Source: a virus. From it: a stretch of 33,237 nucleotides of DNA. The notes under the pieces were generated by a model, which saw nothing but the letters and a program-made list of their open reading frames with translations, made no database searches and had not been told where the DNA came from. The position numbers and the translations under genes are program-made. The stretch spans positions 1 through 33,237 of IMG/VR virus record IMGVR_UViG_3300047457_000275, one strand, 5' to 3'. This document shows positions 1 through 33,237 of the stretch, piece after piece (positions within the stretch are counted from its first letter, which is position 1; the number at the start of each line of letters is the position of its first letter).

Positions 1-127
1 TTACGACAGGCTTTGATGATCCGGAGACAGAAGTCGTAATCCTGTATCGAGCGACTACAAGTTTGGCTTTGTACCTGCAGATGGTTGGTCGTGGTAGCCG
101 GGTGACAGCTACGAAGAGTAAGTTCAT
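1..127. repeat. Terminal direct repeat, left copy (circular assembly overlap)
   Basis: These 127 bases are identical to 33111-33237. The repeat falls inside a helicase reading frame that continues in frame across the join, so it marks circularity of the assembly and is not a gene boundary. The length 127 equals a k-mer size often used by de Bruijn graph assemblers, which suggests an assembly overlap and not a physical terminal repeat. The unique genome length is 33,110 bp. Confidence 0.95.
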
Positions 128-689
128 CATCCTCGACTTCGGCAACAACATAGACACGCACGGTCCGTGGGACGAAGATCGCATATGGAGCTTAGATAAA
201 AGGCCGGCAAAGGGAGGTGTTGCGCCTCATAAAAAATGCCCGAATTGCGAGTATCTTTGCCATAACAGCTTCAAGGAATGCCCAGGTTGCGGATTCAAAT
301 TCCAAGCTCCAGCGCAGGAGATCATGCCAGATGTAATTCTTCAGAAAGTGCGTTTTGATATTATGAATAAAAAGAAGGACATACCTCTGGAGGTCTTGGC
401 AAGTTTGCACAAGCAAAACCCGGATGGAATGAAGAAGGGGTTTGTTCTGCATCAAATGTGCGATTGCTATTGCGAGGGGGAGTATTGGCTGCGTCTCATC
501 AGCAAAACAGGAAATTCGAAATATGAGGCAAGGAAAAAGGCGGAGTTAATAAATGAGGATACTGGAGAACCATACTATAAATGCTTTCAAAAACGATGCA
601 AGAACTGTCAGAATTCAAGATCCAATCACAGTGCTTCCTTTACCACTGGAACAACTACCCCGAAGAGCGGGGGCGGTTATTCGCGGTAA
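1..689 (+). CDS. SF2 DEAD/DEAH helicase, C-terminal part (5' end wraps from 32243)
   Basis: This is the C-terminal part of a superfamily 2 helicase; the rest is at 32243-33237. Joined through the circular junction (32243-33110 plus 1-689) it gives 518 residues. The frame is open from base 3. The part here carries motif V (TTGFDDPE) and the arginine-finger motif VI (QMVGRGSR, joined residues 316-323). A zinc-ribbon pair CPNC and CPGC follows (cysteines near 369, 372, 383 and 386). Family knowledge: such phage helicases unwind or remodel DNA during replication or recombination with ATP. The TTG at 63 is internal and is not a start. The 3' end overlaps the VRR-NUC gene by 109 bases, and a nuclease-helicase pairing suggests joint work on branched DNA. 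The product class is firm, the exact role is inferred. Confidence 0.92.
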   Translation, partial: TTGFDDPETEVVILYRATTSLALYLQMVGRGSRVTATKSKFIILDFGNNIDTHGPWDEDRIWSLDKRPAKGGVAPHKKCPNCEYLCHNSFKECPGCGFKFQAPAQEIMPDVILQKVRFDIMNKKKDIPLEVLASLHKQNPDGMKKGFVLHQMCDCYCEGEYWLRLISKTGNSKYEARKKAELINEDTGEPYYKCFQKRCKNCQNSRSNHSASFTTGTTTPKSGGGYSR

Positions 690-940
690 ACAATAATAGC
701 GATAACAAGGTCCGAGCCGTCATGAATCGAGATATGGGCGTCGTGGCCGGCGTTGCAGATATGATGTATCTAAGCGACAATGGCTTAATCGCTATTGAGT
801 TTAAGACGGTCATCGGGAGGCAGCAGCCCAAACAAAAGCAATGGCAGGAGACAATCGAAGCGGCAGGCTACAAGTACCACATCGTCCGATCACTGGATGA
901 CTTTCTCAAAGCAATCAACAAACCAACCACCAACCAATGA
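581..940 (+). CDS. VRR-NUC domain nuclease
   Basis: The 119-residue protein is nearly all VRR-NUC domain, the PD-(D/E)XK-like fold of phage Holliday-junction resolvase-like and repair nucleases. Visible catalytic pattern: an acidic residue near the start (E11), GVAD with D60, then IEFK with E73 and K75, and downstream glutamines (QQPKQKQW) typical of the family. Start is ATG 581 or ATG 596; both keep the full domain, while the next ATG (721) would cut it. It overlaps the helicase gene by 109 bases and shares an ATGA junction with the next gene. Likely job: cutting branched DNA or replication and packaging intermediates. The domain is certain, the substrate is inferred. Confidence 0.88.
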   Translation: MLSKTMQELSEFKIQSQCFLYHWNNYPEERGRLFAVNNNSDNKVRAVMNRDMGVVAGVADMMYLSDNGLIAIEFKTVIGRQQPKQKQWQETIEAAGYKYHIVRSLDDFLKAINKPTTNQ

Positions 941-1344
941 ACAGACAAAAGGAATTCTACTACTACGCCGAGCAGGTAACAAAGCGCACCGGCGTTGGCC
1001 TGCGTCAGATGCAGAGCCAAGACCGTCACCGCGAAGTCGCCGAAGCGCGATACTGCCTCATGCATTTGATGCGCAGTAAGATGCAGATGACGTTGATGGA
1101 GATAGCCAAGCTGATGCGTCGCCATTATTCAACTGTCCACCACGGCTTGGAGGTCATCTACATTCTGCAGGTGACCATGAACAAGTACACTTGGCTCAAA
1201 GAAATTAAGCGCTACGAACCGCACAACATCAGACCAAAAGATACTATGTATATTTGCGACCAATGTGGAGGCACGCACGATCATACTAACGATGTACACC
1301 AGCGGCAAGCTGCGGCAGATAGCGAGGCAGCTTGCTACGCATGA
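937..1344 (+). CDS. Stand-alone DnaA domain IV-like DNA-binding protein
   Basis: The 135-residue protein has a helical segment at about residues 33-76 that resembles DnaA domain IV. It shows the pattern AEARYCLMHLM, then TLMEIAKLM, then STVHHG in place of the DnaA signature DHSTVxxA. The AAA+ ATPase part of DnaA is absent. Near the C-terminus, C107, C110, H114 and H116 (CDQCGGTHDH) could bind zinc. The start is ATG 937, overlapping the previous stop (ATGA) and directly preceded by the CA-rich leader AACCAACCACCAACCA. By family logic it may bind the phage or host origin, or displace host DnaA. That role is inference; it could also be a transcription regulator. Confidence 0.7.
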   Translation: MNRQKEFYYYAEQVTKRTGVGLRQMQSQDRHREVAEARYCLMHLMRSKMQMTLMEIAKLMRRHYSTVHHGLEVIYILQVTMNKYTWLKEIKRYEPHNIRPKDTMYICDQCGGTHDHTNDVHQRQAAADSEAACYA

Positions 1345-1834
1345 CCTTGCGCCTGACCTCGAACATGAACTCGTCATCAGACTCTATGAAAAGCCAGCCG
1401 AAAAGATCGAAGCCATGCACGCCGGAGGCTACCTCAAATTCTACATCGTGCGAATGGCTATCAACCTTTACCGAAGTCGAAACTCTAAATTTCAACGCGA
1501 CTTCCGACACAATGAACTGCGCGAGGAAATCGCCGATCAGCAGCTGGAGGCAGCTGATGAGCCGTATGATGCAAGGCCTGATGCAATATTTAACCGGGCG
1601 CTCGAAGTCATGGATGGCTGGGCAAAAGCCGGCGCTTACCCGTACGACAAGCAGCTATTCCTCCTTTGGCTCGATTTGGGTAACAAGAAACTCATCGAGC
1701 GACTCACCAAGATACCTTGGCGATCAATTTCGTACACAATCAACAACTGCAAACAACGACTAAAACATGAACTTGGATCTGATTACTATATTGCTTTTGG
1801 CCACTATGACTTCCTTGGCGATGAACCGCTATAA
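1292..1834 (+). CDS. Sigma-70/ECF-like sigma factor (putative late regulator)
   Basis: Two regions resemble an ECF-type sigma factor. The region 2-like part reads LEHELVIRLYEK, then GYLKFYIVRMAINLYRS. The region 4-like helix-turn-helix near the C-terminus reads KKLIERLTKIPWRSISYTINNCKQRLK. Such proteins guide RNA polymerase to promoters. ATG 1292 gives 180 residues; a GTG at 1265 would add nine and overlap the upstream gene more. The reading frame overlaps both neighbours, so it is part of one operon. A repeated promoter-like motif, GATATTT, upstream of structural genes makes a late-gene sigma role attractive, but that link is inference. It could instead be a diverged helix-turn-helix regulator. 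Confidence 0.6.
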   Translation: MYTSGKLRQIARQLATHDLAPDLEHELVIRLYEKPAEKIEAMHAGGYLKFYIVRMAINLYRSRNSKFQRDFRHNELREEIADQQLEAADEPYDARPDAIFNRALEVMDGWAKAGAYPYDKQLFLLWLDLGNKKLIERLTKIPWRSISYTINNCKQRLKHELGSDYYIAFGHYDFLGDEPL

Positions 1835-2021
1835 CGTCCTGCCAGCGTGGTACTACCGCTACGCGAGGTGCAAGCCGCTGACCTGCCTGACCTGCCTCGC
1901 CTTTTGGTGGGGCGTAGTTCTGACGATCACAGCCTCCAGCCTTTCTTGGCTGCTTGCCATACCTGTCGGCCTATCGGCTGCCGGGTTGACGGTGCTGACC
2001 ATTAAACTTTCCGAAAAATGA
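1767..2021 (+). CDS. Small two-helix membrane protein with cysteine cluster
   Basis: The 84-residue protein has a hydrophobic N-terminus (LITILLLATMTSLAM) and a second long hydrophobic stretch (about residues 44-79). Between them is a cysteine cluster, CKPLTCLTCLAFWWG. The cluster next to a membrane helix resembles short DUF1360-like membrane proteins in other phages, though I only recall this likeness. It overlaps the sigma-like gene by 68 bases and shares an ATGA junction with the next gene. Function is unknown; an inner-membrane role in host takeover or superinfection exclusion is possible. Confidence 0.6.
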   Translation: MNLDLITILLLATMTSLAMNRYNVLPAWYYRYARCKPLTCLTCLAFWWGVVLTITASSLSWLLAIPVGLSAAGLTVLTIKLSEK

Positions 2022-2245
2022 CACTTGACGAAGCAATGCAGGTGCTATCGGTGAAGCACAAGCTTGACGGCTACTATGCGTCGCAGACGATGTCGCTCTC
2101 ACCGGGCGAGGTGTCGATGCTGGAGAACGTCGCCAACGCGAACGGCTATGGACGGACGAACTGGTGGTGTGGATCATGCGCCGTTTCGCGCTTACAGGAA
2201 ATGATGGCAGACGCACAGGAATCACGCGCACGATTTGCGAGTTAA
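2018..2245 (+). CDS. Hypothetical protein with WCGSC motif
   Basis: The 75-residue protein starts at ATG 2018, overlapping the previous stop as ATGA. It is soluble in character. The sequence NWWCGSCAVSRLQEMM near the end holds a CxxC pair that could bind metal or act in redox. The N-terminal half (LDEAMQVLSVKHKLDGYYA) is predicted helical. I do not recognise a family. The promoter-like motif for the next gene begins two bases after its stop, so it may be the last gene of the replication and regulation block. Confidence 0.55.
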   Translation: MTLDEAMQVLSVKHKLDGYYASQTMSLSPGEVSMLENVANANGYGRTNWWCGSCAVSRLQEMMADAQESRARFAS

Positions 2246-2246
2246 T

Positions 2247-2255
2247 GATATTTAC
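2247..2255 (+). promoter_or_regulatory. GATATTTAC late-type -7 element
   Basis: GATATTTAC stands with its first base 13 nt before ATG 2260. The same motif and spacing occur at 6037, 11682 and 12274. It resembles the Bacteroidota -7 box TAnnTTTG with two changes. At this distance, transcription would begin at or next to the ATG. Confidence 0.55.
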
Positions 2256-2259
2256 AACT

Positions 2260-2727
2260 ATGCCACTACCTAAACCAACAGACAGCGAAAGCAAGACCGA
2301 CTTCATCCAGCGATGCATGGGTGATGACAAAACTGCCAGCGAGTTTCCCAGCCAGCAGCAGCGCTACCTCGTCTGTGCGAGGCAATGGGAGGCAGACCGC
2401 AACGCCTTTGCTGACACCTACGCAGACTACGGCGAGGGTGTGCGCAACAACGCGAAGCGCGGCATCGAGCTGAACGAGCGCAACGGCAACAAGTGCGCAA
2501 CGCAGACAGGCAAGGTGAGGGCGCAGCAACTGGCCAAGGGCGAAGGCATCAGCGTTGAAACGATCAAGCGCATGCACAGCTACCTATCGCGCGCAGAAAC
2601 ATACTACAACAATGCAGACTCAACGAGCGACTGCGGATACATCAGCTACCTCCTTTGGGGCGGCAAGGCTGCGCTCGGATGGAGCAGAAACAAGCTACGA
2701 GAATTAGGTGAACTAAACGAAGATTGA
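2260..2727 (+). CDS. Conserved phage protein of unknown function, near packaging genes
   Basis: The 155-residue protein has two recognisable blocks. An N-terminal block has the pattern DFIQRCMG, then QQRYLVCARQWE. A C-terminal block reads KCATQTGKVRAQQLA, then KRMHSYLSRAE and GYISYLLWGG. Both blocks occur, by recall, in phage proteins encoded near portal, protease or capsid genes, but no activity is known to me. ATG 2260 is preferred over an upstream in-frame GTG at 2164 because a GATATTTAC element sits just before it and the upstream extension lies inside the previous gene. It opens the packaging and structural block. Confidence 0.65.
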   Translation: MPLPKPTDSESKTDFIQRCMGDDKTASEFPSQQQRYLVCARQWEADRNAFADTYADYGEGVRNNAKRGIELNERNGNKCATQTGKVRAQQLAKGEGISVETIKRMHSYLSRAETYYNNADSTSDCGYISYLLWGGKAALGWSRNKLRELGELNED

Positions 2728-2728
2728 C

Positions 2729-2920
2729 ATGCAGACACAACCCGACATCACTATTGAACAGGACGTACGCGCATTGGATTGGCAGGATCGCGGACACCTG
2801 TTGACAAACCTGTCAAACGTGTTGGATTCACTCGAAGACAGCACAGCACCCAACGCGATGCACGCGAAGGTCGCGGTCATAGAAAAGATCATTGACATCG
2901 TTACAAACATGGAGGCATGA
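2729..2920 (+). CDS. Small acidic hypothetical protein
   Basis: The 63-residue protein is acidic and helical (VLDSLEDS, then KVAVIEKIIDIVTNMEA). It follows the previous stop by one base and overlaps the small terminase start as ATGA, so it is very likely translated with them. I recognise no domain. Its size and place before terminase suggest a small packaging accessory, but nothing in the sequence shows this. Confidence 0.5.
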   Translation: MQTQPDITIEQDVRALDWQDRGHLLTNLSNVLDSLEDSTAPNAMHAKVAVIEKIIDIVTNMEA

Positions 2921-3330
2921 ATAAAGCAGGAAGACCGCCCATTTTTGAAACGCCCGAAGAAATGTGGGAGGCGTTTTGCGAGTATAAGGAGGAAACGAAA
3001 AAGCGACCTTACTTGCAGCACGATTTTGTCGGCAAGGAGGGGCAAAGTGCGTACCGGGAGAGGGAGCGTCCGTTGACGTTTCGTGGCTTCGAGGGGTATT
3101 TGGCAGAGCAGGGGAGGTGCTACGACCTACGCGATTACGAGAGGCAGGAGAGCGATCACCACAAGAAATTCTCCCACATACTAACACGCATACGCGCGAC
3201 GTGCGATCGCGACATGATTGAAGGCAGCGGTGCAGGTGTTTACAACGCCAGTATTGCTGTTCGCGTTCTTGGCTTGGTCGACAAACAGCACAACGAAGTC
3301 AAAATCGAGCAACCTCTCTTCAATGACTGA
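2917..3330 (+). CDS. terS: Terminase small subunit
   Basis: The 137-residue protein opens with GRPPIFETPEEMWEAFCEY, the usual start of Bacteroidota phage small terminases (gp3-like packaging proteins). It has a central helix-turn-helix-like part (LTFRGFEGYLAEQG), then FSHILTRIRATCDRDMIEGSGAG and an ending that mirrors NLKNxxGWKD-type tails of the family (VLGLVDKQHNEVKIEQ). Small terminases form rings that bind the packaging site on phage DNA and pass it to the large subunit. Location two genes before the large subunit agrees. It overlaps the next gene by 8 bases. Confidence 0.82.
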   Translation: MNKAGRPPIFETPEEMWEAFCEYKEETKKRPYLQHDFVGKEGQSAYRERERPLTFRGFEGYLAEQGRCYDLRDYERQESDHHKKFSHILTRIRATCDRDMIEGSGAGVYNASIAVRVLGLVDKQHNEVKIEQPLFND

Positions 3331-3505
3331 CGCAATCACCGATGCCGTTGTTGTCCAACTTAGGACAAGAGCGAAAAAGGGCAAGTTGAAGTACGGCACG
3401 ACAATGGAACGCGATGACCTGACCTTTGCCGAGTGGATTCAGCACTTACAGGAGGAGTTGATGGATGCGGTCGTTTACATTGAGAAGATTAAGCAATTAG
3501 ATTGA
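3323..3505 (+). CDS. Mini MazG-like protein
   Basis: ATG 3323 gives 60 residues: a KGKLKYGTTM segment, then FAEWIQHLQEELMDAVVYIEK. The last part matches the EExxDAxxY metal-binding helix of MazG-like nucleotide pyrophosphohydrolases, and the KYGTT segment is common in short phage relatives. A full MazG domain needs a second acidic helix (ExxD) that I do not see, so this may be a truncated or helper form. A longer in-frame start at 3218 exists but lies wholly inside the small terminase gene and is not credible. The stop overlaps the TTG start of the large terminase. Confidence 0.5.
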   Translation: MTDAITDAVVVQLRTRAKKGKLKYGTTMERDDLTFAEWIQHLQEELMDAVVYIEKIKQLD

Positions 3506-4713
3506 GTTTCAAATACACAACGGCAATTAAACGCATTCGGCAGGTGGCCGCTCGGAAGAAGGTGATTCAGGGCGGGACATCTGCTGGATGTTGACCCCCA
3601 CTGGGCAACTGGTGGGGGAACGGAAAAACCATCGCCATCCTTGCAGTGCTTATCAACATCGCCGCCAAGGCCAAGACCGAGATCAGCGTCGTATCTGAAT
3701 CAATCCCACACCTACGACGTGGTGCGATGAAGGATTTTGGCAAGGTCATGCAGTGGACGAACCGCTGGCGTGACGAAGGTTGGAACAAGACGCTGCTAAC
3801 CTACACCTTCGCCAACGGCAGCACGATTGAGTTCTTCAGCGCAGACCAGGAGGCTAAGCTACGCGGCGCACGGCGGCAGGTGCTATACATAAACGAAGCC
3901 AACAACATCGACTTCGAGGCGTACCATCAGCTGGCAATCCGAACGAGCGAAGCCATCTACATCGACTTCAACCCTGTGTCGGAGTTTTGGGCGCACACGG
4001 AGGTGCTGAAAGAACCGGATAGCGAACTGGTAGTCTTGACGTATCGCGATAATGAGGCGCTGCCAGCGACGATCCGCGATGACATCGAAGCGGCGCAGGT
4101 CAAGGCGGCGACATCGACGTACTGGGCGAACTGGTGGAAGGTCTACGGCTTAGGTGAGGTCGGATCACTGCAGGGCGTGGTCTTTGACGACTGGCAGCAG
4201 GTCGACGGCATCGACTTCGCTGGTGACAAGCTGGTAGCTATCGGATTGGACTGGGGATATACGAACGATCCCACGGCGGTCGTTGCGGTCTACAAGCGTG
4301 GCAGCGCTATCCTCCTGCACGAACTACTCTACCAAAACGGACTGACCAACCAAGACATCGCTGACCACCTGCGCAAGCTGGGCATCGGCAGGTCGTGGCC
4401 GATCATCGCGGACAGTGCTGAACCCAAGAGCATCGAAGAGGTGCATCGCCTTGGCTTCAACATACACCCGGCGACGAAGGGCGCCGATAGCATCAGGAAC
4501 AGCATCGACATCCTAAAGCGGCAGCCGCTACTGGTGACGCGCGAATCGACGAACCTGATCAAGGAGTTGAGGAACTACACTTGGGACACGGACAGGACTG
4601 GTGCGTCGCTTGGAGTGCCGATTGACAGGTACAACCACGCCATTGATGCGGTGCGTTACGTCGCGCTCAACAAGCTATCAGCCAACGCCGGTGGTAGGTA
4701 TGTGATCATGTAG
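3502..4713 (+). CDS. terL: Terminase large subunit, Walker A split by a putative ribosome-bypass gap
   Basis: This is the ATP-driven DNA packaging motor and nuclease. Codons 1-29 (TTG 3502 to GGA 3588) encode a basic leader ending VIQGGTSAG. After one more codon (UGU) comes a UGA stop at 3592. The same frame resumes at GGA 3622 with K-T-IAILAVLI and runs to 4713. Skipping 3589-3624 gives 391 residues with a perfect Walker A (GGTSAGKT, 24-31), Walker B-like YINEAN (near 120) and nuclease aspartates in GLDWGYTNDP (237), IADSAEP (291) and NHAIDAVRY (369). Without the skip, the only downstream product would start at a GTG (3646) and lack the catalytic lysine. The TTG start overlaps the upstream TGA (TTGA). 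The gap folds as a hairpin between matching GGA codons, as in T4 gene 60. The alternative is a recently inactivated gene or an assembly error, less likely since both sides are intact and in frame. Confidence 0.85.
3589..3624 (+). other. Putative translational bypass element in terL
   Basis: The 36 bases follow the take-off codon GGA (3586-3588) and end in the landing codon GGA (3622-3624). An in-frame UGA is at 3592-3594. Stem CCCCCACTGG (3595-3604) pairs with CTGGTGGGGG (3609-3618), with eight Watson-Crick and two wobble pairs in RNA, closed by a GCAA tetraloop (3605-3608). GTT (3590-3592) can also pair with AAC (3619-3621) around a two-base bulge, so nearly the whole gap forms one hairpin. 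The layout (matched GGA codons, stop within the 5' arm, tetraloop hairpin, basic nascent peptide) follows the T4 gene 60 case. It could also be viewed as a tiny palindromic insertion with a 3-bp GGA duplication. Confidence 0.75.
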
Positions 4714-4722
4714 TAAATTTGC
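4714..4722 (+). promoter_or_regulatory. TAAATTTGC -7 element for the methyltransferase gene
   Basis: TAAATTTGC fits the Bacteroidota TAnnTTTG box and starts right after the terL stop. ATG 4726 lies 12 bases from its first base, so a leaderless or nearly leaderless transcript is expected. No clear TTG at -33 was seen. Confidence 0.5.
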
Positions 4723-4725
4723 ACC

Positions 4726-5313
4726 ATGCACGCAGTCAAACACTTCTATCAGATGATCCTTGCCAAGCCGACGGCGTGGGAGGGGCATGGCAACTTTGCG
4801 ATACACCTAACCGACGCGCTTAAACCAAAGGTAACGGTCGACCTTGGCGTTGACTACGGATTCTCGACCTTCTGCTTTGCTGTCCTTGGCCACGGCAAGG
4901 TTTACGGCATCGATTCATTTGAAGGCGACGAACACGCAGGAAAGCGTAGCACCTATGACCACGTTATGGGATTGCGTGAACACTTCCGGGCGACGTTGAA
5001 GATGAAGAACCTCTACTTCATCAAAGGCTACTTCGACGACGTAGCGAAACGCTGGGAGAAGAAGATCGACATCCTGCACATCGACGGCCTGCACACCTAC
5101 GATGCGGTCAAGAACGACTACACGAAGTGGCTGCCATTCCTCAACCCTGATGGCGTCGTTTTGTTTCACGACACGATCAGCTTCCCGCATGACGTTGGCA
5201 AGTTCTTCGCAGAGTTGCAGGGGTATAAGCACAACTTCGAACACTCACACGGTCTGGGTGTGTGGACGCAAAGCGAGGCGACGTTTGAGAAAATACAAAA
5301 ACTGCTATCATGA
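4726..5313 (+). CDS. Class I SAM-dependent methyltransferase (Methyltransf_24-like)
   Basis: The 195-residue protein has the Rossmann methyltransferase motif I as VDLGVDYGFST (about 38-48), an acidic motif II in GIDSFEGD (D63) and ILHIDGLHTYDAV followed by LNPDGVVLFHD. The last block is typical of the Methyltransf_24 family, which includes sugar and small-molecule O-methyltransferases. It sits alone between terminase and tail genes with its own TAAATTTGC element, the pattern of an acquired cargo gene. With the glycosyltransferase at 14608 it might decorate virion or host glycans; that is inference. The substrate cannot be told from sequence. Confidence 0.78.
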   Translation: MHAVKHFYQMILAKPTAWEGHGNFAIHLTDALKPKVTVDLGVDYGFSTFCFAVLGHGKVYGIDSFEGDEHAGKRSTYDHVMGLREHFRATLKMKNLYFIKGYFDDVAKRWEKKIDILHIDGLHTYDAVKNDYTKWLPFLNPDGVVLFHDTISFPHDVGKFFAELQGYKHNFEHSHGLGVWTQSEATFEKIQKLLS

Positions 5314-5882
5314 GTATATTGAACAAAATCACCGTCGACCAGTTTCAACGCATTGTATCTATCGAGGCCAACGCGATCTACACGGCCAGCGACAAGAAGA
5401 TCGGCGTAGTTGCCGTTATCGACAACGTGCCAATCGAGCAGGTCAAAAAGATGACGATTGCGGAGGTCAACAAGCGATACGCAGAGATCAACGCTGCGAG
5501 TAAATCGCTATCAACGCTGGCTGCCAAACAATATGCTAAGGTTGCCGGCAAGTGGTATCGGTTTGAGTGGTTCATAGACGAAATCAGCGCGGGGCAGCTC
5601 GTGGAGCTTTATTCCTACGACATGACCAGCGAGCAGGGCGTTATTGAGAACTTGCATCTGATCTTGGCGACACTATCGAGGGAGTGCAGGGTGTGGAAGT
5701 GGTGGCCGAAGGCATACGACGGCAAGGGACACAAGCAGCGCGCAGAGGCGATGTTGCAGATGAACATGGGTGACGTTTGGGGTTATGCCGCTTTTTTTTT
5801 GCAGCTTTCAGAGCCTTTGTTGACGATTATGCGGAAGTCTTTGACGGAGCAGCAGAAGAAGATGACAACGGCCAAGGGGTAA
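5310..5882 (+). CDS. Tail assembly chaperone, unshifted form (gpG-like)
   Basis: The 190-residue product starts at ATG 5310, overlapping the methyltransferase stop as ATGA. It has an aromatic, acidic core (WYRFEWFIDEIS, then LHLILATLSRECRVWKWW). Near its end it crosses a run of nine T (5792-5800) and continues to a short basic tail. In long-tailed phages, chaperones of this kind coat the tape measure during tail assembly and come in a short and a frameshifted long form. The following -1 frame carries a typical second domain. Assignment rests on this arrangement and on likeness to Bacteroidota phage proteins by recall. Confidence 0.65.
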   Translation: MSILNKITVDQFQRIVSIEANAIYTASDKKIGVVAVIDNVPIEQVKKMTIAEVNKRYAEINAASKSLSTLAAKQYAKVAGKWYRFEWFIDEISAGQLVELYSYDMTSEQGVIENLHLILATLSRECRVWKWWPKAYDGKGHKQRAEAMLQMNMGDVWGYAAFFLQLSEPLLTIMRKSLTEQQKKMTTAKG

Positions 5883-6016
5883 AGAAGCCAAACTACGGCT
5901 GGGTGGGCGTGGTCTACCGCATGGCGGGAAAAGATCCGCTGCGCATGGAGCAGGTCTTCAACATGCCGGCGCGGGAGTTCATGAACGCGCTCTTGCTGAT
6001 GAAGGCGATGCCGTAG
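5310..6016 (+). CDS. Tail assembly chaperone, -1 frameshift product (gpGT-like)
   Basis: If ribosomes slip back one base on the T run (gcT TTT TTT TTG), residues 1-163 of the short form join to a second reading frame that ends at 6016. The predicted protein has 235 residues (segments 5310-5798 and 5798-6016). The added part has an acidic linker (DGAAEEDDNGQ), then GWVGVVYRMAGKDPLRMEQVFNMPAREFMNALL. This matches the T domain style of tail chaperones in related phages. The second frame has only a poor TTG start (5777), so independent translation is unlikely. The product therefore depends on frameshifting, which has not been shown here. Confidence 0.65.
5791..5801 (+). promoter_or_regulatory. 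Slippery T9 run for -1 frameshifting
   Basis: C followed by nine T and a G gives the zero-frame codons GCT TTT TTT TTG, which contain T_TTT_TTT, an ideal -1 slippery heptamer. The run is long enough for sequencing error to be worth excluding, but the conserved frame on each side fits a real signal. Confidence 0.65.
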
Positions 6017-6036
6017 TGCATAGATTTCGGCGTTGC

Positions 6037-6045
6037 GATATTTAC
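6037..6045 (+). promoter_or_regulatory. GATATTTAC late-type -7 element
   Basis: GATATTTAC begins 13 bases before ATG 6050, the same distance as at 2247, 11682 and 12274. It lies in the short gap after the tail chaperone gene. Confidence 0.55.
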
Positions 6046-6049
6046 CTGC

Positions 6050-6613
6050 ATGAAGTTTACCACGGAGATAGAGGGCGACGTACTTGGCGTCGGCACTGAC
6101 GTAACTAAGGAGTTCAGCCTGTCCAGATCTCCTGAGGTGAACGCCGCTCTTATCAGGTGGATGCAGGATGTCATCAAGTTGACCGTTGAGGGCATTGAAC
6201 GCGTTGACGCTAAGGCTACGCTCAACCTGCGTCAATCGGTAGGCTTCGCAGAGTTGCCTGTCGAGCAGAAGGTCGCGCAGGTAGCGATGGAGATGGCCAG
6301 CTACTGGAAGTTCGTCGAGTACGGTGTCAATGGCGTGCGTGTCAACAGGGGTGCGCCGTTCAGCTTTCGGAGTATCAACCCAAGTCCTTCGCACGTGGCA
6401 GCGATCCGCAAGTGGGCAATCGACAAAGCACTCGGCATCCCTGCTGACGAAATCGACGCGGCGGCGTACAACATCGCCAAGTCAATAAAACGCAGAGGCA
6501 TCAAGGGGCGGCCATTCCTCAACCCAGTGCTAAGCGACGCTAAGTTGGATGAGCTCGTCAGCAGCATCGCCGAGGTCGTCGGCAAGGAAATATCAATTTC
6601 AATCAACGTATGA
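6050..6613 (+). CDS. HK97 gp10-like tail completion / head-tail joining protein
   Basis: The 187-residue protein has SYWKFVEYGVNG, then GAPFSFRS and AYNIAKSIKRRGIKGRPFLNPVL. These are the marks of HK97 gp10-like proteins, which join or cap the tail at the head-tail interface. The start ATG 6050 follows a GATATTTAC element. Its stop overlaps the next start as ATGA. Alternative naming as a minor tail protein is possible; a structural role is well supported by motif and neighbours. Confidence 0.72.
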   Translation: MKFTTEIEGDVLGVGTDVTKEFSLSRSPEVNAALIRWMQDVIKLTVEGIERVDAKATLNLRQSVGFAELPVEQKVAQVAMEMASYWKFVEYGVNGVRVNRGAPFSFRSINPSPSHVAAIRKWAIDKALGIPADEIDAAAYNIAKSIKRRGIKGRPFLNPVLSDAKLDELVSSIAEVVGKEISISINV

Positions 6614-7794
6614 GCATAACAGTTATATCCGCGCTTCCTTCGCTGCTTCCTGTCGGCAACAGCGATGTCGTGGTCGTGTCGAGCAACAACACCGCATCCG
6701 CCAACTTCCGCTATGTCTGCGACGTGTCGGGGTCGCTTTCGTCTGCGCGCTTGAAGTGCGACAAGCTGCCGACGACAAGCAACGGCTTCTTCGGGGTGAG
6801 CAAGGTCGTTGAAACACTGATTGCGCCGAAGATACCACAGCTGACGAGCGGCTGGCAGGATGGCGGCTATGCTGTCAACGCCAACCTGACCTTCCGCGAG
6901 GAGTTCGGCACACCGCCTACGGTGGCGACAGGGGGCACTGCGTCGGCGTCGCTTATCGCGTGGCAGGCGGCGTTCAGGCAGCAGGACTACGCGGCCTATT
7001 CGCCGAGCGCGTACATAGCTGCGACAGTTTCGGGTGACACGCCAGCCGTCAAGGTGTTCAGCAACAGGCCGGTGACGGCAACGCTTGGATCGGGTGAGAG
7101 CGACTTCATCGGCGTACTCTCCAACGTGTCAGGGCTTGCCCTGCGCGTCACCTACGACGATGGCACGCCGCGTGCAGCTTTTCTCGTCACTGGAAGCACG
7201 TCGACTATCAGCAACATCATAAACGCTGGGCCTTATGGCCTTTACAACCTAACCTCGTCGCAGTGTTCCGATGGCAGCGCCGGTAGCGTTAACTTCCCGG
7301 CCAATGGCGGCAAGATTGCTGTCTTGGTGACGTTCAACACGGCAGGCGGGAATGCGAGCGAGTTCAGCCGCACAGCTGCATACACCTACGTCATTGACAA
7401 CTGCCAGCGCTACAACGACCTGCGTGTTTTCTTCCGAAATATGTACGGCGGCGTTGATGGCTATACCTTCACACGTATGAACAGGCAGCGGGTGGATGTC
7501 GACCGAAAGACATACGGCTACAACGCCAGTGTCTACGGAGATGACCAGTACGATAAGCAGTGGTCGGTGACGTATCGAGACACCTACACGCTGAACAGCG
7601 ACTGGCTTACCGATGCGGAGTTCAGCTGGCTTCAAGAGATGATTTACGCTCCCGAGTGCTGGATTCAGCTTGGCACGCAGCTGGTGCCTGTCGTCGTGCA
7701 GACCAATACTTACAACATCCGCAAGCGCGTCGTTGACAAGCTCCAGCAGATCAGCGTTGACGTTCAGGTTGGCTACGAAAACACCGCGCTATGA
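6610..7794 (+). CDS. Tail structural protein (distal tail or tube-associated)
   Basis: The 394-residue protein is rich in beta-strand patterns, Ser, Thr and Gly. Its C-terminal third (about 285-394) is a distinct domain with DGYTFTR, KTYGYNASVYG, WSVTYRDTYTL and an ending CWIQLGTQLVPVVVQTNTY. This style is common in tail proteins that bind the tail tip. It lies between the gp10-like gene and a hub-like gene, with ATGA overlaps on both sides. I cannot name the exact role; distal tail protein or baseplate component are the main options. Confidence 0.6.
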   Translation: MSITVISALPSLLPVGNSDVVVVSSNNTASANFRYVCDVSGSLSSARLKCDKLPTTSNGFFGVSKVVETLIAPKIPQLTSGWQDGGYAVNANLTFREEFGTPPTVATGGTASASLIAWQAAFRQQDYAAYSPSAYIAATVSGDTPAVKVFSNRPVTATLGSGESDFIGVLSNVSGLALRVTYDDGTPRAAFLVTGSTSTISNIINAGPYGLYNLTSSQCSDGSAGSVNFPANGGKIAVLVTFNTAGGNASEFSRTAAYTYVIDNCQRYNDLRVFFRNMYGGVDGYTFTRMNRQRVDVDRKTYGYNASVYGDDQYDKQWSVTYRDTYTLNSDWLTDAEFSWLQEMIYAPECWIQLGTQLVPVVVQTNTYNIRKRVVDKLQQISVDVQVGYENTAL

Positions 7795-10052
7795 GTAACG
7801 TGAAATTCGTCTGCTACCCCGATGCCAATGCGCCTTCATCAGGCTTTGACCTTGACGTTTCGGGCGACACGGATATTGCCGTCACTTTCAGCGTTCAGGA
7901 CTTGGCTGATGTCACCAAGCGCAAGGGTGCGTTCAGCAAGACGATTGCGCTGCCCTCAACGAGGGGCAACGACGCGGCCTTCCGCCACGCCTACAACGTG
8001 CAGAGCTTCGTGGGCGGCTTCACGCCAAACAAGCAGGTCAAGTGCGCAGTGTGGAGTGATGGCGTGCAAGTATTCGCAGGCACTATGCAGCTATTGTCCA
8101 TGAGCGTGACCAAGGGGCAGGCGACTTACGAGGTTGCTATCTACGGCGAGGAGGTCGCGCTATTCAGCAACATGGCTGACGTTAAACTCGTTGACACTGT
8201 CGGCGTGACCGGCATGAACCACACCTTTAGCGTTTCGCTGGTTACTGGCAGCTGGGATGACACCTTCAGCGACGGCAGCGGATATGTCTACGGCATCATC
8301 GACGCTGCAGGTCACTTCCACTGCTACGATGTCAGCAACCCATTAGGGCCGCTTGCGCCGCTGTTCAGCTCGGTGACGCCAATCTTTGACAGGTTGATCC
8401 CGATTGAGCTGATGCGGCCAAACATCTGGGTAAAAAAGATGGTTGACTTGATCTTCGCGCAGCACGGATATCGCTATCAGTCGGCTTTCTTTGACAGTCA
8501 GGAGTTTGAGCGTATGGTCATCCCTTACGCTGGCGACGCTTTCGCGTATGCGAGTGGATCGAATAAGTGCTATGTTGGCAGCGAAGAGGTTACATGGGAT
8601 ACGGCGCAAGAAAAGACGATCATCTTTGACCAAACTGGCGATCCATTCTTCAACGGCGACGATGGCAAGTTTAACACCACAAATGGCATTTTTACGGCCA
8701 GCAGCCAATATGCAGGTAAGTATCAATTTAGGTTTGAAGGGTTATTTACTGGTGCATCCGGAACAACAACTTTGGTGATTAGCGCAAGAGATAGCAGCGG
8801 CAATTTATTGAAAGACATTTATGGCGATGATATAACATACACTCAAGCTATCGGTGCTTTTTCACGAGGACTGTCTTTAGATCGCACTTTAATACTTAGC
8901 CCAAGTCAAACGCTAAAAGTTACAGTCAGTTCGGACACGGCAGGGTTGACGTTAAACGCATCGACAGTTCAGATTAGCTTACTGGAAACATTTAGTCGAG
9001 TTGGCCAATCTATCGACATGCGCACGGCGCTACCTGCCGACACCTTGCAGATTGACCTCCTTGCTGATTTGCAGAAGATGTTTAATTTATACTTCTACCA
9101 GTCGCCGCAAGATCCCTCTCTCATCTACATTGAGCCGTGGGGTGACTTTTATTCCGAGCCTGTCGTCGATTGGTCGCAGAAGTCCGACGAAAACGAAGAG
9201 ATGACGATGGTATGCGGCGATCCTGAACTGCGCAAGCGCTTCACCTTTGCGTACCGCGATGGCGGCGAGGCGTTGTCCAAGCAATACCGCAACACATGGC
9301 AGACAGGATACGGATCGCGGCAATATGACACCGACAACTTCTACGGACGTGGCGAGCAGGTCATCGAAACAAAGGCGGCGACGGTCATCCCAGCGCAATA
9401 CCGCACAAACATCGTAATGGGCAGGACGTGGGATGTGGAGGCCGATGGCAGCATACGGACGATGAAGACAGGGTACAGGCTGGCGCAGTACAACTACGTT
9501 AAGATGCAGCCATCGCCAAGTGGCAGCGTTGAAACATGGCTTTGGGTTGATGGCTTCAAGACAGCGGCAAGCAGCTGGGTGAGTGGTGATACGTTGCCAT
9601 ACATCGGCCACGTTGACAACCCATACAACCCAAGTCAGGACTTGGCGTTTGGTATGCCAAGGCAGATTTACTTCGCCTTGCCGGATGGTCAGGCAGGGTT
9701 CACGCCGTACACGAACAACAACCTTTTCAACACGTACTGGAAGAACTACATCGAGGAGATTGCGAGTAAAGAGGCGATGCAGGTTGAGGCGACGTTCCTG
9801 CTGACGGTCACCGACATCGCTACGCTCGACTTCCGCGCTCCTGTCTACTGGCACGGCATCAGGTGGCGGCTGCTTGAGATTAAAGACTACAGGATTGGGC
9901 AGAACGTCATGTGCCGAGTGACGCTTCGCCGCATCTTAAACCTTGCGGAGTTCAGCGCGCAGTCGGTTAATCCTGTCGGCAACTACAACTTAAATGCGGA
10001 GGTGCAAGGTGAGTATTACCCACAAATCGTCAACCCAATAAAAGGCAAGTAA
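7791..10052 (+). CDS. Large tail tip / hub-like structural protein with inserted domain
   Basis: The 753-residue protein begins with KFVCYPDANAPSSGFDLDVSGDTDIAVTFSVQDL-type sequence and has KRKGAFSKTIALPSTRGND and VKCAVWSDGVQVFAGTMQLL. These blocks recur in large tail proteins of Bacteroidota phages, which act as hub or baseplate parts. A middle part (about residues 295-405, bases 8675-9010) is richer in A and T and reads like a beta-sandwich insert (KYQFRFEGLF, then TTTLVISARDSSG). That suggests a swapped carbohydrate- or partner-binding module. Its stop TAA shares the last A with the next ATG (TAATG). Structural role is firm, exact part is not. Confidence 0.62.
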   Translation: MSNVKFVCYPDANAPSSGFDLDVSGDTDIAVTFSVQDLADVTKRKGAFSKTIALPSTRGNDAAFRHAYNVQSFVGGFTPNKQVKCAVWSDGVQVFAGTMQLLSMSVTKGQATYEVAIYGEEVALFSNMADVKLVDTVGVTGMNHTFSVSLVTGSWDDTFSDGSGYVYGIIDAAGHFHCYDVSNPLGPLAPLFSSVTPIFDRLIPIELMRPNIWVKKMVDLIFAQHGYRYQSAFFDSQEFERMVIPYAGDAFAYASGSNKCYVGSEEVTWDTAQEKTIIFDQTGDPFFNGDDGKFNTTNGIFTASSQYAGKYQFRFEGLFTGASGTTTLVISARDSSGNLLKDIYGDDITYTQAIGAFSRGLSLDRTLILSPSQTLKVTVSSDTAGLTLNASTVQISLLETFSRVGQSIDMRTALPADTLQIDLLADLQKMFNLYFYQSPQDPSLIYIEPWGDFYSEPVVDWSQKSDENEEMTMVCGDPELRKRFTFAYRDGGEALSKQYRNTWQTGYGSRQYDTDNFYGRGEQVIETKAATVIPAQYRTNIVMGRTWDVEADGSIRTMKTGYRLAQYNYVKMQPSPSGSVETWLWVDGFKTAASSWVSGDTLPYIGHVDNPYNPSQDLAFGMPRQIYFALPDGQAGFTPYTNNNLFNTYWKNYIEEIASKEAMQVEATFLLTVTDIATLDFRAPVYWHGIRWRLLEIKDYRIGQNVMCRVTLRRILNLAEFSAQSVNPVGNYNLNAEVQGEYYPQIVNPIKGK

Positions 10053-11680
10053 TGGCAGATGTAGACAAAGAGATCACCGTCAAGGTCAAAGCCGAGGACG
10101 ACACCCAGAAGGCGACGCAGTCGGCGAAGGCGCGCCTCCGTGACCTGCAGAAGCAGATGCTTGACCTTGAGGCGGCAGGGCAGAAGAACACGGATCAGTT
10201 CCGCAAGATGGCAGCGGAGGCGGGATCGCTGCGTGATGCGATTGGCGACACGAGCGCGCAGGTTAAGGTGTTGGCATCTGACACGCGGACACTGGATACG
10301 TTTACGTCGGCGATACAAGGCATCGCAGGCGGCTTTGCCGTTGCGCAGGGTGCGGCGGCGTTGTTCGGCGAGGAGAACGAGGATGTGCAGAAGGCGATGA
10401 TGAAGGTGCAGGCGGCGCTGGCGTTAGTCAATGGCGCTACGGCTGTCGCCAATGCGCTTAACAAAGATTCGGCGCTTATGGTCAACCTAAACGCAGCGGC
10501 ACAGCGTGCCTATGCGCTGGCAGTGGGGACAAGCACAGGGGCGATGAAGGCGTTTAGGATTGCATTGGTAACCACTGGCATTGGTGCGGTTGTAGTTGCG
10601 TTAGGATTTGCGATTGAAGCTTTGATGCGATTTACGAGCAAGACCGATGACCAAAATGAGGCGCAAAAGGACTTGAATAAGTCATTATTTGAATCGGTCA
10701 ACATGCTTGACCTTTACGAGCGCAAGTTGAAGGCAGAGGGCGCGACTGAAGAGCAGATCGCCAAGATTAGAATGGCGCGCTTTGAGCGTGACCTGCAAAC
10801 GTCATTGTCATTCCTTGCCGTGTTGAGGGTGCAGATGAAGGAGAACTCAACGCAAGCGCAGCGCGACCTTGAATTACAATACATGCAAGAGATTGAGTTG
10901 CTAAAAGTCAAGATTGCCGAGGAGAATAAAATCATCCAAGATGCAAGAGCGGCAAGGGCATTGCAGGCGAAAGCAGACTTTGAAAAGCGGAAGAAGGAGA
11001 ATGAGATGGAGTACAGGGCAGAGCAGATCACTCTGCAAGAGCATTTAGATAAAATGTTAGCGACTGTTCGCAGCAATGAAGATGCCAAATTGCAAAAGCG
11101 AGGCACAAGCATAAAGTACCAACTGGACTTGCAACGGCGCATGCAGCAGGAGGAAGAAAGGCTGGAGCAGATGAAGATTGATACTGCCGCTAAAACGTTT
11201 CAGATGCTCGGCAACCTATCGTCGCTATTTGCAGGGCAGAGCGAAAGGGCACAGCGTCGCGCTTTTGAGATCAACAAGAAGATGTCTATCGCGCAGACGT
11301 TGATTGAAACATATAGCGCGGCACAAGGGGCGTATAGGTCGCAGCTATCTATACCTGATCCATCAGCACCTATAAGAGCGGCCATTGCGGCGGCGGCGGC
11401 TACGGCGGCAGGATTGCTTCGAGTGCAGCAAATCAGCAAGCAAACGTTTCAGTCGCCATCGGCAGGGACAGGCAATGGCGGCGGCGGATCATCAGCGCCA
11501 CCAACGACAGGAGGCTTCGCACCAGGGGCGATGAACCCAAACAGCCAGCTGCTCAACCCGAATGAAGGGGCAGGGCAAGGGCAAGGGCAGGGTATGCGCG
11601 CCTATGTGGTTGAGAGTGACGTGCGTACAGTAGCAGGCCGCTTGCGGAGGATCAGCGAATTTGCACAGTTGGCCAACTGA
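10052..11680 (+). CDS. Tail tape measure protein
   Basis: The 542-residue protein has a helical N-terminus (KVKAEDDTQKATQSAKARLRDLQKQMLDLEAA). A hydrophobic segment GAVVVALGFAIEALMRF lies near residues 175-195. Long coiled-coil stretches rich in K, E, Q and R follow (about 215-380), then an Ala-rich part (PIRAAIAAAAATAAG) and a Gly/Pro-rich end. This is the classic tape measure plan, which sets tail length and helps DNA entry. It is short for the family and so predicts a short flexible tail. It lies after the tail tip genes, the reverse of the lambda-like order. Confidence 0.82.
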   Translation: MADVDKEITVKVKAEDDTQKATQSAKARLRDLQKQMLDLEAAGQKNTDQFRKMAAEAGSLRDAIGDTSAQVKVLASDTRTLDTFTSAIQGIAGGFAVAQGAAALFGEENEDVQKAMMKVQAALALVNGATAVANALNKDSALMVNLNAAAQRAYALAVGTSTGAMKAFRIALVTTGIGAVVVALGFAIEALMRFTSKTDDQNEAQKDLNKSLFESVNMLDLYERKLKAEGATEEQIAKIRMARFERDLQTSLSFLAVLRVQMKENSTQAQRDLELQYMQEIELLKVKIAEENKIIQDARAARALQAKADFEKRKKENEMEYRAEQITLQEHLDKMLATVRSNEDAKLQKRGTSIKYQLDLQRRMQQEEERLEQMKIDTAAKTFQMLGNLSSLFAGQSERAQRRAFEINKKMSIAQTLIETYSAAQGAYRSQLSIPDPSAPIRAAIAAAAATAAGLLRVQQISKQTFQSPSAGTGNGGGGSSAPPTTGGFAPGAMNPNSQLLNPNEGAGQGQGQGMRAYVVESDVRTVAGRLRRISEFAQLAN

Positions 11681-11681
11681 T

Positions 11682-11690
11682 GATATTTGA
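11682..11690 (+). promoter_or_regulatory. GATATTTGA late-type -7 element
   Basis: GATATTTGA begins exactly 13 bases before ATG 11695. This supports ATG 11695 as the true start of the protease gene and not the in-frame ATG at 11680, which overlaps the tape measure stop. Confidence 0.55.
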
Positions 11691-11694
11691 CAAT

Positions 11695-12282
11695 ATGGAA
11701 CTACCAGTCTACCTGATGACCATTGACGAAGTTGACGAAGGTGTCAGCTACGTCGCGCTCGTTGAATCCCCCGCCATTGAGCGGCCATTTCAGGCTTTCA
11801 GTAAAGAAAAGATGCGGTTCACCGAAACAGGCGAGAAACGCGTGCTCACAGGTCCGTTGATGCTGGCAGATACGCCGATCATCCGCCGCGACAAAACGAG
11901 GGGCGAGTACTACGTCATCTTCCAGAAGGAAACCATCCGCAAGATGGTGCAGAAATATTTCAAGCAAGGCAACCAGCACAACGTGAATGCAGAGCATAGC
12001 ACCGCCATTGATGGCGTCTATATGTTTGAGAGCTACTTGATTGACAGGGATCGCGGCATCAACCCACCCAATGGCTACGAAGATGCGAAGGATGGCAGCT
12101 GGTTTGGATCGTTTAAGGTTGAGAACGACAAAGTCTGGGAAGAGCGCGACCAGTTCACCGGCTTTTCAATCGAAGGCTACTTCGGGATGCAGCCAACGGA
12201 TAGCGAGATAGAGGTGGCGATGGCGGAGTTTGCCGAAGCCTTTGAAAGTTTTTTGCATACTATCAAACCCAACGATATTTAA
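11695..12282 (+). CDS. Prohead protease, XkdF-like (Peptidase_S78_2)
   Basis: The 195-residue protein shows the hallmarks of XkdF-type head maturation proteases: DEVDEGVSYVALVESPAIE, then VLTGPLMLADTPIIRRD, GEYYVIFQKETI, NAEHST and GFSIEGYF. H101 (in AEHS) and S158 (in GFSIEG) are candidates for the catalytic pair. The enzyme cleaves scaffold and capsid during head maturation, and the next genes are scaffold and capsid. ATG 11695 is chosen because a GATATTT element precedes it at the standard distance and homologues begin with this segment; ATG 11680 would add five residues. Its stop codon lies inside the next promoter motif. Confidence 0.8.
   Translation: MELPVYLMTIDEVDEGVSYVALVESPAIERPFQAFSKEKMRFTETGEKRVLTGPLMLADTPIIRRDKTRGEYYVIFQKETIRKMVQKYFKQGNQHNVNAEHSTAIDGVYMFESYLIDRDRGINPPNGYEDAKDGSWFGSFKVENDKVWEERDQFTGFSIEGYFGMQPTDSEIEVAMAEFAEAFESFLHTIKPNDI
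12274..12282 (+). promoter_or_regulatory. GATATTTAA late-type -7 element overlapping the protease stop
   Basis: GATATTTAA starts 13 bases before ATG 12287. Its last three bases are the TAA stop of the protease gene, so one short stretch serves as both gene end and promoter. Confidence 0.55.
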
Positions 12283-12286
12283 CACT

Positions 12287-12910
12287 ATGAACCTATCAGA
12301 TAGAATTTCAGAGTTAACCCGCGTGTTGCGCAGCTTCAGTGCTGCACCAGCGCCAGCCGCAGCGCCGTTGGCGTTCAGCGACTATAAACTTGAAGATGGC
12401 ACGATGATCCGCGTTGATGGCGAGTTAGCCGTTGGCACGTTGGTCTACGTCGTGACCGAAGAGGGGTTGCTACCTGCACCTGATGGCGCGCATAGCATCC
12501 CCGAAGTTGGCGTGGTGACCACCGAGGGCGGCAAGATCGTTGAGATCGGCGACGCTGCACCGGCACCAGCTGCACCCGAAGCTGTTGAGGCGCAAGAGGT
12601 AGAGATTGAAGTAGCACCCGAAGGCGAAGGCGCACCCGCCGATCCGCATGAAGAGCGTATGCAAGCTATGGAGGCGGCTATCGCTGCCTTGGCCGCAAAG
12701 GTTGAAGAGATAATGGCGAAGATGGGCGGAGAGGTAGAAGCTAACGCCGCTCGTTTCAGCACTATTGACACGGCACTGTCAGCGTTGGCGCAGATGCCTA
12801 CGGCTGCGCCGAAGAAGAGAGCAAGTGACGCTGTTGTGGAGTCGGTGAAGATGAGCCGCGCCAGCAGAATTGCAGAATTGAATGAAACCCTAAAAACCCT
12901 AAAAAAATAA
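12287..12910 (+). CDS. Head scaffolding protein
   Basis: The 207-residue protein is rich in Ala, Pro and Glu. It has low-complexity linkers (APAPAAAP, then PAPAAPEAVEAQEVEIEV), a helical coiled-coil stretch (MQAMEAAIAALAAKVEEIMAKM, about residues 124-146) and a basic C-terminus (SRASRIAELNETLKTLKK). This composition and its position between the protease and the major capsid protein fit a capsid scaffold that is removed by the protease. Start ATG 12287 is preferred over the upstream frame start at 12230 because of the GATATTTAA element and because the extension lies within the protease gene. Confidence 0.75.
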   Translation: MNLSDRISELTRVLRSFSAAPAPAAAPLAFSDYKLEDGTMIRVDGELAVGTLVYVVTEEGLLPAPDGAHSIPEVGVVTTEGGKIVEIGDAAPAPAAPEAVEAQEVEIEVAPEGEGAPADPHEERMQAMEAAIAALAAKVEEIMAKMGGEVEANAARFSTIDTALSALAQMPTAAPKKRASDAVVESVKMSRASRIAELNETLKTLKK

Positions 12911-12913
12911 ACT

Positions 12914-13900
12914 ATGTCATTTTCAATCGGAGGATTAACAGACTACGTCGAGCAGAATAAGCTCCCGTTGTTGACCACTGCCGTTTTCGACGCGAAAACG
13001 CAGTCGCTCATGCAGAAGCGCGTGGGCGTGAAAAATCAAGAGGCGTTGAACCTTATGGACACCGACGCTGTGTTTCAATCAGCTACCGCGTGTGCGTGGG
13101 CAGCCAGCGGCACTACGTCATTCAGCCAGCGCGTTATCAGCGTTGCTCGTGTTAAGGTGCAAGAGGAGTTGTGCCCTCGCGAGTTGGAAACCAAGTGGCT
13201 TGCCACACAGCTCTCGCAAGGAAGCAATTACGAAGGTGTGCCATTTGAGCAGGCGTTTGCGACGCAGAAGGCCAAGAAGATTGCCGCCAACATCGAAACT
13301 GCTATTTGGCAGTCAACATCGGCGACAGGCGCATCAGGATGGACAGGCTCGTCTGCATCAATAAGCGGTGACGCGACTTTGAACAAGACCGTAGGCCTTT
13401 TGCACCTGATGGAGAAGACTACGGCATCAGCCTCTATTGTGTCATCCTTGGCCGGTGCTGCATTTAGCGACGCGACTATCGTTTCAGCGTTTGAGAACGT
13501 TTACCAAAACATCCCCGTCGCAATCGTGAGCAAGCCTGACCTTGTTGCCTTTTGCGGCTGGGACGTGTATCGCTTGTTAGCTAACAAGTTGGTCAGCGTT
13601 AACCTATTCCAAGGCGACCTCGGACAGCTTGGCGGTGGTGAGATGTTCTTCCCCGGCACGAACCTGAAAGTCGTTGCGGTGAACGGTATGAACAACACGC
13701 GCAGGATCGTTGCTACTTCGCTTGAAAACCTGTACTACGGCACAGACTTGTTGAGCGACGAAGATCAATTCCGCATTTGGGCATCGTATGACAACGACCA
13801 AGTGCGCTTCCAAGCTGCGTTTAAGTACGGCGTACAGTTCGCCTTCCCAGAGCAGATGGTGTTGTACAAGGCGTCGAACGCGACTACACCTGCAGGTTGA
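12914..13900 (+). CDS. Major capsid protein
   Basis: The 328-residue protein reads like HK97-fold major capsid proteins of Bacteroidota phages. It shows GGLTDYVEQNKLPLLTTAVF, then ARVKVQEELCPRELETKW, a glycine-rich Ser/Thr-rich loop, IPVAIVSKPDLVAFCGWDVYRLL and a C-terminal FRIWASYDNDQVRFQAAFKYGVQFAFPEQMV region. It starts three bases after the scaffold stop, and a strong terminator follows its stop, which fits the most abundant structural transcript. I cannot see a separate delta domain; the scaffold gene takes that role. Confidence 0.85.
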   Translation: MSFSIGGLTDYVEQNKLPLLTTAVFDAKTQSLMQKRVGVKNQEALNLMDTDAVFQSATACAWAASGTTSFSQRVISVARVKVQEELCPRELETKWLATQLSQGSNYEGVPFEQAFATQKAKKIAANIETAIWQSTSATGASGWTGSSASISGDATLNKTVGLLHLMEKTTASASIVSSLAGAAFSDATIVSAFENVYQNIPVAIVSKPDLVAFCGWDVYRLLANKLVSVNLFQGDLGQLGGGEMFFPGTNLKVVAVNGMNNTRRIVATSLENLYYGTDLLSDEDQFRIWASYDNDQVRFQAAFKYGVQFAFPEQMVLYKASNATTPAG

Positions 13901-13906
13901 TGACGT

Positions 13907-13941
13907 GGGGAGGGGCAACCCTCCCCGCTTCTTTTCTTTTG
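13907..13941 (+). terminator. Rho-independent terminator after the capsid gene
   Basis: GGGGAGGG (13907-13914) pairs perfectly with CCCTCCCC (13919-13926) around a GCAA tetraloop. It is followed by a T-rich stretch (gcttcttttctttt). The broken T-run suggests partial termination, so some readthrough into the next gene is expected. Confidence 0.75.
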
Positions 13942-13963
13942 TCAATAACTAAACGAAATAGAT

Positions 13964-14524
13964 ATGCCTTGCGCCTTAACAACTGGATATAAATTAGGAT
14001 GCCGCGACAACGTGGGCGGCATCACGGAGATTAGGCTTGCGCCATTCACGGCGGTTACAAGCATAGTCACTAACGCGTCATCGCAGGTGACAGCGATAAC
14101 TGGAAGCGTTGGCAGCGGCACAACAGGTGCAGGTGTCAGCGGCTTCTACAAATACGAACTGCCGAAAGGTGTCGGCCAGTTCACGGAAACGATAAACGCA
14201 TCAACGGAGAACGGCACGGTCTTTTACCAGCAGGAGGCTACGCTTGTCATCAACAAGCTGCAGCAGGCTGTACGCAACGAGTTGAGGCTGGTCACTACTG
14301 CGCGCATGATGGCTATCGTAAAAGATAGAAATGGCAAGTATTGGCTACTTGGCAAGAACAACGGCATCGAAGTAAGTGCTGGAACGTCGCAGACAGGTAC
14401 GGCGATGGGTGATAGAAGCGGCTATGAGTTGACGCTAACTGGCATGGAAGAAGAGCCATGCGTTGAGGTTACGGCTGCCGCGGCAAACGCTGTCACCTCA
14501 TCGACACAAACGCTCGAAGGATAG
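13964..14524 (+). CDS. Tail tube-like structural protein
   Basis: The 186-residue protein begins MPCALTTGYKLGCRDNVGGITEIRL and has FYKYELPKGVGQFTETINAS, then NGTVFYQQEATLVINKL, MMAIVKDRNGKYWLLG and GYELTLTGMEEEP. These blocks are very common in Bacteroidota phages next to the major capsid gene, where they are abundant structural proteins. The beta-rich pattern fits a tail tube subunit. The gene stands alone between two terminators, which fits independent high expression. A capsid decoration role is the main alternative. Confidence 0.6.
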   Translation: MPCALTTGYKLGCRDNVGGITEIRLAPFTAVTSIVTNASSQVTAITGSVGSGTTGAGVSGFYKYELPKGVGQFTETINASTENGTVFYQQEATLVINKLQQAVRNELRLVTTARMMAIVKDRNGKYWLLGKNNGIEVSAGTSQTGTAMGDRSGYELTLTGMEEEPCVEVTAAAANAVTSSTQTLEG

Positions 14525-14555
14525 CGTATATTAGCATCAGTTTTGGTTGGTTGGA

Positions 14556-14591
14556 GAACCCTGCGAATGGTGGCGCAGGGTTCTTTTTTTT
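14556..14591 (+). terminator. Strong rho-independent terminator
   Basis: GAACCCTGCG (14556-14565) and CGCAGGGTTC (14574-14583) form a perfect 10-bp stem with an 8-base loop, followed by eight T. It closes the tail tube-like gene transcript. Just 5' of the stem is TTTTGGTTGGTTGG (14541-14554), complementary to leaders of early genes. Confidence 0.92.
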
Positions 14592-14595
14592 GGGC

Positions 14596-14604
14596 TAACT
14601 TTGT
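14596..14604 (+). promoter_or_regulatory. TAACTTTGT -7 element for the glycosyltransferase gene
   Basis: TAACTTTGT fits TAnnTTTG(C/T). It lies between a strong terminator and ATG 14608, whose A is 12 bases after the first T. A fresh promoter is needed here since the terminator is so strong. No clear TTG was found upstream. Confidence 0.55.
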
Positions 14605-14607
14605 TCT

Positions 14608-15801
14608 ATGCGTGTATGTATCGTCTATAATCAGCATCCCACCGGGTGCAGCTACTATCGCTTGGAGATGCCAAGCAGCCGTGTCCATGAGATGTTCGGC
14701 AGCGAGGCCGAGTTCGTGAGCATCGCTGACGTGCGCACCATGAGCGATGAAGAGCTGCGGACTATCGACGTATTCCTGTACAACCGCACTTGGATCGCAG
14801 GACCGTTGGATGCGGTCAAGCCTGTCGCTGACATTCTGCGCCAGTACGGCGCGAAGATCATTCTTGACATGGATGACTATTGGCATCTTGGCACTGGCCA
14901 CAGTTTCTACAAGCACTACCACGACACGAACATGTCTGCGATTGTCGCCGAACACGTCAAGCTTGCGGATGCGGTCATCACGACTACGACGTACCTCCGC
15001 GATGAAATCGTCAAGCTCAACCGCAACGTGACAATCTGCGAGAACGTGCCGCATCTGTTGTACGACCAATTCAAGCCGCAACCTACCAAGAGCGAGCGCC
15101 TACGCTTCGGCTACTTCGGCGCGGCGCAACACACAGAGGACGTAGCCTTGCTGGAGCTGCCATTGTCGCGCCTCTGCGATGACCTTTCACTGGAAGGTCG
15201 CTACATGCTGTATTTAGCCGGATGGAATGAAGGCAACCCGATTTATCAGCAGTATGAGCAGGTATTTAGCAACAAGGGTAAGAACAACAACTACGGACGT
15301 ATTCAGGCGGCGGATATTTACAGCTACGTTGGTGGCTACAACTTCGTGGATGTTGCCCTTGCGCCCTTGCGCGACAACAAATTCAACAGGTTGAAGTCGG
15401 AGTTGAAGGTCACCGAGGCTGCGTGGATGAACAAGGCAATCATCGCCAGCAACGTCTGCATGTATGCTGATTGCATCCAAGATGGCTGGGATGGCGTACT
15501 GGTTGACGAAAAGCAACCGAAGAAGTGGTACAAGTCGATGAAGGCAATGATCAACGAGCCAGCGATGGTTCGCGAGATGGCGGATAGGCTTACGGCGAAG
15601 ATGCAGAAGCGACTGGACATTGATGAGATCACGCGGCGCAGATTCAATTTGTACAAAAACGTTGCAAGGGATATTTCAATAAAAGAACTTCATGCTATAC
15701 CTCAAGGCCAGTCAAAGCAACACGATAGCCGTGACGTGGACAGAGCGGGCGAACAGTGCGACGGTCTACCGCTTGCGGCTGACGAACCTTGCAACGCTTG
15801 A
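14608..15801 (+). CDS. Glycosyltransferase, GT-B fold (GT4-like)
   Basis: The 397-residue protein has the two-lobed plan of GT-B enzymes. The N-lobe starts RVCIVYNQHPTGCSYYRLEMP and has AKIILDMDDYWHL and a helix with ADAVITTTTYLRDEI. The C-lobe shows RFGYFGAAQHTEDV, YMLYLAGWN, VDVALAPLRDNKFNRLKSELKVTEAAWMNKAIIAS and DGVLVDEKQPKKW. The segment KSELKVTEAAWMNKAIIAS matches the acidic nucleotide-sugar site of GT4-like enzymes. It likely moves a sugar from an NDP-sugar to a virion protein or host glycan. It has its own promoter after a terminator and looks like a cargo gene. The last 110 bases overlap the next gene, so the final 37 residues may be a non-conserved tail. Confidence 0.82.
   Translation: MRVCIVYNQHPTGCSYYRLEMPSSRVHEMFGSEAEFVSIADVRTMSDEELRTIDVFLYNRTWIAGPLDAVKPVADILRQYGAKIILDMDDYWHLGTGHSFYKHYHDTNMSAIVAEHVKLADAVITTTTYLRDEIVKLNRNVTICENVPHLLYDQFKPQPTKSERLRFGYFGAAQHTEDVALLELPLSRLCDDLSLEGRYMLYLAGWNEGNPIYQQYEQVFSNKGKNNNYGRIQAADIYSYVGGYNFVDVALAPLRDNKFNRLKSELKVTEAAWMNKAIIASNVCMYADCIQDGWDGVLVDEKQPKKWYKSMKAMINEPAMVREMADRLTAKMQKRLDIDEITRRRFNLYKNVARDISIKELHAIPQGQSKQHDSRDVDRAGEQCDGLPLAADEPCNA
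15670..15678 (+). promoter_or_regulatory. GATATTTCA possible late-type -7 element
   Basis: GATATTTCA lies inside the end of the glycosyltransferase gene, 22 bases before ATG 15692 of the next structural gene. The spacing is longer than the 13 bases of the tight class, giving a short leader of about 10 bases. Coding constraint may also explain it. Confidence 0.35.
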
Positions 15802-16507
15802 CGCTACGGACGTATTCATCAACGCCGTTGACAACCTTAGTAGCTACGAGAGCAGGTACGACAAATTCGCGTTTACCTTGGGCGCATTGGACAAAGGGCA
15901 GTATCGCTACGAGGTCACCGAGAACCCAGCAACCTACGCCGCTGGTGACATTGTGCAGGGCGGCTTATACACATTCACCGACAGCGGCTATGCATACATC
16001 ACCGCCGGAGCGGATCAGTCGACCAGCGCGCCGTGGGGGTGTCAAGGGACGTTAATACTTGAAGGGGCAACACCCGAAGCGATTGGCCAAGGTGTCATCA
16101 ACACCGCCACGATTGTCGCGACCTGCGCAACGGCAGGGATCGCCGCAAGGCTGGCAGATCAACTGGTGCTAAACGGATTTAGCGACTGGTTCCTGCCCTC
16201 GCTGGAGGAGTTAGGAATGATGTGGACGGAGTTAGCCAGCGATGGTCTTGGCAGCTTCGCAAACCACACCTATTGGTCATCGACGCAGGCATCAGCGACG
16301 CAGGCGTTCACGGTTGACATGAATAACGGCAACCAAGGCACGCACAGCAAAGGCAACACCTCCAACCGCTATACGCGTGCTATGCGTCGCTTCCTGCTAC
16401 CTACGACGAATCCGCGTGTCCTTGAAACAGGATTGGCGATGATTGAAACGACGGAGGGCAGTTTCACGAGTACAACAAACACGATCGACTACGTTTCTTA
16501 TGACTAA
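15692..16507 (+). CDS. Structural protein with C-type lectin-like (DUF1566/Lcl) domain
   Basis: The 271-residue protein has an N-terminal beta-rich part (MLYLKASQSNTIAVTWTE, then SSYESRYDKFAFTLGALDKGQYRYEV) that recurs in Bacteroidota phage virion proteins by recall. A C-terminal domain at about residues 150-235 has GFSDWFLPSLEELGMMW, then TYWSSTQASATQAFTVDM and a basic RYTRAMRR. That is the signature of DUF1566/Lcl-type domains with C-type lectin fold, often used for surface binding. A receptor or glycan binding role is plausible. The start overlaps the glycosyltransferase gene by 110 bases. No reverse transcriptase or template repeat was seen. Confidence 0.65.
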   Translation: MLYLKASQSNTIAVTWTERANSATVYRLRLTNLATLDATDVFINAVDNLSSYESRYDKFAFTLGALDKGQYRYEVTENPATYAAGDIVQGGLYTFTDSGYAYITAGADQSTSAPWGCQGTLILEGATPEAIGQGVINTATIVATCATAGIAARLADQLVLNGFSDWFLPSLEELGMMWTELASDGLGSFANHTYWSSTQASATQAFTVDMNNGNQGTHSKGNTSNRYTRAMRRFLLPTTNPRVLETGLAMIETTEGSFTSTTNTIDYVSYD

Positions 16508-18563
16508 ACTGAATTTTAGCTTCATCCCACAGGCGGACTATCGCTACCCTTTGATGCTGCAAAGCAAGGCTAACGACCTGTACACGTTTGGCGAGATGAA
16601 CGACTACCCATATTACTTACTCGACATATACAAGAAAAGCGCGAAGCACAACGCAATCGTGAACGGCAAGTGCAACTACATCGCCGGCAAAGGCTGGGCA
16701 GTGGATGCGGATAAGACCACCGTTGCGCAACAGGCAAAGGCGGAGGCGTTCATGGCTGACGTCAACGAAGACGATGACCTCAACGACCTGACGCAAAAGT
16801 TCGTTTTAGACCTTGAGCTGTTCAACGGCTTCGCGCTTGCAGTCACGTGGAACAGGGGCGGCGGCATCGCCTTTATTGAACACGTGCCGTTTGAGAAGGT
16901 GCGCGTGTCGCTCGATGACACGATGTTTCTGATTGCCGATTGGTATGATGAGCGCATGATCCGCCAGTACCCGAAAGGGGCGGAAGTTGAGCGCATGCCT
17001 AAGTTTGACCCGAATAACCGCGTCGGCAAGCAGCTATTTTATTACAGGCATTACGCAGCAGGTGTCAAGCACTACCCACTGCCAAACTATCAGGGCGCAC
17101 TGGCTTACATCGAGTGCGACGTTGAGATCGCTAAATTTCACATCAGCAACATCCGCAATCAGTTTTGGGGTGGGCAGATGATCAACTTCGCTGATGGCAT
17201 CCCGACGGACGAGGAAAAACAAGAGATAGAGAGGCAGATGCGCAACAAGTTCAGCGGCGCAAACAACGCAGGGCGCTTTGTGCTGACCTTTTCGACAGGC
17301 AAGGAAAACGCGCCGAGCATACAGTCGCTTACGCCAAGCGACCTTGACAAGCAGTTTGATTTGCTGAACAAACAAATACAGGAAGAAATCTTCGTTGCGC
17401 ACAACGTCACCTCGCCGATGTTGTTCGGCATTAGAACCGAAGGGCAGCTCGGAGGGCGCAAGGAGTTAGCAGAGGCGTTTGAGTTGTTCAAGAACACCTA
17501 CATCATGAATCGCGTTTTGATCGTCGAGCGCATGATAAACTACCTCACGTCATTCAACGGATATGAGTGTCTGTATTTGCAGCCTTTTGATCCAATCACC
17601 GAGCAGCTTTCGGAACAGGCGCTGATGCAGATTTTGACGCAGGACGAATTACGCGAAAAGGCAGGCTATGAGCCACTTGCAGAGGCGACTGGCACGCCAA
17701 CACCTGATGCTGGAGAAACTGTCGTAGAGGCCACCGCTGGCGTTAATGAGGCTATTAAGACGCTTTCAGGCAGGCAGTATCAAAACCTGATGCGTATTGT
17801 GCGCCACTACTCGCAGGGAAAGGTCACGCTCGACCAGGCACGCACGATGCTGACCGCTGGCTTCGGCCTCAACGCCGAACAGGTTGACCAGCTACTGGGC
17901 GTAAAGGAGCAGGCGTTCACCGATGAAGCTGATGAGCTGGAGTTTTTGGCGCAGGTAGGCCAGCAGTTCGGTGAGGCGCGCGAGAGCTTCGAGGTGCTTC
18001 AAGAGCGCGAACTCGATTTCAACGAATACGGCGAGGCGGAGTTCTTCATGCAGTTTGCCGTTTCCGATGAAGACAAGGCGCTGGATGACAAAATCGTAAA
18101 ATATAGGCGCAAACGCGAGGATGCCACGGTGGAAGAAATGGCCAAGGAGTTCGGGGTGAGCAAGGCTCGCATACGCAAGCGGATTCAGTATTTATTGCAG
18201 GTCAACAAGTACCCATTGAAGCGCGGTATCGGTGAGGCGACCAAAGAGGAGAAAGTGCCTGAACCTATCGTCGAGGTGCGCTATCGTTATGACTGGAGGC
18301 CTGAATATCGTGGGTTGAGCAAGGCAGAGGGCTACGACAAAAGCCGCAAGTTTTGTCAAGTTATGATGGACTTGAGCAGCGCACGGCTATACACACGCGA
18401 TGACATCAACCAGCTAACGGCGCTGATGGGATATAGCGTTTGGGAGCGCAGAGGCGGCTGGCTGACGCTGGAAGATGGCAGGCACCGGCCAAGCTGCCGG
18501 CACATGTGGGTGCAGCAGTTGGTAATCAAAAAAGGCACAAAAGTTGAAAGAATCGTCGAATGA
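16500..18563 (+). CDS. Portal protein with extra C-terminal region
   Basis: The 687-residue protein has portal marks: FSFIPQADYRYPLMLQSKAND, KHNAIVNGKCNYIAGKGW, FELFNG-like DLELFNGFALAVTWN, FHISNIRNQFWGGQ and VAHNVTSPMLFGIRTEGQLGG. The ring at one head vertex is the channel for DNA and docks terminase and tail. After the portal core (to about residue 410) there is an extension with a helix-turn-helix-like stretch (TVEEMAKEFGVSKARIRKRIQYLL, near 540) and a terminal block WERRGGWLTL, then PSCRHMWVQ (near 665). Such an end is known by recall from related portals with head-morphogenesis domains. ATG 16500 is chosen; an upstream in-frame start (16443) lies in the previous gene. Overlap with it is 8 bases. 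Confidence 0.82.
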   Translation: MTKLNFSFIPQADYRYPLMLQSKANDLYTFGEMNDYPYYLLDIYKKSAKHNAIVNGKCNYIAGKGWAVDADKTTVAQQAKAEAFMADVNEDDDLNDLTQKFVLDLELFNGFALAVTWNRGGGIAFIEHVPFEKVRVSLDDTMFLIADWYDERMIRQYPKGAEVERMPKFDPNNRVGKQLFYYRHYAAGVKHYPLPNYQGALAYIECDVEIAKFHISNIRNQFWGGQMINFADGIPTDEEKQEIERQMRNKFSGANNAGRFVLTFSTGKENAPSIQSLTPSDLDKQFDLLNKQIQEEIFVAHNVTSPMLFGIRTEGQLGGRKELAEAFELFKNTYIMNRVLIVERMINYLTSFNGYECLYLQPFDPITEQLSEQALMQILTQDELREKAGYEPLAEATGTPTPDAGETVVEATAGVNEAIKTLSGRQYQNLMRIVRHYSQGKVTLDQARTMLTAGFGLNAEQVDQLLGVKEQAFTDEADELEFLAQVGQQFGEARESFEVLQERELDFNEYGEAEFFMQFAVSDEDKALDDKIVKYRRKREDATVEEMAKEFGVSKARIRKRIQYLLQVNKYPLKRGIGEATKEEKVPEPIVEVRYRYDWRPEYRGLSKAEGYDKSRKFCQVMMDLSSARLYTRDDINQLTALMGYSVWERRGGWLTLEDGRHRPSCRHMWVQQLVIKKGTKVERIVE

Positions 18564-19126
18564 GCAAGGCACTATTCATATCTGAAAATACGCTGATCGA
18601 AAATTCGGTCATCAGCGAGAACGTAAGCTACACGCAGTTGCGCCCTACCATTGTCAAAGTGCAGGAGATGCACATTCAGCCAGCGGTGGGATCGGCGCTA
18701 TACGCGGAACTCGTGACGCAGGTCATCGCCGGTACTTTATCGGCGAACAACACGACGCTGATGCAGACCTACATTCAACCTGCGATCATCCAGTGGATGT
18801 ACTTTGAACTGCCGATGGTTTTGGCGTTTAAGTTCATGAATAAAGGGATGGATCGCAGGAGCAGCACGGAATCAACGTCAATGAGCGAACGTGAGATGAC
18901 GCGACTGATGGATAAAAGCCGCGATGACGCGGAGTGGTACACCGAGAGGATTACGCGCTACCTTCAAGAGAATCACACGCTGTTTCCATTGTTTGACAAC
19001 CCACCAACGGCTATCGACACGATTTACCCAGCGAACAGTGCGTACCAGACTGGAATGGTGTTGGGCAGACGTGGGCGGTATCGCGATCCGCTTGACTACC
19101 CTGAAAACCGACGCAACTACTTTTGA
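18560..19126 (+). CDS. Head-tail adaptor (DUF6712-like)
   Basis: The 188-residue protein begins ALFISENTLIENSVISENVSYTQLRPTI. It has EMHIQPAVGSALYAEL, YIQPAIIQWMYFELPMVLAFKFMNKG and DDAEWYTERITRYLQENHTLFPLF. These blocks define a family common in Bacteroidota phages directly after the portal, related to gp6-like head completion proteins. It likely forms the first ring under the portal. It overlaps the portal stop as ATGA. Family likeness is strong, the ring position is inferred from order. Confidence 0.75.
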   Translation: MSKALFISENTLIENSVISENVSYTQLRPTIVKVQEMHIQPAVGSALYAELVTQVIAGTLSANNTTLMQTYIQPAIIQWMYFELPMVLAFKFMNKGMDRRSSTESTSMSEREMTRLMDKSRDDAEWYTERITRYLQENHTLFPLFDNPPTAIDTIYPANSAYQTGMVLGRRGRYRDPLDYPENRRNYF

Positions 19127-19165
19127 TGGCGCACTCGAAAAATGTAAACAAACTAAAGAAATTCT

Positions 19166-19675
19166 ATGAGCAGTTGGGTGACAATCAAAAACGACCTGAT
19201 AGCCTTCGCACAGTCGCACCTGCAGATCAACGCGGTGGGGTTCGGCGATCCGCTGGCGATAGGCACGGACAACACGATAAACCTACGGACGGCAGACAGG
19301 GATAGGGTTATCTACCCGCTCTTGTTCGTCGATGCGCAGAGTGCGTCAATGCCTATCGGTGCAACCAATCTAAGCGTCAGCGTCCTTGTTATGGATCGCG
19401 TTGCAGACCTGCGTGGACTGGATGCGACCATAAGCGGTGACGTGCGGTACAGGTGGACGGATAATGAAGATGAGGTGTTGAGTGACACGTTGCGTATCAT
19501 GCAAGACTTCGTCGCGGAGTTCACCGATGATCCTGACCGCGATTACACAATCACCGGCGCGGTGAGTGCTACGCGGTTCGTAGAGGCGCGAGATGACAAG
19601 GTCGCAGGATGGCAGGCAACGGTCGTTTTTGAGCTGCCATTCAGCCGCAACGTCTGCCAAATACCAACGACTTAA
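19166..19675 (+). CDS. Neck / tail terminator-like protein
   Basis: The 169-residue protein has a beta-rich middle (RVIYPLLFVDAQSAS, then TNLSVSVLVMDRV) followed by DEVLSDTLRIMQDFVAEFTDD and a C-terminal GWQATVVFELPFSRN. This plan, with a helix after a strand block and a final strand pair, is common in small neck or tail terminator proteins in this gene position. It starts 39 bases after the adaptor stop, a gap that holds no convincing gene. Assignment is by position and shape; no single decisive motif is present. Confidence 0.55.
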   Translation: MSSWVTIKNDLIAFAQSHLQINAVGFGDPLAIGTDNTINLRTADRDRVIYPLLFVDAQSASMPIGATNLSVSVLVMDRVADLRGLDATISGDVRYRWTDNEDEVLSDTLRIMQDFVAEFTDDPDRDYTITGAVSATRFVEARDDKVAGWQATVVFELPFSRNVCQIPTT

Positions 19676-19711
19676 AACACGATTGCAGAATTGCATAGAA
19701 TTAGGCAAAAC

Positions 19712-19720
19712 GATATTTAC
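19712..19720 (+). promoter_or_regulatory. GATATTTAC late-type -7 element
   Basis: GATATTTAC is found in the 62-base gap after the neck gene. ATG 19738 is 17 bases after its end, leaving a short A-rich leader (atctaaagaataagaca). The same 17-base spacing occurs at 23201 and 25264. Confidence 0.5.
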
Positions 19721-19737
19721 ATCTAAAGAATAAGACA

Positions 19738-20079
19738 ATGAACGTAGGACAACAAATGGATGCGCTACTCGGGCGCGGAATGGCTGCCGAAGTGCTGGCA
19801 GTCGGCGCTGGCGCAGTTTCATCGGTCACAGGTCGCACCTATGACGTGTTGATCGTCAACCAAGAAGCCAAGTTCACGACGCTTACGGATAGCAACGGCA
19901 CGAACATGATGACTGCTGTCAGTGCCGGCGGTATTGGATCGTTTGCATCGGGGCAGGCGTTTAGTCCGGGAATGATTATAGCCGCCAACAATGGCAGAAG
20001 AATTGCAGCGGTGACTTTGAACGCAGGCAGCGTCATTGGCTACACGATGCAGGGCGTAACCATCGTAAGCGCGGTATAA
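19738..20079 (+). CDS. Small structural protein, possibly decoration
   Basis: The 113-residue protein is Ala/Gly-rich and beta-patterned (AEVLAVGAGAVSSVTGRTYDVLIVN, then IIAANNGRRIAAVTLNAGSVIGYT). It has no membrane helix or signal. Its place between neck and fibre genes and its own GATATTTAC element suggest a virion part made in quantity, for example a decoration or fibre base protein. I do not recognise a named family. Its stop shares an A with the next ATG (TAATGG). Confidence 0.5.
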   Translation: MNVGQQMDALLGRGMAAEVLAVGAGAVSSVTGRTYDVLIVNQEAKFTTLTDSNGTNMMTAVSAGGIGSFASGQAFSPGMIIAANNGRRIAAVTLNAGSVIGYTMQGVTIVSAV

Positions 20080-21485
20080 TGGCATTAGGCATTGGCTACG
20101 GCTTGCCGTTCGTAGCACAGCACGGCACGAATCCCTACAAGACGCAGTGGTCGGCGGCGCTTGAAGGCGCGAAGGGCGCAGGTGCGAGTGTTGAAGACGA
20201 AAACGCTGGCACAGGCAGTTGCTTGGTGTCGAGAGGTCAAGATGTCTACACTGACGGACTGCCGTCGACGCCGTCGCTGCTGATCGTGCCGCAATTCTAC
20301 AAGGCGGGCAACCTCTACCAAGACGTGCCTCCATTTGTGGCGGAGGACAGCACGATGCGGTTCACAGTAAGCCGCAACACGACGGCAACGCGTGTCAATA
20401 GCAGCGGATTGATTGAAAGCGTCGCATCGGGAGTGCCTCGTATTGACTGGCTTGGGCAATCGTGCCCTGGGTTGTTGGTGGAGGCGAGTGGGCAGAATGT
20501 GTTGTCATACTCCGAGGAATTTGACAACGCTGTGTGGGCCAAAAGTGGGATGACAGTTTCAACAGGAACAACGGCTGCTTTTACCGCTCCCGACGGAACA
20601 ACGAATGCTGACAAAATAATCGCAACAACCGCAAGCGGTGTAGCTCACACCATTCAGAGGTCAGGCCTTGCAAGTGCCGCCTACACTTTTAGTATATTTG
20701 CAAAGGCTGGCGAGGAGTCTGTTATCAGTCTATGGTTAAGAGGCAATACTGTTAGAGCTGAATTTAATTTGGTTAGCGGAACTATCAGCAACATTACAGT
20801 TACTTCTGCGAGAATTGAGAATTACGGCAATGGATGGTATCGATGCAGCGTTTATGATTCTACAGCTGGCACAACAGCGTCTGTATATGGGCGAGGTGGA
20901 GGAGCGTATACTGGCAACGGAGTAGATGGTTTCTACTTATGGGGCGCACAAGTCGAAGCAGGCAGCATCGCGACCACATACATCCCCACAACTGTCGCCG
21001 CAGTCAGCCGTGCCGCCGACGTCATCAGCGCATCGGGTGCGCTCGTGAGTGGGCTGATAGGCCAAACCGAGGGGACGATTTATGCGGAGGTGGATTACAG
21101 GAATTTCTCAACGGCAAACCAAACTATTGTGCAGTTGTTTTTGGATGCCTCTAATAGATTTGGAATTGCGGCTTTTAGAAGTGGCGCAAACAATGGGTTT
21201 CAAGGCTATGTTGTACTTGCAGATAATGTCCCTGTAAACATCACATATACAATACCATCCGCAGGAATTTACAAAATAGCGTTTGGCTATAAATTAGATG
21301 ACTACGTTTTATACATCAACGGCACACAGATAGGCACAGACACAAGTGGTGGCGTAGTTGCAGCAAATACCATTCATCTTGGACACGGCAGTAGTGCGAA
21401 CTTCCTCAACGACCGCATCCGCGCCGCCGCACTCTACACCACGCGGCTATCTAACGACCAACTCGCCGAATTAACCCGACTATAA
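20079..21485 (+). CDS. Tail fibre / receptor-binding protein with LamG-like lectin domain
   Basis: The 468-residue protein starts with a conserved stem (GIGYGLPFVAQHG, then LIVPQFYKAGNLYQDVPPF). A middle beta-sandwich module has LLVEASGQNVLSYSEEFDNAVWAK, FSIFAKAGEESVISLWL, NGWYRCSVY and a connector YLWGAQVEAGSIATTYIPT. A C-terminal concanavalin-like module has GTIYAEVDYRN, FGYKLDDYVLYINGTQIG and DRIRAAALYTTRLSNDQLAELT. Such modules are typical of phage spike and fibre proteins that bind host glycans. Parts of both modules (about 20510-20930 and 21090-21370) are richer in A and T than the stem, as expected for exchanged adhesin domains. Confidence 0.72.
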   Translation: MALGIGYGLPFVAQHGTNPYKTQWSAALEGAKGAGASVEDENAGTGSCLVSRGQDVYTDGLPSTPSLLIVPQFYKAGNLYQDVPPFVAEDSTMRFTVSRNTTATRVNSSGLIESVASGVPRIDWLGQSCPGLLVEASGQNVLSYSEEFDNAVWAKSGMTVSTGTTAAFTAPDGTTNADKIIATTASGVAHTIQRSGLASAAYTFSIFAKAGEESVISLWLRGNTVRAEFNLVSGTISNITVTSARIENYGNGWYRCSVYDSTAGTTASVYGRGGGAYTGNGVDGFYLWGAQVEAGSIATTYIPTTVAAVSRAADVISASGALVSGLIGQTEGTIYAEVDYRNFSTANQTIVQLFLDASNRFGIAAFRSGANNGFQGYVVLADNVPVNITYTIPSAGIYKIAFGYKLDDYVLYINGTQIGTDTSGGVVAANTIHLGHGSSANFLNDRIRAAALYTTRLSNDQLAELTRL

Positions 21486-21725
21486 ATGGCTACCTTCCGC
21501 AAATACGCCTTTCCCAACGAGGCGACATATACCGCGCTACCAGTACCGCAAGGCTTCGCAGTGCCGCTGGGTGAAATAGAGGGTGCGTACTGCGTCGACA
21601 TCCTTTGGGACGCAGAGCCGCAAGCCGACTACCTGCCGTACGAGTGCTGGCCTCCGCCTGTCGGGGTGCATACCTTCCTCGGGTGGGATGACCAGTACAC
21701 CGCAGACTACAACGCAAACAAATGA
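21486..21725 (+). CDS. Small hypothetical protein after the fibre gene
   Basis: The 79-residue protein begins directly after the fibre stop and ends with an overlap into the holin gene (ATGA). It is rich in aromatic residues, prolines and acidic residues (DILWDAEPQADYLPYECWPPP). It has no membrane helix. Position suggests a fibre chaperone or cap, but no motif supports this. It is likely translated as part of the same transcript. Confidence 0.5.
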   Translation: MATFRKYAFPNEATYTALPVPQGFAVPLGEIEGAYCVDILWDAEPQADYLPYECWPPPVGVHTFLGWDDQYTADYNANK

Positions 21726-22015
21726 TAGACTTCTTGAAATCCATCGGCATCAACATCGGCCTCACAATCGCAGGCTTCGCAGGTGCGCTCCTGCTTGCGC
21801 CTCGTATGAAGAACTGGAAGCTGCAACTGGTGGCGGTGCTTTCAGGCACGCTCTCCGCAACCTACATCGCGCCAGTCATCATCGGCATCCTCAACATCTC
21901 TGCACCCAACATCGAGTACGGCCTTGCGTTTATCGTTGGCTTTTCAGGCGTTAAAATCACAGAGGTGCTGGAAGTGCGAATCTTGAAGCTACTCAAGACA
22001 CCAACCAAACCATAG
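21722..22015 (+). CDS. Putative holin
   Basis: The 97-residue protein has two or three membrane helices (IGLTIAGFAGALLLA, then LVAVLSGTLSATYIAPVIIGIL and EYGLAFIVGFSGVKITEVL) and a basic C-terminus (RILKLLKTPTKP). Size, topology and position just before the lysis enzymes fit a class I or II holin that opens the inner membrane for the amidase. Some phage membrane proteins of this kind have other roles, so this is a position-supported guess. It overlaps the previous gene as ATGA. Confidence 0.6.
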   Translation: MIDFLKSIGINIGLTIAGFAGALLLAPRMKNWKLQLVAVLSGTLSATYIAPVIIGILNISAPNIEYGLAFIVGFSGVKITEVLEVRILKLLKTPTKP

Positions 22016-22017
22016 CC

Positions 22018-22896
22018 ATGAAAATAACCCGACACGCAGCGAATGTTCACACCTTCGACTGCGAGGGGAAGGAGGCGGAGTTTCTGTTAATTAGCGACCT
22101 GCACTGGGACAACCCACACTGCGACAGGGACTTGCTGAAACGGCACCTCGACCAAGCGGTGGCCAAGAACGCGCCAATCATCATGAACGGCGACACCTTC
22201 TGCCTGATGCAAGGCAGAGGCGATCCGAGGCGGAGCAAGGATGAAATCAGGCCAGAACATAATAAAGGCAACTACCTCCAAGCCGTCGTAAACGACGCGG
22301 TGCAGTGGTTCAAGCCTTACGCCAAGCACATCGCGCTGATCGGCTATGGCAACCACGAAACGAGCGTCATCCGCAATGTGGAGTTCGACGTGTTGCAAAT
22401 GTTTGTCACCATCATGAACCACGAGAACGGCACCGACATTCAAGTCGGCGGCTACGGTGGTGCAATCCTGTTTGGCTTCAACACGAACAAGGCTGCGAAC
22501 CATTGGTACAGGTGGGCGATGCATTACTACCACGGATCAGGAGGCGGTGGTCCAGTGACCAAAGGCACAATCCAAGACCAGCGCATCATGGCGATGCTGG
22601 AGGGCTATGATTGCACTTGGCAGGGACACGTGCATGAGCTATACCACCACATCAACATGGTGCAGTTCCTCAACCGCAACAACTACCAGATTAGCCAGAG
22701 GCCGATGCATCAGATACGAACTGCGACCTACAAGGAAGAATACCAAGGCGGAGTGGGTGGCTTCCACGTTGAGCGGGGCAGACCGCCGAAGCCGTTGGGT
22801 GGCTACTGGATGAAGCTGAAGTTTGTCTGGGCGAACAAAGGCCAGAAGCCACAGCAGTACATCGATGCAGCCTTCACGACTACCAGCACCCGATAG
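22018..22896 (+). CDS. Calcineurin-like metallophosphoesterase
   Basis: The 292-residue protein has the full metallophosphoesterase motif set: SDLHWD (D27, H29), NGDTF (D59), GYGNHE (N112, H113), YYHGSGG (H172) and GHVHE (H203-206 region). These residues bind two metal ions and cleave phosphoester bonds in nucleic acids, nucleotides or proteins. It sits inside the lysis block between holin and amidase, starting two bases after the holin stop. Whether it works in lysis, DNA processing or host signalling cannot be told. Confidence 0.85.
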   Translation: MKITRHAANVHTFDCEGKEAEFLLISDLHWDNPHCDRDLLKRHLDQAVAKNAPIIMNGDTFCLMQGRGDPRRSKDEIRPEHNKGNYLQAVVNDAVQWFKPYAKHIALIGYGNHETSVIRNVEFDVLQMFVTIMNHENGTDIQVGGYGGAILFGFNTNKAANHWYRWAMHYYHGSGGGGPVTKGTIQDQRIMAMLEGYDCTWQGHVHELYHHINMVQFLNRNNYQISQRPMHQIRTATYKEEYQGGVGGFHVERGRPPKPLGGYWMKLKFVWANKGQKPQQYIDAAFTTTSTR

Positions 22897-23200
22897 GGTG
22901 CGAAGTGCAGAGCGCAGGAATGCATTGTACCTTATGGGGTGCAGAATCGCTGCATATTGTTACTTTTATGACGCATAAGTCAATGTATAGCTTGACAATC
23001 AGAGCAGCAAAGTAAACCTATAGGTTGACGCTATAAAGTGGCAGCCAATTCGGATGGTTGCCGAATTATAGATTTAATTCTACCGATTTCGGTGGGATTG
23101 TTTGCGATATGTAGCGAAAAGTGCTACTTCTTGCAAAAGTTTACACTATGACTTGAAGTGCCAGATTTGCACCTTGCACAAAATCAGGGCAAATGTGATT
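22897..23200 (+). other. Gene-free region with several hairpins
   Basis: No credible gene is found in this stretch of about 300 bases. It holds a row of palindromes: TGCAG/CTGCA (22940-22954), AATTCGG/CCGAATT (23047-23067) and ACCGATTTCGGT (23082-23093). A nested hairpin follows, TTTGC/GCAAA outside GTAGC/GCTAC (23101-23137). Two copies of TATAG(C/G)TTGAC occur near 22987 and 23020. None has a clean T-run, so a terminator is not clear. It may be the 3' end of the late transcript, an operator region or a structured leader. Confidence 0.4.
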
Positions 23201-23209
23201 TATCTTTGT
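23201..23209 (+). promoter_or_regulatory. TATCTTTGT -7 element for amidase
   Basis: TATCTTTGT matches TAnnTTTG. ATG 23227 lies 17 bases after its end. A TTG (in accttgcac, about 24 bases upstream) could serve as the -33 box. This gives the amidase and spanin genes a host-type promoter. Confidence 0.5.
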
Positions 23210-23226
23210 CACAAAATAAGGGCAAC

Positions 23227-23637
23227 ATGCGCACCATCAAATACCTCGTAGTTCACTGCACGGCGACACCGCACAGCACGACCATTGACAGCATCCAGAA
23301 CTACTGGCGCACCAATCTAAAGTGGAAGTCACCCGGATACCATAAGGTCGTGAAACCAAACGGCGAAGTCATCACGCTGGCACCGGATGACACCGTGTGC
23401 AACGGCGTGGCCGGCTACAATTCGGTCAGCCTCCACATCAGCTACATCGGCGGCGTAGACAGCAGAGGCAACCCGGTCGACAATCGCACTCAAGGGCAAA
23501 AAGACGCACTCTCACAGGTGTTGCATGAGTGGCGCGCCAAGTACCCAGCGGCTAAAATCCTCGGCCACCGTGACTTTCCCAAGGTAGCAAAAGCCTGCCC
23601 ATCGTTCAATGCGACACAGGAGTACGCTCATATTTAG
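23227..23637 (+). CDS. N-acetylmuramoyl-L-alanine amidase (Amidase_2), endolysin
   Basis: The 136-residue enzyme is a compact Amidase_2/T7 lysozyme-like domain. Zinc ligands are H10 (VVHCTA), H114 (GHRD) and C124 (KACPSF), and Y39 in SPGYHKVV is the usual active-site tyrosine. It cuts the bond between muramic acid and the stem peptide to break the cell wall at lysis. No signal peptide is present, so it needs the holin. ATG 23227 is chosen; an upstream in-frame start (23158) would span the promoter element. Its end overlaps the spanin gene by 29 bases. Confidence 0.88.
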   Translation: MRTIKYLVVHCTATPHSTTIDSIQNYWRTNLKWKSPGYHKVVKPNGEVITLAPDDTVCNGVAGYNSVSLHISYIGGVDSRGNPVDNRTQGQKDALSQVLHEWRAKYPAAKILGHRDFPKVAKACPSFNATQEYAHI

Positions 23638-24025
23638 CCTCCTGCTTTTTGGCTGCTGCCGGAAACCTGCGGAGGTGATCCGCACCAGTGCTATCGTTCA
23701 CACCGACCGGCAAGTCGTGACCGCTGGCAGCTTGACGGAGTTGACGCTTCCCGACCTTTGCGACAGTGCCGGGTTGATACGCCGATTCACTTTGCGTGAT
23801 AGCGCGAAAACAAGCGTTCTAAGCGTCGCAAATTCAGGTAGTGGCATTGTCATACGTCTGCGCAGAGATACGGTCGTAGAGAGGCTTATTTTGCGTGATA
23901 CGACAATCGTAGAGCGCACTGTCGTCGTTGAGCCGAAGAAGCGCAAAAGCAGGTGGCCGATACTGCTAATGGGGGCGATTTTGGGACTGCTCGCGAGCGT
24001 CGTTTTGTTCGCTCGGTTGAGGTAA
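23609..24025 (+). CDS. Putative unimolecular spanin (u-spanin)
   Basis: The 138-residue protein begins with a lipoprotein signal (RHRSTLIFSLLLFGC, acylated Cys at 16) and ends with a membrane helix preceded by basic residues (KKRKSRW, then PILLMGAILGLLASVVLFA, about 117-135). Between them is a beta-rich periplasmic part (VIRLRRDTVVERLILRDTTIVERTVVVEP). An outer-membrane lipid anchor plus a C-terminal inner-membrane helix in one protein is the plan of u-spanins such as T1 gp11, which fuse the two membranes in the last step of lysis. The place right after the amidase, with overlap, supports this. Evidence is architecture and context; sequence homology was not checked. Confidence 0.75.
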   Translation: MRHRSTLIFSLLLFGCCRKPAEVIRTSAIVHTDRQVVTAGSLTELTLPDLCDSAGLIRRFTLRDSAKTSVLSVANSGSGIVIRLRRDTVVERLILRDTTIVERTVVVEPKKRKSRWPILLMGAILGLLASVVLFARLR

Positions 24026-24202
24026 CGGCGAAAAATCAAGGCTTGGAAATCGGGGGCGTCTGAAAGTTTTTTTCGGAATGTACCTATACGCGCTGGAAAC
24101 GCAGAAAAAAAAAATAAAAAAAGTTTGGTTTGTATATATATATGTATGTATATTTGCATATACCAAAACGGTAGAAATTTAACCAACTAAAAAAACCAAC
24201 CA
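24026..24202 (+). promoter_or_regulatory. Early promoter with overlapping palindrome
   Basis: A near-consensus Bacteroidota promoter is present: TTG at 24125-24127, 21 bases, then TATATTTGC at 24149-24157. The -7 box is embedded in a perfect inverted repeat GTATAT-TTGC-ATATAC (24148-24163), a possible operator. A-tracts upstream (24103-24122) may act as an UP-like element. The leader to ATG 24203 is about 40 bases and ends AACCAACCA. The upstream part (24026-24100) shows no gene. Confidence 0.7.
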
Positions 24203-24445
24203 ATGACACACCACAAATTTTACACAATCGAAATCAACGAGGCATTTTCGACTCAAGCTTCAGAACTTTTTAGTAAAATAGAGAATGATTCAAAGCACGT
24301 TATTTTTCAATTCTCTAACACCCAATACGCACTCGGTACTATTAAGGATGTGGCGTATTTCTACAACTGCTTGCTAATGGTCTACAAAGTGCCGCAAAGC
24401 GCTTTTTTAATTGACGCAATGAATGTTGAAATTCCTTTAGCATAA
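24203..24445 (+). CDS. First early protein, unknown function
   Basis: The 80-residue protein is the first gene after the strong early promoter. It is AT-rich compared with neighbours. The sequence has alternating strands and helices (KFYTIEINEAFSTQASELFSKI, then HVIFQFSNTQYALGTIKDVAYFYNCLLMVYKV) and looks like a small folded domain. I recognise no family. First position after an early promoter is common for host-takeover or anti-defence proteins, which is only a contextual hint. Confidence 0.55.
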   Translation: MTHHKFYTIEINEAFSTQASELFSKIENDSKHVIFQFSNTQYALGTIKDVAYFYNCLLMVYKVPQSAFLIDAMNVEIPLA

Positions 24446-24506
24446 CCAACCGAGGGGCGCGGCTCACCAACGCGCAATCTTTTAACCCTTTAACCAACCC
24501 AACCCA

Positions 24507-24767
24507 ATGAACCACGAGATCATCACTCACACACCGATCACCCTCGACAACGGCATCGTCGTTGAGGCCTACATCCACAAGCTGCCAAGCGGCATGTACG
24601 CAATGCACGCGGACTATCCATTCACTGCCAACAGCAACCCGACACGGACACGTCAAATTGTAGACGCGCTTTTTCGCAGCCAACACCGCGACTGGTTCCG
24701 CTTCATCCGCTTCCAACGATCATCAACACCTCTACCAATGCCAACCTTAAACCCAACCAAACCATGA
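24507..24767 (+). CDS. Small early protein, unknown function
   Basis: The 86-residue protein follows the leader AACCAACCCAACCCA directly before ATG 24507. It has a strand-rich start (ITHTPITLDNGIVVEAYIHKLPSGMYAMHADY) and a basic, helical part (TRQIVDALFRSQHRDWFRFIRFQR). The last codons also serve as the leader of the next gene (AACCCAACCAAACC), so the tail LNPTKP is shaped by that motif. No family is recognised. Its end overlaps the next start as ATGA. Confidence 0.5.
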   Translation: MNHEIITHTPITLDNGIVVEAYIHKLPSGMYAMHADYPFTANSNPTRTRQIVDALFRSQHRDWFRFIRFQRSSTPLPMPTLNPTKP

Positions 24768-24931
24768 ACTTCATCCCTGCTTATCTCTACGCGTGGCATC
24801 GCCACATCCGCTACATGCTCGAACGCACCGCAACACCTTCATCCAGCGAAACCAAGAAGCCGCTGACGTTCAACTACGAACTCTACGGCCGGTACCTTCA
24901 AGCACGTCAAACCCTTCTAAACCAAAACTAA
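24764..24931 (+). CDS. Small early protein of 55 residues, unknown function
   Basis: ATG 24764 overlaps the previous stop as ATGA, and the frame ends with TAA at 24929-24931. The product is MNFIPAYLYAWHRHIRYMLERT, then a short linker and FNYELYGRYLQARQTLLNQN. It is basic and aromatic, with two predicted helices. A CCAACCAAACC leader stands before the ATG. No family is recognised. The tight junctions with both neighbours support it as a real gene. Confidence 0.45.
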   Translation: MNFIPAYLYAWHRHIRYMLERTATPSSSETKKPLTFNYELYGRYLQARQTLLNQN

Positions 24932-24932
24932 A

Positions 24933-25145
24933 ATGCAAAGACCACCAACCCTTTGGGATCGCATGAGCGACGAAACCCGCGCGACTATTGAAAGCTACGA
25001 ACTTCCGCACAGCAGAGAGTTCTGCATCGAGTTCCTGACAACCAACTACTTCTACACCCAATGCACCTTCAACGAAATACAAATGCTGCTGATAGTGCTT
25101 GGCAAAGACCGCACACTGTCTAACTTCCAAAACCTATTCTACTAA
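24933..25145 (+). CDS. Small early protein, unknown function
   Basis: The 70-residue protein is helical and acidic (LWDRMSDETRATIESYELPHSREFCIEFL, then TFNEIQMLLIVLGKD). It begins one base after the previous stop, behind the leader CCAAAACTAAA. Its stop overlaps the next start (TAATG). I see no membrane segment or known motif. Confidence 0.5.
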   Translation: MQRPPTLWDRMSDETRATIESYELPHSREFCIEFLTTNYFYTQCTFNEIQMLLIVLGKDRTLSNFQNLFY

Positions 25146-25327
25146 TGGCCAACCTACTCCTTATCCTTCCATTCGTGCTAAGCATGGTATACATGATGGC
25201 AGACTTCCATGACCGCTGGTGGTGGTACATATCATTCTGCGCGCTGCCTATTATTTATTTATGTATATTTGCGTACCTAAAAAAAACCAATGAACTCAAC
25301 AAAGAAGATGACACCTACACTTTCTAA
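25145..25327 (+). CDS. Small membrane protein
   Basis: The 60-residue protein has two membrane helices (LLLILPFVLSMVYMMADF and WWWYISFCALPIIYLCIFAYL) and an acidic, soluble C-terminus (KKTNELNKEDDTYTF). The start overlaps the previous stop (TAATG). Small early membrane proteins often block superinfection or change the host envelope, but no motif supports a role here. A promoter-like TATATTTGC and the start of the next gene lie inside its 3' end. Confidence 0.5.
   Translation: MANLLLILPFVLSMVYMMADFHDRWWWYISFCALPIIYLCIFAYLKKTNELNKEDDTYTF
25264..25272 (+). promoter_or_regulatory. Internal TATATTTGC -7 element
   Basis: TATATTTGC lies in the membrane protein gene, 17 bases before ATG 25290. No good TTG is found 19-21 bases upstream. 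It could give extra transcripts of the annealing-protein segment. Confidence 0.4.
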
Positions 25328-25490
25328 CCAGTCAAAAATGCAACTTACTTCCGTCTACTGCGAGGCTGACACCCTCACCCTATGCCGGGCGCGATTTGGC
25401 AGCATCCGCGCCGCGTTGAACTTCGCTGCAAACCAACCAACTAAACCAACCAAAAATGCACCAATTCAAAACGACCAACATCAAGGGTAA
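25290..25490 (+). CDS. Small early protein, unknown function
   Basis: The 66-residue frame overlaps the end of the membrane protein gene by 38 bases. A later ATG (25338) would give a 50-residue product starting MQLTSVYCEADTLTLCRARFGS. The C-terminal part (NQPTKPTKNAPIQNDQHQG) is encoded by the AACCAACC leader of the next gene and may be unconstrained. The promoter element 17 bases before ATG 25290 favours that start. No family is recognised, and this is the least certain gene in the early block. Confidence 0.4.
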   Translation: MNSTKKMTPTLSNQSKMQLTSVYCEADTLTLCRARFGSIRAALNFAANQPTKPTKNAPIQNDQHQG

Positions 25491-25947
25491 ACCATACGTC
25501 GAGGTAGTTGAGCGCCTTAAATACTTCCGCGCCAACTTCGCCGATCATTCACTCACCACCGAAGTCGTGCAGCTGACACCCGACTTCTGCGTCCTGAACG
25601 CGATTATCACCGATCCCAATGGCCGCATCGTCGCCAGCGGCATGGCGCAGGAAGACCGCACCAGCAGCGCGATTAACAAGACATCCTACGTTGAAAACTG
25701 CGAGTCCTCCGCATGGGGCAGAGCGCTTGGCAACTTCGGGATCGGCTTGGAAACAAGTATCGCAACCGCTGAAGAGATGACGCTGGCTATCGGCAAAGAG
25801 CAGATGCTCACCGACCTGCGCGTGAAATACGGTCAAATGCTGATGGCTAAGGTCGCCGATCCCGATCAGCGCTACAAGCTGGAGGCACGCGAGAACTGGG
25901 ATGCTGCCAAGTATGAAAACGGAATCAAATACCTTTCAACCCTTTAA
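25456..25947 (+). CDS. Single-strand annealing / DNA-binding protein candidate
   Basis: The 163-residue protein has KGKPYVEVVERLKYFRANFADHSL, then TDPNGRIVASGMAQEDRTSSAINKTSYVENCESSAWGRALGNFGIG and ETSIATAEEM. The block ENCExSAWGRALG is shared by a wide set of phage recombination proteins of Rad52/Erf-like or ssDNA-binding type. It would bind or anneal single strands during phage recombination. ATG 25456 follows the leader AACCAACCAAAA and overlaps the previous gene by 35 bases. The block is clear, the class is recalled and not proven. Confidence 0.58.
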   Translation: MHQFKTTNIKGKPYVEVVERLKYFRANFADHSLTTEVVQLTPDFCVLNAIITDPNGRIVASGMAQEDRTSSAINKTSYVENCESSAWGRALGNFGIGLETSIATAEEMTLAIGKEQMLTDLRVKYGQMLMAKVADPDQRYKLEARENWDAAKYENGIKYLSTL

Positions 25948-25958
25948 CAACCAAACAA

Positions 25959-26129
25959 ATGAAAAAGCAAGAAGCCAAAACCCTGATGACTAAGTTCATC
26001 CACAAGCAACGCGAAGATCGCTACGCCTTCGGCTGGAAGCAGCATATGGATCTGCTGGCCTTCAAGGAAAGTCAGATGAAAGAGCGCCAACAGTTCATCG
26101 CTCAACTGCAAGGAGGTGACCAATGCTGA
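25959..26129 (+). CDS. Small basic protein of 56 residues
   Basis: The frame runs from ATG 25959 (leader AACAACCAAACAA) to TGA 26127-26129. The product is KKQEAKTLMTKFIHKQRED, then YAFGWKQHMDLLAFKESQMKERQQFIAQLQGGDQC. It is lysine- and glutamine-rich and strongly helical, perhaps a coiled coil. Its last codons form the Shine-Dalgarno sequence of the next gene, which it overlaps by 7 bases. Function is unknown; its place between recombination genes hints at DNA metabolism. Confidence 0.45.
   Translation: MKKQEAKTLMTKFIHKQREDRYAFGWKQHMDLLAFKESQMKERQQFIAQLQGGDQC
26111..26117 (+). promoter_or_regulatory. Classical Shine-Dalgarno site AGGAGGT
   Basis: AGGAGGT stands five bases before ATG 26123. 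It is the only strong Shine-Dalgarno site I noticed in the early block, where other starts use CA-rich leaders. It may allow re-initiation after the overlapping small gene. Confidence 0.6.
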
Positions 26130-26557
26130 CGCTCCCTACCAACATCGACAAAGCCGAGATCGAAGCCTTTGTCAACCACGTCACCGCCGAAGTAATGGAC
26201 GGCAACGTTGATCCGCTTTCCGTTCACATCCGCTGCAAGGCGGTTGTGAAGGCGCTGGAGGCAATCATTGAGCTAACCGAGGAAGTAGCCAAAGACACCG
26301 CCGCAACCTACGGCAAGGGCGAGTTTAAGTTCCACGGCGCAAGTGTGCAGCTACGTGAACCGCGTGACATGCCTGACTTTACGCAAGATCCAGCATGGGT
26401 TGAGTTGAATGATCGGCTCAAAGCGCGGCAGGAGCTGATCAAGACTGCGTTTAAGATGGCAAGCACCGCCGCCATCGTTGATCCTAACACTGGCGAAGTC
26501 GTGCCGGTGGTACCAGTGAAGCCTGCCAAGACCACTCTAACCGTAACATTCCGATGA
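26123..26557 (+). CDS. Conserved phage protein, unknown function
   Basis: The 144-residue protein has a helical N-terminal half (KAVVKALEAIIELTEEVAKDTAATYGKGEFKFHGASVQLRE) and then PAWVELNDRLKARQELIKTAFKM. It ends with a proline-linker and strand (DPNTGEVVPVVPVKPAKTTLTVTF). The same pattern, with DPxTGEVV and a beta tail, occurs by recall in other Bacteroidota phages beside annealing and SSB genes. A role in recombination or nuclease control is possible but not shown. It has a strong Shine-Dalgarno site and overlaps the next gene as ATGA. Confidence 0.6.
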   Translation: MLTLPTNIDKAEIEAFVNHVTAEVMDGNVDPLSVHIRCKAVVKALEAIIELTEEVAKDTAATYGKGEFKFHGASVQLREPRDMPDFTQDPAWVELNDRLKARQELIKTAFKMASTAAIVDPNTGEVVPVVPVKPAKTTLTVTFR

Positions 26558-26796
26558 CACAATTTGAACGCGACGAAGCGATGATGTCGCTCATACACCA
26601 CAACATGCAATTGGGCAAGATCGTGACGCTTGTTGGCCAGCTATTCCAAAATGTATCGCCCGAAGTTTCGGCGCGCCTCTACCCGGTCTGGGCGGAGGCG
26701 TACCGGTCGGCACTCCAAGAAATGCAGAAGGCGTACAACCTCGGGGTGACTGAAGAACGTAAAAAGTATGAACACCTAAACCAAACCAACCAATGA
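26554..26796 (+). CDS. Small helical protein, unknown function
   Basis: The 80-residue protein is helical throughout (ERDEAMMSLIHHNMQLGKIVTLVGQLFQNV, then WAEAYRSALQEMQKAYNLGVTEERKKYEHL). Both ends overlap neighbours as ATGA. The final residues LNQTNQ are encoded by the AACCAAACCAACCA leader of the next gene. No family is recognised. Confidence 0.5.
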   Translation: MTQFERDEAMMSLIHHNMQLGKIVTLVGQLFQNVSPEVSARLYPVWAEAYRSALQEMQKAYNLGVTEERKKYEHLNQTNQ

Positions 26797-27158
26797 GCAG
26801 AGAACGCCAATTTTCACACTTCTACCCAATCCCGCACGACGGCGGCTTCATTGAACCTATAATCCACATCGAATACGAGGCACACGATTGGAATCACGAA
26901 CACGCTGGCAGCATCGACGTCATTGACGCTTGGGTGTCAAGTTTCAAGTACATAAAACTTGACATAACCACACCCGAAGTCAAAGTCGGGGAAGTTCCTC
27001 CAGTGCTATTTGAATGGAAAAAAGCCGTGATGAGCGACAGTGAAACAGAAAGTGCGCAGGCATGGCTGGATCAGACACCGCTCGACTTCTTCCACGACGC
27101 AGCATTTGAGAACGAGTGCCAAGAATGGCAAGAACCACCCTTATCTTTACAACCATAA
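26793..27158 (+). CDS. Acidic protein, unknown function
   Basis: The 121-residue protein is acidic, with many aromatic residues and histidines (FSHFYPIPHDGGFIEPIIHIEYEAHDWNHEHAG). The C-terminal half is helical and acidic (SETESAQAWLDQTPLDFFHDAAFENECQEWQE). High negative charge and small size could suit a DNA-mimic or inhibitor protein, but that is a loose guess. The start follows AACCAAACCAACCA and overlaps the previous stop as ATGA. Confidence 0.5.
   Translation: MSRERQFSHFYPIPHDGGFIEPIIHIEYEAHDWNHEHAGSIDVIDAWVSSFKYIKLDITTPEVKVGEVPPVLFEWKKAVMSDSETESAQAWLDQTPLDFFHDAAFENECQEWQEPPLSLQP
27142..27150 (+). promoter_or_regulatory. TATCTTTAC possible -7 element
   Basis: TATCTTTAC in the end of the acidic protein gene resembles TAnnTTTG with one change. 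It lies 48 bases before ATG 27190. It could drive the SSB-like and methyltransferase genes. Coding sequence may explain it as well. Confidence 0.3.
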
Positions 27159-27189
27159 CCCAAAAAATTTATAAACCCAACCTAATTTT

Positions 27190-27456
27190 ATGAGTACATA
27201 CCAAAAGAAAGACGGCGACATCAGCGTCTTCACCAACAACTCCGACAATGCCAACGCTCCCTCGTGGAAGGGCAACCTACTGCTCAACGGCGTCGAATAC
27301 CAAGTCGCGCTGTGGCGCAAGCAAGGCGCTAAGGGCGAGTTCTTGGCCGGCAACGTGCAGGTCAAGCAGCAGCCATCGCCGAACAGCGCGGACTACTACG
27401 CTGGCAAGCCGAAGGCGGAGTCGCATTTGCAACCTTCAAATGATTTGCCGTTTTGA
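27190..27456 (+). CDS. SSB-like small protein ending in DLPF
   Basis: The 88-residue protein has the pattern YQKKDGDISVFTNNSDN, then APSWKGNLLLNGVEYQVALWRKQGAKGEFLAGNVQV, which looks like a small beta-barrel. It ends with a flexible tail and the tip SNDLPF, which resembles the acidic C-terminal tip of bacterial SSB (DDIPF) used to call repair proteins. It may bind ssDNA or mimic the SSB tail. Similar short proteins occur in other Bacteroidota phages by recall. The leader (AACCCAACCTAATTTT) again has a CCAACC box. Confidence 0.6.
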   Translation: MSTYQKKDGDISVFTNNSDNANAPSWKGNLLLNGVEYQVALWRKQGAKGEFLAGNVQVKQQPSPNSADYYAGKPKAESHLQPSNDLPF

Positions 27457-29435
27457 AATTCGGTAGCGTTTGTTCAGGCATTGAAGCTGCTTCAGTCGCG
27501 TTTGAGCCATTGGGATTTACAGCCCAGTGGTTCAGCGAGATTGAACACTTCCCTTCAGAAGTTCTGAAGTACAGATACCCCACTGTACCAAATTTGGGGG
27601 ATATGACTAAACTAACAGAAAATGAAACATTCAGAGCCAGTTCAATTGACCTTTTGGTCGGAGGAACACCCTGCCAGTCCTTCAGCGTGGCTGGCCTTCG
27701 AGGAGGACTTGCTGACCCACGAGGAAACCTTATGCTCACCTTTCTCTCATTGGCTGACGCAAAAAAGCCAAGGTGGATTGTCTGGGAAAACGTCCCCGGT
27801 GTGCTGTCAAGTAACGGAGGAAAGGATTTTGGCACCTTCCTCGGGGCGTTGGGGGAACTCGGGTATGGGTTCGCCTACCGGGTTCTTGACGCTCAACACT
27901 TCGGAGTCGCACAAAGACGCAGAAGAGTGTTTGTTGTCGGATACCTTGGAGATTGGCGACCTGCCGCAGCGGTTCTATTTGAGCGCGAAAGCCTGTCAAG
28001 GGATATTAAACCGAGCAGAAAAAAGAGGCAAGAAGTTACCACCGATGCTAAAGGAGGCGTTGGAGAGGCAAGCGATGTCAGCTGCGCGGGAGGAAATGTA
28101 AGTCCCTGCGTTACGAGCAAATGGAAGACTGGCTATGGAGGGCCGAGTGGAAGCAATGAAACTGGGAATATGGTTTATGAGCAAGTCGCTCATCCAGTTC
28201 ACGCATTTAAGGTTCGTGGTGGGTGCGAAGGAGGAGGCAAAGGTTATTTGGGCGAGGATGAAAAAGCATTTACTATTTCTACAACGCAGGATAAACAAAT
28301 CGCTCAACCCATACCGATACTCGCTGGGGAACATCCACAAAAGGGGGTCAGCATTGATGTATGTCCAACACTGCCGGCCGCAATGGGAATGGGTGGAGGC
28401 CACACACCATTAGTGCCTCATCCTGTCGCTTATTCCTTTGATTCTCTTGCTTCCAACTCAATGAAATCATCCAATCCCAATAGTGGATGCAGGGAGGTTC
28501 AAACGAGCAAGACCATTGACACGACCACTCCTGAACCATCAAAGAATCAAGGAGGTATTGCAATCGCTCAACCATTTCGCAAAGTACGCAGAGCGCAATC
28601 CGAAACCGATTTTGAAACCTGGGAGAAAGACGAGAAAGCAAACACGCTGAATTGCTTTGACCAAGGGGATGTAAGGAGTACGAATGTTGTTGCTCAACCG
28701 ATTACGATGGAAAAGATTGCAGGCCCAATAGACGCGAGTTACTACAAAGGCCAAGGGTCACGACAAGGCGGGGAAAGAGAGTTTGTCGCTCAACCCATTC
28801 AAATTTGCTTTAATGATGCGAATGGGAAAAGAGCAGACAGGCCAAATGGCGGATGTTATATTACCGAAAATCCCAAAGCAAGTCCAACAGTTACCTGTGC
28901 CGAAAGCGACTTAAAGGTATTGCAACCCATTGCCGTGGACTGGAGAACTGCACAAGTTGACCAAGGCATCACTCAAACGCTTAAGACTGACCTTGCTAAA
29001 ATGAGCGGCCCTTGTGTAGCCGTGGACACCTACAACTACACCACCAACAACCATACCACGCAGACCATTCGTACCAATACAAGCACCGAGCATATTGGAG
29101 CCGTGTTGCAAACAAAATCGGCAGGCTTTTTACCAACACAAGGCTCTGCCGCAAAAGGAATAGGGTATAGTGAAGAAATGGCCCCAACATTAAGGGCTGG
29201 GTGTGATTCGTATGGAGTTCATACTCCGCAAATGGCTATCCGAAGACTGACCCCCAAAGAATGCGAACGCTTGCAGGGATTTCCCGATGATTGGACGCAA
29301 ATCCCCTACCGCAACAAACCTGCTGACCAATGTCCTGATGGGCCAAGATACAAGGCTTGCGGCAACTCAATGGCAGTTCCTGTGATGCGGTGGATAGGGC
29401 AAAGGATTCAACTAATAGACACAATCATAAATTAA
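27453..29435 (+). CDS. DNA (cytosine-5) methyltransferase with long variable region
   Basis: The 660-residue protein has the C5 methyltransferase motifs. Motif I is FGSVCSGIEAASVAFE, motif IV GGTPCQSFS (catalytic C74), motif VI WENVPGVLS (E112) and motif VIII QRRRRVF (about 154-160). Near the end are RRLTPKECERLQGFPDDW and GNSMAVPV. The part between (about 170-590) is unusually long and holds irregular repeats that end in (V/I)AQP or (V/I)AHP. It may carry several target recognition domains. It likely protects phage DNA from restriction. TTG 27453 overlaps the previous TGA. A second frame (27622-28101) lies within it. Confidence 0.85.
   Translation: MKFGSVCSGIEAASVAFEPLGFTAQWFSEIEHFPSEVLKYRYPTVPNLGDMTKLTENETFRASSIDLLVGGTPCQSFSVAGLRGGLADPRGNLMLTFLSLADAKKPRWIVWENVPGVLSSNGGKDFGTFLGALGELGYGFAYRVLDAQHFGVAQRRRRVFVVGYLGDWRPAAAVLFERESLSRDIKPSRKKRQEVTTDAKGGVGEASDVSCAGGNVSPCVTSKWKTGYGGPSGSNETGNMVYEQVAHPVHAFKVRGGCEGGGKGYLGEDEKAFTISTTQDKQIAQPIPILAGEHPQKGVSIDVCPTLPAAMGMGGGHTPLVPHPVAYSFDSLASNSMKSSNPNSGCREVQTSKTIDTTTPEPSKNQGGIAIAQPFRKVRRAQSETDFETWEKDEKANTLNCFDQGDVRSTNVVAQPITMEKIAGPIDASYYKGQGSRQGGEREFVAQPIQICFNDANGKRADRPNGGCYITENPKASPTVTCAESDLKVLQPIAVDWRTAQVDQGITQTLKTDLAKMSGPCVAVDTYNYTTNNHTTQTIRTNTSTEHIGAVLQTKSAGFLPTQGSAAKGIGYSEEMAPTLRAGCDSYGVHTPQMAIRRLTPKECERLQGFPDDWTQIPYRNKPADQCPDGPRYKACGNSMAVPVMRWIGQRIQLIDTIIN
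27622..28101 (+). CDS. Overprinted protein inside the cytosine methyltransferase gene
   Basis: The 159-residue frame starts at ATG 27622 and lies fully inside the methyltransferase gene in another + frame. Its sequence looks like a real protein: LTFWSEEHPASPSAWLAFEEDLL, ILAPSSGRWGNSGMGSPTGFLTLN, SLSDTLEIGD-like LLSDTLEIGDLPQRFYLSAKACQGILNRAEKRGKKLPP. I recall a widespread unnamed phage protein family with the same blocks (APSSGxWxNxGMGSPTxFLTL and LPQRYYLSxKACxGILRRAEKRGK). If so, both frames are under selection over 480 bases. Function is unknown; it could assist or regulate the methyltransferase. A database search was not possible here. Confidence 0.6.
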   Translation: MKHSEPVQLTFWSEEHPASPSAWLAFEEDLLTHEETLCSPFSHWLTQKSQGGLSGKTSPVCCQVTEERILAPSSGRWGNSGMGSPTGFLTLNTSESHKDAEECLLSDTLEIGDLPQRFYLSAKACQGILNRAEKRGKKLPPMLKEALERQAMSAAREEM

Positions 29436-29440
29436 ACACA

Positions 29441-29662
29441 ATGGCAACGACCTCCCATTCTGACCTTGGCTTAAAGCTAAGCTTGCAAATCGACGGCAAG
29501 CGCATCAGCATCGAAAGTGACGACAGCGACCTGACTGCCACTGAACTGGTGCAGTTGTTTTACGACCTTGCGATTGCCGCAACGTACATGGACAACTCGG
29601 TCATTGACGCGATGCGAAATGTTGCAGACGAACACGACAGGCGAGGTCGCAATATGACTTAA
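29441..29662 (+). CDS. Small hypothetical protein
   Basis: The 73-residue protein from ATG 29441 is acidic and mixed in structure (LGLKLSLQIDGKRISIESDDSDLTATELVQLFYDLAIAATYMDNSVIDAMRNV). A longer in-frame start at 29357 lies inside the methyltransferase gene and is not needed. It begins five bases after that gene's stop. No family is recognised. It is the last gene before the promoter-terminator element at 29668-29775. Confidence 0.5.
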   Translation: MATTSHSDLGLKLSLQIDGKRISIESDDSDLTATELVQLFYDLAIAATYMDNSVIDAMRNVADEHDRRGRNMT

Positions 29663-29667
29663 TGTTG

Positions 29668-29676
29668 TATATTTGT
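29668..29676 (+). promoter_or_regulatory. TATATTTGT -7 element of the small RNA candidate
   Basis: TATATTTGT matches TAnnTTTG(C/T) and lies just past the previous stop codon. No gene starts nearby, but a strong terminator follows about 65-100 bases later. No TTG stands at the ideal distance upstream. Confidence 0.5.
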
Positions 29677-29679
29677 ACC

Positions 29680-29775
29680 AGAGTCAGAGAGCGGAGTCGA
29701 AGCCAATCAATGACGTAAGCAAAGCCGCTACCTTGGCCTGCCCCGACTGCCTTCGACCAGTCGGGGCATTTTTTT
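29680..29775 (+). ncRNA. Candidate small RNA or attenuator before the primase gene
   Basis: A transcript from the TATATTTGT element would start near 29680 and end at the terminator at 29775, about 95 bases, without a good reading frame. AGCGG (29690-29694) can pair with CCGCT (29725-29729). GTCGAAG (29696-29702) is complementary to CTTCGAC (29751-29757) in the terminator loop, giving a possible pseudoknot or alternative fold. It may be a stand-alone small RNA or control primase expression. The boundaries are estimated. Confidence 0.4.
29739..29775 (+). terminator. Strong rho-independent terminator
   Basis: TGCCCCGACTG (29739-29749) and CAGTCGGGGCA (29758-29768) form a perfect 11-bp stem with an 8-base loop, followed by seven T. 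It separates the early block from the primase-helicase gene at 29795. Confidence 0.93.
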
Positions 29776-29794
29776 CTACCCATAAATTCTAATA

Positions 29795-31996
29795 ATGACA
29801 AACTGCAGTTTTTTCAAAACTCACAAGGACGTAGTCCCGAGAACCACAATCCATCTTGATAATTTTTTAGACAACGTCAAAAACGGTACGTATGAAGACC
29901 AAGTGACGAATGTAAGAATAGGCAAGGTGAAGAAGGAGACATTGGAATGCATAACCCTAAGCGGTGAATTTAGCAGACGGAACGCTGACAACATAACCAA
30001 ACACAGCGGATTCATCTGCATGGATATTGACCAGCAGAACAACCCGGATCTGCAAACAAAACGCCAGGCGCTTATTGATGATAAGTACACCTATAGCGTT
30101 TTTACGTCTACCGGTGGATATGGATTGGCAGTGCTATTTCGCATTGATTCTGAGAAACACCTGGATGCGTTTCTTGGATTGAGTAAGTACATAGCCGACA
30201 ACTACCACCTGATTGTAGACGAATCTTGCAAGGATGTGACACGACTGCGCTACGTCAGTTACGATCCCGATTTATACAAGGCAGACAAAATGCCGCCGGT
30301 ATTTAAGCAGTATTTAGAAAAGCCTAAGTTCCTACCCAAAACCATTTACGTCCACAGCGACAAAGACATCAGCTATATCACTGACCAGATTCAGCAGAAG
30401 CGTGTTAACCTGTGCGAATCATATGAGGACTGGGTGAAGATCGGGATGGCTATCGTCAGTAAATACGGAGACAGCCAGGAAGGGCGAGATCTATTCCACC
30501 TGGTCAGCAGTCAGTCGCTAAAGTATGACTACAAAATATGCGATTCCAAGTACACTGTTATACTAAAGGGAACTCGGGGCAAGGTCACCTTTGCGACGTT
30601 CATGTTCCTGTGTAAGAATGCGAACATCGAGATACAAACGGCCGAGACTATGCGGGTGCAGATGATTGCGCAAACGAACCGGCTCAAGATTGGGAAGCAG
30701 GGAGGATGGGCGGATGAAGATAAAGCTAAGAGCGCGACGTTAAAACAACTGGAGCAAGAGGGCATCAACGATGCGAATCAGCGCGTAAACGATACGTTTA
30801 TGATGCCGGCAAAGGAAATAGATAAGCCTTCAGCGGATGAGATGTTAGATGCGCTCAAGGCGCAAATTAGCACTTACAACATCCGGATGAACAAAGTGAC
30901 AAGGCAGTATGAGCTGGATGGCAAGCCTGTCGATGATCGGGTGCTAAACACGATTTACCTGGAGGCCATAGATCAGCAGGGGAGCAAGGTTAAGAAGCAG
31001 CTCGTCTTTGATATTATCGATTCAGAATGGACACCCCAATACGATCCGTTCAAGGAGTGGTTTAATAGGCAGAAGCGATCAAGACCTACCGGCAACATCG
31101 AAAGGATGTGCGATACAATTAGCAGTGATGTCCATGATTCCACATACATCAGGCGATTCCTACCGAAATGGCTGACCTCTATTGTCGCATCGATGCATGG
31201 GCAGTATTCGATTATCTGCCTCGTGCTAACAGGTCCACAAGGCATTGGCAAGACCAATTTCTTCCGCAACCTATTACCCGAAGAGCTGCGCGGATATTAT
31301 GGAGAATCAAAACTTGATGGCGGCAAGGATGACGAAATTTTAATGTGCAAAAAGGTTATTCTCTGCGATGACGAATTTGGAGGCAAGAGCAAAATGGAGG
31401 CTAAGAAACTCAAGGAATTATCCAGCCGCCAGACCTTTAGCGTTCGTAAGCCCTACGGCAAAACGCACGAAGATCTAACCAGGTATGCGGTGCTTTGCGG
31501 CACGTCAAATGAAGAGGAGGTCATTAACGATCCAACCGGCAACCGGCGCATCATACCTATCAACGTCGCCAGCATAAATTGGGACGCCTATGAAGCTATA
31601 GACAAGGCTGCGCTGTTCGTTGAGCTGTATCACTATTATCACGATAACCCTACGGATTGGATGCTCACAGGAACGGACTGCGAATACCTCAAGGAAAAGA
31701 CAGAGCAGAACCTTCAGGTCAGTATAGAAGGCGAGATGATAGAAAAGTATTACGAGCCACCTGGCACAGTCATGGGTGCCGAATGGTTTACGACATCCGA
31801 TGTGTATCAGTACATCCTGAACATCAGCGGATTGAAGACTTCGAACATAACCATCTACAAGATTGGGCAATACCTTAAGAGGATGGGCTTCGAGAGGAAG
31901 AGTATTAAACAACGTGGCAGCAACATCACAAAACGCTGTTATCTGATGTCTAAGAGGACATTAGCAGAAGTTAGCCTGTCTGAACCGAATTTCTAA
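29795..31996 (+). CDS. Primase-helicase (BT4734-like N-terminus, VirE/VapE-type ATPase)
   Basis: The 733-residue protein has an N-terminal BT4734-like, archaeo-eukaryotic primase-type domain with ICMDIDQQNN (D77, D79) and SVFTSTGGYGLAVLFRI. A middle linker follows, then a C-terminal VirE/VapE-type helicase with Walker A GPQGIGKT (480-487), Walker B-like KKVILCDDEFGGKS, SVRKPYGKTHEDLTR and a CGTSNEEEVINDPTGNRRIIPI sensor-like stretch. It likely primes and opens phage DNA at the origin. It lies just upstream of the repeat-rich region 31997-32242. The start ATG 29795 is 19 bases after a terminator run, so it needs readthrough or a promoter I could not identify. Confidence 0.82.
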   Translation: MTNCSFFKTHKDVVPRTTIHLDNFLDNVKNGTYEDQVTNVRIGKVKKETLECITLSGEFSRRNADNITKHSGFICMDIDQQNNPDLQTKRQALIDDKYTYSVFTSTGGYGLAVLFRIDSEKHLDAFLGLSKYIADNYHLIVDESCKDVTRLRYVSYDPDLYKADKMPPVFKQYLEKPKFLPKTIYVHSDKDISYITDQIQQKRVNLCESYEDWVKIGMAIVSKYGDSQEGRDLFHLVSSQSLKYDYKICDSKYTVILKGTRGKVTFATFMFLCKNANIEIQTAETMRVQMIAQTNRLKIGKQGGWADEDKAKSATLKQLEQEGINDANQRVNDTFMMPAKEIDKPSADEMLDALKAQISTYNIRMNKVTRQYELDGKPVDDRVLNTIYLEAIDQQGSKVKKQLVFDIIDSEWTPQYDPFKEWFNRQKRSRPTGNIERMCDTISSDVHDSTYIRRFLPKWLTSIVASMHGQYSIICLVLTGPQGIGKTNFFRNLLPEELRGYYGESKLDGGKDDEILMCKKVILCDDEFGGKSKMEAKKLKELSSRQTFSVRKPYGKTHEDLTRYAVLCGTSNEEEVINDPTGNRRIIPINVASINWDAYEAIDKAALFVELYHYYHDNPTDWMLTGTDCEYLKEKTEQNLQVSIEGEMIEKYYEPPGTVMGAEWFTTSDVYQYILNISGLKTSNITIYKIGQYLKRMGFERKSIKQRGSNITKRCYLMSKRTLAEVSLSEPNF

Positions 31997-32242
31997 AAAC
32001 ACAAAAGTGGTAAGAGTGGTAAGAGTGAAACGCGTTTTTTTCAATTTAACCTATATGATGTGTGCATGCATGCGTCATGTGTGTGTAATAATAAATATAG
32101 TTTATTTCTTAAAAGTAGTTACCACTCTTACCACCGAGCCAAAAAACATCGTATGCAAACTGCAAACCCAATATTTTGGTGGTAACAGTTGCTTTTTAAC
32201 TCTTACCACTCTCTTACCACTCTTACCACCGAACATCAACCT
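31997..32242 (+). other. Candidate replication origin with iteron-like repeats
   Basis: This gap of 246 bases between primase and helicase holds six copies of a 9-mer. GGTAAGAGT occurs twice in tandem (32009-32026). Its complement ACTCTTACC is at 32124-32132, 32199-32207, 32210-32218 (one mismatch) and 32219-32227. Between the opposed sets is an AT-rich stretch (about 32034-32116), fitting a melting element. Several copies extend to TTACCACC. A 79-codon frame across it is low-complexity and not credible. Iterons plus AT-rich DNA next to replication genes is a typical phage origin; it might also be a regulatory region for the helicase gene. Confidence 0.55.
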
Positions 32243-33237
32243 ATGAAACTACGTCCATACCAAAACGTAGCCATTAAGGCTATGAAAATGCACATGAGTA
32301 ACCAACACAAGCGTCTAATACTGTGCAGCCCTACCGGCAGCGGAAAGACCGTTATGTTCAGCCACATGGCTCGGCAGTCAATAGACAAGGGCAATAAAGT
32401 TATGATCCTGACGGATCGTCAAGAGTTGATGAACCAAACGCACTACGCTCTGCAGCAGTTTGAACTCAACCCGGTCAAGATTACGGCTGGAGACAAGAAG
32501 TACCAGGATGCAAGCTGCTATGTGGCCATGATTGAAACGATGAAGCGGAGAGTTCACACTCCACTGTGGAGTGATCTGCTGAAACAGATGAAGCTCGTAA
32601 TATTTGACGAGGCGCACAAAACGGCATTTGATAAAATCTTCCCACACCTTCACGCAGATCAGTACGTAATTGGTGCTACCGCAACACCAATTAGGGTTGG
32701 CCAGCAGACGTCGCTATCCAAGCACTACACCCAGCTTGTCGAATCAGTCAGCATAAAAGGATTGATTAAGGATGGCTACCTGGCAGATCCGGAATACTAC
32801 AAAGTCCCAGTCGATTTGTCTGGCGTCGGCATGTACCAAGGCGAATACGATGCTGCCCAGATGGGCAAGGCATACAGCGACCGGAAAGTATACGGCGGGG
32901 TAATTAAGAACTACATGCAGGTTTGCCCAGGTAAGAAGGCGATCGTCTTTAGCAGTAATATTGAAAGCTCTATTGAGCTATGCGATAAGATGAAGGAAGC
33001 CGGACTTCCAGCAAAGCACGTAGATAGCGAAATGCACAACGAGGATCGACGATCTATATTGAACTGGTACAAGAACACACCCGACGCAATTCTGTGCAAC
33101 GTGGGCATTCTTACGACAGGCTTTGATGATCCGGAGACAGAAGTCGTAATCCTGTATCGAGCGACTACAAGTTTGGCTTTGTACCTGCAGATGGTTGGTC
33201 GTGGTAGCCGGGTGACAGCTACGAAGAGTAAGTTCAT
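32243..33237 (+). CDS. SF2 DEAD/DEAH helicase, N-terminal part (continues at base 1)
   Basis: The frame opens at ATG 32243 and runs off the window end; it continues in the same frame through the circular junction to 689, giving 518 residues. Here are motif I SPTGSGKT (29-36), motif II DEAH (122-125), motif III GATATP (144-149) and, before the end, motif IV-like AIVFSSNIE. The start LRPYQNVAIKAM is the Q-motif-like beginning of this helicase family. It drives DNA unwinding or branch migration. The gene follows the iteron region, and its first codons come right after the last TTACCACC repeat. Its neighbours on the circle are primase-helicase and VRR-NUC nuclease. Confidence 0.92.
   Translation, partial: MKLRPYQNVAIKAMKMHMSNQHKRLILCSPTGSGKTVMFSHMARQSIDKGNKVMILTDRQELMNQTHYALQQFELNPVKITAGDKKYQDASCYVAMIETMKRRVHTPLWSDLLKQMKLVIFDEAHKTAFDKIFPHLHADQYVIGATATPIRVGQQTSLSKHYTQLVESVSIKGLIKDGYLADPEYYKVPVDLSGVGMYQGEYDAAQMGKAYSDRKVYGGVIKNYMQVCPGKKAIVFSSNIESSIELCDKMKEAGLPAKHVDSEMHNEDRRSILNWYKNTPDAILCNVGILTTGFDDPETEVVILYRATTSLALYLQMVGRGSRVTATKSKF
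33111..33237. repeat. Terminal direct repeat, right copy (circular assembly overlap)
   Basis: These bases are identical to 1-127. Removing one copy joins the two helicase segments in frame, which confirms a circular map of 33,110 bp. A circular map fits either a circularly permuted headful-packaged genome or a replicative form. Confidence 0.95.

Follow-up and report, generated by a model that had tools for sequence, protein, structure and literature searches.

A 36-nucleotide gap in the Walker A motif of a phage large terminase gene, its probable translational bypass and its association with homing endonucleases

The interrupted terminase gene and its phage

The window, that is, the whole stretch of 33,237 nucleotides analysed here (IMG/VR record IMGVR_UViG_3300047457_000275), carries a large terminase gene (TerL) that is interrupted inside its Walker A motif. 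An earlier note on this DNA had described a frame broken by 36 nt, resuming at a second GGA with K-T, and this arrangement is confirmed on the sequence. The features concerned are as follows:

2917..3330, plus strand: TerS (DNA-packaging gp3 family), PF16677, E=2e-13
3502..4713, plus strand: TerL gene, broken in Walker A (GGTSAG, gap, KT), with phrog_2, PF17288 and PF04466 downstream of the gap
3502..3588, plus strand: 5' coding segment of 29 codons, up to the first half of Walker A (GGTSAG); dN/dS 0.028 over 29 distinct loci of the same type
3586..3588, plus strand: putative take-off codon GGA (Gly); GGA in 51/54 gapped clusters at the G/K point versus 26/102 gapless ones
3589..3624, plus strand: 36-nt coding gap, landing codon included; identical in 54 loci with 32 distinct flanks, absent from gapless relatives
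3592..3594, plus strand: UGA stop, gap codon 2; a stop lies in gap codons 1-2 in 14/16 variants
3595..3618, plus strand: hairpin, with arms 3595-3604 and 3609-3618 and a GCAA loop at 3605-3608; stem 6 nt past the take-off codon in 16/16 variants
3622..3624, plus strand: putative landing codon GGA (Gly); synonymous with the take-off codon in 16/16 variants
3625..4713, plus strand: 3' coding segment with Walker A K-T, the remaining ATPase and the nuclease domain; dN/dS 0.035-0.115 in gapped versus 0.123 in gapless loci

The gene starts at TTG 3502 and reads LSFKYTTAIKRIRQVAARKKVIQGGTSAG, with GGA 3586-3588 as its codon 29, and the 5' peptide of 29 codons before the gap ends in ...KKVIQGGTSAG. 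The take-off GGA is followed by TGT TGA (3589-3594), the hairpin (3595-3618), AAC and the landing GGA (3622-3624), past which AAA ACC ATC (AAA ACC for K-T) leads into a frame that stays open to 4713. The segment downstream of the gap is recognisably TerL, matching phrog_2 (E = 6.9e-34), Terminase_3C (PF17288) and PF04466. The hairpin of 24 nt, CCCCCACTGG-GCAA-CTGGTGGGGG, has 10 pairs, two of them G-U. The proposed 10-bp stem with its GCAA loop thus holds, and the fold of positions 3570-3640 is stronger than that of dinucleotide shuffles (z = -3.1; 1/200 shuffles as good). Other details needed amendment. The UGA had been placed in the 5' arm and actually lies just 5' of the stem; the proposed GUU/AAC extension of the stem is found only in the 36-nt type and is not conserved in other variants; and the basic nascent peptide, counted among the bypass features, is not specific to the gap, as gapless TerL also have a basic N-terminus.

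The remaining genes had been described as intact, and the rest of the window does look like a complete phage, with TerS, portal, tape measure, replication gene and amidase; matching contig ends imply a complete circular or permuted genome. There is no homing endonuclease gene between TerS and TerL, where relatives have one.

Two further regions of the same genome deserve mention. Upstream of the tape measure, two overlapping ORFs (5310-6016; the first of 190 aa, the second in another frame and running to 6016) join at GCTTTTTTTTTG, with a T9 run at 5792-5800, and comparable T-runs occur in many related loci. This run is likely a tail-assembly-chaperone slippage site and would be a second recoding site of the same phage. 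In addition, a C5 cytosine methylase of 660 aa (27453-29432) has a Pfam match divided into two stretches, which points to a long insertion within the protein.

Recurrence and common geometry of the gap

A protein search of IMG/VR with the post-gap part of TerL returned 80 close relatives. About half of them carry an unbroken GGTSAGKT, and the remainder are gapped at exactly the same point. The exact GGA plus 36-nt gap was found in 38 IMG/VR stretches, and the 36-nt type overall in 54 fetched loci, which collapse to 32 distinct flanking sequences from many metagenomes; gap and flanks were queried as separate pieces. In 29 distinct loci, 0/36 columns of the gap are variable, compared with a pS of 0.21 upstream and 0.46 downstream. 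This invariance is partly due to the picking of exact matches, but loci found through the protein search are equally invariant. Gapped and gapless alleles share samples, as in 3300042340, where L010 is gapless and L101 gapped. The 36-nt gap in the TerL Walker A motif is real and not an artefact, and, instead of being peculiar to a single phage, it is a recurrent and probably mobile element.

In a hairpin scan, the 35/36 type proved nearly confined to the TerL P-loop (57/58 stretches). The sole exception lies near position 7182 of L331, where TTTTT follows and the hairpin looks like an ordinary terminator; possibly, the gap originated from a sequence of this sort. Separately, a single contig (L317) carries an 8-nt insertion, TAGCTAGT, among its TerL P-loop codons; an error is conceivable, and so is a very short insert that is skipped.

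By combining unbiased and pattern-based searches, 16 gap variants were collected; TerL accounts for 15, at four insertion points, and a family-A DNA polymerase for the remaining one, at a single point:

G/K point, GGA..GGA: 36a, 35a, 35b, 32a, 32b, 36b
G/K point, GGG..GGA: 37a, 37b
G/K point, GGT..GGA: variant 39
Ser/Lys point of GGTSSSKT: S1 (TCG..TCA, 39 nt), S2 (TCT..TCT, 34 nt)
Ser/Ala point: S3 (TCC..TCA, 39 nt), S4 (TCG..TCA, 40 nt)
Ala/Gly point: A1 (GCT..GCA), A2 (GCT..GCT), both 42 nt
Family-A DNA polymerase: ACG..ACG, 41 nt

The lengths are 32, 34, 35, 36, 37, 39, 40, 41 and 42 nt, leaving remainders of 0, 1 and 2 on division by three. A gap length divisible by three had been listed as a limitation; this applies to the window, whose gap is in frame, and to some variants, but those of 32, 34, 35, 37, 40 and 41 nt are out of frame. 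In spite of this diversity, the geometry is constant in all 16 variants: the distance from take-off codon to stem is exactly 6 nt, the stem base has at least four G-C or C-G pairs, and take-off and landing codons are synonymous, standing for Gly, Ser, Ala or Thr. The two codons are identical in nine (36a, 35a, 35b, 32a, 32b, 36b, S2, A2 and the polymerase); others mismatch at the third base, and the GGT/GGA and TCC/TCA combinations would need unusual wobble.

The early stop found in 14 of the 16 variants, often in an NNTTAA or NNTTAG context, directly adjoins the take-off codon in S3 only and is gap codon 2 in the other 13, so that at take-off the A site usually holds a sense codon; 32a and 32b have no stop before the hairpin loop. 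Pair 6 from the stem base is A-T, G-T, G-C, T-A or C-G across variants with pairing kept. Such changes are supportive rather than independent evidence, because the hairpin ends were set by folding. A covariation test on a MAFFT alignment of the gaps gave no support, but it is uninformative, because the arms, being of unequal length, were misaligned.

The polymerase case comes from contig L376, where a family-A DNA polymerase (499-3847) is split by a NUMOD4+HNH_3 gene. Both pieces match PF00476, the C-terminal one just below the curated cut-off. In the downstream frame, which begins at ATG 3069, the 41-nt gap follows FACT and precedes YQGT, interrupting motif B (FAxT/YQGT), which reads FALTYQGT without a gap in the polymerases of Axy22 and Pollock. 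The polymerase of the E. coli phage Pollock (KM236242) is likewise split by an HNH gene, without the gap. This case is weaker than those in TerL, because it rests on one contig that came from a scan requiring a codon match. All other candidate gapped genes beside further relatives of the homing endonuclease genes look like chance.

Homing endonucleases, probable mobility and hosts

In six variants that were found without any endonuclease search, TerL directly follows a free-standing homing endonuclease gene, which is of the HNH type in five and of the GIY-YIG type in one. The ORF between TerS and the gapped TerL matches NUMOD4 and/or HNH_3 in 37a, 36b and 32b; in 37b it matches a homing-endonuclease PHROG and is GIY-YIG-like by eye; and upstream HNH genes are present by similarity in 36a and 35a loci. 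Taking all searches together, a NUMOD4+HNH_3 or similar gene stands immediately upstream of the gapped gene in 36a, 35a, 32b, 37a, 36b, S1-S4, A1 and the polymerase. Among TerL loci with at least 1.2 kb of upstream sequence, an upstream HNH gene was seen in 11/51 gapped and 0/93 gapless ones (Fisher p = 5e-6, with no correction for relatedness). When the HNH profile was used as the query instead, twelve loci were returned in which an HNH gene directly precedes a gapped TerL, plus L389, and five of the gap variants were new. The association has exceptions in both directions: an endonuclease gene precedes a gapless TerL in L406 (HNH) and in L319, L320 and L322 (GIY-YIG-like), and most gapped loci, including the window, lack one upstream. 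In six regions bearing homing endonuclease genes that were taken from phage records, no annotated gene of this kind lies directly upstream of a gapped TerL.

From the landing GGA on, gapped and gapless alleles share 92-97% identity in several comparisons, but only 62-83% over the 75-90 nt before the gap; a diverged TerL 5' end with homology from the landing GGA is what a co-conversion tract would be expected to leave. Variant 32b has a near-uniform 5' end and gap (pS 0.017) and a diverged downstream part (pS 0.45), a pattern that, as far as sequence comparison can tell, is the mark of recent spread. Gap presence is patchy on the TerL tree, with at least nine changes of gap state, eight of them forced by well-supported branches.

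Some individual loci show further peculiarities. In L002 (2370-2984), the HNH frame starts with MSFKYTTA, which repeats the beginning of TerL; this suggests an entry of the endonuclease into the TerL 5' end, with a start for TerL formed anew downstream. Near position 3200 of L395, sequence with an HNH gene precedes the P-loop of a TerL-like gene and a group I intron was suspected, but Rfam gave no intron match in this region, only tRNAs. Apparent tRNA 3' ends, recognised by appearance only, stand directly before TerL in the gapless relatives L003, L054 and L067.

All gapped loci are uncultivated contigs. The closest TerL in a bacterial genome (97%) belongs to a Chitinophagaceae MAG and is gapless, and other relatives occur in Flavobacteriaceae and Sphingobacteriaceae; the hosts of the gapped phages are therefore probably Bacteroidota. 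A search of 50,697 phage records found no TerL with at least 60% identity to that of the window or of L143. The nearest phage-record TerLs examined (FPSV-S2 and TCUEAP1) are gapless, with no gapped isolate found among such records, and 28 TerL relatives in bacterial genomes are gapless as well. Among 799 genomes of two bacterial families, those that L210 and L216 represent, a pattern search hit seven sites, mostly in dnaA, and all of these were judged coding coincidences.

Probable programmed bypassing, its alternatives and known systems

The 36 nt are best read as a coding gap that is skipped by the ribosome (programmed bypassing) and that forms part of a mobile cassette with a free-standing homing endonuclease, a reading that appears highly probable from the comparisons above. 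It fits best because gap lengths fall in all residue classes, the codons are synonymous, the hairpin is fixed, the downstream frame is under purifying selection and homing endonuclease genes are neighbours. The bypass component taken by itself is likewise well supported, but it is inferred, in the absence of RNA, ribosome or protein data.

Synonymous landing codons have a ready explanation in bypassing, where a single peptidyl-tRNA would re-pair at the landing site; neither splicing nor excision needs a codon phase. In the eight variants found without demanding a codon match (36a, 35a, 32a, S1-S4 and A1), the naive joint chance of it is 1.2e-9, or about 3e-6 by hand if they are pooled to five origins. 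When the gap shifts within the motif, the landing codon tracks the meaning of the take-off codon (Gly-Gly, Ser-Ser, Ala-Ala). At the G/K point, gapless alleles use GGT 37, GGA 26, GGC 25 and GGG 14 times; the test of take-off GGA in gapped against gapless clusters ignores relatedness, and several of the searches demanded a landing GGA, though not a take-off GGA.

The alternative that survives best, though unlikely, is removal at the RNA level, in which a tiny intron or an enzyme-processed hairpin would be cut out and the ends ligated into a contiguous mRNA. Such removal would restore TerL at any gap length, and a stable hairpin flanked by short repeats could offer a target to a nuclease and a ligase. 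To our knowledge, however, 32-42 nt is far under the size of any known self-splicing intron. No Rfam family matches at the gap site, and 36 nt hold no catalytic intron structure. Moreover, the flanking match is in codon phase and preserves the amino acid in every variant, neither of which splicing requires, and the closest arrangement, T4 gene 60, is bypassed and not spliced (PMC3014915; a further source on its bypass is PMC11194080).

Excision at the DNA level is considerably more doubtful. The gap would then be a mini-transposon or recombination target, with functional TerL supplied by a gap-free fraction of the genomes, as the hairpin shape of the element and the shared sample 3300042340 might suggest. 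Yet in many variants the take-off and landing codons are not identical repeats and would give no consistent product, the 35/36-type hairpin would hardly be so restricted to the TerL P-loop (57/58 stretches), and gapped alleles have other TerL 5' ends than gapless ones, contrary to what excision would leave.

The stop codon within an essential motor gene could also mean that gapped alleles are dead or that the gap is an assembly artefact, an explanation that can hardly be maintained. Many independent metagenomes contribute to the 32 distinct loci of the 36-nt type, gapped clusters at the G/K point number 54, and apart from the gap the window represents a complete phage whose contig ends match. 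Post-gap dN/dS is 0.115 (36a), 0.035 (35a) and 0.044 (32b), compared with 0.123 in gapless relatives. Selection is thus not relaxed: TerL past the gap is, by this measure, under purifying selection as in gapless relatives, and the protein beyond the gap is therefore evidently made. Equally implausible is a working or regulated two-piece TerL made by stop read-through or re-initiation: the window gap is a multiple of three, but variants of other residue classes are out of frame, which excludes plain read-through, read-through would in any case split Walker A, and re-initiation would lack a start codon near the landing site that takes in the P-loop lysine.

Under programmed bypassing, the ribosome would leave the take-off codon, skip the gap and land on the synonymous codon, restoring GGTSAG-KT at the junction. 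A stem-loop close to the mRNA entry can lodge in the A site and prevent tRNA from binding, being effective at 11-12 nt in the assay described (PMC7282821); it is plausible, although inferred, that the hairpin occludes the A site at take-off in a similar manner. As for mobility, the inferred course is that the endonuclease cuts TerL alleles without a gap at their conserved P-loop codons, that the gap prevents renewed cutting of the target, and that repair copies endonuclease, TerL 5' end and gap together. In the window, the endonuclease may have been lost or never present, leaving the gap alone.

A broader proposal, held with less confidence yet still favoured, is that of a widespread mobile class in which a homing endonuclease is paired with a portable bypass signal (about 6 nt, a C/G hairpin, a spacer of 1-10 nt and a codon synonymous with the take-off codon) at Gly, Ser, Ala or Thr codons within catalytic motifs of essential phage genes. 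The gap would be skipped efficiently without the T4 nascent-peptide signal and would serve as a resistance marker, allowing invasion without an intron or intein. Efficient bacterial bypassing has so far rested essentially on T4 gene 60, a curiosity for decades. If the proposal is true, natural variants that differ in codons, length and hairpin but keep one fixed take-off-to-hairpin distance make the essential features visible and allow comparative tests of the mechanism, a skipped gap can serve homing endonucleases instead of a self-splicing intron, and phage genomes hold seemingly broken essential genes that annotation pipelines mis-call. No description of these gap elements was found in a literature search that excluded subscription journals and preprints.

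Group I introns and inteins are known for endonuclease-linked invasion of conserved catalytic motifs in phage genes, but unlike the TerL gap they are removed by splicing and measure hundreds of nucleotides. A 29-nt hop has been reported for an adhesin of Prevotella loescheii, also a member of the Bacteroidota; it concerns a single chromosomal gene, functioned poorly in E. coli and had no follow-up (PMC5009743). Another example is provided by the byp elements of Magnusiomyces capitatus mitochondria (81 sites), likewise many short inserts skipped in translation with take-off and landing codons not always identical. They are described as independent of mRNA context, and neither a fixed hairpin geometry nor an endonuclease linkage is reported there (PMC5009743). 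The earlier note knew of no described case in a terminase. A candidate is already in print for the terminase of Streptomyces phage Hau3, but it is of another kind, being centred on a UUA codon and thought regulatory, with no hairpin or endonuclease cassette mentioned in the section available (PMC5009743).

The resemblance to T4 gene 60 on which the earlier note relied remains the best fit overall, with its geometry amended. The gap of T4 is 50 nt long, versus 32-42 nt here; its stem pairs part of the take-off codon and holds the stop, whereas here the stem starts 6 nt past the take-off codon, no T4-type stem-loop spans the take-off and stop region, and the stop usually comes one codon later. 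Ser, Ala and Thr codons are also used here, the gene and hosts are others, and the endonucleases, compared directly, have no sequence relation to the T4 stretch. The nascent chain is 29 codons in the window and 46 in T4, where bypass needs a KKYK signal lying some 30 residues away from the P site (PMC5009743); the chain in the window appears too short for a signal of this type. The T4 locus consists of gene 39, the defective HNH gene mobA, 60.1 and gene 60 with its gap (PMC3014915), and another source describes a protective role of that gap (PMC5009743). In the T4 sequence examined, the gap follows DADHDG, a catalytic motif. By the title of their 2011 paper, which is cited in PMC8300805, Bonocora and others are said to have presented endonuclease and gap as one mobile cassette. 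In both systems, a non-coding gap lies near the start of the frame of an essential gene and inside a catalytic motif, with GGA take-off and landing codons, a hairpin in the gap, a stop near take-off, an HNH homing endonuclease upstream and gapless relatives. The larger finding is that such gaps form a class linked to homing endonucleases, in which T4 gene 60 is the only member to have been studied.
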